Assembly (NCBI RefSeq): GCF_900113085.1
Contig: NZ_FOOC01000002.1
Coordinates: 124,001 to 188,000 of the forward strand
DNA: 64,000 nucleotides
Direction: 5' to 3'
Origin: Fontimonas thermophila
GTDB lineage: Bacteria; Pseudomonadota; Gammaproteobacteria; Nevskiales; Nevskiaceae
Part shown: positions 1 through 64,000 of the stretch, piece by piece
Layout of the letters: each line of letters begins with the position of its first letter
Position numbering within the stretch: the stretch's first letter is position 1
Program-made: the position numbers and the translations under genes
Notes under the pieces: generated by a model
What the model was told of the DNA's origin: nothing
What the model saw: only the letters and a program-made list of their open reading frames with translations
The model's database searches: none

Positions 1-668
1 CACCAGCCCGTGATGGCAAGCCGCGGCTGCCGCGCCCAGGGCGCAACGAAACTGACGTAGTGCCTCATTGGCACCTTGAACAAGCTCAGCGAGTTGAAAC
101 GCGGCACGAAGACTTCTTGCGGGCCTGTGCCGTCATCGACGAAATGCAGCAAGCCTCCCCAATCCGGCTGCCAGTCGCGCGATAGGTTTAGCACATAGGC
201 ATAGCGCCGATTCTCTTCGTCATGCCGGTCATCGTGCACGCGCAGAAACTGACCGGGTAGGTACCGCGTGGCCTGGGCGCCCACCATCATCAGTTCAGAA
301 TCGCCGGTCAGTTCGCGAATGAACGCAAGAAATGGCGGGCTGTTGAAGAAACGCAGCACCTGGTGTACCAGTAGGTGCGTGTCACGTCCCTCCCGCATCG
401 CATCGACGATCAGGTAGCGGTCATAGACGAAGTGGAAGCCGGTGGATGCGACTCGGTACGCCGCAGGCATTCGTTTCTGGCGCGTCTGCGGATCCCACGC
501 TGGGCTGTCGGGTTGCCCGCGTTCGGCGGTCATCCACGGCACCTCATGATAGAGGCAGGCAGCGAGCCGTTCGGCGATATCGCGCAGCAGGAAATCGGCG
601 ATCTGCACGCGGTTGCGGCGCTGCAGCGTCTGGCGGGCGGTGGCGAAGTCGGCAGCCGGATTGAGCAT
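1..668 (-). CDS. 2OG-Fe(II) oxygenase family protein (3' end cut by window edge)
   Basis: The visible 222 residues read as a prolyl-4-hydroxylase-like 2-oxoglutarate/Fe(II) dioxygenase. The iron triad is H145-x-D147 (in RVHDDRHD) and H203 (in MRHYVSF), and the 2-oxoglutarate-binding Arg is R216 in PRLAITGW. The spacing and the GGLLHF strand fit the double-stranded beta-helix core. The start is the ATG at 668-666; the 5' end faces the crotonase gene across a gap of about 110 bp, and the C-terminus lies beyond base 1. The substrate is unknown; protein prolyl or lysyl hydroxylation is typical of the family. No signal peptide is visible, so a cytoplasmic location is likely. Confident about the fold, not about the substrate. 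Confidence 0.85.
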   Translation of the reverse strand, partial: MLNPAADFATARQTLQRRNRVQIADFLLRDIAERLAACLYHEVPWMTAERGQPDSPAWDPQTRQKRMPAAYRVASTGFHFVYDRYLIVDAMREGRDTHLLVHQVLRFFNSPPFLAFIRELTGDSELMMVGAQATRYLPGQFLRVHDDRHDEENRRYAYVLNLSRDWQPDWGGLLHFVDDGTGPQEVFVPRFNSLSLFKVPMRHYVSFVAPWARQPRLAITGW

Positions 669-777
669 CGGTGGTCTGGGTGCGGGATGATCGACATTAC
701 TATGACGCAGAGAGCCTCCGCATCGGTGGGTCGGACAAAGGCCCGCAGGCGGAACATGACGAAAACCGGAGCAATCA

Positions 778-1506
778 ATGCGTGGATGTGCCAGTGTCCG
801 ATATCAGTGTACGGATGGAATAGCCGTGATCACTCTGGATGATGGCAAGCGCAATGCCTTGTCACCTGCGGTGTTGCAGGGCATCAGTGCTGCGTTGAGC
901 AGGGCCGAGTGCGATCGCGCCGTGGTGATTCTCACTGGCCGCGAAGGCGTTTTTTCGGCCGGCTACGATCTCAAGGTAATGCGGGCTGCCAATGCCGATA
1001 CCTTGCGCATGCTCCGTGCCGGCTATGCGTTGCCAGCGCGCCTGATGGCGTATCCGTTCCCGGTGATCGCGGCCTGCAACGGACATGCGTTTGCGATGGG
1101 TTTGTTTCTCATGCTGTCGGCTGATTACGTCATCGGTAGCCGTGGCCCGTTTCAGATTGCGGCAAACGAAGTCGCGATCGGGTTGACGATGCCGCGTGTC
1201 GCCTGTACCACCCTCAAGCAGCGGCTGACACCAACGGCGTACCAGCGCGCCATCATCGTGGCGGAGCACTTTACGCCGGAATCCGCGCTCGCTGCCGGGA
1301 TTTTCGACGAGCTGGTGGACCCGCCGGAGCTGCTGGGGCGTGCACAGGCGCTGGCCGCCGAGTTCGCCAGGTTGGACATGCGCGCGCATGCGCAATCCAA
1401 GCATCGCATCCGCGCGGATGCGATTGCGGCGATCCGCCGTCAGGTCCCGCTCGATTTGATCGACGCGGTCAAGTTCGGTCTGCGCGGGGGCAAACCCAAA
1501 CGCTGA
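778..1506 (+). CDS. Enoyl-CoA hydratase/isomerase (crotonase) family protein
   Basis: This 242-residue crotonase-fold protein is slightly shorter than the usual 255-260. The oxyanion-hole segment FSAGYDL (about residues 59-65) and the second one around CNGHAFAMG (100-108) are present. Catalytic Glu131 sits in ANEVAIGLTMP. The position that holds the other catalytic Glu in classical hydratases (in GGG-x-E-L) is hydrophobic here (AMGLFLML), so isomerase, thioesterase or hydrolase chemistry on acyl-CoA is as likely as hydration. The start ATG is preceded by GGAG at 7 bases. The gene stands alone, divergent from the oxygenase gene. It probably acts in the cytoplasm in fatty-acid or xenobiotic acyl-CoA metabolism; the exact reaction is unknown. 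Confidence 0.85.
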   Translation: MRGCASVRYQCTDGIAVITLDDGKRNALSPAVLQGISAALSRAECDRAVVILTGREGVFSAGYDLKVMRAANADTLRMLRAGYALPARLMAYPFPVIAACNGHAFAMGLFLMLSADYVIGSRGPFQIAANEVAIGLTMPRVACTTLKQRLTPTAYQRAIIVAEHFTPESALAAGIFDELVDPPELLGRAQALAAEFARLDMRAHAQSKHRIRADAIAAIRRQVPLDLIDAVKFGLRGGKPKR

Positions 1507-1624
1507 AGCACCACGGCCTGCACGAGGTGAGCCGCCTGGGTGGATGTCATCGGCGAGGCAGGGATCGCCGCGGTTCAAGGACGCAAAACACCCTGCCCGG
1601 GAGTCTGAAGAGATCGTACAGGGG

Positions 1625-1651
1625 GCGACGCAAGCACAGTGCCTGCGTCGC
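1625..1651. repeat. Near-perfect 27-bp hairpin between convergent genes
   Basis: An 8-bp arm GCGACGCA pairs perfectly with TGCGTCGC, and the interior GCAC-A-GTGC extends the symmetry. It lies 118 bp after the crotonase stop and 15 bp beyond the SWIB gene stop on the other strand, so it could end transcription from both sides. There is no good T-run on either side, so it may work with Rho or protect a 3' end instead. Confidence 0.5.
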
Positions 1652-1665
1652 GGCTTCTGCACCTT

Positions 1666-2034
1666 TTAGCTGATGTGCTTGCTGACCAGCTTGGTCAGCT
1701 CAAACATGTTGACGAACGGCTTGCCACCGAAGAGCTTCTTGAGCTTTTCATCGGCGTTGATCTGGCGCTTGTTGGTTTTATCCTGCAGGCCGTTCTTCTT
1801 GATGTAATCCCACAGGCTCTTGGTGATTTGCCCACGCGGTTGCGGTTTGGTACCGACGATCTCGGCCAGGACGGGGCTCGGCGTCATCGGTGCCATCAGC
1901 GCCGGGTTGGGCTTGCGCTTGGCTTTCGTGGCGGCTTTCTTCACCGCCTTCTTTGCGGCTTTCTTCACTGTCTTTTTCGCGGGCGCTTTCTTCGCGGCTT
2001 TTTTCGCAGCAGGTTTCTTCTTGGCCTTGGCCAT
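1666..2034 (-). CDS. SWIB/MDM2-domain protein with histone H1-like Lys/Ala-rich N-terminus
   Basis: The 122-residue protein has two parts. Residues 1-42 are almost only Lys, Ala, Pro and Thr in repeats such as KKAAKKAPAKK, like the tail of histone H1. Residues about 45-120 form a SWIB domain, with the typical ITKSLWDYIKKNGLQD and the closing GGKPFVNMFELTKLVSKH. SWIB domains in eukaryotes occur in chromatin remodellers; in bacteria the role is unknown, though nucleoid association or topoisomerase interaction is proposed for chlamydial versions. The basic tail suggests DNA or RNA binding. GGGAG about 9 bases upstream of the ATG serves as RBS. The gene is monocistronic, with a hairpin just downstream. 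Confidence 0.85.
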   Translation of the reverse strand: MAKAKKKPAAKKAAKKAPAKKTVKKAAKKAVKKAATKAKRKPNPALMAPMTPSPVLAEIVGTKPQPRGQITKSLWDYIKKNGLQDKTNKRQINADEKLKKLFGGKPFVNMFELTKLVSKHIS

Positions 2035-2171
2035 AAAACACGACTCCCTAGATGAACACCCAGATCGGGTAGCCGTATCCTAGCCCGAATTGCAAGCGGG
2101 TGATACAAGGCAGAGCGTCGAGAAAAGGGTGGTTTTCCCCTGGCGCGGCGGATCCGGTTTTCCTGCGTACT

Positions 2172-3587
2172 TCATTCGGCAGATGAGCGTGCGGATTCTT
2201 CGAGCGCGCACAGCAAGGTATCGCGGGCGCTCAGTTCGCAGCGCAAGGTCGCCAGCATGATGAAAACGCCGGCGAGGCGGCGGTGCAGGAAGACGATCTC
2301 CCGGGGTGGCACCCGGAAATGGATCGACAGCGCATTGAGCGCCGCCACGCGGCCGACGCGCATCGGTAAATCGCTGTCTCCCCAGCGGTATTCGCCCTTG
2401 GCATTACGTAACGATTCCGGCGTGCGCGGATCGTTTGCGGCATTGAAAGGTTCGACGATCAACTCGCACATCTGCGCGAAAGCATCGAGTACGCTGCGCG
2501 GAAAGCTTTCCTGCATCAATCCGATGGCTTTTGCGCCGCGCAGGATCAGATCGCGGTCGCGGGACAGCGCACCGCGTACGATGTCCCCATAAGACTCGAC
2601 GAAGCCGCGACCAAAGATGCGGGTGGCGCCGAAGTCGAGCAGGACGATGCGGTCGTCCTCGCCCTGTTCGTCGACGCGGATCCGGTAGTTGCCGAAATGG
2701 GGGTCGGACTGGACCATGCCCCAGCGAAAGAATTCGGTCAGGAACAACTCGAGGAACGCATGACCGAGGCGGTTGCGGCGCGCCTGCGGCAACGTCTGTA
2801 CAGTCTCCTGGCGGACGGAGTGGCCGTGCTCGAAGGTGGTGGTCAGGACCTGGTCGCTGCAGTATTCGCCGAGGACGCGCGGCACGACGAAGCGGGGATC
2901 ATCCTTGAGCCGTTCGGCGAACGTCTCGGTGAAATGGCGTTCGCTCTCGTAGTCGACCTCGCGATGCAGCATTTCGCGCACTTCGTTGAATACCGGCGTG
3001 AGATCGAGCCCTTTGGGGGTGAGCCGGGTCATGATCAGCAGGCGCGAGAGGGTGCGGATGTCGCTCTCGATGGCATCGGCGACGCCGGGATACTGGATTT
3101 TGATGCACAGGGCCAAACCGTCTTTGCGCCGGTAGGCGCGGTGGACCTGGCCAAGAGAGGCCGCGGCCATCGGCTGCTCGTCGATTTCCAGTTCGCGCAG
3201 ACGGTGGCGCCCGAGCGCGCGTTGCAACACCGGCGCGACGATGCGCCAGTCCACCGGCGGCGTATCGTCCTGCAGCGACGACAGGACGGTCACGGCCTCT
3301 TCAGGCAGAAAATACTGGCCATACAGCGAGAGCATCTGCCCGGCCTTCATCACGCTGCCTTTGAGCTTGCCCAGCTCGTCGGCCAGAACCTGGGCTTGTC
3401 GCCGGTAGAATTCACGATTGGCTTGATCGCGATCGATTTCGCCGCGAAAGATGTTGGCGATCGAATGCGCCACGATTTTCGCGCCGGCTCCGGCGCCCAG
3501 GCGGGCCAGCGCGAAGCTGCGCTCCAGCGGTTTGGTCTTGAGGGCCTGGATGCTGGGCTTTTGGCTGCCGTCGTCTTCGAATGACAT
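2172..3587 (-). CDS. ABC1/AarF/UbiB-family atypical kinase-like protein
   Basis: This 471-residue member of the ABC1 (ADCK/UbiB) protein-kinase-like family carries the family signature KAGQ in VMKAGQMLSLYG (about residues 81-92). It also has the Ala-rich nucleotide loop AAASLGQVHRA, a catalytic Lys in CIKIQYPG, the catalytic loop QSDPHFGNY and the metal-binding LLDFGATR. It lacks the C-terminal membrane helices of true UbiB, so it resembles the soluble AarF group linked to quinone or lipid homeostasis. The start codon is only 7 bp from the start of the divergent gene at 3595, and neither has a Shine-Dalgarno sequence. Substrate and exact role are unknown. Confidence 0.85.
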   Translation of the reverse strand: MSFEDDGSQKPSIQALKTKPLERSFALARLGAGAGAKIVAHSIANIFRGEIDRDQANREFYRRQAQVLADELGKLKGSVMKAGQMLSLYGQYFLPEEAVTVLSSLQDDTPPVDWRIVAPVLQRALGRHRLRELEIDEQPMAAASLGQVHRAYRRKDGLALCIKIQYPGVADAIESDIRTLSRLLIMTRLTPKGLDLTPVFNEVREMLHREVDYESERHFTETFAERLKDDPRFVVPRVLGEYCSDQVLTTTFEHGHSVRQETVQTLPQARRNRLGHAFLELFLTEFFRWGMVQSDPHFGNYRIRVDEQGEDDRIVLLDFGATRIFGRGFVESYGDIVRGALSRDRDLILRGAKAIGLMQESFPRSVLDAFAQMCELIVEPFNAANDPRTPESLRNAKGEYRWGDSDLPMRVGRVAALNALSIHFRVPPREIVFLHRRLAGVFIMLATLRCELSARDTLLCALEESARSSAE

Positions 3588-3594
3588 TGTCTAG

Positions 3595-4035
3595 ATGAAA
3601 ACCTTGAGAGATGAATTACTCGCCGCGCATCGACGCGATGCCGTCGTCGAGGCGGTGGTGCGCCTGATCGAAACGCAGGTGGCCGCGCGCGGTGGCCTGC
3701 GTGGCATGAGTCTGAAGACCGGGCTTGCGGTTCTCAAGGCAGCCCGGCCCGGTGTGCTCGAGCGCGCCGTTCAACGGCTGCTCCCGGAATTCATCGACGC
3801 GCTCGAGCCACTGTACCAAGCATTTCGCGCATCGAGCGACCGGGATTTCGCCGTGTTTCTCGGCAAGCATGGTCGGGATGCCACACAGGCACTGCTCGCT
3901 GTGGCGGATCTGCGTGTGCGCGAAGCCAGTCCGGCCGTGCAGGGAGCTTATGCGCGCCTGCGCAAGCTCGCCGAAAGCGAGGTGGAGGCCGCGCTGCCGG
4001 CCGTTGCCCGGACGATCCAGGCGCATCTGGGCTGA
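3595..4035 (+). CDS. DUF6918-like helical protein of unknown function
   Basis: The protein has 146 residues and is rich in Ala, Leu, Arg and Glu. It is predicted all-helical, with no signal peptide or membrane segment. The N-terminal pattern LRDELLAAHRRDAVVEAVV followed by GLAVLKAARPGVLERAV and LLPEFIDALEPLY matches my memory of the DUF6918 family; that assignment is from memory, without a search. The start ATG has no Shine-Dalgarno sequence and lies 7 bp from the divergent ABC1 kinase-like gene, which suggests paired expression and possibly related function. A GC hairpin follows the stop. Confidence 0.6.
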   Translation: MKTLRDELLAAHRRDAVVEAVVRLIETQVAARGGLRGMSLKTGLAVLKAARPGVLERAVQRLLPEFIDALEPLYQAFRASSDRDFAVFLGKHGRDATQALLAVADLRVREASPAVQGAYARLRKLAESEVEAALPAVARTIQAHLG

Positions 4036-4074
4036 ACACCGGGGTGTGCCGGGTGTGACCAGATCGACTTTGCC

Positions 4075-4095
4075 AACGGGCGGCCGAGCCCGTTT
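4075..4095 (+). terminator. Hairpin after the DUF6918-like gene
   Basis: AACGGGC and GCCCGTT pair perfectly over 7 bp around a 6-base loop and are followed by only three T. It lies 40 bp past the stop codon and upstream of the rpsF promoter, so it fits a weak intrinsic terminator. Confidence 0.4.
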
Positions 4096-4198
4096 ACCGG
4101 ACGGTACCCAACACGCAGGGTAGGGAATTGAACCGTTCTTGAAATGGGGAATCGGGTCGGCAGGACAAGATTCATGTTTCAGGGTGAGATCAAACGGT

Positions 4199-4227
4199 TT
4201 GCAACGATGATCCGATTCCCCTACCAT
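4199..4227 (+). promoter_or_regulatory. Candidate sigma70 promoter for rpsF-rpsR-rplI
   Basis: TTGCAA (4199-4204) and TACCAT (4222-4227) are separated by exactly 17 bp, each matching 4 of 6 consensus bases. This would start transcription near 4234 and give a leader of about 110 nt. The 307-bp gap between 4036 and 4342 holds the upstream hairpin, this promoter and the leader, and no gene. Confidence 0.4.
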
Positions 4228-4342
4228 GCGCGCCCCGTTTCGGTTTCCGGGCGGGGTTTGTTCCACACCTTGCCCCACGGCCGGCGTTCTGCCGCGTCCG
4301 GGGGCCGCACGCGAAAATTGCGTGTGTTCACAAGGAGATGCA
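4228..4342 (+). promoter_or_regulatory. Structured GC-rich leader of the S6-S18 operon
   Basis: The region can form a hairpin with arms CCCCG and CGGGG near 4234-4258 and a second GC-rich, CCG-containing stem near 4280-4315. It ends in AAGGAG just ahead of the rpsF ATG. In several phyla the S6:S18 complex represses its own mRNA by binding a CCG-bearing leader hairpin. Whether this leader belongs to that class is inference. Confidence 0.3.
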
Positions 4343-4750
4343 ATGCGACACTATGAAATCGTGGTCATGGTGCACCCGGACCAGAGCGAGCAGGTCCCGG
4401 CCATGATCGAGCGCTACAAAAGCATGGTCGAGGCAGGTGGCGGGAAGGTTCACCGTCTCGAGGATTGGGGGCGGCGCCAGCTTGCGTATCCGATCGCCAA
4501 GGCGCACAAGGCCCACTATGTGCTGATGAATGTGGAGATCGGCCAGCAGACGCTCGATGAGCTGGAGAGCGCCTTCAAGTTCAATGACGCGGTGATCCGT
4601 CGCCTCATCATCAGGATGGACAAGGCGGTGACGGCGCAGTCGCCGTTGTTCAAGGCGCCGGACGAGGACAAGAAGCAGGGCGAGTATCGCGCGCGCAAGA
4701 GCGATGCCGAAGTTGCCGAGCCCGACAGCATGGAAGAAGCAGGAGCGTAA
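4343..4750 (+). CDS. rpsF: 30S ribosomal protein S6
   Basis: The 135-residue protein begins [14 protein letters not shown], the usual S6 opening, and contains the conserved [13 protein letters not shown] segment. S6 sits on the small-subunit platform as a heterodimer with S18, the next gene. The ATG follows AAGGAG at 6 bases; a longer frame reaches upstream but its extra residues do not look like S6. The C-terminal tail after about residue 100 is acidic and charged, as is usual. The gap to rpsR is 3 bp, so the two are cotranscribed. Confidence 0.98.
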
Positions 4751-4753
4751 GTC

Positions 4754-4981
4754 ATGGCGCAGATGTTCCGCCGCAAGAAATCGTGCAAGTTCAGCGCCGA
4801 TGGTGCGCCCGAGATCGATTACAAGGATCTCAATTTGCTCAAACAGTACATTGCTGAGAACGGCAAGATCGTGCCGGGGCGTATCACTGGCACCAAATCG
4901 CGCTACCAACGCCAGCTCGCGCTGGCCATCAAGCGTGCGCGTTATCTGGCCTTGTTGCCGTACACGGACCGTCACGCCTGA
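4754..4981 (+). CDS. rpsR: 30S ribosomal protein S18
   Basis: The 75 residues are the normal length. The protein starts with the family's FRRKKSCKF basic segment, has [13 protein letters not shown], and ends with [20 protein letters not shown]-like residues that bind 16S rRNA. It partners S6, whose gene lies 3 bp upstream. The gene is followed by rplI after 11 bp in the standard gammaproteobacterial order. Confidence 0.98.
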
Positions 4982-4992
4982 GGGATCGTGCC

Positions 4993-5451
4993 ATGGAAGT
5001 CATTCTGCTCGAGAAGATCAAGAAGCTTGGCGATCTCGGTGATACCGTCAAGGTCAAGCCCGGCTTTGGCCGTAACTATCTGCTGCCTCAAGGTAAGGCA
5101 CTGCCGGCCACGGAGGAGAACCGCAAGGTGTTCGAGGCGCGCAAGGCCGAGCTGATCCGCAAGGCGCAGGATAGCCTCAACGCGGCCAAGCTCCGTGCCG
5201 AGAAGCTCGCCGGTCTGACGCTGACGATTCGGGCGCTGGCCGCCGATGAGGGCAAGCTGTATGGTTCCGTCGGCCCGTCGGACATCGTCCGCGCCGCAGC
5301 CGAGAGGGGCATTGAGCTGCACAAGAACGAGATCGACATGATCAGCGGCCCGATCCGCGCGGTCGGCACCTATACGGTCGGGGTGCAGTTGCACTCCGAG
5401 GTTGCGACCAGCATCACCATCGTCGTCGAGGAACAGAAGGCTACGCCCTGA
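4993..5451 (+). CDS. rplI: 50S ribosomal protein L9
   Basis: The 152-residue protein has the L9 N-terminal domain signature (VILLEKIKKLGDLGD, then GFGRNYLLPQGKA, residues about 3-40), a long connecting helix, and the C-terminal domain ending with the TSITIVV strand. L9 binds 23S rRNA near L1 and helps maintain the reading frame. It is the last gene of the ribosomal part of this operon; a weak terminator-like hairpin separates it from dnaB. Confidence 0.98.
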   Translation: MEVILLEKIKKLGDLGDTVKVKPGFGRNYLLPQGKALPATEENRKVFEARKAELIRKAQDSLNAAKLRAEKLAGLTLTIRALAADEGKLYGSVGPSDIVRAAAERGIELHKNEIDMISGPIRAVGTYTVGVQLHSEVATSITIVVEEQKATP

Positions 5452-5477
5452 TTCTCGGATCTGCGCTCGTCAAGCCG

Positions 5478-5503
5478 CGGCCCGCCTCGTGCGGGCCGTT
5501 TCG
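5478..5503 (+). terminator. Hairpin after rplI
   Basis: CGGCCCGC pairs with GCGGGCCG over 8 bp around a 5-base loop and is followed by TTTCGTCT. The T-run is short, so it may attenuate transcription between rplI and dnaB rather than stop it completely. Confidence 0.5.
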
Positions 5504-5624
5504 TCTAAGCGTTTTGCAGGTGGGGCCGGATGGGTTCGGCGTGGCATCCCCTGGTTGTCCGCCGTATGTCCACAGGAAACGCTCTTCTGTCCGCGCAGTG
5601 GATGCGAGACAATCCGCCATCGCC

Positions 5625-6995
5625 ATGAGTCCGACCGTCGCCAAGTTGCAGGCATCGCCCAAGTTGCCGCCGTACTCGCTGGAAGCCGAGCGTGCGGTGC
5701 TCGGCGGGCTGATGCTGGACAATCGGCCCTGGAACGATCTGGCCGACCGTCTTTCGCCGGAAGATTTTTACAGCGAGGCGCACCAGATCATTTACCGGGC
5801 GATTTGCGATCTGGTGGGCAGTAACCGGCCCTGCGACTTCATCACGCTGTCGGAGTACATGAAGGCGCAGGGTCAGCTCGAGGCCGCCGGTGGCATTGCC
5901 TATCTGGGTGAACTCGCCAACGATGCCTTGAGTGCCGCCAATGTGCTGGCCTATGGCGAAATCGTGCGCGAACGGGCAGTGTTGCGCGGGCTCATCGCGG
6001 CGGGCGGGGATATTGCCGAACTTGGCTTTCGTCCCGAGGGACGCAGCCATGCCGAGCTGATCGATATTGCCGAGCAAAAGGTATTTGCGCTGCGTTCGCG
6101 CGCCGAGCATGCGCGCTCGAGCTATTACGCGATGCCGCAGCTCATGGATCAGCTCGAGCATAAGATCGATTTCTTGCGGCAGCATCGAGGCAGACTCGCC
6201 GGGCTTGCGACGGGGTTTGCAGACTTCGATGCCAAGACCACGGGCCTGCACCCGGGGGATCTGGTGATCGTGGCCGGGCGGCCGTCGATGGGCAAGACCT
6301 CGTTTGCTCTCAACATCGCCGAGCACGTCGTGCTCTACGAGAAAAAACCAGCGGCAGTGTTCAGCATGGAGATGCCGGCGGAGCAGCTGGCCCTGCGCAT
6401 GGTCGCGTCGTTCGCGCGTATTCCGATGGGCAAGCTGCGCACCGGTGAGCTCGAAGACCGCGACTGGGATCGTCTGATATCGCAGGGCACGTTGATCCGC
6501 GAGGCGCCGCTGTATATCGACGAAACCGGGGCGTTGTCGCCGCTGGAGCTGCGCGCGCGCGCGCGGCGGATCAAGGCGCGCCATGGTTTGAGTTTGATCA
6601 TCGTCGATTACATCCAGTTGATGCAGGTGCCGGGAACGCGTGAGAACCGTACCAACGAGATTTCCGAGATCTCGCGCAGCCTCAAGGCGTTGGCCAAGGA
6701 GCTGGAGGTGCCGGTGATCGCGCTGTCGCAGCTCAATCGCGGTGTCGAACAGCGTGACAACAAGCGGCCGCGCATGGCCGACCTGCGCGAGTCTGGTGGT
6801 ATCGAGCAGGATGCCGATCTCGTCGTTTTCATTTACCGCGACGAGGTCTATAACAAGGATTCGCCGGACAAGGGTACGGCCGAAATCATCATCGCCAAGC
6901 AGCGCAACGGTCCGCTGGGCACCGTCAAGACGGCTTTTCTCGGCGAGTACACCCGCTTCGAGAATCTCGCGCAGGGGTACGCGGACTACGCATGA
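5625..6995 (+). CDS. dnaB: Replicative DNA helicase DnaB
   Basis: This 456-residue hexameric helicase unwinds DNA at the replication fork and binds primase. The N-terminal domain begins PPYSLEAERAVLGGLM (about residue 15). The RecA-like domain has Walker A GRPSMGKTSFAL (about 217-228), the Walker B region SLIIVDYIQLM, and the ELEVPVIALSQLNRGVE motif. The ATG at 5625 was chosen because the additional upstream frame does not resemble DnaB. No intein interrupts the P-loop or the downstream motif, both common insertion sites. It overlaps alr by 4 bp (ATGA), so the two are translationally coupled. Confidence 0.97.
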   Translation: MSPTVAKLQASPKLPPYSLEAERAVLGGLMLDNRPWNDLADRLSPEDFYSEAHQIIYRAICDLVGSNRPCDFITLSEYMKAQGQLEAAGGIAYLGELANDALSAANVLAYGEIVRERAVLRGLIAAGGDIAELGFRPEGRSHAELIDIAEQKVFALRSRAEHARSSYYAMPQLMDQLEHKIDFLRQHRGRLAGLATGFADFDAKTTGLHPGDLVIVAGRPSMGKTSFALNIAEHVVLYEKKPAAVFSMEMPAEQLALRMVASFARIPMGKLRTGELEDRDWDRLISQGTLIREAPLYIDETGALSPLELRARARRIKARHGLSLIIVDYIQLMQVPGTRENRTNEISEISRSLKALAKELEVPVIALSQLNRGVEQRDNKRPRMADLRESGGIEQDADLVVFIYRDEVYNKDSPDKGTAEIIIAKQRNGPLGTVKTAFLGEYTRFENLAQGYADYA

Positions 6996-8089
6996 TCCCG
7001 CGTGTCACCGCGACGGTCGATCTGGCAGCGTTGCGCCACAACCTGGGTGTGGTGCGCCGACTTGCGCCGCGTTCGCGGGTGATGGCCGCCGTCAAGGCCG
7101 ATGCGTATGGTCATGGCGCGGTCCCTGTCGCACGCACGCTGGAAGCGGCGGGCGTCGATGCGCTGGCCGTGGCCTGCCTGGAAGAAGCGATGCAATTGCG
7201 TCAGGCGCGCGTGCAGGCACCGATCGCACTGCTCGAAGGGGTGATCTCCAGCGAGGAGGCGGCCCAGGCCGTTTACGAGCGGTTGCAGATCGTTGTCCAT
7301 GATCACTGGCAGATCGCGCTGCTCGAACAATTGCCGGCCAGCGCGCGGCTGTCGGTATGGTTCAAGCTCGATAGTGGCATGCACCGTCTCGGTTTTCCGT
7401 TGACCGAGGTTCCCCGCCTGGTGGAGACCTTGCGTCGCCATCCCGGCTGGTCGTTCCAGGGGTGGATGACGCATCTGGCCTGCGCGGATGAGCCGGACAA
7501 TCCGTTTACCGATGAGCAGATCGCTCGTTTCGAGGCGGCGCTGGCCGGCATACCCGGACCGCGTTCGATCGCCAACTCCGCCGGACTGATCGCCTGGCCA
7601 CGGGCGCGTACCGATTGGGTGCGGCCGGGCTTGGCGCTTTACGGTTGCTCGCCGATGCCCGGTAGCACCGGAGCAGAACTGGGCCTAAAGCCGGCGATGC
7701 GGCTGGAAAGCCGCATCATCGCTGTACGCGAGTACGCCTCCGGCGAGGGCATCGGGTATGGCTTGACCTATCGCTGTCCGGAGCGGATGCGAATCGGTGT
7801 CGTCGCCATTGGCTATGCGGACGGCATGCACCGCGCCTTTCGTAACGGAACGCCCGTGCTCATCCGCGGCCGGCGGGCATACCTAGCCGGCCGCGTATCG
7901 ATGGACATGATCACCGTGGATCTGCGCGAAGTGCCGGATGCCTGCGTCGGGGATCCGGTGCTGCTGTGGGGCGATGCGCTGCCCGCCGAGGAGATCGCCC
8001 AATGGGCGGGCACGCTATCCTATGAGCTTTTCTGCGGACTGACGCAGCGCGTGCATTTCCGTCATCTCGACGCCGCCGGTGCCAGGTAG
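6992..8089 (+). CDS. alr: Alanine racemase
   Basis: This 365-residue, PLP-dependent enzyme interconverts L- and D-alanine for peptidoglycan. The PLP lysine is K35 in AAVKADAYGHG, and the catalytic tyrosine lies in GEGIGYGLTY. The C-terminal beta domain carries SMDMITVDL. The start overlaps the dnaB stop by 4 bp, an arrangement shared by many gammaproteobacteria. A terminator overlaps the last codons. Confidence 0.96.
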   Translation: MIPRVTATVDLAALRHNLGVVRRLAPRSRVMAAVKADAYGHGAVPVARTLEAAGVDALAVACLEEAMQLRQARVQAPIALLEGVISSEEAAQAVYERLQIVVHDHWQIALLEQLPASARLSVWFKLDSGMHRLGFPLTEVPRLVETLRRHPGWSFQGWMTHLACADEPDNPFTDEQIARFEAALAGIPGPRSIANSAGLIAWPRARTDWVRPGLALYGCSPMPGSTGAELGLKPAMRLESRIIAVREYASGEGIGYGLTYRCPERMRIGVVAIGYADGMHRAFRNGTPVLIRGRRAYLAGRVSMDMITVDLREVPDACVGDPVLLWGDALPAEEIAQWAGTLSYELFCGLTQRVHFRHLDAAGAR

Positions 8090-8101
8090 GGCGGCGTTTT
8101 T
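8071..8101 (+). terminator. alr: Intrinsic terminator overlapping the end of alr
   Basis: CGCCGCC (8071-8077) pairs perfectly with GGCGGCG (8090-8096) around a 12-base loop that contains the alr stop region, and TTTTT follows. It ends the rpsF-to-alr transcription unit. Confidence 0.7.
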
Positions 8102-8149
8102 CTGCGGATCACGGCCTTGGCTTCTGGTGCGCCAGCCAGCGCAGCCGTC

Positions 8150-8440
8150 TCAGCGGATCAACGGGGAGAGTTTGCGCAGCGCCTCGGCCGTGGTCGTTGC
8201 GCCGGTGCGGTCGAGATCCTCGCGCGTATAGACCTGTCCCGGTGCAGCCACGCACGGGTCAGTGGCGGTTCGCGGGATGCGGCTGCCGGTTTCTAGGAGG
8301 CAGTTGGACGGCCGATCGGCGGCCCGGGTCAGCACGGGTGTCGAGGTTTCCGGAATCGCCTGTGCGGCGTTGGGCGGACGCGGCGTGGAGGCGCAGGAAG
8401 CCAAGAGGGCGACGGCGGCGCTCATCAGCAGTCTGTTCAT
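8150..8440 (-). CDS. Small lipoprotein resembling a TonB-receptor plug fragment
   Basis: The protein has 96 residues. The N-terminus is a lipoprotein signal with lipobox LASC (Cys16). The mature part contains TGSRIPR (about 51-57), flanked by Cys47 and Cys63, and then VYTREDLDRTGATTTAEALR (about 70-89). Both elements closely resemble the start of the plug domain of TonB-dependent receptors, but no barrel follows and the protein ends eight residues later. It is the last gene of the kinase-PP2C-FHA run, 55 bp after the FHA gene. Its function is not known; it could be a periplasmic ligand or decoy for envelope signalling. The lipoprotein call is strong, the functional idea is inference. Confidence 0.75.
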   Translation of the reverse strand: MNRLLMSAAVALLASCASTPRPPNAAQAIPETSTPVLTRAADRPSNCLLETGSRIPRTATDPCVAAPGQVYTREDLDRTGATTTAEALRKLSPLIR

Positions 8441-8495
8441 CGGGATCCTCCAGCGAAAGAGTGGGCGTCAATGGCGCAGCGCGCAGGGGCGCACC

Positions 8496-9200
8496 TTACG
8501 GCTGCAGAATGAAGACCATTTTCGTGCCGACGAGTTCGACCGTGTCGTTGTGATTGAGTTTGCGCGCCTGTACGTCGATAGGCTGGCCGTTGACCAGGGG
8601 TCTTTGACCGCCGCCGTCGCCACCGACGTGGACGATGTAGTAGCCATCGGCGCGGCGCGTGATCGCGGCCACCTGTACGCCGGGTTTTCCGATGGTCGTC
8701 AAGGCTTTGGACAGTTCCAATTCCTTGCCGGCGTTGGCGCCGCTGGTGACGCGCAGCTTGCCCAGCGGCGGTCGCCCCGGCGCGGCCGCCGGATTCGCTG
8801 CCGGTGCGCTGCCCACCGCCGGCGCGGCAGCCTTGTTGACCTGGGCGTCGAAAGCCGCACCGAACTGGCCTGGCTTGAGGATCATCGTTTTCTCGAAATC
8901 GTCGTCGGCCCCCTTCTCGCCCTCGAACTTCAGGGTATTACGGCCGATCGTGATGACATCGCCATGCGTCAGCGGATGCTTGGCGATCGGCTTGCCGTTG
9001 ACCTGGGTGCCGTTGGTCGAATCCAGATCCTCGAGAAAAGAATCCTGGAGGATGGTGATGACCACGGCATGGTGACCGGACACGGCTTTGTCATTGAGGC
9101 AGATGTCGTTGTCCGGGTGGCGCCCGATGGTCACGCGCTCCTTGTCGAGCACGTACTCCTGGCTGCGGCCGCTGCTGTCGGTGACGATGAGCTTGCCCAT
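8496..9200 (-). CDS. Dual FHA-domain phosphothreonine-binding protein
   Basis: The 234-residue cytoplasmic protein starts at MGKLIVTD; an ATG 12 bp further upstream, overlapping the previous gene, is possible. The first FHA domain (about 1-95) has the full binding set: GRHPDND (26-32), SGHH (41-44) and STNGT (61-65). An Ala/Pro-rich linker (about 97-145) carries EKTMIL with Thr105, a likely phosphosite. A second, degenerate FHA-like domain (about 146-230, GKLRVTSGANAGKEL to the end) lacks the clear Arg/Ser/Asn set. FHA domains bind phosphothreonine, so this is the probable effector of the kinase two genes upstream. The gap to the PP2C stop is 2 bp, which indicates tight coupling. Confidence 0.85.
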   Translation of the reverse strand: MGKLIVTDSSGRSQEYVLDKERVTIGRHPDNDICLNDKAVSGHHAVVITILQDSFLEDLDSTNGTQVNGKPIAKHPLTHGDVITIGRNTLKFEGEKGADDDFEKTMILKPGQFGAAFDAQVNKAAAPAVGSAPAANPAAAPGRPPLGKLRVTSGANAGKELELSKALTTIGKPGVQVAAITRRADGYYIVHVGGDGGGQRPLVNGQPIDVQARKLNHNDTVELVGTKMVFILQP

Positions 9201-9202
9201 GT

Positions 9203-10024
9203 TCAGAACCATTCCATCAGACGTTCATACCAGCGCCGTCCTCGTGCGAACGAGGCGTTCACACGGGCCAGCGCGACCGAGATATTGTCCTTGCCGCCGT
9301 TTTCGTTTGCGAGGCCCACCAGTTCTCTGGCCAGCCGATCAAGATTATCAGCGTGTCTGGAGAGCGTTAAGCCGATCGCATCATCGGAAACCATGTCGGT
9401 GAGCCCGTCCGAGCATAGGAGCAGGATGTCTCCCGGCTCGACGGTTTCCTCGATCACGTCGACCAAGACCTCCGGTTCGACGCCGAGCGCGCGTGTCACG
9501 ATGTTTTTGCGCACGAGCTTGCTGGCATCCTCGCGGTTGTAGTGGCCGCGGGCCACCAGTTCCTCGATCAGCGAGTGGTCACGCGTGATCTGTTCGAGGC
9601 GGCCTTTGCGGAAGCGGTACAGCCGTGAATCACCGACATAGGCCACGGAAACGCGATCGTCATGAAGCAGGCAGGCGACGATCGTCGTGCCCATGCCGGC
9701 GCACTGCGGCTGACTCTGCGCGACGGCGTAGATGGTGCGGTGCGCGTCCTCGACCGCTGCTTTGAGCATCAACGACTCGACGCTGTAGCCGCTTGCACCG
9801 TCGATCTCGCCATGCTTGAGCGTCGGCCAGCGGCGGCGTGCGACGTCGAGCACCGTGGTCACCGATATGCCGCTTGCGATCTCACCGGCGTTGTAGCCGC
9901 CCATGCCGTCGGCGAGCACGAGCAGGCCGATATCGGGATCTTCGCCGACGGCGTCCTCGTTGTTCTGGCGCATGCGTCCGGTATCGGACAGCAGCGCGGT
10001 GGATACTTTGCCTTTCAGGGCCAT
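9203..10024 (-). CDS. PP2C-family Ser/Thr protein phosphatase
   Basis: This 273-residue, metal-dependent phosphatase is of the Stp/PrpC type. Motifs in order are SDTGRMRQNNEDAVG (about 14-28), VLADGMGGYNAGE with metal-binding Asp and the GMGG loop, SVAYVGDSRLYRFR, LLCSDGLTDMV with a metal Asp, and GGKDNISVALARV near the end. It is expected to reverse phosphorylation by the CHASE2 kinase encoded 6 bp upstream in the same operon. No signal or membrane segment is visible, so it acts in the cytoplasm, where the kinase domain also lies. Confidence 0.92.
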   Translation of the reverse strand: MALKGKVSTALLSDTGRMRQNNEDAVGEDPDIGLLVLADGMGGYNAGEIASGISVTTVLDVARRRWPTLKHGEIDGASGYSVESLMLKAAVEDAHRTIYAVAQSQPQCAGMGTTIVACLLHDDRVSVAYVGDSRLYRFRKGRLEQITRDHSLIEELVARGHYNREDASKLVRKNIVTRALGVEPEVLVDVIEETVEPGDILLLCSDGLTDMVSDDAIGLTLSRHADNLDRLARELVGLANENGGKDNISVALARVNASFARGRRWYERLMEWF

Positions 10025-10030
10025 GACCGG

Positions 10031-12697
10031 TCAGGCGGCGAGGCCGGCCATGACCGCGCGCAGATCGCGCGCGAGATCGGCGCCGCGCTGGTAGCGCTCA
10101 TCGGCATTCTTGGCCAGCAGGCGATCGATGATCGGGCCGAGCGCGGTGGGCAGATCCGGACGCACGACGGTCACCGGCGCATGGGGTTCATTGGCGATCT
10201 TGAACATCAGAGTCGCCATCGAATCGGCCTGGAATGGCAGCGCGCCCGTGAGGAGCTGGTAGAGCGTCACGCCCAGCGAGAACAGGTCCGAACGGCCGTC
10301 CACGCGCTTGCCGGCGAGCTGTTCCGGCGACATGTAGCTTGGCGTGCCGAGCACCATGCCTGTTTTGGTCTTGCTCGAATCCGTGATCCGCGCGATGCCG
10401 AAATCCATCAGTTTGATCGTGCGGCTGGCCTCGACCAGCATCATGTTGGCGGGCTTGATGTCGCGGTGCACGATGCCGTTGCTGTGTGCGTAGTCGAGCG
10501 CATCGGCCGCCTCGGCCACCAGGCGCAGCACTTCGGGGACCGGAAGCAGATTGTTGGGTTTGGTGTAGCGGGTCAGGTCGTGTCCGCGGATGAACTCCAT
10601 CGCGATGTAGGCGAGGTCATGCTCTTCGCCGGCATCGAAGATGGAGACGATGTTGGGATGCGTCAGCCGCCCGGCGGTTTCGGCCTCGCGGAAGAAACGT
10701 TCCTTGACGCCGGCGAGTTCGTCGGGCTCGAACTCCTGTGACAGCGCCATCGTCTTGATCGCGACCTGGCGTCCGATCTTGGGATCTCGCCCCATGTAGA
10801 CGATGCCCATCGCTCCTTTGCCCAACTCTTTTTCGACTTGATAGCGTCCCAGCATCGGTTTTTCGATCTGCTGGGTGGCGTCGAGGACCAGCGTGCCGCC
10901 GGGATGGCTACTGGCCGGGCCACTGCCGAGGATGACGGTTTCGGAGAGTTTCTTGGCGCGGGCGAGTTTTTGCGGGACGTCGCGGAACTCCTTGTTGAAG
11001 CCGGCGATGTACTGATAGACCGATTCGGCCTTGTTGAACTGGCGCTTGCGTTCGAAGTCGAGTGCGAGGTTGTAGAGCAGGTCGAGCAGTTTGTCGTCGA
11101 CCGGCTGCACGCGGCGGAATTTCTCGAACGCCATGTCGAGTTGCCCCTGGCCTTGGAAGGCCAGGCCCAGCATCTTGTTGGATTCGGCGCTCTCCGCCTC
11201 GCTGGTTTGCTTGAGCCGCTCGGTGATGTTGAATTTCTTCACCGTCATGAACGCATGACCAGTGAGCAGGAAGAGCGCGGCGACGGTGAGCTTGAGCCAT
11301 AGCGCGGCGCTGGCCATCAGCCCGAGTTGCGCGCCGATCAGCATCACTGCCAGCGCCAGCGACAGCACGGCCGCGACGGTGGCTTTCAGACGCGGGAGCA
11401 GCAGGGCCAGATACAGTGCGAGCAGCGCGAAGATGCCCAGTTCCGCCGCCGGCGCCCAGGCCGGACGGATGAAGAAGTCCGCCTGCAGCAGGCTCGAGAC
11501 CGTGTGCGCGAGGGTTACGACCGGCGGCGTCGATGCATCGACCGGCGTGGCGAAGGTGTCCCCCGTCCCGACCGCGGTGGTGCCGATCAATACGATCTTG
11601 TCCTTGTACTTGCTCGTGGGGAGCTTCCCCGCAATGACATCGTAAGCCGAGTCCACCGGAAAGGCCGGTTGTTCGGCATTATCCCGATAGAAGTGCGTGT
11701 ACATGCGCAGCGCCGGGCTCGTTGCGATCTGCAAGTTGCCCAGCACCACGCCTTCGCCCAGGCGCACTTCAATGTCGGCGGGAGCAAGGTTCAGCGCCGC
11801 GGCGGCGACCATCAAGGACAGCGAAGGATAGAACTCATCGAAATACTGCAGGACCAGCGGTTCGAAGCGCACTGCACCATCGACGTCCGGCGTGACATTG
11901 AGATGTCCGATACCGCTGGCTGCTTCGCCAAGCGCTGCGATCGGCGGTTGCGCTTCCCGGGTCGGGAGCGGCAGCGCACCGTCGGCGCGTGCGCCGATGC
12001 GATCCTGGATGTTGGTCAGCGCGTTGCGGCGCACGTAATCGGGCAAGGGGGCGTCCGGGCGGCCCTGCGGACGTCCGACGGTGAATACCATGGGCAGCAG
12101 TACGCGGCCCTGATCGCGCAATGCGCGCGCAAGGCGGGCATCGCCGGAGGCGCCATCGCGCGCGGCACCGTCGACGGCCGTCAGTAGCCCGGAGATGAGC
12201 CGACGGTAATCGCGGGCGAGGGTGGAGTCGGCATAAGCGCGTGCGACACCGGCGAGCTGGGGAGCCGAGCGCGCGGCATCGTCGAGCATCACGCCGAAGG
12301 ACTCGATTTCCGCAGGGATTTGTTGTGTCAGCGGCGAGCGCTTGAGCTGCTCTGCGAGGGATTTGAGTGTCTCGCCGCCACCGCTTTGCTCGGGTTCCAG
12401 ATACAGGGCGGTATTGGCGATCACCTTGGCGCCGCCTTCCCGCAGTTTGTCGATCAGCTCGGCCTGGCGTGCGCGTGGCCACGGCCAGCGGCCGAGATTG
12501 CGGATGGAGGCGTCGTCGATGGCGACGATGGCGATGCGATCCGACGGGGCACGTTCGCGAGCGCGCACGCCAAGATCGTAGGTATAGCGCTCCAGAGATT
12601 CGAAGCCGTTGCTGAAGAGCGCGAAGGCGAGTATGCAAAAGACCAGCGTGAATGCGACCGCGGCAAACCAGTCTTGCGTCCAAATCTTGGCCTTCAC
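10031..12697 (-). CDS. CHASE2-domain transmembrane Ser/Thr protein kinase
   Basis: With a GTG start at 12697 the protein has 888 residues. GGGGGA precedes this GTG at 7 bases, whereas the ATG at 12751 has no visible RBS. Order of parts: TM helix (about 9-27), extracytoplasmic CHASE2 sensor (about 29-415), three TM helices (about 418-482), a TPR-like helical stretch (about 505-580), a juxtamembrane segment with SETVILG (Thr587) and GGTLVL (Thr602), then a Hanks-type kinase (about 618-884). The kinase has LGKGAMG, catalytic Lys648 in VAIKTM, VHRDIKPAN (Asp746), DFG (765-767) and activation-loop Thr777/Thr779. All catalytic residues are present. It should sense an envelope signal and phosphorylate cytoplasmic targets such as the FHA protein. 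Confidence 0.9.
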   Translation of the reverse strand: MKAKIWTQDWFAAVAFTLVFCILAFALFSNGFESLERYTYDLGVRARERAPSDRIAIVAIDDASIRNLGRWPWPRARQAELIDKLREGGAKVIANTALYLEPEQSGGGETLKSLAEQLKRSPLTQQIPAEIESFGVMLDDAARSAPQLAGVARAYADSTLARDYRRLISGLLTAVDGAARDGASGDARLARALRDQGRVLLPMVFTVGRPQGRPDAPLPDYVRRNALTNIQDRIGARADGALPLPTREAQPPIAALGEAASGIGHLNVTPDVDGAVRFEPLVLQYFDEFYPSLSLMVAAAALNLAPADIEVRLGEGVVLGNLQIATSPALRMYTHFYRDNAEQPAFPVDSAYDVIAGKLPTSKYKDKIVLIGTTAVGTGDTFATPVDASTPPVVTLAHTVSSLLQADFFIRPAWAPAAELGIFALLALYLALLLPRLKATVAAVLSLALAVMLIGAQLGLMASAALWLKLTVAALFLLTGHAFMTVKKFNITERLKQTSEAESAESNKMLGLAFQGQGQLDMAFEKFRRVQPVDDKLLDLLYNLALDFERKRQFNKAESVYQYIAGFNKEFRDVPQKLARAKKLSETVILGSGPASSHPGGTLVLDATQQIEKPMLGRYQVEKELGKGAMGIVYMGRDPKIGRQVAIKTMALSQEFEPDELAGVKERFFREAETAGRLTHPNIVSIFDAGEEHDLAYIAMEFIRGHDLTRYTKPNNLLPVPEVLRLVAEAADALDYAHSNGIVHRDIKPANMMLVEASRTIKLMDFGIARITDSSKTKTGMVLGTPSYMSPEQLAGKRVDGRSDLFSLGVTLYQLLTGALPFQADSMATLMFKIANEPHAPVTVVRPDLPTALGPIIDRLLAKNADERYQRGADLARDLRAVMAGLAA

Positions 12698-12802
12698 CGC
12701 ACTGTCCCCCGGTGCCACTTGCGTTAAGCTGGATACTAACGCTTTTCCCATGCAATCGAAAAAATCCCGCGGATCGCCGGGTGCGTTGGAGACGGAAGCA
12801 CG

Positions 12803-14158
12803 ATGGCCAAGCTGCGGACCGAATACGTATGCCAAAGCTGCGGCGCGACGTCTGCCAAATGGGTCGGACAGTGCGCGGATTGTGGTGCCTGGAACAGCCT
12901 GGTTGAGACGCGTGCCAGCCCATCCGCGACGCGTGGCGGTGGGATCAGCGGTCTGGCATCGGGCCGGGTGCAGCGACTAAACGAGGTCAACGTCGAGGAA
13001 ACCCCCCGCGCCTCCACCGGTATGAGCGAGGTCGATCGCGTGCTCGGTGGCGGCATCGTGCCGGGTGCCGTGATTCTCATCGGCGGCGACCCCGGCATCG
13101 GCAAATCGACGCTGCTGCTGCAGGTGTTGGCGGCACTGCAGGCGCGGCTGCCGACGCTCTACGTCACCGGTGAGGAATCCCTGGCGCAGGTGCGCTTGCG
13201 TGCGCAGCGGCTCGGGCTTGGCAATCTCGACGTGCCCGTGCTGGCGGAAACCCAGGTCGAGCAGATTTTCGTGCATCTGGACCGACTCAAGCCGGGATTG
13301 GTCGTGATCGACTCGATCCAGACCCTGTACACCGAGGCGCTCGACTCCGCACCGGGTTCGGTGTCGCAGCTGCGCGAGTGTGCTGCCCAGCTGGTTCGTC
13401 ACGCCAAGTCGACGCAGACTGCCGTCGTTCTCGTCGGCCATGTGACCAAGGAGGGCGCGATCGCCGGGCCACGGGTGCTCGAGCACATGGTCGACACGGT
13501 GCTGTATTTCGAGCACGATCCCGGCTCGCGTTTCCGGATCGTGCGTGCAATCAAGAACCGCTTCGGTGCGGTCAACGAGCTCGGTGTTTTCGCGATGACC
13601 GATGCAGGGCTCAAGGAGGTCAGTAATCCCTCGGCACTGTTTCTGTCGCGGCACCAGGAGCCGGTCCCGGGTAGTGTGATCACCGTGTCGCGTCAGGGCA
13701 GCCGGCCCTTGCTGGTGGAAGTGCAGGCATTGGTCGATCGTTCGCTGATCGGTACGCCGCGGCGCGTCACGCTGGGGCTGGAGAGCAATCGTCTCAACAT
13801 GCTGCTGGCCGTGCTGCACCGTCACGGCGGTATCGCGCTGGGGGACCAGGATGTGTATGCCAACGTCGTCGGAGGCATGCGTATCCAGGAGACGGCCGCG
13901 GATCTGCCCGTACTGCTGGCGGCCCTGTCCAGTTTCCGTTCGCGGCCGTGGCCCGGTGATTGGGTCGTGTTCGGGGAAGTCGGGCTTGCGGGTGAGGTCA
14001 GGCCGGTCGTTGCAGGTGAGGAGCGCCTGCTGGAAGCGGCCAAGCACGGATTCAAGCGGGCCATCGTGCCCGAGGCGAACAGACCGCGGCGCGGCAGTCG
14101 CGTCGAGATCGAAGTGATTCCAGTTGCGCGTCTCGGTCAGGCCCTCGATCAGCTATAG
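12803..14158 (+). CDS. radA: DNA repair protein RadA (Sms)
   Basis: This 451-residue, RecA-related ATPase acts in branch migration and recombination repair. It has the N-terminal C4 zinc finger CQSCGATSAKWVGQCADC (about residues 10-27), Walker A GGDPGIGKST (about 93-102), the RadA-specific KNRFGAVNELGVF, and a C-terminal Lon-like domain. The start ATG (MAKLRTEYVCQSC) lies 105 bp from the divergent kinase start, so the gap may carry promoters in both directions. The length is normal. Confidence 0.97.
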   Translation: MAKLRTEYVCQSCGATSAKWVGQCADCGAWNSLVETRASPSATRGGGISGLASGRVQRLNEVNVEETPRASTGMSEVDRVLGGGIVPGAVILIGGDPGIGKSTLLLQVLAALQARLPTLYVTGEESLAQVRLRAQRLGLGNLDVPVLAETQVEQIFVHLDRLKPGLVVIDSIQTLYTEALDSAPGSVSQLRECAAQLVRHAKSTQTAVVLVGHVTKEGAIAGPRVLEHMVDTVLYFEHDPGSRFRIVRAIKNRFGAVNELGVFAMTDAGLKEVSNPSALFLSRHQEPVPGSVITVSRQGSRPLLVEVQALVDRSLIGTPRRVTLGLESNRLNMLLAVLHRHGGIALGDQDVYANVVGGMRIQETAADLPVLLAALSSFRSRPWPGDWVVFGEVGLAGEVRPVVAGEERLLEAAKHGFKRAIVPEANRPRRGSRVEIEVIPVARLGQALDQL

Positions 14159-14240
14159 CAGGCGTAAAGAAAAACGCCATAGCAGGGCGCATGGCCGTGC
14201 ACAGGTGTGTTGGCGCAGCTGCGGCCGGCAGACTGGATCG

Positions 14241-15533
14241 CTATGCGGCCTTGTGTGCCGTGGAGGGCAACGGGGTTTGTGGCGGCCAGATTCGCGTCGA
14301 TTTGACGGCGTTGGCCCGCATTTCGGTGATCTCGAATCGGTACCCGGCCACTTCGACCTTGGCCCCCGGTTGCGGGAGATGCTCCAGCTTTTCCAGTAGC
14401 AGGCCGTTGACCGTTTTGGGCCCATCGGTGGGGAGTTTCCAGCCGAGGTTCTTGTTGAGACTGCGGATCGTCACCGAGCCGCTGACGCGATAGCTGCCGT
14501 CCGGGTCGGCGTAGACGTTCTTGATCCGGGTTGCCGGATCGGAGGTGAACTCTCCGATCACTTCTTCGAGGATGTCTTCGATGGTGACCAGTCCCTGGAT
14601 GTCGCCGTATTCATCGACGACGAAACCGATGCGCCGTTTCTGGTTCTGGAAGTTGAGCAGTTGCTGGTTCAGCGGGGTGCCTTCGGGGATGAAGTAAGGT
14701 TCGCGCGCCAGGGCGAGCAGGCTTTGCACGTCGAGCTGGTTTTCCGCGGCCAGCCGCACGACCCGGCGCAGGTGGACGACGCCCTTGAGATTGTCGATCG
14801 ACCCGTCGAACACCGGAATGCGCGTGTGCTCGCTGTTGATGATGGCTTCACGGACGGCTGGCCAGGGTTCGGAGATGTCGATGCCGACGATTTCGTTGCG
14901 CGGCACCATGATGTCCTCGACGGTGACCTTCTCGAGATCCAGGATCGACAGCAGCATTTTCTGGTGGCGCTGCGGAATCATCGCGCCGGCTTCGGCGACG
15001 ACGGTGCGCAACTCCTCGGTGCTCAGGCTGTGCTGGGCTGCATCCTCCTGCGATACGCCAAGTAGGCGCAGAATGCCGTTGCCGATCAGCGTGACGCCCC
15101 AGACCAACGGATACATCAGACGCAGCAGTGGCCAGAGCACATAGGCCGCCGGAATGCCGACGCGTTCCGGGTGCAGTGCTGCGAGCGTCTTGGGTGTCAC
15201 TTCCCCAAAAATCAGCAGGAGCAGCGTCAATACACCGGTGGCCACGGCGATTCCCGTCTCGCCAGGAAACAGCCGCAGACCGATCAGGGTGGCGACCGAG
15301 GCTGCGAGGGTGTTGACAAAATTGCTGCCCAGCAGAATCGCGCCGATCAGCCGGTCGGGTCGCTGCAGCAGATCGTGTGCCAGTTTCGCACCGCGATCGC
15401 CCTTCTGGGCGCGTGTCTTGACGCGGTAGCGGTTTATCGTCATCAGCCCGGTCTCAGACCCGGAAAAGAAGGCCGAGCAGGCGAGCAGGGCGAAAAGCAA
15501 TCCGAACAAGGCGGATAACGGGATGTCGTCCAA
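14241..15533 (-). CDS. CNNM/HlyC-CorC family transporter, CorB/YfjD type
   Basis: This 430-residue inner-membrane protein has an N-terminal DUF21/CNNM membrane domain with four helices (about 5-145, including SAFFSGSETGLMTINRYRV), a pair of CBS domains (about 200-320, VEDIMVPRNEIVGID to the GDIQGLVTIEDILEEV segment), and a C-terminal CorC_HlyC domain. The family is linked to magnesium or cobalt efflux. It reads away from ypjD, 90 bp downstream of it; ypjD-corB next to ffh is a classical gammaproteobacterial neighbourhood. It converges on radA. Confidence 0.9.
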   Translation of the reverse strand: MDDIPLSALFGLLFALLACSAFFSGSETGLMTINRYRVKTRAQKGDRGAKLAHDLLQRPDRLIGAILLGSNFVNTLAASVATLIGLRLFPGETGIAVATGVLTLLLLIFGEVTPKTLAALHPERVGIPAAYVLWPLLRLMYPLVWGVTLIGNGILRLLGVSQEDAAQHSLSTEELRTVVAEAGAMIPQRHQKMLLSILDLEKVTVEDIMVPRNEIVGIDISEPWPAVREAIINSEHTRIPVFDGSIDNLKGVVHLRRVVRLAAENQLDVQSLLALAREPYFIPEGTPLNQQLLNFQNQKRRIGFVVDEYGDIQGLVTIEDILEEVIGEFTSDPATRIKNVYADPDGSYRVSGSVTIRSLNKNLGWKLPTDGPKTVNGLLLEKLEHLPQPGAKVEVAGYRFEITEMRANAVKSTRIWPPQTPLPSTAHKAA

Positions 15534-15623
15534 GAGCGCGGTCAGTCGTGGTGGCCGTGTCGGCCCTGCTTGTTATACGGACAGGTGCCGGGCTGTCAAC
15601 CTGCCCAACCTCAAGAGTTTTTT

Positions 15624-16409
15624 CTAACTCCAGTGTTTCCCTAGGATTTGTTCGAGGACAAGCTTGCTGCCGAAATAGGCGAGCACGAGTGTCGCATAGC
15701 CGGCCAGCGTCCAGCGGATCGCGGTGCGTCCGCGCCAGCCGTAACGCAGCCGACCCCACAGCAGAACCCCGAAGATCAACCAGGCGGTGATCGACAACAC
15801 GGTCTTGTGGGCCAGGTGCTGGGCCAGCCAGTCGCGGATGAACCATAGCCCGGACAGCAGGGTCAACGACAGCAAGAAAAAACCGATGCCGATCAGCTGG
15901 AACAGCAGACGTTCCATCGTTTGCACCGGCGGCAGGGCGCGCGTCAGCTGCGTCATGCGATGTCCGCGCAGCAGTCGATCCTGGGCGGCGAGCAACCCGG
16001 CATGCACGGCGGCCAGCGTCAAAAGCCCCGCGGAGAACAGTGACAGCAGAATATGACTGCGTACTTTCCAGTCGGCGATCGGGATGTCACTGACCGGCGT
16101 CGGCCATAGGCTGGCGATGATGGCGGCAACACCTGCGGCGGGATACACCGCCGCGCCCATCGTGCGCAAGGGCTCGCGAAAGCACAGCACCCACAGCAGC
16201 AGTGCTGATTGCCAGGCGAATAGAGAGAGGGCCTCGTTGATGCCGAGGGTGATCGCGCCGCCATGCAAGACGTGACGGCTGAGCGCCCAGCCGTGCAGCG
16301 CCAGCGCAAGGGCCGGCAGCCAGCGCTCGTAGGGGGGTGCCTGCAGGCGCCTGGCTGCCAGCAGGCCAGCGAGGCCATAGACGAGCAGGGCAAGGAAAGC
16401 GGTGATCAT
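15624..16409 (-). CDS. YpjD-type inner membrane protein of the CcsA family
   Basis: The 261-residue protein is almost entirely hydrophobic, with about eight predicted membrane helices. It belongs to the cytochrome c assembly (CcsA) family in the short form found beside ffh and corB in gammaproteobacteria. The tryptophan-rich WWD haem-handling motif of true CcsA is not evident, so a haem role is uncertain. It is divergent from the metallo-beta-lactamase-fold gene across a 97-bp gap and probably cotranscribed with corB. Confidence 0.8.
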   Translation of the reverse strand: MITAFLALLVYGLAGLLAARRLQAPPYERWLPALALALHGWALSRHVLHGGAITLGINEALSLFAWQSALLLWVLCFREPLRTMGAAVYPAAGVAAIIASLWPTPVSDIPIADWKVRSHILLSLFSAGLLTLAAVHAGLLAAQDRLLRGHRMTQLTRALPPVQTMERLLFQLIGIGFFLLSLTLLSGLWFIRDWLAQHLAHKTVLSITAWLIFGVLLWGRLRYGWRGRTAIRWTLAGYATLVLAYFGSKLVLEQILGKHWS

Positions 16410-16470
16410 GGCGGTGCAGCTTACTGCATCAGCGTGACCAGCGGCATTGCACGGGGGCGCATAACCGCTG

Positions 16471-16479
16471 TGCTACGAT
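16471..16479 (+). promoter_or_regulatory. Extended -10 element before the MBL-fold gene
   Basis: TGC immediately before TACGAT forms an extended -10, 28 bp ahead of the start codon. There is no clear -35 at 16-18 bp, which fits an extended -10 promoter. Confidence 0.4.
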
Positions 16480-16506
16480 GCCCGGCGCACCCACTCCAAA
16501 TCATGC

Positions 16507-17277
16507 ATGCGGATCAAAATCCTCGGTTGTAGCGGCGGCGTCGGTCCGGGGCTGCGCACGACCAGCCTGCTCGTCGACGAGGCGTTTCTGATCGACGCCG
16601 GTACTGGCGTCGGAGATTTGTCCCTGGCCCAACAGCGGCGCATCGGCCATGTGTTCTTGACGCATTGCCATCTCGATCATGTCTGCGGGCTTGCGTTCAT
16701 GGCCGACAATCTGTTCGGCTTGATCGAGCATCCGATCCAGGTGCACGCCACTGCGGAGACGCTGGCGACGCTGCGCGAGCACATCTTTAACTGGAAGATC
16801 TGGCCGGATTTCGCCGAGTTGCCCGATGAACGGACACCGCTGCTGCGTTGGTGTGAACTCGGGATCGGCGAGGCTTTCGAGATCGGCCCGGAGCACCGGC
16901 TGACGCCGTTTCGGGTGCTGCATACGGTGCCTGCGGTCGGCTATGCGATCGAGGGACGCCGTGGGGTGTTTGCATTCACTGGCGATACCTACGCCGACGA
17001 CGGCATGTGGAACTTTCTCAACCAATTGCCGCGCCTGGACAAGTTGATCATCGAGATCGCCTTTCCCGACGAACAGGCGGCGCTGGGCTATGCCGCCAAA
17101 CATTTCACGCCGGCCTTGCTCGGCAGCGAGTTGCAGAAACTCCAGCACCGCCCCCGGCTTTATCTCACCCACCATAAACCCGGTTGTGAGGCGCTCATCG
17201 AAAAACAATGCAAGGCGGCCTTGCGCGGCTGGGACTACGTGCATCTGCGCCGCGGCGATACCATCGCCTTCGACTGA
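16507..17277 (+). CDS. Metallo-beta-lactamase-fold hydrolase, class II cyclic-nucleotide phosphodiesterase-like
   Basis: The 256-residue protein has the metal motif THCHLDH, with His53, His55, Asp57 and His58, and a second-metal Asp in AFTGDTYADD. A further His is in KHFTPALLGSE and another in YLTHHKPG. The opening IKILGCSGGVGPGLRTTSLL matches class II 3',5'-cyclic nucleotide phosphodiesterase-like proteins of beta- and gammaproteobacteria. Hydrolysis of cAMP or cGMP is therefore possible, though general MBL hydrolases share the fold. No signal peptide is seen. It sits between ypjD and ffh, which in E. coli are direct neighbours. Confidence 0.8.
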   Translation: MRIKILGCSGGVGPGLRTTSLLVDEAFLIDAGTGVGDLSLAQQRRIGHVFLTHCHLDHVCGLAFMADNLFGLIEHPIQVHATAETLATLREHIFNWKIWPDFAELPDERTPLLRWCELGIGEAFEIGPEHRLTPFRVLHTVPAVGYAIEGRRGVFAFTGDTYADDGMWNFLNQLPRLDKLIIEIAFPDEQAALGYAAKHFTPALLGSELQKLQHRPRLYLTHHKPGCEALIEKQCKAALRGWDYVHLRRGDTIAFD

Positions 17278-17287
17278 GTATCGCGAA

Positions 17288-17293
17288 TAGAAT
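17288..17293 (+). promoter_or_regulatory. ffh: Candidate -10 of ffh
   Basis: TAGAAT is followed by ACGCCG, 27 bp ahead of the ffh start. Similar TAnAAT-plus-ACGC strings precede rpsP and acpP in this window. The -35 is weak. Confidence 0.35.
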
Positions 17294-17319
17294 ACGCCGT
17301 CCCGCCGGGGCGTTTTTCC

Positions 17320-18684
17320 ATGTTCGAAAATCTGACTGCGCGCTTATCCCGTGTCCTCGACTCGCTGCGTGGACAGGGGCGCTTGACCGAGGATCAGATC
17401 GACACAGCCGCGCGTGAGCTGCGCATGGCCCTGCTCGAGGCCGATGTCGCCCTGCCGGTGGTGAAGGACTTCATCGAGCACGTGCGGCAGAGGGCGCTGG
17501 GCGCCGAAATCACCCAGTCGCTGACTCCGGGCCAGGAATTCCTGCGCATCGTCCAGCAGGCGCTGACCGAGACGCTCGGCAGCCGGCCGGAGCCCTTGAA
17601 TCTGCGCCAGCAGCCGCCGGCCATCATCCTGATGGCGGGCTTGCAGGGTTCAGGCAAGACCACGACCACCGCCAAGCTCGCACGCCTGCTCAAGGAGCAG
17701 GAAAAGAAAAAGGTGATGGTCGTTTCCTGCGACGTTTACCGTCCAGCGGCGATCGAGCAGCTGCGCATCGTCGCGGGGCAGGTCGGGGTCGAGGTGTTTC
17801 CATCCGCCGTCGGGCAGGATCCCGTCACCATCGCGCAGAATGCGCTGGCCGAGGCCAGGCGGCAGTACGTCGATGTGCTGATCGTCGATACCGCCGGACG
17901 TACGACGGTCGATGAGGCCATGATGAAGGAGATTGCGGCCCTTCATGCGGCGCTCGATCCGGTCGAAACCCTGTTCGTCGTCGACAGCATGACCGGCCAG
18001 GATGCCGCCAAGACGGCGCGCGCGTTCGCCGACGTGTTGCCGCTGACCGGCGTCGTGCTGACCAAGATCGACGGCGATGCCCGTGGCGGTGCGGCGCTGT
18101 CGGTGCGTCAGGTCACTGGCAAGCCGATCAAGTTCATCGGCACCGGCGAGAAGACCGACAGGCTCGAGGTCTTTCATCCGGATCGCATCGCTGCCCGCAT
18201 TCTGGGGCAGGGCGATGTGCTGGGTTTGATCGAGGAGGCGGTCCGCAAGGTCGATCACGAAAAGGCCGCCCGCTTTGCCGAAAAACTCAAGAAGACCAAG
18301 AGCTTCGACCTCGAGGATTTTCGCGAGCAGATGTTGCAGATGCAGAAGATGGGCAGCATGGCTTCGCTGCTGGAGAAGCTGCCCGGGGGAGCGCAGATAC
18401 AGGCGCAGCTCCAGCACATCGATGCCGACAAGCAGGTGCGCCGGACGATCGCCATCATCAACTCGATGACGATCCAGGAGCGCCGTCATCCCGATCTGAT
18501 CAAGGCTTCGCGCAAACGTCGCATCGCCGCCGGCAGCGGCGTCGAGGTCCAGGAGGTCAACCGCCTGCTGCGCCAGTTCGAGACTACGCGCGAGATGATG
18601 AAAAAGGTCGCAAGCGGCGGTATGGCCAAGCTGATGCGCTCGATGGCCGGGCGTCTGCCTCCCGGCATCTTGCCCCGGCGTTGA
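17320..18684 (+). CDS. ffh: Signal recognition particle protein Ffh
   Basis: This 454-residue SRP54 GTPase binds signal sequences of nascent membrane proteins and 4.5S RNA. It has the N domain (about 1-85), then the G domain with GLQGSGKTTTTAKLA (about 107-121), DVYRPAAIEQL, DTAGR and TKIDGDARGG. The Met-rich M domain follows, with FREQMLQMQKMGSMASLL (about 333-350) and the RNA-binding SGVEVQEVNRLLRQF. The length is normal. It is followed at once by a TlpA-like gene rather than by rpsP. Confidence 0.98.
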   Translation: MFENLTARLSRVLDSLRGQGRLTEDQIDTAARELRMALLEADVALPVVKDFIEHVRQRALGAEITQSLTPGQEFLRIVQQALTETLGSRPEPLNLRQQPPAIILMAGLQGSGKTTTTAKLARLLKEQEKKKVMVVSCDVYRPAAIEQLRIVAGQVGVEVFPSAVGQDPVTIAQNALAEARRQYVDVLIVDTAGRTTVDEAMMKEIAALHAALDPVETLFVVDSMTGQDAAKTARAFADVLPLTGVVLTKIDGDARGGAALSVRQVTGKPIKFIGTGEKTDRLEVFHPDRIAARILGQGDVLGLIEEAVRKVDHEKAARFAEKLKKTKSFDLEDFREQMLQMQKMGSMASLLEKLPGGAQIQAQLQHIDADKQVRRTIAIINSMTIQERRHPDLIKASRKRRIAAGSGVEVQEVNRLLRQFETTREMMKKVASGGMAKLMRSMAGRLPPGILPRR

Positions 18685-18687
18685 GAC

Positions 18688-19251
18688 TTGCACCCGTCCG
18701 TGTTCCTGCGCCTGTTTGCGACCCTGTTGTTCGCCGCACTGAGCACAGCGGCGCGCGCCGGAGAGATCGGTCCGGGCATCCGCGCGCCGGAAGCTGCGGG
18801 GGTGGTCATCAACGGTCCGCCGAATGCCAAGGTCAGCACGCTGCAGGGGCGGGTACTGGTGGTCGAATTCTGGGCTTCTTGGTGTGGGCCGTGCATCGAA
18901 TCGATGCCGCGGCTCGACGCCTTGCGCCGTGAAGTGCAGGCCCAGGGTCTGGGCGACCGTTTCGAAATTCTGGCGGTGGGGCTGGACAAGCGGCTCGAGG
19001 ATGCCCGCCGTTTTCTGCAGGCGCGACCGGTGTCGTACCCGGTCGTGGTCGACACGGTTGGTATCGCCTCCCGCAATTACGGTGTCTGGCGTCTGCCGGC
19101 GACTTTTCTCGTCGATGCCAACGGCCATATCAACCAGATCTATCACGGCTACGGTCCCACGTTCGGCGACGATCTGCGCATGCGTGTGTTCGCCTTGCTG
19201 CGCGCGCCGGAGGCGAACGCACAAGCCTCCGAAAGCACTGGAAATCCGTAG
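18688..19251 (+). CDS. TlpA-like periplasmic thiol:disulfide oxidoreductase
   Basis: This 187-residue thioredoxin-fold protein has a cleavable signal peptide (hydrophobic core LFATLLFAALS, likely cut after ARA near residue 25). The active site is WASWCGPC (about 68-75), followed by the TlpA/ResA-type SMPRLDALRREV. The cis-Pro segment is RLPATFLVD. It should reduce or isomerise disulfides in the periplasm. The start is uncertain: TTG at 18688 gives the best signal peptide, and a GTG at 18700 is also possible. It lies 3 bp after ffh and upstream of rpsP, a position where E. coli has no gene. Confidence 0.85.
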   Translation: MHPSVFLRLFATLLFAALSTAARAGEIGPGIRAPEAAGVVINGPPNAKVSTLQGRVLVVEFWASWCGPCIESMPRLDALRREVQAQGLGDRFEILAVGLDKRLEDARRFLQARPVSYPVVVDTVGIASRNYGVWRLPATFLVDANGHINQIYHGYGPTFGDDLRMRVFALLRAPEANAQASESTGNP

Positions 19252-19260
19252 CAGAGTCGC

Positions 19261-19266
19261 TACAAT
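19261..19266 (+). promoter_or_regulatory. rpsP: Candidate -10 of the rpsP operon
   Basis: TACAAT followed by ACGCGGCC lies 49 bp ahead of rpsP. The -35 (CTGGAA region near 19238) is poor. It resembles the element before acpP. Confidence 0.35.
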
Positions 19267-19314
19267 ACGCGGCCTTTCAGCGGCCCGGTGCCGCTTTTGT
19301 CATTGGATATCGAC

Positions 19315-19566
19315 ATGGTCACGATTCGACTGGCTCGTGCCGGCGCCAAGAAGCGTCCGTTCTATCACATCGTTGCGGCCGACAAGCGCAGTTCGCGGGA
19401 TGGCCGTTTCATCGAGCGCCTCGGCTCCTACAATCCGAACGCCAGGGGTGCCGAGCAAAAGCTCGTGATTGACCTGGGCAAGGTCGAGCAGTGGCGCAAG
19501 AACGGCGCGCAGGTGTCCGAGCGCGTGGCCTACCTGATCAAGCAGGCCGCGGCCAAGGCTGCCTGA
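19315..19566 (+). CDS. rpsP: 30S ribosomal protein S16
   Basis: The 83-residue protein begins [20 protein letters not shown], the S16 signature, and has [13 protein letters not shown] frame extending nine residues further upstream does not match S16. The RBS is weak. rimM starts 5 bp later, giving the conserved rpsP-rimM-trmD-rplS operon. Confidence 0.97.
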
Positions 19567-19571
19567 GGACG

Positions 19572-20096
19572 ATGGCAGGGCGCCGGCTGACGCTGGGCCG
19601 CGTCGCCGGGGTGTATGGCGTGCGGGGCTGGCTGCGCATCGACTCGCAGACTCGTCCGCCTACGAAGATCCTCGACTACCCGCGCTGGTGGCTCCGGCAC
19701 AACGGGCAGGATGTCGAGGTGCGGAAAATCCAGGGCCACGCGCATGGACGCGGCGTGGTGGCACAGATCGAGGATGCGGCGGGACGGGTGATCGATGACC
19801 GTGACGCGGCCTCCCGGCTGATCGGTGCCGAGATCGCGGTGGATCGCGAAGATCTACCCAGGCTGCCGAAGGGGCAGTATTACTGGGTCGATCTGATCGG
19901 TCTGACCGTGGTCAATCCGTCCGGCACGTTGCTCGGCACCGTACAGGACATGACGAGCAACGGTGTACAGGACGTGTTGGTGGTCGTCGACGAGGCGGGC
20001 GTGGAGCGGCTGATCCCGTTCGTGCGCCGGCACATCGTCAAGCGGGTGGAGCTGGCGGCCGGTCGCATCATCTGCGACTGGGAGCTGGATTACTGA
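19572..20096 (+). CDS. rimM: 16S rRNA processing protein RimM
   Basis: The 174-residue protein has the RimM N-terminal barrel ([16 protein letters not shown], about 7-22) and a C-terminal PRC barrel beginning with [14 protein letters not shown]. It binds S19 and helps 30S head maturation. The start chosen is MAGRRLTLG, 5 bp after rpsP; the frame is open further upstream, but that part overlaps rpsP and does not look like RimM. trmD begins 1 bp after the stop. Confidence 0.96.
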
Positions 20097-20097
20097 G

Positions 20098-20841
20098 ATG
20101 AAAATCGAGGTGATCAGCCTGTTTCCGGCACTCGTGGAACAGGTCGTGCGGTATGGTATGCCGAGGATCGCCGTCGAGAACGGGCAGTTGTCGCTGCAGG
20201 CGCGCGATCTGCGCGATTACAGCGAGAACCGCTGGCGCCGGGTCGATGACCGGCCTTACGGCGGTGGTCCGGGCATGGTCATGGAGGCCGGTCCGCTGGC
20301 CGCGGCCGTTGCGGCCGCGAAGGCGGCGCTTGGTGAGGCGAAGGTGGTGTTGCTTTCGCCGCAGGGTGAACGCTTCGACCAGGCCTGGGCGCACCGGCTG
20401 GCCCGCGAGCAGGGTTTGATCCTGCTCTGCGGACGTTACGAGGGGCTCGACGAACGCTTCGTGCGGACATGTGTGGATTTGGAATTGTCGCTGGGCGACT
20501 TTGTGTTGTCGGGCGGCGAGCTGGCAGCGATGGTCGTCGTGGACGCCATCGCCAGACTGTTGCCCGGAGTGCTGGGGCACGCGCAGTCGGCGGAGAACGA
20601 TTCGTTCTCAAACGGACTGCTCGACCATCCGCACTACACGCGCCCGGAAACCTGGCGCGGGCAGGATGTGCCGGAGGTGTTGCTGTCCGGCGACCACGCG
20701 CGTATCGCGCGCTGGCGCCTGAAGCAGGCGCTCGGGCAGACATGGTTGAAACGGCCTGATCTCCTTGCGGAGGTCAAGCTGGACGAAGAGGCAAGGACGC
20801 TGCTCGGGGAGTTCATCTCCGAACAGCGAATCGACGGGTAA
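20098..20841 (+). CDS. trmD: tRNA (guanine-N1)-methyltransferase TrmD
   Basis: This 247-residue SPOUT-fold enzyme forms m1G37 in tRNAs and prevents frameshifting. It opens [14 protein letters not shown] and has the [13 protein letters not shown] loop (about 50-62), the trefoil-knot SAM site with [13 protein letters not shown] and [13 protein letters not shown], and [18 protein letters not shown]. The length is normal. The start is 1 bp after the rimM stop. Confidence 0.98.
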
Positions 20842-20864
20842 CCGTAGTGATGTGGGTGACGACG

Positions 20865-21218
20865 ATGCGCACGAACAAAATCATTGCCGCGATCGAAGCG
20901 GAGCAGATGACCAAGAAGGTTCCGGACTTCCGAGCCGGTGACACCGTCGAGGTTAAGGTCAAGGTGAAGGAGGGCGACCGCGAGCGTCTGCAGGCCTTCG
21001 AGGGCGTGGTCATCGCCAAGCGCAACCGCGGCCTGCACTCGGCGTTTACGGTGCGCAAGGTCTCGCATGGCGAGGGTGTCGAGCGCGTGTTCCAGACCTA
21101 CAGCCCGCAGGTAGCCGAAATCACCGTCAAGCGCCGCGGTGATGTGCGCCGCGCCAAGCTCTATTATCTGCGCGGGCTCTCGGGCAAGGCCGCTCGGATC
21201 ACAGAAAAGCTTGTATAA
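20865..21218 (+). CDS. rplS: 50S ribosomal protein L19
   Basis: The 117-residue form starts at [15 protein letters not shown], with GGTGA 5 bases upstream; two upstream ATGs (20847, 20850) would add six residues not typical of L19. The core [18 protein letters not shown] and [12 protein letters not shown] is conserved. L19 lies at the subunit interface. It is the last gene of the operon, followed by a strong terminator. Confidence 0.96.
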
Positions 21219-21247
21219 TCAATAGATCACATTGTTCTTTCATAAAA

Positions 21248-21275
21248 GCCTGCGGCCGTGGGCCGCGGGCTTTTT
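21248..21275 (+). terminator. rplS: Intrinsic terminator of the rpsP-rplS operon
   Basis: GCCTGCGGCC pairs with GGCCGCGGGC (one mismatch or wobble) around GTG and is followed by TTTTT. Confidence 0.85.
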
Positions 21276-21413
21276 GCGTTCGCAGGCTTGCGCCTGGTGG
21301 CCTCAAGGGCCTGGGCTAGCCGTGGTGCATGTGCCAGTCGCCACGGTAGGATTCGGAGGCAAGGTGGCGGTGATGCCGACGGGTACGGATTCCACTGCGG
21401 CATACTGTGCTTC

Positions 21414-22430
21414 ATGTTGCCACCGCTGCATGAACAACCGGTTCCGTTCATCACCTTGCCCAACTGGGTCAAGGCGGCGACGGCCTGTGGGTTCAACATC
21501 GAGCCGATTTTTGCGCGCCTGGGGATCCAGACCGATTTGCTGCACCTTGAGGAGGCGACGATCAGTCCGCCGCTACTCGGCCAGGTCATGGAGGCCTGTG
21601 TCGCAGCCTCGCGTGCGCAGCATTTCCCGTTCATGCTCGGGGAGACCTTTGCGTTCGACTATCTTCCCGATATCGGTACTTTTCTGGCGACGAGTCCGAC
21701 TTTGCGCGATGCCTTGCGCGTATTCGACTGGGTCCGCGAATTGATCAATCCGATGATCGATTTCCGGCTCCACGAGGAGGGAGAGACGGCGGCACTCGTG
21801 CTCGTCGGCGAACGTGCGGTGACCGGGCAGGATCGTTACTTCATCGAATCAATCTTTGCCTCGGTGACCAAGTTTGGGCGCATGCTCGCAGGCGATCTGG
21901 AGCGGTTTGCGCGGCTGCGTTTCCGGTATTCGGCGCCGCCGTATGCTGCCTGTTACGCGTCGTACTTTCGGGTGCCGGTCTTTTTCGATCAGCCGGTCAA
22001 TGCGCTCGAACTGCCGCGTCATCATCTCGATACGCCGCTGGAGGGCGGCTTCCCAAAGCTGCACGAGCAGGCCGAGCGGCGTATCGCCCAGCGGCTTGCG
22101 CAAATGCCGCGGCGCACGGGCATCGTTGCGGCCATTGAGGCCGCCTATGAGGAAAATCCGCAGTTGCTGGGACGCGGGATCGAGGCGGTCGCGCGGCATC
22201 TGGGTTTACATCCGCGAACGTTGCAGCGCCGTTTGCGGCAGGAGGGCGAATCCTTCGGCACGCTGCTCGACCGCGTGCGTTACCGCATGGCCCTGCGCGA
22301 CCTGCAGCGGCCCGATTTGAGCCTGGAGACGATCAGCGAGCGCCTGGGTTTTTCCGACCGGCGCAGCTTTACCCGCGCCTTCACGCGCTGGGCTGGGGTG
22401 AGCCCCAGCAGCTTTCGCAATCGCCGCTAA
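21414..22430 (+). CDS. AraC-family transcriptional regulator, OruR-like
   Basis: With the start at MLPPLHEQPVPF the protein has 338 residues, normal for this subgroup; the frame is open further upstream but the extra residues look non-coding. The N-terminal part (about 1-210) is the arabinose-binding-type domain PF12625 found in OruR and ArgR-like AraC regulators. The C-terminal part (about 235-338) holds two helix-turn-helix motifs, with VARHLGLHPRTLQRRLRQEG and ISERLGFSDRRSFTRAF. Such regulators often control neighbouring lipid or amino-acid catabolic genes, and the next gene is a candidate target. The effector is unknown. Confidence 0.85.
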   Translation: MLPPLHEQPVPFITLPNWVKAATACGFNIEPIFARLGIQTDLLHLEEATISPPLLGQVMEACVAASRAQHFPFMLGETFAFDYLPDIGTFLATSPTLRDALRVFDWVRELINPMIDFRLHEEGETAALVLVGERAVTGQDRYFIESIFASVTKFGRMLAGDLERFARLRFRYSAPPYAACYASYFRVPVFFDQPVNALELPRHHLDTPLEGGFPKLHEQAERRIAQRLAQMPRRTGIVAAIEAAYEENPQLLGRGIEAVARHLGLHPRTLQRRLRQEGESFGTLLDRVRYRMALRDLQRPDLSLETISERLGFSDRRSFTRAFTRWAGVSPSSFRNRR

Positions 22431-22553
22431 GCGCTGGAACCGGCTATGTTTTGATGCTGTCGCGATTTGTTCCTCGGGCGTCGCCGGCGGTCATAGCGTG
22501 CACCGGGGCACGGCATTAGAGTCGGCTTGCTACCCGATTGCAGGAGCTGGTGT

Positions 22554-23432
22554 ATGGATCAAGCGACACGGCGGATCACGCCGCGCAAGGGACCGGATTT
22601 CGGGCTCGACGGTGACATCCCCCGCTACTGGTTCGACAACGATCCGTTCAAGACGCGGTTTTTTGATGCGATGTCGCTGCTGTTCCCGGAAGGGGAGAAA
22701 TTCTTCATCGCCTGCGTGCGCGACTACCGTGACCAGATCACCGATCCAGACCTCCAGGCGCAGGTCAAGGATTTCATCTATCAAGAGGGCCAGCACGGCA
22801 TCGTGCATACGCGCTTCAACGACCGCCTCAAAGCCCAGGGCATCGCCGTCGATCACATCCTGCAGCGGCAGAAAGAGATCATGTTCGGCTTTTTCCGCAA
22901 GCGTTTCCCGCCCGTCTATACGCTTGGACAAACCGCAGCGGCCGAGCACATGACCGCGCTCATGGCACACGGTTTTTTCTCCAACCCCATGTTCGCCAAG
23001 GCCGACCCGCGCATCCGCGCGATGTACGCCTGGCATGCAGTCGAGGAAATCGAACACAAGGCGGTGGCCTTCGACGTGTTCCAGAAAGTCGCCAGAGGCG
23101 GGTATCTCGTGCGCATCCTGAGCATGCTGCAGGTGTCCTTGAGCTTCCCGCTGCATGTATTCCTGATCATGGCGCATATGTTCAAAGTCGATGGCGTGAA
23201 GAACCGCCTGCGCGTCTGGCTGCGGGGGCTGTGGTGGCTCTATGGCCCAGGTGGGTTGTATCCGCGCCTGCTGCCGCATTACCTCGCCTATTTCAAACCG
23301 GGGTTCCATCCGTGGAAACATGGCGACATGCGTCTCTACCACGAGTGGACCCGTGCCTTCGAACGTCACCGCGGCGATGCCATCGCGGCCGCCGACGCGG
23401 TGATGGGGCGTGTGCTCGCAGCAGCAGCCTGA
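22554..23432 (+). CDS. Metal-dependent hydrolase of the PF10118 type
   Basis: The 292-residue protein matches the family once called predicted metal-dependent hydrolase. It is His/Glu-rich with ferritin-like spacing: YQEGQHGIVHTRFN (about 79-92), AEHMTALMAHGFF, and WHAVEEIEHKAVAFDVF (about 159-175). The conserved E-x-x-H pairs suggest a di-metal site. A hydrophobic region (SLSFPLHVFLIMAHMF, about 200-215) suggests membrane contact. GGAG precedes the ATG at 7 bases. It lies 123 bp after an OruR-like regulator in the same direction. The reaction is not established. Confidence 0.8.
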   Translation: MDQATRRITPRKGPDFGLDGDIPRYWFDNDPFKTRFFDAMSLLFPEGEKFFIACVRDYRDQITDPDLQAQVKDFIYQEGQHGIVHTRFNDRLKAQGIAVDHILQRQKEIMFGFFRKRFPPVYTLGQTAAAEHMTALMAHGFFSNPMFAKADPRIRAMYAWHAVEEIEHKAVAFDVFQKVARGGYLVRILSMLQVSLSFPLHVFLIMAHMFKVDGVKNRLRVWLRGLWWLYGPGGLYPRLLPHYLAYFKPGFHPWKHGDMRLYHEWTRAFERHRGDAIAAADAVMGRVLAAAA

Positions 23433-23449
23433 CGGACCGGGTCAGGCTG
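23426..23449 (+). repeat. Inverted repeat at the end of the hydrolase gene with repeated CAGGCTG
   Basis: CAGCCTGA and TCAGGCTG form a perfect 8-bp hairpin spanning the stop codon. CAGGCTG then recurs at 23457 and 23475, so three direct copies lie within 40 bp. No T-run follows. The 192-bp gap to lpdA holds nothing else I recognise except a possible -10. Confidence 0.45.
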
Positions 23450-23595
23450 AAACTGACAGGCTGGAACCGACTTACAGGCTGCTATGACCGGCTTGTTGCT
23501 CGCGTTGCATCCATTGCGCTCGACGCCGAAACGCTGATCTGCCGGTGGGGCCGGTGTGCGGGTTTGCACGCATGGCGACCGCACACCGGGGCCGT

Positions 23596-23601
23596 TAGAA
23601 T
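23596..23601 (+). promoter_or_regulatory. lpdA: Candidate -10 of lpdA
   Basis: TAGAAT followed by GCGTGCGG lies 24 bp before the lpdA start. There is no convincing -35. Confidence 0.3.
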
Positions 23602-23624
23602 GCGTGCGGCCAACAAGGAGCGAC

Positions 23625-25061
23625 ATGAGCAACGAATACGATGTCGTCGTGATCGGCGGCGGACCCGCCGGTTATCCCTGTGCAATCCGTGCATCCCAGC
23701 TCGGGTTTAAGACTGCGTGCATCGATGCCTGGCTGAACAAGGACAACACGCCGGCTTTCGGGGGTACCTGCCTCAATGCGGGATGCATTCCCTCAAAGGC
23801 CCTGCTCGAATCCTCGGAGCTCTACTACCGCATGCGGCACGAGGCCGCAGCGCACGGCATCGGCAGCGGCACGCTCACGCTGGATCTCGCCAAGATGCAG
23901 CAGCGCAAGCAGTCGGTGTCGCGACAGCTCACCGGCGGGATCAAGACGTTGTTTGCCGCGAACAAGGTCACCGGGCTGCATGGGACGGGGCGCCTGCTCG
24001 GTGAAGGCCGGGTCGAGTTCAAGGCTCACGATGGCGCAACGGAGGTGCTCAAGGCACGGCACATTGTTGTTGCCACCGGCTCCGAGCCGGTGAATCTGAA
24101 GATCGCGCCATTCGACGGCGAACGGATCGTGGATTCCTGGGGGGCGCTCGATTTCACCGAGGTCCCCGAGACGCTTGGAATCATCGGGGCCGGCGTGATC
24201 GGCGTCGAGCTGGGCAGTGTCTGGAGCCGCCTGGGGGCCAGGACCGTGATCCTCGAGGCGCTGCCGAATTTTCTGCCGATGGTCGATGCGCAGATCGCGC
24301 GCGAGGCGCTGCGTCACCTGACCAAGCAGGGGCTGGACATCCGGCTCGGTGCCAAGGTGCTGTCGGCCAAGAACAATGGCAAGGATGTCACCGTCGAATA
24401 CGAACTCAACGGCGAACGCAGCAGCGAGCGCTTCGAGAAGCTCATCGTCGCCGTCGGCCGCCGGCCGTATACGAAAGGCGCCGGGCTCGAGCAGATCGGC
24501 GTGCAGCTCGATGAACGCGGTTTCGTCAAGGTCGATGCACATTACAGGACCAACGTGCCCGGTGTTTATGCGATCGGGGATGTCATCGGGGGGGCGATGC
24601 TCGCGCACAAGGGCATCGAGGAAGGCGTGGCTCTCGCCGAGCAGCTTGCCGGTCACCACACGCAGGTGAACTACAATGCGGTGCCGAGCGTGGTCTATAC
24701 CGCGCCGGAGATCGGATGGGTGGGTTTGTCGGAAGAGCAGGCCAGAGCCAAAGGGCACGAGGTCAAGACGGGCCTGGGTCCGTTCGCCGCCAATGGCCGT
24801 GCCAAGGCGATGGAACAGGCCGCAGGCTCGATCAAGGTCATCGCCGATGCCAAGACTGACCGTATCCTCGGCGTGCACATGGTCGGTCCGTATGTCTCCG
24901 AGCTGCTCGCCGAGGCTGTACTGGCTCTCGAGTTCGCGGCCACCTGCGAGGATATTGCGCTGACCATGCATGGCCATCCGACGCTCTCCGAAAATTTTCA
25001 CGAAGCAGTGCTGCTCGTCGACGGCCGCGCCGTGCATGCCGTCAACAAGCCCAAGAAGTAG
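23625..25061 (+). CDS. lpdA: Dihydrolipoyl dehydrogenase (E3)
   Basis: This 478-residue flavoprotein reoxidises dihydrolipoamide of 2-oxoacid dehydrogenase and glycine-cleavage complexes with NAD+. It has the FAD-binding VVVIGGGPAGYPCAI (about 7-21), the redox disulfide GGTCLNAGCIPSKAL (Cys about 48 and 53), the NAD site IIGAGVIGVELGSVW, FAD site 2 YAIGDVIGGAMLAHKG, and the catalytic His-Glu in MHGHPTLSENFHEAV. AAGGAG precedes the ATG at 6 bases. No E1 or E2 gene is adjacent; it may serve complexes encoded elsewhere. Confidence 0.95.
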   Translation: MSNEYDVVVIGGGPAGYPCAIRASQLGFKTACIDAWLNKDNTPAFGGTCLNAGCIPSKALLESSELYYRMRHEAAAHGIGSGTLTLDLAKMQQRKQSVSRQLTGGIKTLFAANKVTGLHGTGRLLGEGRVEFKAHDGATEVLKARHIVVATGSEPVNLKIAPFDGERIVDSWGALDFTEVPETLGIIGAGVIGVELGSVWSRLGARTVILEALPNFLPMVDAQIAREALRHLTKQGLDIRLGAKVLSAKNNGKDVTVEYELNGERSSERFEKLIVAVGRRPYTKGAGLEQIGVQLDERGFVKVDAHYRTNVPGVYAIGDVIGGAMLAHKGIEEGVALAEQLAGHHTQVNYNAVPSVVYTAPEIGWVGLSEEQARAKGHEVKTGLGPFAANGRAKAMEQAAGSIKVIADAKTDRILGVHMVGPYVSELLAEAVLALEFAATCEDIALTMHGHPTLSENFHEAVLLVDGRAVHAVNKPKK

Positions 25062-25099
25062 TGGTGTTATCCATAGCCTACGGTTCGGGGGACAAACTC

Positions 25100-25678
25100 A
25101 TGACGAAGATTCTGGGAATGCTGGGCGTTTCCGCGCTGATGCTGGCCACGGCCGCACACGCCGAGATCATCGATGTCTCGGTCGGCGATGGCAGTGTGCG
25201 CGGTGCTTTGTACGGCCCGCTGTCGCGCGCATTCGAGGGCACCAAGGGGCAGTATGACGTCGGTGTGATCGTCCGCCCCGAGCGCGACGATGACCTGCTC
25301 GTGACCCATGTCGGTGCCTTGGTCACCGGCGATGCCGGAGCCCAGCAGTTCGAGCTCGCCGCGGGCCTGGGGCTGCGCGGTGTCTATGTCGGTCGCGACC
25401 ATGACAGCGGTGGCGCTCTTGCCCTCGGCGGCCAGGCCGAGGCGCGATATCCGGGTTATGAACGCTTCGGTTTGTCGGTATACGGCTATTACGCGCCCGA
25501 GGTGCTGAGCTTCGGTGAGTTCGATCAGTACTACGAAATCGGTACGGGTTTGGATTATCAGGTCATCAGGAGTGCATCGGTCTATATCGGCTACCGCAAT
25601 GTCAACCTGCGTCTGGAAAACGGTGGCGACATCACCGCTGACAACGGCTTGCACGTAGGAATGCGTCTGAGTTTCTGA
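25100..25678 (+). CDS. YfaZ-like outer membrane protein
   Basis: The 192-residue protein has a signal peptide (ILGMLGVSALMLATAAHA, cut near residue 21). The mature part has alternating beta-strand patterns and aromatic girdles and ends in ...GLHVGMRLSF, a C-terminal Phe typical of outer-membrane barrels. It resembles the YfaZ family. GGGGGA lies 7 bases before the ATG; the frame is open upstream, but those residues would disrupt the signal peptide. It lies 38 bp after lpdA. The function is unknown. Confidence 0.75.
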   Translation: MTKILGMLGVSALMLATAAHAEIIDVSVGDGSVRGALYGPLSRAFEGTKGQYDVGVIVRPERDDDLLVTHVGALVTGDAGAQQFELAAGLGLRGVYVGRDHDSGGALALGGQAEARYPGYERFGLSVYGYYAPEVLSFGEFDQYYEIGTGLDYQVIRSASVYIGYRNVNLRLENGGDITADNGLHVGMRLSF

Positions 25679-25694
25679 GCGGTGCAGAGGGTTT

Positions 25695-26408
25695 ATGGGG
25701 CGAGGTCCAAGCATCGCCGCGCGTAAGGGCGCAGAAGACGCCCGCCGCGGCAAGCTGTTTACAAAGTTCATCCGCGAAATCACCGTCGCCGCCCGCACTG
25801 GCGGTGGCGACCCGCGCAGCAACCCGCGGCTGCGTCTGGTGCTCGAAAAGGCTTTTGCGGCGAATATGCCGAAGGACACCGCGGAGCGCGCGATCAAGCG
25901 TGGAACCGGCGAGCTTGGCGCCGATCATTTCGAGGAAGTCCGCTACGAGGGCTATGGGCCGGGTGGTGTCGCGATCATGGTCGATTGCATGACCGACAAT
26001 CCGACGCGGACCGTCGCCGACGTGCGCCATGCGTTCAGCAAACACGGCGGCAACCTGGGAGCCAGTGGTGCGGTAGCGTATCTGTTTTCGCAAGTCGGGC
26101 AGATCTATCTCGAGACCCGTGGTGATCCGGCACTCGAGGAGAAGGTGCTCGAAACCGCACTCGAAGCCGGTGCCGACGACGTCCTCAACGAGGACGGCTA
26201 TACCGAGGTGCTCACCGCACCAGATGCGCTCGAGCGCGTGAAGAAAAGCCTCGAGGGGCTGGGGCTACCGCTGCTGCAAGCCGATGTCACGATGCGGCCA
26301 GCGACGACGGTGACGGTTTCCGGTGAGCAGGCCGAGATGGTCAACAAGCTGATCGACGCACTCGAGGACCTCGACGACGTGCAGAAGGTCTATTCCAATC
26401 TCGCGTGA
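25695..26408 (+). CDS. YebC/PmpR-family DNA-binding and translation factor
   Basis: This 237-residue TACO1/YebC family protein contains RRGKLFTKFIREITVAAR (about 18-35), NPRLRLVLEKAFAANMPKD, and YEGYGPGGVAIMVDCMTDN. The N-terminus is MGRGPSIAARKGAEDA instead of the textbook MAGHSKWANIKHRKAAQDA, so the usual His-Lys-Trp motif is missing. Members act as regulators and may relieve ribosome stalling at proline stretches. It overlaps ruvC by 4 bp, the standard gammaproteobacterial order. Confidence 0.92.
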   Translation: MGRGPSIAARKGAEDARRGKLFTKFIREITVAARTGGGDPRSNPRLRLVLEKAFAANMPKDTAERAIKRGTGELGADHFEEVRYEGYGPGGVAIMVDCMTDNPTRTVADVRHAFSKHGGNLGASGAVAYLFSQVGQIYLETRGDPALEEKVLETALEAGADDVLNEDGYTEVLTAPDALERVKKSLEGLGLPLLQADVTMRPATTVTVSGEQAEMVNKLIDALEDLDDVQKVYSNLA

Positions 26409-26920
26409 CCCGTATTCTCGGCATCGATCCCGGTTCCCGCTGGACGGGTTACGGTATCGTCGACGTCGGGCATGGCCAGCAGCGCCATGTCGCGAGCGGG
26501 CGCATCGCGGCCGGGGATGGCGAGATCCCGCAGCGGCTGGTCGCGATCGACACGCAGCTCAGCGCGCTCGTGCGCGAATATGCGCCTGAGGAGGTGGCTT
26601 TCGAAGAGGTCTTCGTCAGCAGAAACGTGCGCAGTGCCTTGGTGCTCGGACAGGCGCGTGGCGTAGCCCTGTGCGTCGTCGCACGCGCCAGGCTGCCGAT
26701 CGCCGAGTATGCGGCGAGCCAGGTCAAGATGGCGCTCACCGGCAGCGGCCGCGCCGAGAAGGAGCAGGTGCAGCATATGGTGCGGATATTGTTGGGGCTG
26801 AACAACCGGCTCGCGGCCGATGCGGCCGACGCACTCGCCGTGGCGCTCACGCATGCCCAGGTTCGCAGTACGCATCTGCGGGCCGGTGTGCCGTTTCCCC
26901 GTTCCTGGAGGCGTCGATGA
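26405..26920 (+). CDS. ruvC: Crossover junction endodeoxyribonuclease RuvC
   Basis: This 171-residue Holliday-junction resolvase has the RNase H fold: ILGIDPGSRWTGYGIV with catalytic Asp7, a Glu in VAFEEVFVSRN (about 66-69), and the C-terminal acidic ADAADALAVALTH. It starts at GTG inside the yebC stop overlap (GTGA) and ends in an ATGA overlap with ruvA. The length is normal. Confidence 0.97.
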   Translation: MTRILGIDPGSRWTGYGIVDVGHGQQRHVASGRIAAGDGEIPQRLVAIDTQLSALVREYAPEEVAFEEVFVSRNVRSALVLGQARGVALCVVARARLPIAEYAASQVKMALTGSGRAEKEQVQHMVRILLGLNNRLAADAADALAVALTHAQVRSTHLRAGVPFPRSWRRR

Positions 26921-27504
26921 TCGGTCGCATCGCCGGGCGTCTGCTGTTCAAGCAGCCGCCGGTTCTGATTGTCGATGTCGGCGGTGTCGGGTATGAGATC
27001 GAAGCGCCCATGTCCACGTTCTACAAATTGCCGGCGATCGGGGAGAACGTGAGCCTGCACACGCATCTGTCGGTGCGCGAGGACGCACACCTGCTCTTCG
27101 GCTTTGCGACGATCACCGAGAAAGCCTTGTTCCGCGAGCTGATCCGTATCTCCGGCGTCGGTCCCAAGCTGGCGCTGGCCGTGCTCTCGGGTGTCGGCGT
27201 TGACGAATTCTGGGCCACGGTGCGCGCGGGCGACATCGCGCGGTTGGCCAAGCTGCCGGGGATCGGGCGCAAGACGGCCGAGCGTCTCGTCGTCGAGATG
27301 CGCGATCGATCTGGAGCTGCTGCTCCCGAGCCGATGGCCGTGCCGGGCCTTGCCGCGGATTCGCCACTGGAAGAGGCACGCCATGCCCTCGCTGCGCTGG
27401 GCTACAAGCCCGCCGAGATTCAGCGGTTCACGCAAGCCGTGTATAAGGAGGGTATGAGCACCGAGCAAATCATCCAGGAGGCGCTCCGGCGTGCCGTGCG
27501 ATGA
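26917..27504 (+). CDS. ruvA: Holliday junction branch-migration protein RuvA
   Basis: This 195-residue, junction-binding tetramer begins [10 protein letters not shown] (domain I OB fold, 1-62). Domain II helix-hairpin-helix motifs follow ([16 protein letters not shown] and [15 protein letters not shown]). The RuvB-binding domain III (about 148-195) ends the protein. It overlaps ruvC and ruvB by 4 bp each, so the three are translationally coupled. Confidence 0.97.
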
Positions 27505-28535
27505 GCGAGTCCGAACGCCTGATGTCCGCCCGTGCTGGCAGCGACGAGGAGCGGATCGAGCGTGCGATCCGTCCGCAGCGCCTGGCCGATTATGTCGGCC
27601 AACCTGCCGTACGCGAGCAGATGAGCATCGCCATCGAGGCTGCGCGCCGGCGTGGAGATGCGCTCGACCATGTGCTGATTTTCGGTCCGCCGGGTTTGGG
27701 CAAGACCACGCTCGCACACATTCTCGCCAGCGAGATGGGGGTGAACCTGCGTCAGACCTCCGGGCCGGTTCTCGAGCGTCCGGGCGATCTCGCGGCGCTG
27801 CTGACCAACCTCGAGCCGCGCGATCTGCTGTTCATCGACGAAATCCACCGTCTTTCTCCGATCGTCGAGGAAGTGCTGTATCCGGCGATGGAGGACTACC
27901 AGCTCGACATCGTCATCGGCGAGGGTCCGGCCGCCCGTTCCATCCGCATCGATTTGCCGCCGTTCACGCTCGTCGGTGCGACCACGCGGGCCGGTGCACT
28001 CACCAGTCCGCTGCGCGATCGTTTTGGGCTGGTCCAGCGCCTGGAGTTTTACTCGGAGTCGGATCTGACACGCATCGTCCTGCGCAGCGCCAGCATCCTC
28101 AAGGCGCCGATCGATGAGGGCGGTGCAGCGGAGATCGCACGCCGCTCGCGCGGTACGCCGCGTATCGCCAACCGCCTGCTACGGCGTGCCCGCGATTATG
28201 CCGAGGTGCGTGGCGATGGGGTCATCACCGCTGCGATCGCCGCCGAGGCCATGCGCTTGCTCAATGTCGACAGCAATGGGTTCGATCTGATGGACCGGCG
28301 CTTGCTGATGACCTTGATCGAACGGTTCGACGGCGGTCCGGCCGGGATCGACAATCTGGCCGCCGCCATCGGTGAGGCGCGGGATACCATCGAGGACGTC
28401 ATCGAACCTTACCTGATCCAGCAAGGCTATCTGTTGCGCACCCCGCGTGGCCGCATCGCTGGCAAAGCCGCGTATGAGCACTATGGCCTGAAAATGCCAG
28501 ACCGGTTGGGCACGCCCGATCTGTTCGAATCATGA
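27501..28535 (+). CDS. ruvB: Holliday junction helicase RuvB
   Basis: This 344-residue AAA+ motor drives branch migration with RuvA. It has the opening [18 protein letters not shown] (about 24-41), Walker [13 protein letters not shown] (about 65-76), Walker [11 protein letters not shown], sensor 1 LVGATTRAG and the winged helix [18 protein letters not shown]. It overlaps ruvA and ybgC by 4 bp. Confidence 0.98.
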
Positions 28536-28960
28536 GCACAGCGGTGTTCCGCCATCCGGTGCGGGTGTATTACGAGGATACGGATGCCAGCGGTGTGGTT
28601 TATCACGCCAACTATCTGCGCTGGTTCGAGCGCGCGCGGACCGAATGGCTACGCGAGCTGGGTTTACAGCAGCAGACCTTACGCGCAACGTCCGGGGTGG
28701 TGTTCACGGTCGCCGACTTGCGCATCGAGTTCCGCCGTCCCGCTCGGCTCGACGATCGGCTCGAAGTCTTGACCTGCGTGCCGATGCTTCGTCGCGCCAG
28801 CCTGACCTTCGCGCAAACCTTGGTGCGCCAGGACGAGGATGGCTATTTGACGCGTGCCGAGGTCAGGGTCGGGTGTGTCGATGTGTCGGACTTTCGCCCG
28901 AGGCCCTTGCCCGGGGCCCTCAAAAGCGCCGTCGAAGCCTGGATCCGGGCTCGCGGATAA
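28532..28960 (+). CDS. ybgC: Tol-Pal-associated acyl-CoA thioesterase YbgC
   Basis: This 142-residue hot-dog thioesterase has the active-site segment [18 protein letters not shown], with the catalytic Asp in DTDASG and the [12 protein letters not shown] helix. It hydrolyses short-chain or lipid-linked acyl-CoA and is always found ahead of tolQ in gammaproteobacteria, which suggests phospholipid-related envelope work. It overlaps ruvB by 4 bp, and 143 bp separates it from tolQ. Confidence 0.93.
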
Positions 28961-29015
28961 GAAGCGTGAGGTGGTGGAACATTCTATGTCCACGACTACA
29001 GTCTAGGCATTCGGC

Positions 29016-29024
29016 TGTGATAAT
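29016..29024 (+). promoter_or_regulatory. tolQ: Extended -10 promoter of the tol operon
   Basis: TGT directly before GATAAT makes an extended -10, 80 bp upstream of tolQ, in the only sizeable gap of this cluster. The -35 is weak. Confidence 0.4.
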
Positions 29025-29103
29025 GTTTGCCCCCTGTTTGCGGCCCCTTTGCGCCGTTCGCATCCGCAACGCCGTTGCGCTGGTCGATACAAGAACACAT
29101 CCC

Positions 29104-29784
29104 ATGAACGCTGACATGTCCCCGCTCCATTTGATCCTGCAGGCCAGTGTGCTGGCGCAGATCGTGCTGTTGCTGCTCGTGGGTGCTTCGGTGTTTTCGT
29201 GGGCGGTGATCTTCTCCAAGCGCAGGTTGCTGGCCAAGGCCGTCAAAGAGGCCGATCAGTTCGAGGATCGTTTTTGGAGCGGCGGCAATCTCGCCGACCT
29301 ATACGAACATCAACGCCGCGGCGAGAACCGCGGGCTTGCGGCGATCTTCATCGCCGGTTACGAGGAATACACCCGCCAGCAGACCGGTGGCCGTGGCGAT
29401 CACGATGATGTCATCGCCGCAGTGCAGCGTCAGATGCGGGTTGCCCAGGTGCGCGAGGTCGAGCGGCTCGAAGGTGGCCTTGCCCTGCTGGCGACGATTG
29501 GATCGACGAGCCCTTATGTCGGTTTGTTCGGTACTGTCTGGGGTATCATGAATGCGTTCATCTCGATTGGCGCGATGAAGCAGGCGTCGCTGGCCACCGT
29601 CGCCCCCGGCATTGCCGAGGCCTTGATCGCGACCGCCATGGGCTTGTTCGCGGCGATTCCCGCGGTGATCGCGTACAACTACTTCACGCGCGCGGTCGAA
29701 CGCATGGAAACGCGCTTCCATACCTTCGCCGAGGAGATGATCGGCATCATCGATCGCGGCTTGCGCCACGGCCAGAAGAGCTGA
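29104..29784 (+). CDS. tolQ: Tol-Pal system protein TolQ
   Basis: This 226-residue inner-membrane proton-channel component is homologous to ExbB and MotA. Three TM helices are visible (about 18-40, including LLLLVGASVFSWAVIF, then 135-160 and 170-195), with the conserved IGSTSPYVGLFGTVWGIM and APGIAEALIATAMGLFAAIPA. It powers TolA through the proton motive force during outer-membrane constriction. Starts at 29104 or four codons later are both possible; 29104 is used. Confidence 0.96.
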   Translation: MNADMSPLHLILQASVLAQIVLLLLVGASVFSWAVIFSKRRLLAKAVKEADQFEDRFWSGGNLADLYEHQRRGENRGLAAIFIAGYEEYTRQQTGGRGDHDDVIAAVQRQMRVAQVREVERLEGGLALLATIGSTSPYVGLFGTVWGIMNAFISIGAMKQASLATVAPGIAEALIATAMGLFAAIPAVIAYNYFTRAVERMETRFHTFAEEMIGIIDRGLRHGQKS

Positions 29785-29793
29785 GGCGGTCGC

Positions 29794-30216
29794 ATGGCCA
29801 AGCGCAAACTGTCCTCCGACATCAACGTCGTTCCCTATATCGACGTGATGTTGGTGTTGCTGATCATCTTCATGGTCACCGCACCGCTGCTCGTCCAGGG
29901 CATCGACGTCGAGTTGCCGGAGGCCGATGCCGCCTCGCTCAGCTCACAGGAGGACGAGGTCGTGCTGTCCGTGACCGCGCGGGGCGAGCTGATGCTCAAT
30001 GTCGGCGACAAGCAGGGTGTGCCACTGAGCGACGAGGAAGTCGTCGAGCGTATCGGTGCGATCATCCGTGCCAGGCCCGACAAGCTGATTCTTGTCGAGG
30101 GTGATGCGCGCGTCCCTTACCAGCACGTCGCCCATGGCATGGCCCTGCTCCAGCAGGGTGGGGCTCGCAAGATCGGCTTCGTGACCCAGCCGCGCGAGCA
30201 AACATCCAGGCGCTGA
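29794..30216 (+). CDS. tolR: Tol-Pal system protein TolR
   Basis: This 140-residue ExbD/TolR protein has a short cytoplasmic start, one TM helix (about 14-34) with the proton-carrying Asp in VVPYIDVMLVLLIIFMV, and a periplasmic domain. It works with TolQ, encoded 9 bp upstream, and shares one base with tolA (TGATG). Confidence 0.96.
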   Translation: MAKRKLSSDINVVPYIDVMLVLLIIFMVTAPLLVQGIDVELPEADAASLSSQEDEVVLSVTARGELMLNVGDKQGVPLSDEEVVERIGAIIRARPDKLILVEGDARVPYQHVAHGMALLQQGGARKIGFVTQPREQTSRR

Positions 30217-31112
30217 TGGTCGAGCGTCGTTATCTGTTTCTTGCAGCGGTTTTGCATCTGCTGCTGTTCGCGTTGCTGTTCGCCAGCGCGTTCTTCCACC
30301 GCAAACCGCCACCGCCGCAGGTGATTCAGGCGGTCATCGTCGGCGAAACCTATCAGCAGGCGCAGGCGCGCGAGCGCGAACTCGAGCGCCAGCGTCAGGA
30401 AGAAGAGGCCCGCCAGCGCGAACTCGAGCGGCAAAAGCTCGAAGAGCAGCGCAGGCAGGAGCAGCAGCGCAAGGCTGCCGAAGAGCAAATGCGCAAGCAA
30501 GCCGAGGAAGAAAAGCGCAAGCTGCAGGAAGAGCAGCGCCGCAAGCGTGAGGAGCTCGAGCTCAAGGCCGAGGCCGAGCGCCGGCGGCTCGAAGAAGAGC
30601 GCAGGAAAGCCGAAGAGGAAAAACGCCGCCAGGACGAGCTGCGGCGACAGCAGGAGGAAGCGCAGCGCCGGCTGATCGAAGAAGAACGTCAGCGCCAACT
30701 CGAAGAAGAACGCAAGGAGCTGGAGCGGATCCGGCAGCAGCGCGAAGCCGAGGAGCGCCGCCGGCGTGAAGAAATCGCACGTGCGCTGGCCGAGGAAGAG
30801 GCCGCGCGTGCAGCCGCGGAGCGCCGCGCGGCGCAGGCGCCGTGGGAGGCGGCTATCGTCGAAAAGATCCGTCGCAACTGGCAGCGTCCTCCCGGCTCGG
30901 CGGAGCGTTTCAATTGCCTCGTCCAGATCGAACAGATTCCGGGCGGTGAGGTCGTCAGCGCACGCATCGTGCGCAGTTGTGGATCGCCGGTCCTGGATCG
31001 CTCGGTCGAGAACGCGGTACTCAAAGCCAGCCCCTTGCCACCGCCGCCGCGTCCGGATCTGTTCGAGCGTTCGATCCGGGCGACGTTCTGTCCTTCACCG
31101 GATGCCTGCTGA
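30216..31112 (+). CDS. tolA: Tol-Pal system protein TolA
   Basis: The 298-residue protein has an N-terminal TM anchor (about 5-26), then a very long charged helix (about 45-215) made of Glu, Arg, Lys, Gln and Ala repeats such as RQRELERQKLEEQRRQEQ. The small C-terminal TonB_C-like domain (about 218-298, with WQRPPGSAERFNCLVQIEQI) contacts TolB, Pal and CpoB. The shape is that of a periplasm-spanning arm. The total is shorter than E. coli TolA (421) because the helix is shorter. Confidence 0.94.
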   Translation: MVERRYLFLAAVLHLLLFALLFASAFFHRKPPPPQVIQAVIVGETYQQAQARERELERQRQEEEARQRELERQKLEEQRRQEQQRKAAEEQMRKQAEEEKRKLQEEQRRKREELELKAEAERRRLEEERRKAEEEKRRQDELRRQQEEAQRRLIEEERQRQLEEERKELERIRQQREAEERRRREEIARALAEEEAARAAAERRAAQAPWEAAIVEKIRRNWQRPPGSAERFNCLVQIEQIPGGEVVSARIVRSCGSPVLDRSVENAVLKASPLPPPPRPDLFERSIRATFCPSPDAC

Positions 31113-31184
31113 AGGCGCGCGCGAACTCTCTATGCTGTCCCATTCAGCCTTCCTTCATGAATCCCGCGTAGAACTCCCAAGCTT

Positions 31185-32471
31185 ATGAAATCGATCCGAT
31201 ACTGGACGGCGCTGCTGCTCCTGGCCGCTTTTCCGGCCGCACACGCAGAACTGGAAATCACCGTCACTGGCGGCGCCGAGGCGCCGTTGCCGATCGCCAT
31301 CGTGCCTTTCTCACAGGTGCCCGATGTCCAGCTCGACATCGCGCAGGTGGTGGAGAACGACCTCGTACGCAGCGGGCGGTTCCGGGCGCTGCCGCGGCGC
31401 GACATGCTGCAAAGGCCTAATACGCCGGCACAGGTCGATGCCGCGACCTGGCGTGCGCAAGGCATCGACAACGTCGTGGTCGGGCAAGTGGCGCGCAGCG
31501 ATACGGGATATTTCGCCCGTTTCTTTCTGATCGACAGCATCAGCGGCCAGCAGATCATGGGGTATGACGTGCCGGCGCGCAGCATCGACCAGATGCGCTA
31601 TGTCGCCCACCAGATCGCCGATCTGATCTACGAGAAGCTGCTGGGTCAGCCGGGTTATTTCAACACCAAGATCGCCTATGTGTCGGCAACCGGATTGAGT
31701 CACCAGCGGACCTTCCAGCTGATTGTGGCCGATTCCGATGGCGAGAATCCGCGCGTGGTCGCCACTTCGCGCGAGCCACTGATGTCGCCGGCCTGGTCAC
31801 CGGACCGCAAGCAGCTCGCTTACGTCGGCTACGAGCGCGGGCGTTCCGCGGTGTATCTGCATACGCTGGCGACCGGCGAGGTCAAACGCCTGGTGTCCGA
31901 ACGCGGGATCAATGGCTCGCCGGTGTTTTCCCCGGATGGCCGCTATCTTGCGCTGACGCTGTCGTTCGAGAACAACCCAGATATCTACATCATCGACCTG
32001 CGCAGCGGCACGCGCCGGCGTCTGACTGACCATTACGGTATCGACACCGAGCCAGCCTGGTCGCCGGATGGCACCAAGATCGCCTTCACCTCGGATCGTG
32101 GCGGGCAGCCACAGATCTATGAAATCGGCATCGAGGGCGGTGACCCGCGCCGGCTGACTTTCCAGGGTCGCCAGAATCTGCGGCCGAGTTACTCGCCGGA
32201 CGGTCGCTCGCTCGTGCTGGTGAATCTGGAGGGAGGGCGCTATCGTATCGGCCTGCTCGACCTGGCGACCGGAGACATGCGCTTGCTCAGCGACGGCCCT
32301 CTGGATGAAAGCCCGAGTTTTGCACCGGGCGGGGCCGTGGTCATTTATGCGACCCAAGGGGCGCGCGGTGCCGAGCTTGCAACCGTCTCCGTAGACGGCA
32401 GGGTGCGCCAGAGTCTGCGCCAGGCCAGCGGAGATGTCCGCGAGCCGGCGTGGTCTCCTTTGATCCGCTGA
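31185..32471 (+). CDS. tolB: Tol-Pal system beta-propeller protein TolB
   Basis: The 428-residue periplasmic protein has a signal peptide ([13 protein letters not shown], cut near 20), an N-terminal domain (about 25-160), and a C-terminal six-bladed WD40-like propeller with repeats [37 protein letters not shown] and [19 protein letters not shown]. It binds Pal and the TolA C-terminus. It follows tolA after 72 bp and precedes pal by 39 bp. Confidence 0.97.
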
Positions 32472-32510
32472 TGAGTGTTGAGCTTCAACCTAAAAATGAA
32501 GGAGCCGATA

Positions 32511-33035
32511 ATGAATGGTAAGTATTGGGTGCCTGCTGTCATTTCTGTCGCACTGATGCTCGGTGCCTGCGGGTCCACCAAGGAGCGGAATCCGGCCGGG
32601 GGCACGGTTCCCACCCAGACCAGTGAGCCTTATACCGACCGCATCGCACCTGCACCCGCGCCAGTCGATGGCAGTTATGACGCTGCTGCGGCGGCCGAGC
32701 GTGCGCTGAGCACGAACATCATTTATTTCGATTTCGATGACAGCACGATCAAGCCCGAGTATCAGGGTGTCATCGATGCGTTCGCGTCATATTTGAACGC
32801 CAATCCGACGGCGCGTGTACGTCTCGAAGGTCATGCCGACGAGCGCGGTACTCGTGAATACAACGTCGGTCTGGGTGAGCGCCGTGCCAATGCCGTGCAG
32901 TCGGCTTTGCTCGCCAAGGGTGTCAGCGCCCAGCAGATTTCGGTGATCAGTTATGGCGAAGAGCGCCCGGCCGATCCTGGCCACGACGAGGCTGCATGGG
33001 CCAAGAACCGCCGCGTGCAAATCATCCGTCAGTAA
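32511..33035 (+). CDS. pal: Peptidoglycan-associated lipoprotein Pal
   Basis: The 174-residue lipoprotein has lipobox LGAC (Cys about 22) and an OmpA-like peptidoglycan-binding domain (about 65-174) with IIYFDFDDSTIKPEY and LEGHADERGTREYN. It anchors the outer membrane to the wall and binds TolB. The ATG at 32511 has GGAG at 6 bases; the frame is open upstream, but the extra residues would spoil the signal. Confidence 0.97.
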   Translation: MNGKYWVPAVISVALMLGACGSTKERNPAGGTVPTQTSEPYTDRIAPAPAPVDGSYDAAAAAERALSTNIIYFDFDDSTIKPEYQGVIDAFASYLNANPTARVRLEGHADERGTREYNVGLGERRANAVQSALLAKGVSAQQISVISYGEERPADPGHDEAAWAKNRRVQIIRQ

Positions 33036-33059
33036 CGGTTGGATCGGGAGGCAACGGCG

Positions 33060-33923
33060 ATGCAATGGTGGCGCGTGACGGCGGTGGGCTGTGCGGGCGC
33101 AGTGCTCGCGGGTTGCGCAAGTAGTTTCGGTGGCCCGATTGCGGGTGGTTCCGACAACCTCTCGCCAACCGAGCGGCGCTTGCAGGCGGTCGAGTCGCGG
33201 GTTGCCGAACTCTCGCGCCGGCTCGATGCCGTCAATCTCACCGGCATGGATCAGGAGAACATCCGGTTGCGCGATGATCTGCGCCAGATCCGCGGTGAAA
33301 TGGAGCGGCTGCGTTTCGACTTCGATCAGGCGCAGCGGCGCAGTCGCGAGCAGTATCTGGATCTCGACCGGCGTTTGCAGCGGCTCGAAAACCCAGGTGC
33401 GGCGACGGGGGCGGTCGTCGGCGCCCGAGTCGAGCCCAGCGGCACGATCACCACCACGACGCCTGCGCCGGGGACCGCTGCTCCGCTACCGCCGGCGGCC
33501 GATGGTGGGGCGCCGCCACCCGTCACCATCTCCTCTGGATCCGGCGCCTCGCCCGAGGAGGAGGGCGCTTATCTGACGGCTTTTGATGCGCTCAAGAATG
33601 GCAAGTACGACGAGGCCATTCGTGGTTTCCGTGCCTTGCTCGAGAAATGGCCCCAGGGGCGTTACGCCGACAATGCGCTTTATTGGAGCGGCGAGGCGTA
33701 TTACGTCAAGCGCGATTACAAATCGGCGCTGTTGGCCTTTCAGGCCGTGCTACAGCGCTTCCCGAACAGCCCGAAGGCGCCGGATGCCATGCTCAAGACT
33801 GGTTTGGTGCAGCTGGATCTGAAGCAGGAAGCGGAAGGTCGGGCCACGCTCAAGCGCCTGGTCGAAACCTATCCGCAGTCCAACGCTGCCAAACTGGCCC
33901 AGCAGCGTCTGGGGGCCAATTGA
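33060..33923 (+). CDS. cpoB: Cell division coordinator CpoB (YbgF), lipoprotein-type
   Basis: The 287-residue protein has an N-terminal coiled coil (about 35-105, the trimerising part), an Ala/Pro/Thr-rich linker and three TPR repeats (about 165-285) with GKYDEAIRGFRALLEKWP and SALLAFQAVLQRFPNS. CpoB tunes TolA and PBP1B activity at division. The signal sequence ends in lipobox LAGC (Cys19) followed by Ala-Ser-Ser, so this one appears to be an outer-membrane lipoprotein, whereas E. coli CpoB is soluble. GGAGG lies 8 bases before the ATG. Confidence 0.92.
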   Translation: MQWWRVTAVGCAGAVLAGCASSFGGPIAGGSDNLSPTERRLQAVESRVAELSRRLDAVNLTGMDQENIRLRDDLRQIRGEMERLRFDFDQAQRRSREQYLDLDRRLQRLENPGAATGAVVGARVEPSGTITTTTPAPGTAAPLPPAADGGAPPPVTISSGSGASPEEEGAYLTAFDALKNGKYDEAIRGFRALLEKWPQGRYADNALYWSGEAYYVKRDYKSALLAFQAVLQRFPNSPKAPDAMLKTGLVQLDLKQEAEGRATLKRLVETYPQSNAAKLAQQRLGAN

Positions 33924-33938
33924 AAACCTGGCGCGGCA

Positions 33939-34607
33939 TTGATCACGTCTTCCGTTGCTGCGGTCGAGCCGCGCCTCAAAATCACCGAGATTTTTCGGTC
34001 GCTGCAGGGTGAGAGTTCCCTCGTCGGCTGGCCGACGGCATTCGTGCGGCTTACCGGCTGCCCGCTGCGCTGCCAATACTGCGATACCGCATATGCGTTC
34101 CACGGCGGGCAGTGGATGACCCTCGCGCAAGTGCGGGAGCGTGTCGCCAGTCTCGACGTCCGCCACGTTTGCGTTACGGGCGGCGAGCCGCTGGCCCAGA
34201 AAGCCTGTCTGGGCCTGCTCGCGATGCTCTGTGATGCCGGGTATCAGGTATCGCTCGAAACCAGCGGGGCGCTGGATATCAGCGCCGTCGATCCGCGGGT
34301 CGTGCGGGTGATGGATCTCAAGACCCCGGATTCCGGGGAATCGCAACGCAATCGCTGGGAGAATCTCGCCCATCTGAGCGCACGCGACGAAGTCAAGTTC
34401 GTCATTTGCAGCCGCGCCGATTACGAATGGGCACGTGATGTCGTTCGCACGCATGCACTGGATCGGCGCTGCACCGTGCTGTTTTCGCCGAGTGCGGGCC
34501 AACTGGAACCAGTGCAGCTCGCGGACTGGCTGCTGGCCGACCGCTTGCCCGTGCGTTTCCAGGTGCAATTGCACAAGCTGCTGTGGGGCAATACGCCCGG
34601 ACGGTGA
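33939..34607 (+). CDS. queE: 7-carboxy-7-deazaguanine synthase QueE
   Basis: This 222-residue radical SAM enzyme makes 7-carboxy-7-deazaguanine for queuosine. The iron-sulfur ligands are Cys41, Cys45 and Cys48 in CPLRCQYCDTAYAF, and the VCVTGGEPLAQ segment binds SAM. The start is a TTG at 33939 without a good RBS; no ATG or GTG lies between it and the conserved ITEIFRSLQGES, so the first few residues are uncertain. The cpoB stop is 15 bp upstream, and queC begins directly after the stop. Confidence 0.93.
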   Translation: MITSSVAAVEPRLKITEIFRSLQGESSLVGWPTAFVRLTGCPLRCQYCDTAYAFHGGQWMTLAQVRERVASLDVRHVCVTGGEPLAQKACLGLLAMLCDAGYQVSLETSGALDISAVDPRVVRVMDLKTPDSGESQRNRWENLAHLSARDEVKFVICSRADYEWARDVVRTHALDRRCTVLFSPSAGQLEPVQLADWLLADRLPVRFQVQLHKLLWGNTPGR

Positions 34608-35306
34608 ATGACCATGAGCACAACATCTGGCGACAAAGCCGTCGTGCTGCTCTCCGGCGGGCTGGATTCGGCGACGGTCCTGGCGATCGCGCGCGCGCAG
34701 GGATTCGAGGTTTTCGCGCTGAGCGTGGCGTATGGCCAGCGGCATGATGCCGAGCTTGCCGCAGCGGCGCGCATGGCTGCCGCGTTCGGTGTCCGCCGGC
34801 ACCAGCGGGTGTCGGTGAATCTCGATGCCTTTGGAGGATCGGCGCTGACCGATCATGCGATAGCCGTGCCGGAGGCTCCGAGCGCCGGAATTCCGGTAAC
34901 GTATGTTCCGGCGCGCAACACGCTGTTTTTGTCCCTGGCGCTCGGGTGGGCGGAGGTCATCGGAGCCCGCGACATTTTCATCGGTGTGAACGCAGTCGAT
35001 TACTCCGGATACCCCGACTGCCGGCCTGCTTTCATCGAGGCGTTCGAGCGACTTGCCATGGTGGCAACCAAGGCAGGTGTCGAGGGGGCACGGCTGCGTA
35101 TCCACGCGCCGCTGTTATACATGAGCAAGGCCGAGATCATTCGTGAGGGTGTGCGTCTGGGTGTGGATTACAGTCTCACCGTGTCCTGCTACCAGGCCGA
35201 TGCCGACGGGCGCGCCTGCGGCCGCTGTGACGCCTGCCGTCTCAGGCGTGAGGGGTTTAAAGCCGCAGGTCTGGCTGATCCGACGCGCTATGTGATGACA
35301 CGGTAG
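34608..35306 (+). CDS. queC: 7-cyano-7-deazaguanine synthase QueC
   Basis: This 232-residue, ATP-dependent enzyme converts CDG to preQ0 in queuosine synthesis. It has the PP-loop [14 protein letters not shown] (about 11-24), the [14 protein letters not shown] segment, [13 protein letters not shown], and a zinc site of four Cys at the end ([19 protein letters not shown]). The start is the ATG right after the queE stop; a second ATG six bases on is possible. Confidence 0.96.
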
Positions 35307-35353
35307 GCCATTGCCGGCGATTCCGGTATCATGCGCGCCCCTGTGCGTCTCAT

Positions 35354-35429
35354 GGGTCGTTAGCTCAGTCGGTAGAGCAGCTGGCTTTTAACCAGTTGGT
35401 CGATGGTTCGAATCCATCACGACCCACCA
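35354..35429 (+). tRNA. tRNA-Lys (anticodon TTT)
   Basis: The 76-nt gene folds as a cloverleaf: acceptor GGGTCGT/ACGACCC, D stem GCTC/GAGC, anticodon stem GCTGG/CCAGT (the last pair is G-T wobble) with loop CTTTTAA, and T arm GATGG-TTCGAAT-CCATC. CCA is encoded. Confidence 0.97.
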
Positions 35430-35460
35430 CACCGCTCGTGGTCTTGTCGCGCCGGGATGT

Positions 35461-35537
35461 CGGGGAGTAGCGCAGCCTGGTAGCGCACCTGCCTTGGGCG
35501 CAGGGGGTCGCAGGTTCAAATCCTGTCTCCCCGACCA
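35461..35537 (+). tRNA. tRNA-Pro (anticodon TGG)
   Basis: The 77-nt gene has acceptor CGGGGAG/CTCCCCG, D stem GCGC/GCGC, anticodon stem CCTGC/GCAGG with loop CTTGGGC, and T arm GCAGG-TTCAAAT-CCTGT. CCA is encoded. It lies 31 bp after tRNA-Lys, so both are probably cut from one transcript. The end of hmuV converges 8 bp away. Confidence 0.97.
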
Positions 35538-35545
35538 TTTCGGTA

Positions 35546-36337
35546 TCACGGCGGACCGATTCGATCGACGGCGACGCGGATCCAGGGCCTTGCGCCATCG
35601 TGCATCACGTCGATCGGCACCCCGTAGACCTGGGTCAGTCGTGCAGCGGTGAGAATTTCGGCCGGTGCTCCTTGTGCGATCACCTCGCCGCAGCACAACA
35701 GCGTCGCAGTATCGGCATAGGCAAGCACCAGATTGGGATCGTGCAGCACGAGCAGCACGGCGACACCCTGCGCAGCGAATCGGCGCGCGAGGCGCAGGCA
35801 GTGGTGCTGGTAGGCCAGATCGAGGTTCGCAGTCGGCTCATCGAGCATCAGCGCGCGCGGCCCCAGTTCGACCGGTTCCCAAATCTGCGCGAGCACCCGT
35901 GCCAGATGCACGCGGGCGCGTTCACCGCCGGACAGCGTTGGGTAACGGCGCGTGCGCAGATGCGAAATGCCGCTGATTTTCATCGCTTCGGCGATGATCT
36001 CGGTTTCTCGTTCGATGCGGTGCCGTGGACAAGGCAGCCGTCCCAGGGCCACCACTTCTTCCACAGTGAAAGCGAATCCGAGTTGCTCGCGTTGGGGGAG
36101 CACTGCGCGCAGGCGTGCGAGCTGTTGCGGACTCCATGCCTGCAGCGGCCGGCCAGCGTACGTGATCGTTCCCGAATGCGGGGGGAGTTCGCCGGACAAC
36201 AGGCGCAGGAGCGTTGTCTTGCCCGCGCCATTGGGGCCCAGCACGGCGTGGACGGTGCCCGGGCCGATGTCCACGGAAATTCCGCGCAGCAATGCACGGC
36301 CATCGACGACGTAGGACAGGTCGCGTGCCGTCAGCAT
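35546..36337 (-). CDS. hmuV: Haem ABC transporter ATP-binding protein HmuV
   Basis: This 263-residue ABC ATPase has Walker A LGPNGAGKTTLLRLLSG (about 34-50), signature LSGGERARVHLARVLAQ (about 135-151), Walker B ALMLDEPTANLDL and the H-loop VLHDPNLVLAY. It energises haem import through HmuU, whose stop overlaps this start by one base (TGATG). The frame is open far upstream, but that part overlaps hmuU and is not real. Fur control through the hemP promoter is likely. Confidence 0.9.
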   Translation of the reverse strand: MLTARDLSYVVDGRALLRGISVDIGPGTVHAVLGPNGAGKTTLLRLLSGELPPHSGTITYAGRPLQAWSPQQLARLRAVLPQREQLGFAFTVEEVVALGRLPCPRHRIERETEIIAEAMKISGISHLRTRRYPTLSGGERARVHLARVLAQIWEPVELGPRALMLDEPTANLDLAYQHHCLRLARRFAAQGVAVLLVLHDPNLVLAYADTATLLCCGEVIAQGAPAEILTAARLTQVYGVPIDVMHDGARPWIRVAVDRIGPP

Positions 36338-37377
36338 CACGCCAGCTCCGGGCGATCGCGGTAGCGCAGTAGCAGGGCGAGGAAGAACGGGCCGCCGATC
36401 AAGGCCGTGAGGATGCCGATGGGCAGTTCCGCAGGCATGAACAGTGTGCGCGCGGCGGTGTCCGCGACCAGCAGGAGCAAGGCTCCGAGCAGCGCCGAGC
36501 CGGGAAGCACATACCGATGATCCGGTCCGGTCCACAGCCGTACGAGATGAGGCACGATCAGGCCGATGAACCCAATGATGCCGGCGAGGGCCACGCTGAC
36601 GGCGACCGCAAGCACGATGAGCACGCTGACACGGCGTTTGAGCACCTCGACATCGATGCCCAGATGCAGCGCCTCGGCCTCGCCCAGCAACAGCGCATTG
36701 AGGGCACGCGCCTGGGCTGGCAATGCCATCAGCGGCAGCAGCAACAGTGGCAATGCCAGCGCGAGTTCGCCAAAGCCGGCGTGGCCGAGCGATCCGAACA
36801 TCCATAAGGTCACTGTACGCAGCGCAAAGTCGTCGGCGAGATAAGCAAGAAAGCCGATGCCGGCACCGGCGATGGCGTTCAGTGCCAGGCCGGCGAGCAG
36901 CATCGTCGCAATGCGCGTGCGTCCATCGACGAGACTCAGCCGCAGGACGGCCGCCGCCGCGGCGGCACCGCCGATGAAGCTTGCAGCCGGCAGGGCGACT
37001 GCCGTGGGCAGCAGACGATCGACACCGAGCACCATCAGGACTGCGGCGGCGAACGCTGCGCCGGCCGATACCCCGATGAGCCCCGGATCGGCCAAGGGAT
37101 TGCGCATCAAGCCTTGCATCGCAGCGCCCGCCAGTCCCAGCGCGGCGCCGACCAGCAAGGCCAGGCACACCCGGGGCAGGCGGATCTGGAGCACGGCCAG
37201 ACGTTCGACATCGCTGGGGTCAGCGCCGGTGGGCAAACCCAGGATCGCGGGCAGATGCTCCGGTGCGATGGCCACCGGACCGATGACGAGCGCTGCCAGT
37301 GTGCAGGCGATCAACAGTGCCGCCAGCACGGCAGCCGCAAGGCGCACGCGCCCCCTGGCGATCAGACCACGACTCAT
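36337..37377 (-). CDS. hmuU: FecCD-family haem/iron ABC transporter permease HmuU
   Basis: The 346-residue permease has about ten TM helices. It opens with RLAAAVLAALLIACTLAALV and has LVGAALGLAGAAMQGLMRNPLADP (about 75-98), the conserved coupling region of BtuC/FecCD permeases, then FIGLIVPHLVRLWTGPDHRYVLP near the end. With HmuV and HemP on either side it is most likely for haem. No HmuT-type binding protein gene is adjacent. It lies 113 bp downstream of hemP. Confidence 0.88.
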   Translation of the reverse strand: MSRGLIARGRVRLAAAVLAALLIACTLAALVIGPVAIAPEHLPAILGLPTGADPSDVERLAVLQIRLPRVCLALLVGAALGLAGAAMQGLMRNPLADPGLIGVSAGAAFAAAVLMVLGVDRLLPTAVALPAASFIGGAAAAAAVLRLSLVDGRTRIATMLLAGLALNAIAGAGIGFLAYLADDFALRTVTLWMFGSLGHAGFGELALALPLLLLPLMALPAQARALNALLLGEAEALHLGIDVEVLKRRVSVLIVLAVAVSVALAGIIGFIGLIVPHLVRLWTGPDHRYVLPGSALLGALLLLVADTAARTLFMPAELPIGILTALIGGPFFLALLLRYRDRPELA

Positions 37378-37490
37378 GTGCCGATACGGATTTCAAAAGC
37401 CGGATGCGCAGCGTAGCGGATTGCGGTGTAACCGTACCGGCGCGCAAGCAGCGGCCAGCCGACTGCACGGCGCAGCCGGCTGGCCCAGGC

Positions 37491-37670
37491 TCATTTGTTC
37501 AGGATGAGCCGATCATTGCGGGTGCGCAGTAGACGATATTCCTCTCCGCGATGCTCGATGACGATCTCGCGGCTGCCGCGCAGCAGCTCGTCGCTGCGCA
37601 CGCGCGGAATGGTGGTGGCAGGGCGGGGGGTGGTGGCCGGCTGTGGGGAAGACAAGCGCAGGACGGACAT
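37491..37670 (-). CDS. hemP: Hemin uptake protein HemP
   Basis: The 59-residue protein begins at MSVLRLSS, with GGAG 8 bases upstream; the frame runs 10 codons further upstream, into the Fur-promoter region. The C-terminal half RVRSDELLRGSREIVIEHRG and YRLLRTRNDRLILNK is the HemP/HmuP signature. The family is small and supports haem-uptake gene expression. It is the first gene of the hemP-hmuU-hmuV cluster and lies 27 bp from a Fur box. Confidence 0.9.
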   Translation of the reverse strand: MSVLRLSSPQPATTPRPATTIPRVRSDELLRGSREIVIEHRGEEYRLLRTRNDRLILNK

Positions 37671-37696
37671 GACACGAACTCCGACGGGAAGGACTT

Positions 37697-37728
37697 GCAA
37701 ATGATAATAATTCCCAAATGCAAGTCAA
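37697..37728 (-). promoter_or_regulatory. hemP: Fur-controlled promoter of hemP-hmuUV
   Basis: On the minus strand, TTGACT (37728-37723) and TATCAT (37706-37701) are 16 bp apart, each matching 5 of 6 consensus bases. A 19-bp site at 37697-37715 matches the Fur consensus GATAATGATAATCATTATC at 14 positions and covers the -10. ACTTGCA (37693-37699) and TGCAAGT (37719-37725) bracket it as a perfect inverted repeat. Iron-loaded Fur would block transcription. Confidence 0.8.
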
Positions 37729-37774
37729 TCGGGTGGTGCGCCCGGCGCGCTGCGACCAGTCGTCAGAACGCCAC

Positions 37775-37783
37775 TGCTATACT
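37775..37783 (+). promoter_or_regulatory. Extended -10 promoter of tRNA-Leu
   Basis: TGC followed by TATACT lies 11 bp before the tRNA-Leu gene, a common spacing for stable RNA promoters. Confidence 0.45.
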
Positions 37784-37794
37784 GCACGGCTCAC

Positions 37795-37879
37795 GCGAAA
37801 GTGGCGGAATTGGTAGACGCACTGGATTTAGGTTCCAGCGCCGCAAGGCGTGAGAGTTCGAGTCTCTCCTTTCGCACCA
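37795..37879 (+). tRNA. tRNA-Leu (anticodon TAG)
   Basis: The 85-nt class II tRNA has acceptor GCGAAAG/CTTTCGC (with one G-T type or mismatch allowance), anticodon stem CTGGA/TCCAG with loop TTTAGGT, a variable arm (CGCCGCAAGGCGT), T arm GAGAG-TTCGAGT-CTCTC, and encoded CCA. It lies 42 bp ahead of tig. Confidence 0.97.
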
Positions 37880-37921
37880 GCGTTTCAACAGCCTCATAAC
37901 TTTTAAATCAGAGTCTTGGAA

Positions 37922-39247
37922 ATGGAAGTGAATGTCGAGTCGCCGGGCGGACTGCGCCGGCAGATGCGGGTCCGTGTGCCTGCCGAGCAGGTCGCCAAGG
38001 CCGTCGACGAGCGCCTCAAGCGCTACGCGAGCCGCGCCAAACTGCCGGGTTTCCGTCCCGGCAAGGCGCCGCGCAAGATCGTCGAAGCACAGTTTGGCGA
38101 GTCGGCGCGCATCGATGCGATTTCCGACATCGTCCAGCAGACCTACCCGGAGGCCCTCAGCCGGGTCGGTATGCACCCGGCCGGCCAGCCCAAGATCGAC
38201 ATCACGGCGGAAAAACCTGGCGAGGCGCTGGAATACGTCGCGCATTTCGAGGTCTACCCGGAGATCCGCCTGCAGGCTTTCGATACGCTGAAGATCGAAA
38301 AGCCGCAGGTGGTGGTCACTGAGGCCGATGTCGATCGGCTCATCGACAATCTGCGCAAGGCGCGCCGCAGCTTCACCCAAGTGCAGCGTCCGGCAGCCGT
38401 CGGTGATCGTGTCAAAATCGATTTCGTCGGCCGGCTCGACGGCGAGCCTTTTCCCGGTGGCGAGGGTAAGGACGTCAGCTTCGAGATCGGTGCCAGCCAG
38501 TTCCTGCCGGATCTGGAAAACGGCATCGTGGGACATACCGCCGGCGAGCGCTTCGTCGTCGATGTGCGCTTCCCCGACGACTATCGTTCCGAGCAACTGC
38601 GCGGCAAGACGGCGCAGTTCGAGGTGACGCTCCAATCGGTGGAGGAGGGACATCTGCCGGAGATCGATGCCGAGTTCCTCAGGGCGCATCAGGTGGACGA
38701 GGCCGCGGGGGAGGCCGGACTCCGCGAAAAGTGCCGGGCCGCGCTCGAGAAGGAGCGTGACAAGGCAGTGCAGAACCGCATCAAGGCCCAGGTGCTCGAG
38801 CAACTGCTGGCGGCCCATCCGATCGAGGTTCCCGAGGCCCTGATCCAGCAGGAAATTCCGCGTCTGCGGCAGGAGGCCGCCGCGCGCATGAACATGGCGA
38901 ACGCCGATGCCGCCAAGCTCAAAGAGCTGTTGCCTGACGCCGTGTTCGAGGCAACTGCGCGCCGCCGGGTCAGTCTCGGTCTTTTGATCGGTGAGGTGAT
39001 CAAGACACAGTCGATCAAGCTCGATCCCGCGCGCCTGGCCAAGGCGCTCGATGACATCGCGATCGACTACGAACAGCCGGAACAGGTCAAGGCCTTCTAC
39101 CGCTCGCGTCCGGATCTGATGCAAGGCTTGAGTGCGATGGTGCTGGAAGACCAGGTCGTCGATACGCTGGCGGCGGCGGCGACGGTCAGCGAGCGGTCGA
39201 TGACCCTGGATGAACTGCTGAACCCCAAGCCCGCCGCACGGTCTTGA
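37922..39247 (+). CDS. tig: Trigger factor
   Basis: This 441-residue ribosome-bound chaperone and peptidyl-prolyl isomerase starts MEVNVESPGGLRRQMRV. The ribosome-docking segment KLPGFRPGKAPRK (about 40-52) contains GFRPGK, and the FKBP-type PPIase domain (about 155-245) has VKIDFVGRLDGEPFPGGEG. The long helical arms (about 250-430) are complete. The ATG was preferred over a TTG two codons upstream. It leads the tig-clpP-clpX cluster. Confidence 0.97.
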   Translation: MEVNVESPGGLRRQMRVRVPAEQVAKAVDERLKRYASRAKLPGFRPGKAPRKIVEAQFGESARIDAISDIVQQTYPEALSRVGMHPAGQPKIDITAEKPGEALEYVAHFEVYPEIRLQAFDTLKIEKPQVVVTEADVDRLIDNLRKARRSFTQVQRPAAVGDRVKIDFVGRLDGEPFPGGEGKDVSFEIGASQFLPDLENGIVGHTAGERFVVDVRFPDDYRSEQLRGKTAQFEVTLQSVEEGHLPEIDAEFLRAHQVDEAAGEAGLREKCRAALEKERDKAVQNRIKAQVLEQLLAAHPIEVPEALIQQEIPRLRQEAAARMNMANADAAKLKELLPDAVFEATARRRVSLGLLIGEVIKTQSIKLDPARLAKALDDIAIDYEQPEQVKAFYRSRPDLMQGLSAMVLEDQVVDTLAAAATVSERSMTLDELLNPKPAARS

Positions 39248-39330
39248 AGGACATCTGAGAGCGCACAAGAGCCTGCCGTCGTGCCGGCCCTGCGTCCATC
39301 CCACCGGTTTTGTCCATCTCCACACCCATC

Positions 39331-39951
39331 ATGTCCGACATCCTCACCCGCGCCCAGCATCTCGTTCCGATGGTCATCGAGCAGACCGCCCGAGGGGAGC
39401 GGGCCTTCGACATCTATTCGCGGCTGCTCAAGGAACGCGTGATCTTCATCGTCGGCCCGATCGAGGATCACATGGCAAACCTGGTCGTCGCCCAGCTGTT
39501 GTTCCTCGAATCGGAGAATCCGGATAAGGACATCCATCTGTATATCAATTCGCCGGGCGGCGTGATCACTGCCGGATTGTCGATCTACGACACGATGCGT
39601 TTTATCAAGCCGGACGTCAGCACGATGTGCATCGGTCAGGCGGCGAGCATGGCGGCTTTCCTGCTCTGTGCCGGTGCCAAGGGCAAGCGCTACGCGCTGC
39701 CGAACGCGCGCGTGATGATCCACCAGCCTTCGGGCGGCGCACAGGGGCAGGCCAGCGATATCGAGATCCAGGCGCGCGAGATCCTCTACCTACGCGAGCG
39801 GCTCAATGCCTTGATGGCAGAGCATACCGGCCAGCCGCTCGAGCGGATCGCCCGCGATGTCGAGCGGGATTACTTCATGAGCGCCGAGCAGGCCAAGGCC
39901 TACGGGCTGATCGACCAGATTCTCGTCCAGCGGGGCGCTTCGGCCGCATGA
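39331..39951 (+). CDS. clpP: ATP-dependent Clp protease proteolytic subunit ClpP
   Basis: The 206-residue serine peptidase has catalytic Ser in [13 protein letters not shown] (about 100), His in VMIHQPSGG (about 125) and Asp in VERDYFM (about 174). It opens [20 protein letters not shown]. The start MSDILTRAQ lacks a clear RBS; a TTG seven codons upstream is an alternative. It forms a tetradecamer that works with ClpX, encoded 89 bp downstream. Confidence 0.97.
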
Positions 39952-40040
39952 ATGGTGAGTTTTCGTTCAGGTTTTGCAGCAAAATGGCACTGTGCTATAC
40001 AGGTGTCGCCGGATGCCGTCGTCCGGATGAGGACTGAAGG

Positions 40041-41318
<1,278 letters not shown>

Positions 41319-41343
41319 AGGCTTCGTCTGCTCTGTCTTGCCC

Positions 41344-41367
41344 AAGCCCCGCACCGCGGGGCTTTTT
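41344..41367 (+). terminator. clpX: Intrinsic terminator of clpPX
   Basis: AAGCCCCGC and GCGGGGCTT form a perfect 9-bp stem with loop ACC, followed by five T in total. Confidence 0.88.
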
Positions 41368-41382
41368 AATGGCCGATGCTTT

Positions 41383-43536
41383 TTAGCGCTGCCAGTGCAG
41401 CGAGAGGCCACAAAACACGTTGAATCCAGGGCCGGGTTCGTAGTAGCGGCGGTTTGCGTCGTTGACGATGACAGAGCCGGCGTAGGCAGCATCGAAAAGA
41501 TTGTTGGCTTGCACGAACAGGCGCAGGCGGGTGCCGGGCCCTGGAAAGACATAGCCCGCACCGACATGGACCAGTGCGTATGAAGGCGCGGCTTCGTCGT
41601 TGACGTCGTTGACGTACACCTTACTCAAGTACTGCGCCTCGACTTGCGCATGCCAGCCCGTTTGCGCACCCCAGCGTAGCAGTAAGTCGGTTTTCGATTC
41701 CGGGACGCCGGGCAGCCGATTGCCTGCGGCAACCTCTATCGACGGCATCGCGCAGGGTGTCGATGTGCAGGTCAGATAGCCCTCGCGCACCACCGCTCTT
41801 AGCCAGGTGTGACTGAGCTCCAACTGACCGACCTGGCTCACCGGCAGGACCAGATGCGCTTCGGCGCCCAGGCGCTGGGTGCGACCGGCGTTACAAAACG
41901 CGGACCGTCCGCCGCTGTTCGCGCAGATCGCGACTTCATCACGCGTATCGGCGTGGAACAAGGCCAGTTGTGCCTGTGCCGACGTTGCCAGGCGCAGCTT
42001 TGCGCCGACTTCGGCATGACGCGAGCGGGCAGCGTTCAGGGCCAGATTCGGCCCTGGTTCGCCGTCAGGCCGGTAGGCGAGTTCAGCGAGTGTTGGCGTT
42101 TCGAACCCGATGCCGTAGCTGGTGTGAATGCGCAGGTCGTCGTTGACCTTGAGCAGCACACCGGCGGCCGCCGTCGATGCAAAGTAGTCGCGCGCGCCGC
42201 TGTCGTCGCCGTTATCGTCGGTGACGTAATGATCATCGAAGTCCAAGCGCACACGGCTGTGACGTAGCCCGGCCATCAGCGATGCACGCTCACTGAACTG
42301 CCAGTCGGCCTGGGCATAAGGGTCGAGGCTATAGACGGTATTGGTCTCATCACGACGCAAAACACCTTGGACGCCGGTGCGGTCTCCGTCGAAATTCTCG
42401 TAGCCGCGGCGGGCTTGCGTGAGCGTCTCATAAGCCAGGCCGGCGACGAACGAATACGGTCGCGCGGACAGCGTGCCGTGGAAGCCCCAGCGCAGGTCGG
42501 CACCCGCGAAGCGGTTGTCGAGATCGATGACACCGCCGGGGTGTTTGGGATTGGCCTGCGGCGCAACCGGGATGGCAAGAAACTGGCGCACCTGCCGGGC
42601 TCCCGCATAGGCGAGCGCGCGCACGGTATGGTGGTCACGACCCTGCCATTCGTAGATCAATCCCCCCTGGGTTTGATCGACGCTCTTGCGGGTATCGAAC
42701 TGCCGCGCGGCAGTCGTGGCCTGACGCGGATTTTCATCGAACTGCGCGCGGGTCAGGCCGAGCGGGTCCTCGGCGTGCGGCATCGCGAAGTGGTTGACGA
42801 TGAGACTGAAGCGGTGGTCGGGACTGCTCGCCCAGACCAGCTTGGCATTGAGCAGGTCGCGCCTGGCCCGACTGTGGCTGCGAAAGCCCTCGGTGGCGAG
42901 ATGGGTGTAGTTGAATACGTATCCCGCCGGCCCCAGCGTGCCGCGTGCGCCAGCGCTGGCCCGATACGTTTCGAAGCTTCCTGCGGCGAGGCTTGTCAGG
43001 ATTTCACTGCCCTGCGGTGGAGGATCGGCCGTGAACATCTGGATCACGCCGCCCGAGGAATTGCCGTAGAGCGTTGAAAAAGGCCCGCGTAGCACTTCGA
43101 CACGATCGGCGGACGCGAGGTCAAAGTGTGCGATCTGACCCTGACCATCGGGTTGAGATGCGGGGATCCCGTCCAGATACAAGCGGATGCCACGGATTCC
43201 GAAAGTCGAACGGGCACCAAAGCCGCGGATCGCGATCTGGGTGTCCTGCGCGTAATTCTGACGGTCCCTTGCCACCAGGCCCGGCACCTGGTCCAGGATC
43301 TCGCTCAGCTGGGCGGTCAATGTGCCCTCGCTCAGCGCGGGTTGCGCGGTGACGAGACTGATCGATGCAGGGATTTCGAAGCTGGACACCGGCAGGCGTG
43401 TCGCCGTGACGGTGATCGGCTCGAGGGGCGTGGGCTGGAGGTTCTGGGCGAATGCCGCGGTTACGAGCGCAAGCGATGCGGATGCGCCCAGCATCAAGGC
43501 TACGGTGATCGGGTGCCGTCGTGGGTCTGCGCGCAT
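41383..43536 (-). CDS. TonB-dependent outer membrane receptor
   Basis: The 717-residue protein has a signal peptide (cut near 30, after AFAQ), a TonB-box-like EPITVTATRLP (about 38-48), a plug domain (about 50-165) with IRGFGARSTFGIRGIRLYLD and VEVLRGPFSTLYGNSSGGVI, and a 22-strand barrel ending in ...VFCGLSLHWQR. Substrate signatures are not diagnostic. Iron-siderophore, haem or copper are possible; a haem role with hmuUV 4 kb away is speculation. I see no Fur box in the 167-bp gap upstream. It converges on clpX across 64 bp. Confidence 0.88.
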   Translation of the reverse strand: MRADPRRHPITVALMLGASASLALVTAAFAQNLQPTPLEPITVTATRLPVSSFEIPASISLVTAQPALSEGTLTAQLSEILDQVPGLVARDRQNYAQDTQIAIRGFGARSTFGIRGIRLYLDGIPASQPDGQGQIAHFDLASADRVEVLRGPFSTLYGNSSGGVIQMFTADPPPQGSEILTSLAAGSFETYRASAGARGTLGPAGYVFNYTHLATEGFRSHSRARRDLLNAKLVWASSPDHRFSLIVNHFAMPHAEDPLGLTRAQFDENPRQATTAARQFDTRKSVDQTQGGLIYEWQGRDHHTVRALAYAGARQVRQFLAIPVAPQANPKHPGGVIDLDNRFAGADLRWGFHGTLSARPYSFVAGLAYETLTQARRGYENFDGDRTGVQGVLRRDETNTVYSLDPYAQADWQFSERASLMAGLRHSRVRLDFDDHYVTDDNGDDSGARDYFASTAAAGVLLKVNDDLRIHTSYGIGFETPTLAELAYRPDGEPGPNLALNAARSRHAEVGAKLRLATSAQAQLALFHADTRDEVAICANSGGRSAFCNAGRTQRLGAEAHLVLPVSQVGQLELSHTWLRAVVREGYLTCTSTPCAMPSIEVAAGNRLPGVPESKTDLLLRWGAQTGWHAQVEAQYLSKVYVNDVNDEAAPSYALVHVGAGYVFPGPGTRLRLFVQANNLFDAAYAGSVIVNDANRRYYEPGPGFNVFCGLSLHWQR

Positions 43537-43703
43537 ACGATTTCGGCAGTCAGGTCGTCTGGATGCGCACCCACTCTAGCAGCGAGCAATCGTTGGGCAG
43601 ACCTCCGAATGGGTGGGATCGCATCAAACAGGCCGCCTGCGGGGCAGCGTGCATGGCGGCAGATGTCTGTCGGCTTGGGACTCAGAACCCTGAGGCAGGC
43701 ATC

Positions 43704-44477
43704 TCAGTGTGCTGCGTGCAGCGCGTCGTAGAGCGCGATGTATTCCTGCGTCACCCGGTGGCTGCGGTCGAGGTAAATCAACGGGCGCGATAGCTCGTGC
43801 GATTCCTTGACCTTGATCGAGCTGGACAGCAGTGTATCGAGCACCGGCCGGCCTTCCGCCTTGAGTTCCTCGATGATGCGCGCCGGCAGTTTCGAACGCG
43901 CCTGGAACTGATTGACGACGATGCCTTCGATGACGAGCCCATCGTTGTGATCGGCGCGGATCTCGGTGATGTTGTCGAGCAGCGTGTACAAAGCCTGGCG
44001 GGCGAATTCGTCGCAGTCGAATGGGATCAGCACGCGTTCGCAGGCGATCAGGGCCGCGCGCGAGTAGAAGTTCAGCGCTGGCGGTGTATCGATGAACACG
44101 GCGTCATAGCCGCGCAGCTTGCGCAGCGCATCGCGCAGCTTGTAAATCTTCTGCTTGGCTTCGAGTTTGACCGCGAGTTCATCCAGATGTGGATCGGCAG
44201 CGACGATGTCGAGATTCTCGAAGGGTGTGTTCGTCGCGTAGGTAATAAACGGTGCCGGATTGAGCGAGAAGCTCAGCGTCGACTCGAAGAAATCCGCGAT
44301 CGTGCGATCCGGTTTGACTGGCGCCGAGCCCATCAGGTACTGCGTGGCGTTGCCTTGCGTATCGAGATCGACGACCAAGGTGCGCAGACCGCGGGAGGCC
44401 GCGATGGCAGCGAGATTGCAGACGATCGTGGTCTTGCCGACCCCGCCTTTCTGGTTGAAGACGACTCGGGTGGTCAT
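43704..44477 (-). CDS. Orphan ParA-family ATPase
   Basis: The 257-residue deviant Walker ATPase has FNQKGGVGKTTIVCNLA (about 7-23), Walker A' with the signature Lys, DLDTQGNATQYL (switch I, about 39-50) and VFIDTPPALNFYSRAALIA (switch II). The start MTTRVVFNQ was chosen because residues further upstream do not match the family. No parB or parS is nearby, so it may position something other than the chromosome, or act on a partner encoded elsewhere. Confidence 0.88.
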   Translation of the reverse strand: MTTRVVFNQKGGVGKTTIVCNLAAIAASRGLRTLVVDLDTQGNATQYLMGSAPVKPDRTIADFFESTLSFSLNPAPFITYATNTPFENLDIVAADPHLDELAVKLEAKQKIYKLRDALRKLRGYDAVFIDTPPALNFYSRAALIACERVLIPFDCDEFARQALYTLLDNITEIRADHNDGLVIEGIVVNQFQARSKLPARIIEELKAEGRPVLDTLLSSSIKVKESHELSRPLIYLDRSHRVTQEYIALYDALHAAH

Positions 44478-44557
44478 GATGTCATCGAAGGATGGCGGCA
44501 CGAAGCGCGCAGCAAGTGTACGGGATTTCGGATGACCGATGTCGGTTACAGCAAGGT

Positions 44558-44881
44558 TTAAGGCCGCGCTCCTTGCACGATGCAGTCCGATGCATCGAGA
44601 CCCATGTGGATCAGCAGGCCAGCTCCGGCCACGCGGGTTTGTCGCCCCAGCAGCATCAGCCCATAAGCGGCAATCGCCGGTGCGCGGTGCAGCGGATGAA
44701 AGCCGATGCTGCAGCGGTGTGGATCGTAAACCGGATCGGCGAGGAGATGGTCCAGATCCACGGCCATCGTCGCCAGCATGATCAGCCAGGCGCGGCGCCA
44801 GTGTGTGCCCAGCCACAGTCTCGCGACAAGGCCCGGCACGAGGACATGCAGAATCAGATGCAGCGCGGCGGCGATCGGCAT
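44558..44881 (-). CDS. DUF6122-like small membrane protein
   Basis: The 107-residue protein has about three hydrophobic segments (ALHLILHVLVPGLVARLWL; AWLIMLATMAV; IAAYGLMLLG). It shows the conserved MLATMAVDLDHLLADPVYDP and RCSIGFHPLHRAPAIAAY pattern with His and Asp residues that look metal-binding. It matches my memory of DUF6122; function unknown. The start sits 10 bp downstream of the acnA terminator hairpin on the same strand, so it may depend on read-through. Confidence 0.65.
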   Translation of the reverse strand: MPIAAALHLILHVLVPGLVARLWLGTHWRRAWLIMLATMAVDLDHLLADPVYDPHRCSIGFHPLHRAPAIAAYGLMLLGRQTRVAGAGLLIHMGLDASDCIVQGARP

Positions 44882-44890
44882 CTTCAAAGG

Positions 44891-44914
44891 AAAGGCCCGC
44901 GGTCGCGGGCCTTT
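44891..44914 (-). terminator. acnA: Hairpin after acnA
   Basis: AAAGGCCCGC and GCGGGCCTTT pair perfectly over 10 bp around a 4-base loop. On the minus strand the T-rich CCTTTCCTTTG follows. Confidence 0.6.
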
Positions 44915-44925
44915 CTGGTGGCGGG

Positions 44926-47592
<2,667 letters not shown>

Positions 47593-47677
47593 GGCTAGGA
47601 ACTCCGCAGTGTTGGGGCCCGTAAGTGGCTTGAAGGTCAGCGTTTGGCGCAGTTTGCTGGCGCGAAAACGGCGCGGA

Positions 47678-47683
47678 ATTATA
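47678..47683 (-). promoter_or_regulatory. acnA: Perfect -10 (TATAAT) upstream of acnA
   Basis: TATAAT reads on the minus strand, 85 bp before acnA. No clear -35 is visible at 16-18 bp. Confidence 0.4.
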
Positions 47684-47718
47684 GCGAAAACGCGCTGCGG
47701 CTCTCGGCTGGTGCGCGC

Positions 47719-48813
47719 TTATTGAGGCCGGCCGAGGCAGGTGGTGCCGACAATCTCGCCACCACCCAGGCATCGTCCGTCCGCGTAGAGCACGCAGTAC
47801 TGTCCGGCGACGACTGCGCGCTGCGGCGTTGCAAAGCGCACCCGCACGCCATCACCCACGGGTTCGGCAGTGCAGGCCTGCAATGCCTGGCGGTGACGGA
47901 TGCGCGCAAGCAATGGGATGTCAGGCGTTGGCGGTGGCCCCAGCCAGTTGAAGACCCCAGTCAAAAGCTCGCGGCACATCAGCCAGGGGTGCTGGGCATC
48001 CTGGGAGACGATCAGCGCTTTGCGTTCCGTGTCTTTGGCGATCACATACCACGGGGCTTCGCGGGTACCGCGCGTGCCGCCGATCCCCAGGCCGCGCCGC
48101 TGGCCCAGCGTGTAGTACATCAGACCTTGATGCGTGCCGATCTCGCGGCCACGATCGTCGATGATCGGACCGGGATCGGGTTTGAGATAGCGTGCGAGAA
48201 AGGCGCGGAATTCGCGCTCGCCGATGAAGCAAATTCCGGTCGAATCTTTCTTCCGGTGCACAGGCAACCCGGCGCGCTGGGCGATGCTGCGCACCTCGGG
48301 TTTCGTCAGTGTGCCGATCGGGAACAACACGCGTTCGAAATGCGCACGCGCAACCGCGGCGAGAAAGTAGGTCTGGTCTTTGTTTTCATCGACGGCGCGC
48401 AAAAGGTGCGGTCCATCTTCGTGTGGCTCGATGCGGGCGTAGTGGCCGGTGGCGACGAAATCCGCGCCCAGGCGCAGCGCATAATCGCGGAACGGCTGAA
48501 ATTTGACTTCGCGGTTGCACAGTACGTCCGGGTTCGGGGTTTTGCCGGATGCGTAATCGGCTAGAAAGCGCGCGAACACGCGCTCCCGGTACTCATGGGA
48601 GAAGTCCACGCGGTGCAGCGGGATGTCGAGTTCCTCGCAGACACGGCGTGCGTCCTGAAAATCTTCGGCCGCGGTGCAATAGCCTTGCTCATCCTCGGTC
48701 CAGTTGACCATGAACAGGCCGGATACGCGGAACCCCTGTTCCTTGAGCAGATAGGCGGACACGGAGGAATCGACACCCCCGGACATGCCGACGACAACAT
48801 GAGGTGCCTGCAC
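47719..48813 (-). CDS. mnmA: tRNA-specific 2-thiouridylase MnmA
   Basis: This 364-residue enzyme puts sulfur on U34 of tRNA Lys, Glu and Gln. It has the PP-loop VVGMSGGVDSSVSAYLL (about 7-23), the first catalytic Cys in NPDVLCNREVKF (about 102), TGHYARI and the second Cys in STGICFIGERE (about 200). The nudJ-like gene is 10 bp upstream on the same strand, the same pairing as in E. coli. The tRNA-Lys (TTT) gene in this window encodes one of its substrates. Confidence 0.97.
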   Translation of the reverse strand: MQAPHVVVGMSGGVDSSVSAYLLKEQGFRVSGLFMVNWTEDEQGYCTAAEDFQDARRVCEELDIPLHRVDFSHEYRERVFARFLADYASGKTPNPDVLCNREVKFQPFRDYALRLGADFVATGHYARIEPHEDGPHLLRAVDENKDQTYFLAAVARAHFERVLFPIGTLTKPEVRSIAQRAGLPVHRKKDSTGICFIGEREFRAFLARYLKPDPGPIIDDRGREIGTHQGLMYYTLGQRRGLGIGGTRGTREAPWYVIAKDTERKALIVSQDAQHPWLMCRELLTGVFNWLGPPPTPDIPLLARIRHRQALQACTAEPVGDGVRVRFATPQRAVVAGQYCVLYADGRCLGGGEIVGTTCLGRPQ

Positions 48814-48823
48814 GTCGTACCGC

Positions 48824-49267
48824 CTACAGATGTGCGATCAAATCCAGCGGATAGCGCCGGCCGGCGAGGTAATCATCGACGCAGCGCAAGACCATGGGGC
48901 TGCGGTGACGCTCGCAACTGGCGAGAAGTTCCGCGCGCGTGAGCCACAGTGGGCGCAGGATGCCGCTGTCGAGCGTCAGCTCCGGACGCTCACGCAGCGC
49001 ACGCGCGACGAAAGCGATGCGCAGAAAACCGTAGTCGAGATCGGGGGGATCGAAGTGGTAGAGCCCGAGTACGGCGAGGGGTTCCACCTCCCAGCGTGTT
49101 TCCTCGAGGGTCTCGCGCCGGGCTGCCGCGATCAGGGTCTCGTGCTGTTCCCAGTGTCCCGCCGGCTGATTCAGCAGCACGCGGCCACTGACCTCCTCCT
49201 CGACGACCAGAAAACGCCCCTCGCGTTCGACGATGCAGGCGACGACGACGTGCGGCGACCAGTTCAT
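48824..49267 (-). CDS. NudJ-like Nudix hydrolase
   Basis: This 147-residue pyrophosphohydrolase resembles NudJ/YmfB (HMP-PP, thiamine-PP or nucleotide hydrolysis). The Nudix box runs from Gly37 to Trp59 (GHWEQHETLIAAARRETLEE is its start); all catalytic Glu are present, but the late Gly of G-x5-E-x7-REUxEExGU is Arg58. It opens SPHVVVACIVEREGRFLVVE, the NudJ pattern. It overlaps gspN by 4 bp and precedes mnmA, so T2SS transcripts may run on into both genes. Confidence 0.85.
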   Translation of the reverse strand: MNWSPHVVVACIVEREGRFLVVEEEVSGRVLLNQPAGHWEQHETLIAAARRETLEETRWEVEPLAVLGLYHFDPPDLDYGFLRIAFVARALRERPELTLDSGILRPLWLTRAELLASCERHRSPMVLRCVDDYLAGRRYPLDLIAHL

Positions 49268-50025
49268 GGTGTCATCTTGCCGGTACGCCGCAGACGGTAG
49301 TAGCCCTGTGCATCGGGTGCGCCGACCGATCGCAGCAGGTTGGCGACCATCGGCGGCGCATCCGGGCGTGGTCGCAGTTGCAGGTTCAGCTCGTAGCTGC
49401 GATCGGGCTTGAGCCGGGCATCGCCCGATACGTCGAGCACCCCGGAAAGCGTATGGATCAGGGCGGTGATCTCACCGCTCTCGGTGCCGAGATCGGCCTG
49501 GTAGTCGCCAAGTAGGATCGGTTGGCGTGCCAGCGTCCAGTGCAGGCCGATGACGCGCAGCTGGCCGGTGGCGGTAACCGGCCAGCCGTCGCGCAGGCGC
49601 AGCGTGTGCACGTCGATGCCGGCCTGTCCAACGAACGGTACAAAGGACTGTCCCGCGGCGGCTGCAAGTGCGCCCAACTCGCCGCTGGCCTTGAGCGCGT
49701 CGATATGCGTGCCGCCGAATCCGATACCGAGTCGGCCATCGAGCAGCAGCGGCGTCGATGTCGTGCGCACGTGATAACCCAGACGGCCGAGCAATAGCGC
49801 CCACGGTTGCAGCGACCAGTGCAGATCGGTGAGCAGGGGCTGGCCGCCATGCATGACATAGCGCGCACTGCCGGAGACGATGGTGCCCTCGATGCCGAAC
49901 AGCCGCACCGGTGTATCCGGCTGGCGGGCGAAGACCCAGCCGTAAATGACCGCTGCCGGGGCCTGTGCGAACAGGCCCAGCACGAAGGCCGTACCGGCGG
50001 CGATCAGGAGATGGCGCGTGGTCAT
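49264..50025 (-). CDS. gspN: Type II secretion system protein N (GspN)
   Basis: The 253-residue protein has one N-terminal TM helix (about 5-28, LIAAGTAFVLGLFAQAPAAVIYGW) and a periplasmic beta-rich domain with LQPWALLLGRLGYHV and LNLQLRPRPDAPPMVANLL. It matches GspN, a non-essential T2SS component that links the platform to the outer membrane. It lies 7 bp after the gspM stop and overlaps the Nudix gene by 4 bp. Confidence 0.85.
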   Translation of the reverse strand: MTTRHLLIAAGTAFVLGLFAQAPAAVIYGWVFARQPDTPVRLFGIEGTIVSGSARYVMHGGQPLLTDLHWSLQPWALLLGRLGYHVRTTSTPLLLDGRLGIGFGGTHIDALKASGELGALAAAAGQSFVPFVGQAGIDVHTLRLRDGWPVTATGQLRVIGLHWTLARQPILLGDYQADLGTESGEITALIHTLSGVLDVSGDARLKPDRSYELNLQLRPRPDAPPMVANLLRSVGAPDAQGYYRLRRTGKMTP

Positions 50026-50032
50026 CGCAACG

Positions 50033-50524
50033 TCACTCGCGAACCAGTGTCAGCCGGGCGTTGACGACGCCAGGTGCGCTGCCGCGCTCGATCTCTGCGC
50101 TGCGCGTGGTGATGCCATAGCGTGTCTGCAGTTCCTGGATCCAGCGCAGCAGATTGGCGAACGGCACCTCGTCGATCCAGACCTTGACCTCGCGATCGCC
50201 CTCGGGCTGGATCCGTGCCGGAGGCTTGCCCAGCACCGGCGTGCGGCTGGTCTGATCGACGGCAGTGAGCAGGGAGATACGGCGATCGGCGGCGCGGCTG
50301 CTGCTCGCACGCACCTGCGCTGCGGCGCGTTCGATGCGCTCGGCGAGCAAGCGCTCCTGTTGCAAGGCCTGCGCGCGTGTGTGATGGGCCACGGCGAGCG
50401 GTTCCCAGACCAGAAGATAGCCGAGCGTGACGGCGACGACGGCGCCGCCGGTCAGCACCATGACACGTTCGCGGGGGGTTAGCCCCACGAGCGCGGTATG
50501 CAGACGGTCGATCAGATGCTTCAT
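50033..50524 (-). CDS. gspM: Type II secretion system protein M (GspM)
   Basis: The 163-residue protein has a short cytoplasmic start (MKHLIDRLHTALVGLTPRER), one TM helix (about 22-40) and a periplasmic ferredoxin-like domain. It pairs with GspL in the inner-membrane platform. The ATG overlaps the gspL stop (ATGA). The frame is open much further upstream, but that part overlaps gspL in another frame and is not real. Confidence 0.88.
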   Translation of the reverse strand: MKHLIDRLHTALVGLTPRERVMVLTGGAVVAVTLGYLLVWEPLAVAHHTRAQALQQERLLAERIERAAAQVRASSSRAADRRISLLTAVDQTSRTPVLGKPPARIQPEGDREVKVWIDEVPFANLLRWIQELQTRYGITTRSAEIERGSAPGVVNARLTLVRE

Positions 50525-51726
50525 GCGGGCGTGAGCTTGATGCGGATCTGCACGCCTTCGGCGCCGGCATTCGCGGATTGCACGTCCAGACGGGCCGCGC
50601 GCGAGCGTTCGAACCAGTTTTTGAGCTGCTCGACGGCCTGCAGATTCTGCGCGCTCAGGCCGACATAGAGCGCCGATTCGCGATAGTGCACGGTCTGGAC
50701 GGCGAGGCCGGGAACCGCGGCGACTGCGTCTGCGGTTGCGGCGAGCAGGGTCAGGAAGGCCGGCCCCGCGCCGCTGCCGGCCAGCCGTGCGAGCTGGCGA
50801 TCGAGTTGGGTGGGCAAATCGACGATGCGCGCGTCGTTCGGGAAAATCTCGGCATAACGCTGGCGATTGGCGGCCGACAGCGTGTCGAGTGCCTTGCCGA
50901 GCCGGTACGCCTGTACGCCATGCAATGTGACACCCAGCAGAATGACGCAGCCGGCCAGCGCGGCGGTCAGCCGCCATGGCCGCCACAGACGCAGCCAGTC
51001 TTGACGCGCCGAGTATCCGCCCTGCAGCAGGTTGATCGCGTGCGCTTCGCGCAGGTTCTGCAACAGGGCTTCGAGCGGATGGGCAAAACCATGCAGCGCT
51101 TCCACCGGCCAGGTGAGCGTGGTCGGATCGAAAGCCTGTTCGCGCGGCACGATAATCCGCAGTGCACGGGTCCTTTCGGGATCGGCAATCTGCAGGCACA
51201 GCACGAGATCTTCACGCTGGCACACGAAGCCGCCACCGAGATGGGTGCGGACGATGATTTCGTTGCCATCGATGAGCAGGCTGAAATGGCGATCGTCGGG
51301 AACGGGCAGCGCGAGCACGTCCGGAATCATCGCATCCGGTCGCAGGCCGCGTTCGGTGAAGAATCCCAGCCACTGCGCCATGCGCGCATGGGCGACGACG
51401 GCGACCGGCCAGCTGCCATCCGCCTGGCGGTTACCCAAGGCAAAATGCAAAGTCTCGACATCGTCCGCGAGTTGATCTTCGAGCGCGAACGGTATGGCTT
51501 GCAGGGCCTTGCTGGCTTGTCTGACTGGCAGACGTACCGACGCCAGCCGCACGTCGGCGGACGGCACCAGTACGACGACGCGGCGGTTTTGCGCAAGCGG
51601 CAATAGGGTTTCCAATGGCGCCTGCTCGATGGCGAACGACGCCACTGCGTCGCTCCGGGCGATGCAGTAAGCCGTGATGGCGCCGGGTTCGGCGGCGCGC
51701 AGGTGGATGTAAAGGGTCTCGCGCAC
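50521..51726 (-). CDS. gspL: Type II secretion system protein L (GspL)
   Basis: The 401-residue platform protein has an actin-like cytoplasmic domain (about 1-235), a TM helix (about 245-265, LTAALAGCVILLGVTLHGV) and a periplasmic ferredoxin-like domain. It recruits the GspE ATPase, encoded outside this window. The gene ends one base before the gspK stop's neighbour; the order G-H-I-J-K-L-M-N is intact. Confidence 0.9.
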   Translation of the reverse strand: MRETLYIHLRAAEPGAITAYCIARSDAVASFAIEQAPLETLLPLAQNRRVVVLVPSADVRLASVRLPVRQASKALQAIPFALEDQLADDVETLHFALGNRQADGSWPVAVVAHARMAQWLGFFTERGLRPDAMIPDVLALPVPDDRHFSLLIDGNEIIVRTHLGGGFVCQREDLVLCLQIADPERTRALRIIVPREQAFDPTTLTWPVEALHGFAHPLEALLQNLREAHAINLLQGGYSARQDWLRLWRPWRLTAALAGCVILLGVTLHGVQAYRLGKALDTLSAANRQRYAEIFPNDARIVDLPTQLDRQLARLAGSGAGPAFLTLLAATADAVAAVPGLAVQTVHYRESALYVGLSAQNLQAVEQLKNWFERSRAARLDVQSANAGAEGVQIRIKLTPA

Positions 51727-52674
51727 TTATTGCGTATCGATGCTGCGCCCGAGGACGACCGGTATGCCGGACCGGGGGCGGAAGTACCAACTATACAGCG
51801 CGACCCGGCTGCTGCCTACGAAGACCTCGGCGCGCAGCATGAAATACCGGCTGGTCACGCTCATCAGACTTTGGTCCGCGTCCTGGGCGGTGTAGAGCGC
51901 GCGTTCGTTGAACAGCTCGGAGACGCTCGCGGCCGGCTTTTCGGCACGCTCGCGGACGAACTGCTCGATTTCCGGGCGCGGCTGCGCGGCGAGTGCCTGC
52001 AGCAGCACTGGCGGTGCGGTGTTCACGTTGATCGGTACGCCGGTTTCAGGCAGTGCTGTAACCAGATTGGCGAGCCGCGCGTAGATTTCCGGGGTGACGC
52101 CCTTGACCGCGAGCAGTTCCGAGACACTGGTGAACAGCCGGTTGGCGACGCGATAGGGCGGGTCGATGCCAAGATATTCGGTGTCCTCGGCACCATCGAA
52201 GCCGGTCGGTTCACTATCGGCGTCGGCCCAGTCGCGGATTGCCGCGGCCAGCGCATGGGCCTGGAATTCGTCGGCGATCTCGGCGCGGCTGAGCAGGCGC
52301 ACGAAGATTTCTTGCTGTTTCTTGAATTCGGCAGGTGTGGCTGCTGCAAGATTGTTGAGGTTGTACAGCCCCTGTAGATCGATCACCTGTCCACGAATGA
52401 AACCCTCATCGATGGGCAGATAGTCCACGGGATGTGCCCAGGCGTCGGCATAGGAGTCGGTCTGGTTATCCTCGAGGTCGCGCTCGAGGATGGACTTGAC
52501 CCAGGACTCCACGCCATCGGCATACCACCAGGCGCGTTCCGAATCCTGCAGGTTCGCCGTCCGCCGGATCGCGATCTGGGTTGAGCTCAAGATCGCCGCG
52601 GATGCGATCGCAGCGAGTGCGACGACGAGCACGGCGGTGATCAGCGCGATTCCGGATTGCGGGCGGCGCATCAT
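51727..52674 (-). CDS. gspK: Type II secretion system minor pseudopilin K (GspK)
   Basis: The 315-residue pseudopilin starts MMRRPQSGIALITAVLVVAL. The prepilin cleavage site is before Ile after Ser-Gly, and the Glu at +5 is absent, as is normal for GspK, which caps the pilus tip. Large periplasmic domain with GQVIDLQGLYNLNN. The ATG overlaps the gspJ stop by 4 bases. Residues that could be read upstream lie inside gspJ and are not part of it. Confidence 0.92.
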   Translation of the reverse strand: MMRRPQSGIALITAVLVVALAAIASAAILSSTQIAIRRTANLQDSERAWWYADGVESWVKSILERDLEDNQTDSYADAWAHPVDYLPIDEGFIRGQVIDLQGLYNLNNLAAATPAEFKKQQEIFVRLLSRAEIADEFQAHALAAAIRDWADADSEPTGFDGAEDTEYLGIDPPYRVANRLFTSVSELLAVKGVTPEIYARLANLVTALPETGVPINVNTAPPVLLQALAAQPRPEIEQFVRERAEKPAASVSELFNERALYTAQDADQSLMSVTSRYFMLRAEVFVGSSRVALYSWYFRPRSGIPVVLGRSIDTQ

Positions 52675-53420
52675 TCGCTGGCTTCGCTTATATCGCCGCG
52701 AGGGGGTTGCGGAGCAGTCTCTGCACTCGGCGATTCGCCGGTACGTCCGCTGTCGATTCCCAGCCGGAACAGGTAGCGCAGCTCGCCGATGTCTTTGGTG
52801 CGCAGGGTGATTTCCACCGCCATCGGCGGTGCGATCTGGGCCGGCTGCCGGTCCGCCGTATCCGGCGGCCAGCGCGGATGCCATTCCCGCTGTGCATCGA
52901 GATACTGCCAGCGCAGATCTTCCAGATCCTCGAGCAGCACGTTTTCCACGGGTTTGCTGTCCTGGGCTTGATCGAGCACCCGCCAGGACATGCGGATCAG
53001 CTTGCCGTCCTCGTAGCGGTAGGCGACGCGCTCCAGTGTCGGACGCGGCAGATTCAGCGGATTGCGCCAGCCGCCGCGCGTGAATTCGACATCGCCGCGA
53101 TCACTTGCGCGCAGCGCGGGTTGCAGGTCGCCGAAACCATCGCGTGCGGGGCGGTTGCGGACCTGCTGGAAATCATTGCGCAGCCGCAGATACGCTTTCT
53201 GCAATTGCGCCAGCCGGGTTTGCGCGGCTTCGACCTGCCGGCGGGTTTTCAGCACCGAGTCGAGGCCGCCGTAGGCCATCAGCGAGAACACGGCGAAGAT
53301 CGCGATGACGACGATCAGTTCGAGCAGTGTGAAACCACTCTGTCGATGGCCGCCCCTGGCGCGGGACGGATCCCGCCTGCGGGAACTATCGCCTGTTGGC
53401 GTCACTTGCACTGACATCAT
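52671..53420 (-). CDS. gspJ: Type II secretion system minor pseudopilin J (GspJ)
   Basis: The 249-residue protein has an N-terminal extension to about residue 28, then the prepilin peptidase site SGFTLLELIVVIAIFAVF with the +5 Glu. The extension (MMSVQVTPTGDSSRRRDPSR) is long for a pseudopilin leader. The C-terminal tail after about 225 is Pro/Ser/Glu-rich. It forms the tip complex with GspI and GspK. The start overlaps the gspI stop (ATGA). Confidence 0.88.
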   Translation of the reverse strand: MMSVQVTPTGDSSRRRDPSRARGGHRQSGFTLLELIVVIAIFAVFSLMAYGGLDSVLKTRRQVEAAQTRLAQLQKAYLRLRNDFQQVRNRPARDGFGDLQPALRASDRGDVEFTRGGWRNPLNLPRPTLERVAYRYEDGKLIRMSWRVLDQAQDSKPVENVLLEDLEDLRWQYLDAQREWHPRWPPDTADRQPAQIAPPMAVEITLRTKDIGELRYLFRLGIDSGRTGESPSAETAPQPPRGDISEASE

Positions 53421-53785
53421 TGACGCCCCGTGTCGGCGATGAAGGCCGACAGGCTCGCGGCATCGCCCTCGCGCGTCGGTGAGGGGATGCGGATGTCGAT
53501 GCGGCGCAGATGGGCATCTTCGGTTTTTTTGACTTCGACCTCCCATTTCCAGGTGCGGCCGGCCATGTGCATCTCGCCGTCCGAGCGGCCGAGGTCGGGC
53601 CAGGTCGGTTGCAGTGCGATTTCGGTGAGCCGGTTGTGCGCAACCCACAGCGCGATGGTGCGTTCGCGCAGGCGTGCGGCATTGTCGGCATAACGGGCCA
53701 TGCCCGCGAGAATCGCGGCCATCGCGATCGCAAGCACGGTGACGGCGACCAGCATTTCGACGAGCGTGAAGCCGCGCTCATCCAT
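53417..53785 (-). CDS. gspI: Type II secretion system minor pseudopilin I (GspI)
   Basis: The 122-residue protein has leader MDERG followed by FTLVEMLVAVTVLAIAMAAI, with the +5 Glu, a hydrophobic helix and a small globular domain. It has the usual NRLTEIALQPTWP segment. It shares one base with gspH and overlaps gspJ by 4 bp. It nucleates the tip of the pseudopilus. Confidence 0.92.
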   Translation of the reverse strand: MDERGFTLVEMLVAVTVLAIAMAAILAGMARYADNAARLRERTIALWVAHNRLTEIALQPTWPDLGRSDGEMHMAGRTWKWEVEVKKTEDAHLRRIDIRIPSPTREGDAASLSAFIADTGRQ

Positions 53786-54384
53786 CAGGCCGGCCTCTCC
53801 TGATCGAGCATGTCGAGCGGCTCGCGGCGGATTTGTCCGAGCAGTGTGCCGGCGATCCGCCAGCCTTGCCGCAGGTTTTGCGCGCGGACGTCGAGCACGA
53901 AGGGGCTGAATTCTCCGCTGGACAGAATCATCACCTGCGGGCGTAGCGGTGGGCGATCGTCGTCGGTTTCGTCGGCGGCGCGCGGTATCGGTGCGGCGGT
54001 GTCACCGGTGGTGGGTGTCACGATCTCCTGTGCCGGAGGGACCGGTCGATCCTCGACCCGCAGTGCCAGCTGCAGCGGCGGGGGCAAGCGCCGCGGCCGC
54101 AGCGGTCCTTCCGCAACCGGCAGCCACTGTCCATCCGATCCGATGACGAGGAACTGATAGCCCTGATCGGTGTAGCGGAAGCCCAGTTCACGGCCATTGA
54201 GCTCCGCCTCTTCCTGGGCCAGCCGGAACAGCTGCTCCAGACGCCTGGCCTCGCTGTCGAGTGTATCGATGCTGGCGCGGTCGCCGACCGACAGCGTCGC
54301 AAACGTCAGCATGATGCCGATGATCAGGACGACGACGAGAATTTCGACGAGCGTGAAGCCACCTGCGTGCTGCCGGTCGAACAT
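53785..54384 (-). CDS. gspH: Type II secretion system minor pseudopilin H (GspH)
   Basis: The 199-residue protein starts MFDRQHAGG with prepilin site GFTLVEILVVVLIIGIMLTF. It carries SEARRLEQLFRLAQEEAELN, typical of GspH. A Pro/Asp-rich insertion (about 120-150, with PTTGDTAAPIPRAADETDDD) makes it longer than usual. The start at 54384 was preferred over one 27 codons upstream that would give an overlong leader. Confidence 0.9.
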   Translation of the reverse strand: MFDRQHAGGFTLVEILVVVLIIGIMLTFATLSVGDRASIDTLDSEARRLEQLFRLAQEEAELNGRELGFRYTDQGYQFLVIGSDGQWLPVAEGPLRPRRLPPPLQLALRVEDRPVPPAQEIVTPTTGDTAAPIPRAADETDDDRPPLRPQVMILSSGEFSPFVLDVRAQNLRQGWRIAGTLLGQIRREPLDMLDQERPA

Positions 54385-54457
54385 GCTGCGGCCTGCGTGG
54401 CGGGAAACAGCTGCGGGGTGCGCTGCCGCTGGCTGCACCCGGATATTCACGCCCGAC

Positions 54458-54904
54458 TCACCCACCCAGGTTCCAGTTGCCGATATCGGCGTTCACGCCC
54501 TCGCCACCGGGACGGCCGTCGGCACCCAGCGAGTACAAATCGAATTCGCCGTGCACACCGGGATACAGGTACTGGTAAGCATTTCCCCAGGGGTCCTTGG
54601 GCAGCGATTTGATATAGCCGCCGGGCGGGTAGTTGCGCGGCTCCGGTTCCCCGGCCGGCTTGGTGACCAGCGCTTCCAGGCCTTGCTGTGTGGACGGATA
54701 CGTGTAGTTGTCGAGCCTGTACATGTTGAGCTGCGACTCCAGCACGCGGATGTCCTGCTTGGCCTTGGTGATGCGAGCCTTGTCCGGGTTGTCCATAATC
54801 CGCGGCACCACGACGGCCGCCAGAATGCCGAGAATCACGACGACGACCATGATCTCGATGAGCGTAAAGCCGCGCTGTCCGCGAGGGCGACGGGTGTCCG
54901 ACAT
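54458..54904 (-). CDS. gspG: Type II secretion system major pseudopilin G (GspG)
   Basis: The 148-residue major pseudopilin starts MSDTRRPRGQRG, then the cleavage site and FTLIEIMVVVVILGILAAVV. It has the family's YPSTQQGLEALV and DPWGNAYQYLYPG, and calcium-ligand Asp near the end (SLGADGRPGGEGVNADIGNW). It is the first gene of the operon, divergent from the rhombosortase over 43 bp. gspC, D, E and F are not in the window. Confidence 0.96.
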   Translation of the reverse strand: MSDTRRPRGQRGFTLIEIMVVVVILGILAAVVVPRIMDNPDKARITKAKQDIRVLESQLNMYRLDNYTYPSTQQGLEALVTKPAGEPEPRNYPPGGYIKSLPKDPWGNAYQYLYPGVHGEFDLYSLGADGRPGGEGVNADIGNWNLGG

Positions 54905-54947
54905 GGCGCTGTGACCGTAGGAAGAAGGCAAGAAAACCGTTGCTGCG

Positions 54948-55583
54948 ATGATAACAAACTCGCTTTACCGCTCCGCGGCCGTTTGGCGTGCGCCGGCGGT
55001 GCTGATGCTGCTGCTCGTGCTCGTGGAGCTGGGCGGCGATGTGTGCCGCGCCGCGCTCGCCTACGACCGCGCGGCCATCGCCGCTGGCGAGTGGTGGCGC
55101 CTGCTCACCGGCAATTTCGCGCATCTGGGGTGGTATCACCTGTTTCTCAACGAATTGGGCTTGCTGGTGTTGGTGCTGCTATGCCCGGAACCCTTGCCGG
55201 CCTGGGTCTGGGTGCGCCGGGTCCTGCTGTTGTCGCTGGGTATGACCGGTGGTTTGTTCGTTTTCGTGCCGGATGTGCACGGCTATGTCGGGATGTCCGG
55301 CGTCATTCATGGACTATTCGTGCTGGGCTTGATGCCGCAGGTGCTGCGGCGTGACCTCATCGCGCTGGGTTGCCTGCTGTATCTCATCGGTAAAATCCTC
55401 TGGGAGTTGTACGCCGGCGCACCCGTGTCCGACGAAGCGGCGATCGGCGGGCGAGTGGTCGTCGAATCGCATTTGTTCGGCACGCTGTCCGCGTTCGTTT
55501 ACGCTGCCATCTTCGGCAGTTTTCGTGGAAACGAAGCAAGGGCGCCGGGTTCTCCATCCGCCACGTCAGGAATTCCGCGATGA
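54948..55583 (+). CDS. rrtA: Rhombosortase (rhomboid-family GlyGly-CTERM protease)
   Basis: The 211-residue intramembrane serine protease has six predicted TM helices. The catalytic Ser117 lies in VGMSGVIHG and the catalytic His175 in VESHLFGTLSAF; HLGWYHLFLNELGLL (about 59-73) holds the oxyanion His/Asn. It matches rhombosortase, which cuts the C-terminal GlyGly-CTERM tail from T2SS substrates. It starts 43 bp from divergent gspG and overlaps fabD by 4 bp, so it is cotranscribed with fatty-acid genes. No GlyGly-CTERM protein is in the window. Confidence 0.88.
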   Translation: MITNSLYRSAAVWRAPAVLMLLLVLVELGGDVCRAALAYDRAAIAAGEWWRLLTGNFAHLGWYHLFLNELGLLVLVLLCPEPLPAWVWVRRVLLLSLGMTGGLFVFVPDVHGYVGMSGVIHGLFVLGLMPQVLRRDLIALGCLLYLIGKILWELYAGAPVSDEAAIGGRVVVESHLFGTLSAFVYAAIFGSFRGNEARAPGSPSATSGIPR

Positions 55584-56509
55584 AGTACGCGATGCTGTTT
55601 CCGGGTCAGGGGTCACAGTCCGTCGGCATGTTGTCGGCACACAACGATCCGATCGTTTCGCAGACGTTCGAGGAGGCCTCGGATGTGCTCGGCTGGGATC
55701 TGGCTGCACTGGTGCGCGAAGGGCCGGCAGAGGAACTCAACCGCACCGAACGGACACAGCCGGCTTTGCTCGCCGCGGACATTGCCGTCTGGCGTCTGTG
55801 GCAGGCCCAGGGGCTGCCGCAACCGGCGGCGGTGGCCGGGCATAGCCTCGGGGAATACGCGGCCCTGGTCGCTGCGCAGAGCTTGCGTTTCGCCGACGGG
55901 CTCAGGCTGGTGGAGCTGCGCGGCCGTCTCATGCAAACGGCCGTTCCGCACGGCGAGGGCGGCATGGCTGCCGTGATCGGTCTTGATGATGCCCAGGTCG
56001 AGGCGTTGTGCCAGGCCTGTCCGGTCGACGGTGTCCTCGAGCCAGCCAACTTCAACTCGCCGGGTCAGGTCGTCGTCGCCGGTCAAGCCGCGGCGATCGA
56101 ATGGGTGCTCGAGCACGCCAAGGCCCATGGGGCGCGGATGGTGGTGCGTGTGCCGATGTCGGTTCCCTCGCATTGTTCACTGCTGCGCGACGCCGCCGAG
56201 CGGTTGTTCGCGCAGATGGCGGATATTCCGTTTCACACCCCCGTCATTCCGGTGTTTCACAATCTCGACGGAAGCAGCGGACGTGACGGTGCGGCGATCC
56301 GCGTGGCCTTGCGCGAACAGCTATACCGTCCGGTGCAGTGGACGCGCGTGATCCATGCGCTCGCCGGCGCGGGCGTGTCGCTGTTTTTCGAATGCGGACC
56401 GGGCAAGGTGTTGTGCGGGCTGAACAAGCGCATTCTCAAGGATGCGCCGGCCGTGCCGCTCGAGGATCCGGCCGGGCTCGACAAGGCCAGGGCCCTGCTC
56501 TCGGCCTGA
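55580..56509 (+). CDS. fabD: Malonyl-CoA:ACP transacylase FabD
   Basis: This 309-residue enzyme loads malonyl groups on ACP. It has FPGQGSQSVGM at the start, catalytic Ser in AGHSLGEYAALVAA (about 93) and catalytic His in VPSHCSLL (about 201). It is normally preceded by plsX-fabH in gammaproteobacteria; here the rhombosortase takes that place, overlapping the start by 4 bp. Confidence 0.97.
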   Translation: MKYAMLFPGQGSQSVGMLSAHNDPIVSQTFEEASDVLGWDLAALVREGPAEELNRTERTQPALLAADIAVWRLWQAQGLPQPAAVAGHSLGEYAALVAAQSLRFADGLRLVELRGRLMQTAVPHGEGGMAAVIGLDDAQVEALCQACPVDGVLEPANFNSPGQVVVAGQAAAIEWVLEHAKAHGARMVVRVPMSVPSHCSLLRDAAERLFAQMADIPFHTPVIPVFHNLDGSSGRDGAAIRVALREQLYRPVQWTRVIHALAGAGVSLFFECGPGKVLCGLNKRILKDAPAVPLEDPAGLDKARALLSA

Positions 56510-56572
56510 TCGTCCGGCGGGATGTTATCCTTGCGTTGACGGAAATCCAGATAACCCTTGCGAAGGGGAGAC

Positions 56573-57313
56573 ATGACATCCACCCAGGCCAGGTTGGCCG
56601 GTCAAACGGCCCTCGTCACCGGCGCCAGCCGGGGCATCGGTCGTGCCATTGCCGAGCGGCTCGCCGCCGATGGTGCACGTGTGATCGGCACGGCGACGAG
56701 CACATCCGGCGCCGAGGCAATCGGCGCGTTGCTGCGCGCCCACGGCGGCGAGGGGCGTGTGCTCGACGTACGCGACGCCTCTGCATGCGAGGCGCTGATC
56801 GATGCGATCGGCCCGGTGAGCATTCTCGTCAACAACGCGGGGGTGACGCGCGACACGCTGCTGCTGCGCATGAAGGACGAGGACTGGAGCCAGGTGCTGG
56901 AGACCGATCTGACCGCGGTCTTCCGCCTGTCGCGGGCCGTGCTGCGCGGCATGATGAAGGCGCGGTATGGCCGGATCATCAACATCGGCTCGGTGGTCGG
57001 CGCGATGGGCAATCCCGGCCAGGCCAATTACTGTGCGGCCAAGGCGGGCCTGGTCGGTTTCTCCAAGGCGCTGGCGCAGGAGATGGGCTCGCGCGGCATC
57101 ACCGTCAATGTCGTGGCTCCGGGATTCATCGAGACCGACATGACGGCCGCCCTGCCCGAGGAGGCGCGCCAAGGCCTGCTCGCCCGGGTGCCGGTGCAGC
57201 GTCTGGGCAGGCCCGAAGACATCGCCGCTGCCGTGGCCTTCCTCGCTTCGGCGGAAGCCAGTTACATCACCGGGGCCACGCTGCACGTCAACGGCGGCCT
57301 CTACATGGATTGA
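56573..57313 (+). CDS. fabG: 3-oxoacyl-ACP reductase FabG
   Basis: This 246-residue, NADPH-dependent short-chain dehydrogenase has the cofactor loop TGASRGIGRAIAE (about 16-28), NNAG, catalytic Ser in NIGSVVGAMG, and Tyr-x3-Lys in NYCAAKAG (about 153-157). GGGGAG precedes the ATG. It follows fabD by 63 bp. Confidence 0.97.
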   Translation: MTSTQARLAGQTALVTGASRGIGRAIAERLAADGARVIGTATSTSGAEAIGALLRAHGGEGRVLDVRDASACEALIDAIGPVSILVNNAGVTRDTLLLRMKDEDWSQVLETDLTAVFRLSRAVLRGMMKARYGRIINIGSVVGAMGNPGQANYCAAKAGLVGFSKALAQEMGSRGITVNVVAPGFIETDMTAALPEEARQGLLARVPVQRLGRPEDIAAAVAFLASAEASYITGATLHVNGGLYMD

Positions 57314-57381
57314 GCTTTATCGAATAACGTTCTGTTTGAGAGAGATAAATTGCTTTGACTGCTTCACCCGGCGGCTTTGAC

Positions 57382-57387
57382 TACAAT
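57382..57387 (+). promoter_or_regulatory. acpP: Candidate -10 of acpP
   Basis: TACAAT followed by ACGCCGG lies 42 bp before acpP. TTGACT occurs at 57355 but 21 bp away, too far for an ideal -35. acpP often has its own strong promoter. Confidence 0.35.
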
Positions 57388-57429
57388 ACGCCGGTTTCAC
57401 ACACCATAAAACACGTCGCGGAGTCACGC

Positions 57430-57675
57430 ATGAGTACGCTTGAAGAGAAGGTCAAGAAGATCATCGCTGAGCAGCTGTCGGTCAGCGAGGATCAGATCAC
57501 GCCCGAGGCCTCCTTCGTCGAAGATCTGGGCGCCGATTCGCTTGACACGGTCGAGCTGGTGATGGCGCTCGAAGAGGAATTCGAAATCGATATCCCGGAC
57601 GAGGAAGCCGAGAAGATCGTGACCTTCCAGGACGTCATCAATTACATCAAGGCCCACACCAATCAAGCGGGCTGA
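57430..57675 (+). CDS. acpP: Acyl carrier protein
   Basis: The 81-residue acidic protein carries the phosphopantetheine Ser37 in [18 protein letters not shown]. It begins [16 protein letters not shown]. It shuttles acyl chains for fatty-acid, lipid A and lipoate synthesis. fabF follows after 49 bp. Confidence 0.98.
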
Positions 57676-57724
57676 GCGTCGGCACTCTCAACCATCATCC
57701 ATTCCCTCGAATCAGGACTTGCAG

Positions 57725-58966
57725 ATGAGCCGTAGACGCGTCGTCGTCACCGGCCTGGGCATCGTCTCGCCAGTCGGCAACGATGTCGATACGGCCTGGA
57801 AAAACATCCTTGCCGGCAAGTCGGGAATCGGGCCGATCACGGGATTCGACGTATCGGCCTTCACCACCAAGTTCGCTGGCCAGATCAAGGATTTCAGGCC
57901 GGAAGAGTGGATGAATCCCAAGGACGTCAAACGCACCGATCCGTTCATCCACTACGGGGTCGCTGCGGCCAAGCAGGCGATCCGGGATGCCGGGCTCGAC
58001 ATCACCGATGCCAATCGCGATCGCATCGGCGTCGGCGTTGGTTCCGGGATCGGCGGCATCGGCACCATCGAGGCGGAATGCCAGAAGCTGCACGGCGGCG
58101 GGCCGCGCAAGGTGTCGCCGTTTTTCGTGCCGTCGTCGATCATCAACATGATCTCCGGGTATATCAGCATCGATCTGGGGATCACCGGCCCGAATCTGGC
58201 CGTCGTCTCGGCGTGCGCGACGGCTACGCACAGCATCGGCCTGGGTGCACGCCTGATCCAGGCGGGAGACGCCGACGTTTTCATCGCCGGTGGGGCCGAA
58301 GCCGGTTCTGCGCCGGCCGGTATGGCCGGTTTCTGCCAGGCCCGCGCACTGTCCACGCGCAACGACGACCCCGAACGGGCCAGCCGCCCCTGGGACAAAG
58401 ACCGCGATGGTTTCGTGCTCGGTGACGGTGCCGGTGTCCTCGTGCTCGAGGAACTGGAGTCGGCAAAAAAGCGCGGGGCCCGGATCTATGGGGAGCTGAT
58501 CGGGTTCGGAATGTCGTCGGATGCCTATCACATCACGCTGCCACCGGAGGACGGCCGCGGTGCGCGCGCGTGCATGGTCAATGCCATGCGCGATGCCGGC
58601 ATCCAGCCCGAACAGGTCGGCTACATCAACGCGCACGGAACCTCGACGCAGGCCGGCGACATCGCCGAGACGCTTGCGATCAAGGGCGCGTTCGGCGCGC
58701 ATGCCTATAAGCTCGCGGTCAGCTCGACCAAGTCGATGACCGGGCATTTGCTCGGGGCGGCCGGCGGCATCGAGGCGATTTTCTCGCTGCTTGCGCTGCG
58801 GGATCAGGTTTTGCCGCCGACGATCAACCTCGACCAGCCGGACGAGGGCTGTGATCTTGATTACGTCCCGTGGCAGGCGCGCGAGGCGCGATTTGACATC
58901 GCGCTGTCGAATTCCTTTGGCTTTGGCGGTACCAATACGACGCTGGTTTTCAAGCGTTTTTCATGA
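57725..58966 (+). CDS. fabF: 3-oxoacyl-ACP synthase II FabF
   Basis: This 413-residue condensing enzyme elongates acyl-ACP. The catalytic triad is Cys in [13 protein letters not shown] (about 164), His in [11 protein letters not shown] (about 304) and His in [15 protein letters not shown] (about 341). It ends [15 protein letters not shown]. Chosen start [10 protein letters not shown]; a TTG two codons earlier is possible. Confidence 0.98.
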
Positions 58967-59088
58967 GCTGACGGGCCAGTATCCGGCACGCGCTTACTCC
59001 GTGCGGATGGGCCGACTTTGGTTTTCCTTCATCGGCCGGTCGGCGCCAGAAGTTTCTCACTGGCGCAGCCAAGCCGCAGAATCCGTCC

Positions 59089-60438
59089 ATGTGGCATGCC
59101 GTTGTTCCCGGGGCTCCTGATCTGCTGCTGCTGCACGAGCGGCAGCCGCAGCGCTATCCGTTCCTGCTGGAGAGTGTCGCCGGTCATCCGCAATCGGGGC
59201 GCTGGGACATTTTGTTCGCCGACCCGCAGGCCGCCCTGGTGGGCCGGGATGGGTGCACCCAAGGACCAGGCGCAGAACGCGCAAGCAATGATTTCTTCGC
59301 GGCACTAGACCGCTGGGTGGCCTCGGCAGGGGAGGTGTTGCCGCCGCAACCCTTGCCTTTCGTCGGTGGTTGGTTCGTCCTCTTGGGTTACGAAGCGGGC
59401 CGCTGGGTCGAGCCCCGACTGCGGCTGCCGCCGTCGCCGCATCCCTTACCCGATGCACTTGCCGTGCGCTGCACGGCCGCCGTCATCCGCGACCGCGCGC
59501 AGGGGCAGATCCATCTCGTCGCCGAACAGAACTCTGGACAGCTCGATCGGCTACGCAGCGATCTGGCGGCGCTGTGCAACTGCGGAGCGCCGCCCGACGA
59601 CGCCTGGCGCGCCGAGGTCATGGAGCAGCCCGCACAGCACTATCTCGATGGCGTCGAACGCATTCTGGACTGGCTGCGCGCCGGCGATGTCTTTCAGGTC
59701 AATCTTTCCCGGGCCTGGGATGCGCGGATTCCGGTGACGGTCTCGCCGGCGGCGCTGTACCGCCGTTTACGTCAGACCAATCCGGCGCCGTTTGCCGGGC
59801 TGGCGCGCTGGGGAGATGCCGCGGTGCTGAGCTCCTCGCCGGAACGCCTGCTGCACATCGAGCGTGGCATGGCCCAGACGCGCCCGATCGCTGGCACCCG
59901 CCGGCGCGGAGGCAGCGCCGATGAAGACCAAATCCTGCGAGAGACCTTGATCGGCAATCTCAAGGAACGCGCCGAGCACGTCATGCTGATCGATCTGGAA
60001 CGCAATGATCTCGGCCGTGTCTGCGATCCGGGGAGTGTTGAGGTCAGCGAGCTGATGTGCCTGGAAAGCTATGCCCACGTGCATCACATTGTTTCCAACG
60101 TCCGTGGGCGTCTGCGTGCCGGTGTCGGCCCCGGTGCCGCGCTGCGCGCCGTCTTTCCCGGTGGGACGATTACCGGCTGTCCCAAGGTGCGCGCGATGGA
60201 GATCATCGCCGAGCTCGAAGGCGAGGGGCGCGGACCTTACACCGGGAGCATGGGATATCTGTCGCGCGATGGACGGCTGGATACCAACATCCTGATCCGC
60301 TCGCTGGTGTGGACACAAGGCCATGTGCGCCTGCGTGCCGGTGCCGGCATCGTCGCCGATTCCCAGCCGCAGGCCGAGCTGGACGAAACGCGTGCCAAAG
60401 CACGCGGTCTGCTGCTCGCACTGGGAGCAGTCGGGTGA
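59089..60438 (+). CDS. pabB: Aminodeoxychorismate synthase component I PabB
   Basis: This 449-residue, chorismate-using enzyme makes 4-amino-4-deoxychorismate for folate. It has GDVFQVNLSRAWDARI (about 199-214), SSSPERLLHIERG, the PIAGTRRRGG segment, MLIDLERNDLGRVCDPGSVE and FPGGTITGCPKVRAMEII. The order fabF-pabB-pabC differs from E. coli fabF-pabC. It lies 122 bp after fabF; no gene is seen in that gap. Confidence 0.92.
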   Translation: MWHAVVPGAPDLLLLHERQPQRYPFLLESVAGHPQSGRWDILFADPQAALVGRDGCTQGPGAERASNDFFAALDRWVASAGEVLPPQPLPFVGGWFVLLGYEAGRWVEPRLRLPPSPHPLPDALAVRCTAAVIRDRAQGQIHLVAEQNSGQLDRLRSDLAALCNCGAPPDDAWRAEVMEQPAQHYLDGVERILDWLRAGDVFQVNLSRAWDARIPVTVSPAALYRRLRQTNPAPFAGLARWGDAAVLSSSPERLLHIERGMAQTRPIAGTRRRGGSADEDQILRETLIGNLKERAEHVMLIDLERNDLGRVCDPGSVEVSELMCLESYAHVHHIVSNVRGRLRAGVGPGAALRAVFPGGTITGCPKVRAMEIIAELEGEGRGPYTGSMGYLSRDGRLDTNILIRSLVWTQGHVRLRAGAGIVADSQPQAELDETRAKARGLLLALGAVG

Positions 60439-60446
60439 GGTTCAGC

Positions 60447-61271
60447 ATGCTTCACGAAGGCCGTGTTTGCGCCGATGCGGCTGCGCTGAGCCGCGCGCTG
60501 CATTACGGCGACGGCGTGTTCCGCACGGTGCTGTGGTCTGGGCGGCGTGCCATCGACTGGACCTTGCACATGGACAAGCTCGCCGCCGATTGCCGCGCGC
60601 TCGCCCTGGATGTGCCGGATGTGGCAGAACTGGCCGCAGAGGTGGCGCAATCCGTCGGTGACGCCGATGAGGCCGTTGTGAAGATCATCGTGGCCCGTCG
60701 CAGCACGGGCCGGGGTTATCGGCCGCTGGGGACGGCATCCGAACGCTGGGTCATCGCCAGCCCGGCGCCAGTGCCTGATGCACGGGCCTACCGGCATGGC
60801 ATCGCCGTGGACATCAGCGCTGTCGTCGTATCCGAACAAGTGCTGCTGGCCGGGCTCAAGCATCTCAACCGGCTCGATCAGGTTTTGGCATCGCGTGACT
60901 GGCCAGAGGGCATCGACGAGCGGTTGATGTGCGACGCGGCTCGCCGCCTCGTTGGCGGCACGCGCAGCAATGTCTTTTCTGTCCGCGACGGCGTTGTGCG
61001 TACGCCGCGGCTGGATCGATGCGGCGTCGCCGGTATCATGCGGCGCAAGATCCTGGATTGCTGTGTGGCGATGCATCTGCCTGCCGTTGAAGTGGAGCTG
61101 CCGGTCGCCGAGCTCGATCATGCCGACGAAGTTTTTATCTGCAATGCATTGATCGGCATCTGGCCGGTGCGGTGCTGCGCAGGCCGCATCTGGGCCGCCC
61201 CCGGCCCGGTCACGCGGCGCCTGATGCAGGCGCTGGGGCATCCGTGGGCCACGCCGGTGGCGGAGAGCTGA
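60447..61271 (+). CDS. pabC: Aminodeoxychorismate lyase PabC
   Basis: This 274-residue, PLP-dependent class IV enzyme releases 4-aminobenzoate from aminodeoxychorismate. It opens LHEGRVCADAAALSRALHYG and has the PLP Lys in LAGLKHLNRLDQVLA (about 136) and VGGTRSNVFSVRDG. The ATG at 60447 has GAGG at 6 bases; a GTG at 60435 overlapping the pabB stop is an alternative. It shares one base with mltG. Confidence 0.9.
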   Translation: MLHEGRVCADAAALSRALHYGDGVFRTVLWSGRRAIDWTLHMDKLAADCRALALDVPDVAELAAEVAQSVGDADEAVVKIIVARRSTGRGYRPLGTASERWVIASPAPVPDARAYRHGIAVDISAVVVSEQVLLAGLKHLNRLDQVLASRDWPEGIDERLMCDAARRLVGGTRSNVFSVRDGVVRTPRLDRCGVAGIMRRKILDCCVAMHLPAVEVELPVAELDHADEVFICNALIGIWPVRCCAGRIWAAPGPVTRRLMQALGHPWATPVAES

Positions 61272-62287
61272 TGACTCGCCCACGCCCATTCCTGCGGCGG
61301 GGCTTGCGGCTCCTGCTGTTACTGGCGACGCTGCTCGTGGCCATCGCCATCGATGCCCTGCGTGTGCTTCGTCAGCCGATGCTCCTGGATGCCGAGATGA
61401 CGCTGTCGATCGAGGAGGGCGAGCCGTTGGCGACGACGGTCGAGCGCCTGACGACACAAGGCGCATTGCCGCCCTGGCGCGGGGCGCTGTATCTGCGCAT
61501 CTACGCACGCCTGATGGGTCTGGAGACCCGCCTCAAGGCGGGTGAGTACCGCATTGTGCCGGGCCTGTCGCCGGTACAGGCGCTCGATCTGTTCGTGTCC
61601 GGCAAGACCGTGCTCCACGAGCTGCGCATCATCGAAGGATGGACGTTCCGCCAGGCGCTGGCGGCGCTGCGCGCCCATCCGCAGATCCGGCAGACGCTGG
61701 GTCAGGCCGATGCCGATGCGGTGATGGCCGCGATCGGCCGTGCCGGTGTCCACCCGGAGGGGCGGCTGTTCCCGGACACGTATCGGTTTGCACGCGGCAC
61801 TGCCGATGTGACGCTCTTGCGCCGCGCCGCAGAGGCGATGGAGCGCGTGCTCGCGCAGGAATGGGATATGCGCGCCGAAAATCTGCCTTATCAGCATCCG
61901 GACGAAGCCTTGATCATGGCCTCGATCGTCGAGAAAGAAACCGGTGTGCCTGAAGAACGAGCCCAGATCGCCGGTGTTTTCGTGCGTCGGCTGCAGCTCG
62001 GCATGCGCCTGCAGACCGATCCGACCGTGATCTATGGCCTCGGCGAGAAATTCGACGGCAATCTGCGATTGCGCGATCTACGCACCGATGGCGACTACAA
62101 CACCTACACGCGCAGCGGACTGCCGCCGACGCCAATCTGTCTGCCGGGTCGTGCCGCGATCCGCGCGGCGCTACATCCGCAGCCGGGCAAGGCCTTGTTT
62201 TTCGTTTCGCGCGGGGACGGCACCCACGTATTTTCGGAGACGCTGGCGGAGCACGAGGCCGCCGTGCGTCGCTATCAGCTCAAGTAG
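61271..62287 (+). CDS. mltG: Endolytic murein transglycosylase MltG (YceG)
   Basis: The 338-residue protein has an N-terminal TM helix (about 12-30), a LysM-like domain (about 45-110, EGEPLATTVERLTTQGALPP), and a YceG catalytic domain with Glu in MASIVEKETGVPEERAQIAG (about 215-235) and LGMRLQTDPTVIYGLG. It cuts nascent glycan strands to end polymerisation. The position between pabC and tmk is conserved. It ends LAEHEAAVRRYQL. Confidence 0.95.
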   Translation: MTRPRPFLRRGLRLLLLLATLLVAIAIDALRVLRQPMLLDAEMTLSIEEGEPLATTVERLTTQGALPPWRGALYLRIYARLMGLETRLKAGEYRIVPGLSPVQALDLFVSGKTVLHELRIIEGWTFRQALAALRAHPQIRQTLGQADADAVMAAIGRAGVHPEGRLFPDTYRFARGTADVTLLRRAAEAMERVLAQEWDMRAENLPYQHPDEALIMASIVEKETGVPEERAQIAGVFVRRLQLGMRLQTDPTVIYGLGEKFDGNLRLRDLRTDGDYNTYTRSGLPPTPICLPGRAAIRAALHPQPGKALFFVSRGDGTHVFSETLAEHEAAVRRYQLK

Positions 62288-62388
62288 TGAGAGGGTGCGG
62301 GTGACGATGACGGCGGGAGCCCTCGAACCGGTGTATCGTGCATCCGGCGCGTATCCCGTGGTGCGCACCGAAAGGAGATCGATCATCC

Positions 62389-63006
62389 GTGCGCGGTAGA
62401 TTCATTACCCTCGAAGGCGGCGAGGGCAGCGGTAAATCGACGCAGGCGCGCCGCATCGCCGACTGGCTGCGCGCGCGCGGGCGCATCGTCGTGCTCACCC
62501 GCGAGCCGGGTGGCACGCCGCTCGCCGAGGCAATCCGGACGCTCGCCCTGCAGCGTTGGGACGAGGGCATGACACCCACAACAGAGCTGTTGCTGATGTT
62601 CGCCGCACGTAGTGCCCATGTGCACGCGTTGATCGAGCCGCATCTGGCGGCTGGTCATGATGTCGTCTGCGACCGGTTCGTCGATTCCAGTTATGCCTAC
62701 CAGGGCGCTGGGAAAGGCGTTGATGTCCGTCACCTCGCGGCACTGGAGGCTTTGGTGCTTCCGAAGCTCAAGCCGGATTTGACGTTCGTGCTTGATCTTC
62801 CGGTCGAGCAGGGGCTGCGACGGGCGCACGCGCGTGGGCAGAACAACCGTTTCGAGGACGAAGCACGGCCGTTTTTCGAGCGCGTGCGCGAGGCTTTTCT
62901 CGCCCGTGCGGCGGATGAGCCGCAGCGCTGCGTCGTCATCGATGCGCGTGCCGACGCGGATACGGTTTTCGATGCGATCGTCGCCGTACTGGAGCAGCGG
63001 CTGTGA
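62389..63006 (+). CDS. tmk: Thymidylate kinase Tmk
   Basis: This 205-residue enzyme phosphorylates dTMP. It has P-loop LEGGEGSGKSTQARRIADWL (about 6-25), TREPGGTPLAEAIR, the DRFVDSSYAYQGAGKG DR(Y/F) motif (about 95), and a LID with RAHARGQNNRFEDE. It starts at GTG; AAGGAG lies 11 bases upstream, rather far. The gene overlaps holB by 4 bp (GTGA). Confidence 0.95.
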   Translation: MRGRFITLEGGEGSGKSTQARRIADWLRARGRIVVLTREPGGTPLAEAIRTLALQRWDEGMTPTTELLLMFAARSAHVHALIEPHLAAGHDVVCDRFVDSSYAYQGAGKGVDVRHLAALEALVLPKLKPDLTFVLDLPVEQGLRRAHARGQNNRFEDEARPFFERVREAFLARAADEPQRCVVIDARADADTVFDAIVAVLEQRL

Positions 63007-64000
63007 ACGCATTACGACGCCCGCTGCCGTGGCAGCAGGATTTATGGATCGAGCTGACGACGCAGGTGCTGCAGGGACGTCTGTCGCACGCCCTGCTGTT
63101 ATCGGGTCCGGATGGTGTCGGCAAAGGTCATTTTGCCCGCGCCCTGGCTGCTTTTCTCATCTGCGAGCAACGCAGCGGCTATGCCTGCGGATCGTGCCGC
63201 AGTTGTCAGCAGCTCGCGGCTGGCACGCAGCCGAATGCCACCTGCCTGAGCCCGGACGGCCATACGGCACTCGTGCTCGCATCGACGATGCCGGAAACCC
63301 GGCTGGTGCACTGGCAACCGGATAAGGACAGCAAGCGCCAGGATATCGCCATCGGCGCGGTGCAGAGCGTGATCGCGCAGCTGCAGCAGAGCAGTCATTA
63401 CGGCCAGGTGCGGGTGGTGCTGATCAACCCGGCCGACCGGCTCAATGACAGCAGCGTCAACGCCCTGCTCAAACTGGTCGAGGAACCGCCGGCTGGGACG
63501 CATCTGCTGTTTGTTTCCGAACGGCCACAAGTGCTGGCGGCGACACTGCGCAGCCGCTGTCAGCGCATCCGGTTGCCGCTTCCCGACGCCGCCGTCGCCG
63601 GCGCATGGCTCGCTGATCAGACCGGACGGTCGGATCACGCCGAGGCGCTGGCTGCGGCGCAGGGCGCGCCGCTGCGGGCGCTGGCGCTCGCCAGCGGTGA
63701 AGCACTCACGCTACGGCGTGAGTGGGCGGAACTGTGGATGGCCGTCGGACGGCGCCGCAAGGACCCGGTGAGCGCTGCCGCGATGGTCGATCGCGATCAC
63801 ATCGCCAGCCACTTGCAGTGGGCCTGGTCATGGCTGTACGCACGTTTCCGTGCAAGCGTGCTGGGTAACGCGATCGATGCCGATGTCCTGCCGGCCTGGG
63901 AAGAACTGCTTGGCGAGATCGTCGAGGCCAATCGTCTGGTCGCCGGCACTGCGCAACCGCAGCTGGTGCTGGAGTCGCTGCTCGTGCTGTGGGCCAAACA
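63003..64000 (+). CDS. holB: DNA polymerase III delta' subunit HolB (3' end cut by window edge)
   Basis: The visible 332 residues start at GTG within the tmk stop overlap. They show the clamp-loader AAA+ fold: LLSGPDGVGKGHFARALA (about 34-51), zinc ligands in the CGSCRSCQQL segment (about 69-75) with a further upstream Cys, the SxNALLKLVEEPP-type motif as SVNALLKLVEEPP, and TLRSRCQRIRLPLP. The gene is unfinished at base 64000. It is part of the clamp loader with delta, tau/gamma, psi and chi. Confidence 0.92.
   Translation, partial: MNALRRPLPWQQDLWIELTTQVLQGRLSHALLLSGPDGVGKGHFARALAAFLICEQRSGYACGSCRSCQQLAAGTQPNATCLSPDGHTALVLASTMPETRLVHWQPDKDSKRQDIAIGAVQSVIAQLQQSSHYGQVRVVLINPADRLNDSSVNALLKLVEEPPAGTHLLFVSERPQVLAATLRSRCQRIRLPLPDAAVAGAWLADQTGRSDHAEALAAAQGAPLRALALASGEALTLRREWAELWMAVGRRRKDPVSAAAMVDRDHIASHLQWAWSWLYARFRASVLGNAIDADVLPAWEELLGEIVEANRLVAGTAQPQLVLESLLVLWAK

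Follow-up and report, generated by a model that had tools for sequence, protein, structure and literature searches.

A run of kinase, PP2C and FHA genes in Fontimonas thermophila ends in a small gene whose product resembles the start of a TonB-receptor plug, and the locus raises the question of what a free piece of such a plug could be. In the window (the whole stretch of 64,000 nucleotides analyzed) the 96-residue ORF, whose translation begins MNRLLMSAAVALLASC, is as the earlier note described it: the lipobox LASC occupies residues 13–16, TGSRIPR is flanked by C47 and C63, and the helix-turn-helix stretch VYTREDLDRTGATTTAEALR covers residues 70–89, after which seven residues remain. We refer to this protein as the mini-plug and to the 50 residues from C47 to R96 as its core. 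Its position at the end of the run was likewise confirmed, with the gene starting 55 nt downstream of the FHA gene, which is itself preceded by CHASE2-kinase and PP2C genes (Pfam). The mini-plug gene is likely co-transcribed with the FHA gene. An exact consensus scan of positions 8060–8700 returned no promoter- or terminator-like sites, a scan in which shuffled sequences are also expected to give practically none. Elsewhere in the window, the protein encoded at 1666–2034 (-) has a Lys/Ala-rich tail followed by what looks like a SWIB-type domain.

Table 1 Features of the mini-plug locus, in positions of the window
Feature	Positions	Strand	Description and basis
Mini-plug gene	8150..8440	(-)	96 aa; half-plug homologue that is exported and, in Fontimonas thermophila, predicted to be a lipoprotein
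GGAGG ribosome-binding site	8447..8451	(-)	6 nt before ATG, read from sequence
Signal peptide (residues 1–15) and lipobox Cys16 (LASC)	8393..8440	(-)	Predicted from sequence
Variable linker, residues 17–46	8303..8392	(-)	Signal-plus-linker dN/dS 0.33–0.76; low model confidence
Conserved core, residues 47–96	8153..8302	(-)	Core dN/dS 0.00–0.33 in seven close pairs
TGSRI, residues 51–55	8276..8290	(-)	Register matches BtuB T11-A12-N13-R14, where the Ton box ends
VYTREDLDRTGATTTAEALRKLSP, residues 70–93	8162..8233	(-)	In register with about BtuB 28–51 (plug strand 2, helices 1–2)
FHA-domain gene, just upstream	8496..9212	(-)	Pfam; neighbor, not a conserved partner
Alanine racemase gene (alr), convergent neighbor	6992..8089	(+)	Pfam; junction exists with and without the mini-plug

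Relatives of the mini-plug were found in the same genus and family by whole-genome searches; a first scan of genome contigs with the single window protein had returned none. Using A2, a profile of 15 mini-plug cores from which outlying members were left out, small-ORF members, counted as matches with an E-value of at most 1e-3 in frames of <600 aa, were identified in 34 of the 58 genomes of the family. This count omits two contig-end receptor fragments (G433:C160 and G437:C199) and includes one genome, G446, in whose copy the core is out of frame with the signal peptide. The latter copy (L151, G446:C66, about 5870–6115) is either a broken gene or an assembly error. Among 85 genomes of the window's order, small-frame matches also occurred in three genomes of another family (G038, G045 and G048), and the matches listed for the other outside-family genomes lay in frames of 658–1040 aa. 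In the order of Lysobacteraceae bacterium NML08-0793, 103 of 398 genomes had a strong small-ORF match, with E-values no higher than 6e-9 and frames no longer than 493 aa (<300 aa in 96 cases); the weaker matches listed there (E 1.3e-7 and worse) lay in frames of 841–1149 aa, with one 112-aa exception. No small-ORF member besides the window's own appeared among the matches listed for even draws of 369 genomes of the class and 398 of the phylum. Mini-plug absences are weak evidence throughout, because in many genomes only part of the first-look candidates was scored. Named relatives come from Nevskia, Luteimonas, Arenimonas, Frateuria, Rehaibacterium terrae and Lysobacteraceae bacterium NML08-0793. 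The mini-plug is thus conserved outside this genome and is a gene family, not a lone remnant. The window genome itself (G000) is 2.73 Mb in size and 99.6% complete; nine of ten listed congeners have 4.1–4.7 Mb and one has 3.2 Mb, and Fontimonas thermophila may be streamlined compared with the rest of its genus.

Searches of Pfam, NCBIfam and PHROGs gave the mini-plug no family match that passed the cut-off or had a meaningful E-value; the PHROGs matches were weak and confined to the N-terminal 37 residues. The Pfam Plug family (PF07715) matched the window protein at E 0.084 and 13.8 bits (gathering cut-off 23.9), pairing residues 67–91 with Plug positions 8–32 of ~107; the protein ends five residues later, and Pfam detected no barrel family in the 96-aa ORF. 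Relatives behaved similarly: the best Plug score among ten of them was 17.6 bits, also below the cut-off, and four of the ten gave no Plug match at E 1. In single scans of 26 members, 13 nonetheless matched Plug (best E 0.0036), and no other Pfam family was hit by two or more of them. The best match of L039 was to DUF7155, which ranked above Plug; it too stayed below its cut-off (E 3e-4) and lay mostly over the signal and linker. NCBIfam BtuB models matched the window protein weakly (E 0.07–0.3). The best single Plug match among the ten relatives scanned (E 0.0056) belonged to L049, which lacks TGSRI and forms a sub-family with L046 and L048 (L046:7818–8126 (-), with an AICARFT/IMPCHase gene beside it; L049:8083–8388 (+)). 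In L046 and L049 one Cys is instead located after the helices, a different possible staple.

The resemblance is far clearer at the profile level. The A2 profile matched receptor-sized ORFs in the class-wide genomes with E-values down to 1.5e-8, the best receptor match spanning model positions 5–50, and all 19 listed class-wide matches besides the window's own were frames of 673–1007 aa. Of the 39 A2 matches in the family that were not counted as mini-plugs, at least 19 coincided with PF07715 matches. Alignment of A2 with 13 plugs of the same genome by hhalign gave a probability of 91.8%, P 7.3e-7 and a score of 36.4, pairing A2 positions 7–51 with plug columns 12–54. These plugs had been found by Pfam independently of the mini-plug profile, and represent 13 of 14 Pfam matches (L063 was omitted and the short fragment L064 was included). 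The reversed alignment scored 10.4, and none of 200 column shuffles reached 36.4 (maximum 15.3). In the reverse search, a model of the 13 plugs placed 13 of 58 mini-plug entries (nine distinct proteins) above the HMMER inclusion line, with a best E-value of 2.4e-4 for 1000 sequences. Likeness to the plug at the profile level therefore exceeds chance, which upholds the earlier observation of a start-of-plug pattern; the PF07715 relation stands in a single register for the family profile, while the individual proteins scored stay below the 23.9-bit cut-off.

The register could be carried over to BtuB. By a two-step alignment through a local BtuB-like plug, TGSR (residues 51–54) corresponds to BtuB T11–R14 and residues 70–93 to about BtuB 28–51, so that the core as a whole corresponds to about BtuB 7–51. 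Structural comparison was less informative: the only receptor returned by a PDB sequence search was CntO (E 1.9), which ranked behind an unrelated aminotransferase (E 0.79), and Foldseek found no match in the PDB for the whole-protein or the core model. The AF2 models had pTM values of 0.36 (whole) and 0.47 (core), with high confidence only around the helices at 73–78 and 84–91, which fall where the plug has helices 1 and 2. Taken together, we conclude that the mini-plug very probably descends from a TonB-receptor plug.

The strand that TonB would grip has been altered. Val, the residue directly preceding TG (T-1) in 12 of 13 receptors, occurs there in only one of 37 distinct mini-plug cores, whereas 32 of the 37 carry Cys four residues before TG (T-4). 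The receptors were chosen by a motif pattern that leaves T-1 unconstrained, and the 37 cores omit five entries (four distinct proteins) without TG. Since mini-plugs rarely have Val at T-1 and mostly have Cys at T-4, the Ton box is gone and a Cys-containing polar motif stands in its place. The second Cys follows a loop of variable length. C47, T51, G52, C63, G68 and G80 are invariant in alignment A7, which consists of 26 chosen members; omitted outliers such as L046, L049 and L160 break this pattern. Two Cys from the first core position onward were present in 52 of 58 rows, a count with motif-picked core starts that skips four entries (three distinct proteins) without the search motif. In the modest-confidence AF2 model, residues 47–48 and 64–65 adopt a strand or bridge state. 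The conserved Cys pair probably forms a disulfide.

Rates of substitution further distinguish the core from the rest of the protein. In seven close pairs, which overlap partly in their members, core dN/dS was 0.00, 0.03, 0.02, 0.27, 0.33, 0.25 and 0.23, and signal-plus-linker dN/dS in the same pairs was 0.50, 0.74, 0.73, 0.41, 0.51, 0.33 and 0.76; the core value was the lower one in all seven. Divergence is greater in pairs with the window protein (core dS ≥0.79, saturated in one case), for which core dN/dS, where it could be computed, was 0.15–0.54. The mini-plug core is under purifying selection that is stronger than in the linker, and the gene is almost certainly live.

Lipid anchoring, the other trait highlighted at the outset, is not conserved across the family. 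Lipoboxes follow the motif [LVI][ASTVI][GAS]C at the end of the signal peptide, and the window protein carries a matching LASC at residues 13–16. A lipobox-like motif, with G also allowed at the second position, was found in only 6 of 58 distinct N-termini; therefore, the predicted anchor holds for this protein and is a local feature, not a trait that defines the family.

Gene neighborhoods vary between clades. Genes in the compared loci were picked as ORFs by codon-position GC and include antisense errors. What recurs is a lone mini-plug gene, often at a convergent junction. The order kinase-PP2C-FHA-mini-plug is repeated in seven other genomes. Among 21 loci with an alr match near FHA, the mini-plug is present in eight (seven from the alr-FHA locus search plus L141, known from other searches) and missing in 13; the alr and FHA alignments end only ~31–131 bp from each other in five of the loci that lack it. 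In Nevskia-type genomes the mini-plug has ApaG next to it, together with DsbA-cytochrome or flavin-oxidoreductase genes; in Frateuria-type genomes it is flanked by RNA methyltransferase and class-III aminotransferase genes, and in Luteimonas-type genomes it adjoins or lies near urocanase; AICARFT/IMPCHase and ferritin-like genes are neighbors elsewhere. Placement just upstream of or near urocanase is seen in L175–L178 and other loci from several genera (Pfam assignment in L176).

A receptor-type gene adjoins the mini-plug in 3 of 35 loci. In L161 and L162 it follows ~0.2–0.4 kb behind the mini-plug, and in L148 it is convergent at ~0.4 kb; Pfam confirmed both plug and barrel in L162 only. The mini-plugs concerned lie at L161:8935–9288 (-), L162:5627–5944 (-) and L148:5912–6505 (-), and L161 and L162 share a common cluster, in which Pfam identified a 2OG-Fe(II) oxygenase (in L161) and a TPR-sulfotransferase (in L162). 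These receptor-linked copies would be the best place to test function. Across genomes, the number of TonB receptors did not differ significantly between those with and without a mini-plug (median 23.5 vs. 18, p 0.24). Because receptors occur in all 58 family genomes, presence of the mini-plug cannot test a receptor link. The window genome has 14 plug matches, compared with 11–51 in congeners.

Several explanations can be weighed against these observations. Convergence of two short motifs, in place of descent from a plug, would agree with scored members falling under the Pfam cut-off and with the lack of a structural match in the PDB. The match is nevertheless co-linear over model positions ~5–50 and recurs at the same place in many receptor-sized ORFs, and with no shuffle attaining the real hhalign score we regard convergence as improbable. 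The earlier note had also suggested a periplasmic signal partner such as the adjacent CHASE2 kinase, for which one could cite the 55-nt spacing behind kinase-PP2C-FHA, the same order in seven other genomes and the lack of promoter-like sites at 8060–8700 in a scan that expects about none. This partnership did not survive the co-occurrence count: with an FHA orthologue defined as a match at E 1e-30 or better, 18 of the 58 genomes have both genes, 16 only the mini-plug, 16 only FHA and 8 neither (Fisher p 0.42). Where FHA has an alr match nearby (21 loci), the mini-plug is missing in 13, and in most genomes other genes, ranging from ApaG, aminotransferase and RNA-methyltransferase to urocanase, AICARFT/IMPCHase and ferritin-like genes, are its neighbors. 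Based on co-occurrence and neighborhood comparison we rejected the kinase partnership, which is very improbable. Least credible is the notion, likewise raised before, of a decaying fragment of a lost receptor that is kept by chance. The mini-plug is short and matches only the start of a receptor, signal peptide and core are out of frame with each other in the L151 copy, and the gene is missing from some FHA-alr junctions, all of which a remnant might display. Yet the remnant reading is contradicted by selection on the core (dN/dS 0.00–0.33 in seven close pairs), by retention of the Cys pair in 52 of 58 rows and by its occurrence in 34 of the 58 family genomes and in 103 of the 398 from the order of the Lysobacteraceae bacterium; it was rejected on the dN/dS values.

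The remaining choice concerns function. A plug-derived protein may by now do something unrelated to TonB receptors, its helix-turn-helix reused in a small adaptor or envelope protein of the periplasm that is held by a disulfide. The absence of a conserved neighbor, receptor numbers that do not differ significantly, the lost Ton box and the C-terminal motif L(D/S)PS(I/V), in which many members end instead of LPG, all point this way. What speaks against it is that the plug-like pattern still matches receptor-sized ORFs in one register, down to E 1.5e-8. We consider such a change of role a serious possibility, and rank it level with the mini plug that binds a barrel, which the earlier note had envisaged and which we place first.

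For the barrel-binding mini plug, the following mechanism can be sketched. The mini-plug would consist of the degenerated Ton-box strand, loop, strand 2 and helices 1–2 of a receptor plug, with a periplasmic disulfide pinning the strand where TonB would pull. The product would be a stapled mimic of the force-labile plug half that TonB could not grip and that would be hard to unravel by force. It might dock in trans on surfaces that normally receive the labile half, i.e., the barrel lumen, the resistant half of the plug or an assembling receptor, and its simplest use would be to stand in for the labile half where that has moved out or is not yet in place. TonB-dependent receptors would thereby be sealed, blocked or chaperoned, and the lipid anchor predicted in Fontimonas thermophila would only raise the local concentration at the membrane. 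Several observations weigh against docking on receptors: receptor numbers do not differ significantly with the gene, a receptor-type neighbor is seen at only 3 of 35 loci, neither AF2 model has a PDB match, and the FepA plug behaved as unfolded when isolated (PMC11658791). Action of the mini-plug on TonB receptors is a serious possibility, and we put forward tentatively a plug-derived, probably disulfide-stapled periplasmic half-plug that may dock on them in trans. The fuller version, in which Nevskiales and Xanthomonadales possess a disulfide-locked copy of the plug half that transport pulls out, acting in trans as a surrogate plug that fits emptied or assembling receptors and controls outer-membrane permeability or receptor activity, appears unlikely as a whole.

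If true, a surrogate plug would constitute a new regulatory layer for TonB-dependent transport, and a mini-plug that docks on receptors would give the cell an inhibitor or sealing factor of its own for nutrient uptake. A natural, conserved and exported half-plug with a Cys pair would be a ready-made reagent for studying how the force-labile plug half behaves outside its barrel. Even without docking, the mini-plugs represent a small-protein family that has no model in the libraries searched. Titles and abstract openings retrieved in a literature search described no isolated, standalone or truncated plug protein family, and as far as these go the free exported use of a piece of the known plug fold appears to be a new variant.

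Comparison with known systems delimits what is shared and what differs. With the N-terminal half of PF07715 the mini-plug has in common the TGSRI strand, the loop, the V-x-T-R-E-D-L strand and helix 1, the G-A-T turn and helix 2 (AEALRxL), in equal order and register. It differs in ending after helix 2, without the second plug half, barrel or Ton box, in its two conserved Cys, and in being a free exported protein. Many mini-plugs moreover close with L(D/S)PS(I/V), a motif peculiar to them, where the plug has LPG, in a comparison in which one relative starts one codon early.

As a precedent for a separately exported plug and barrel, Braun et al. in 2003 reportedly made the FhuA cork separately from its barrel. 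A paper that names this work notes that FhuA cork and barrel, when made separately, were studied for insertion (PMC2615193). The separate FhuA cork is an engineered whole plug, whereas the mini-plug is a natural half-plug. For BtuB, PMC5413942 reports a mechanically weak N-terminal half of the plug (residues 23–73), which unfolds and opens a channel when TonB pulls on the Ton box (peptide 5–14). The mini-plug core, at about BtuB 7–51, takes in the Ton-box strand and reaches into the beginning of this force-labile subdomain; unlike the latter, it is a separate polypeptide, likely disulfide-stapled, and lacks the equivalent of BtuB 52–73. Conserved Cys in the plug domain are also reported for the CQNC-type TonB receptors of Stenotrophomonas (PMC13217887), a feature common to the mini-plug and receptors of related bacteria. 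The CQNC-type proteins are full receptors with a Cys-x-x-Cys in the central plug and a proposed role in Mn binding, whereas the mini-plug is free.
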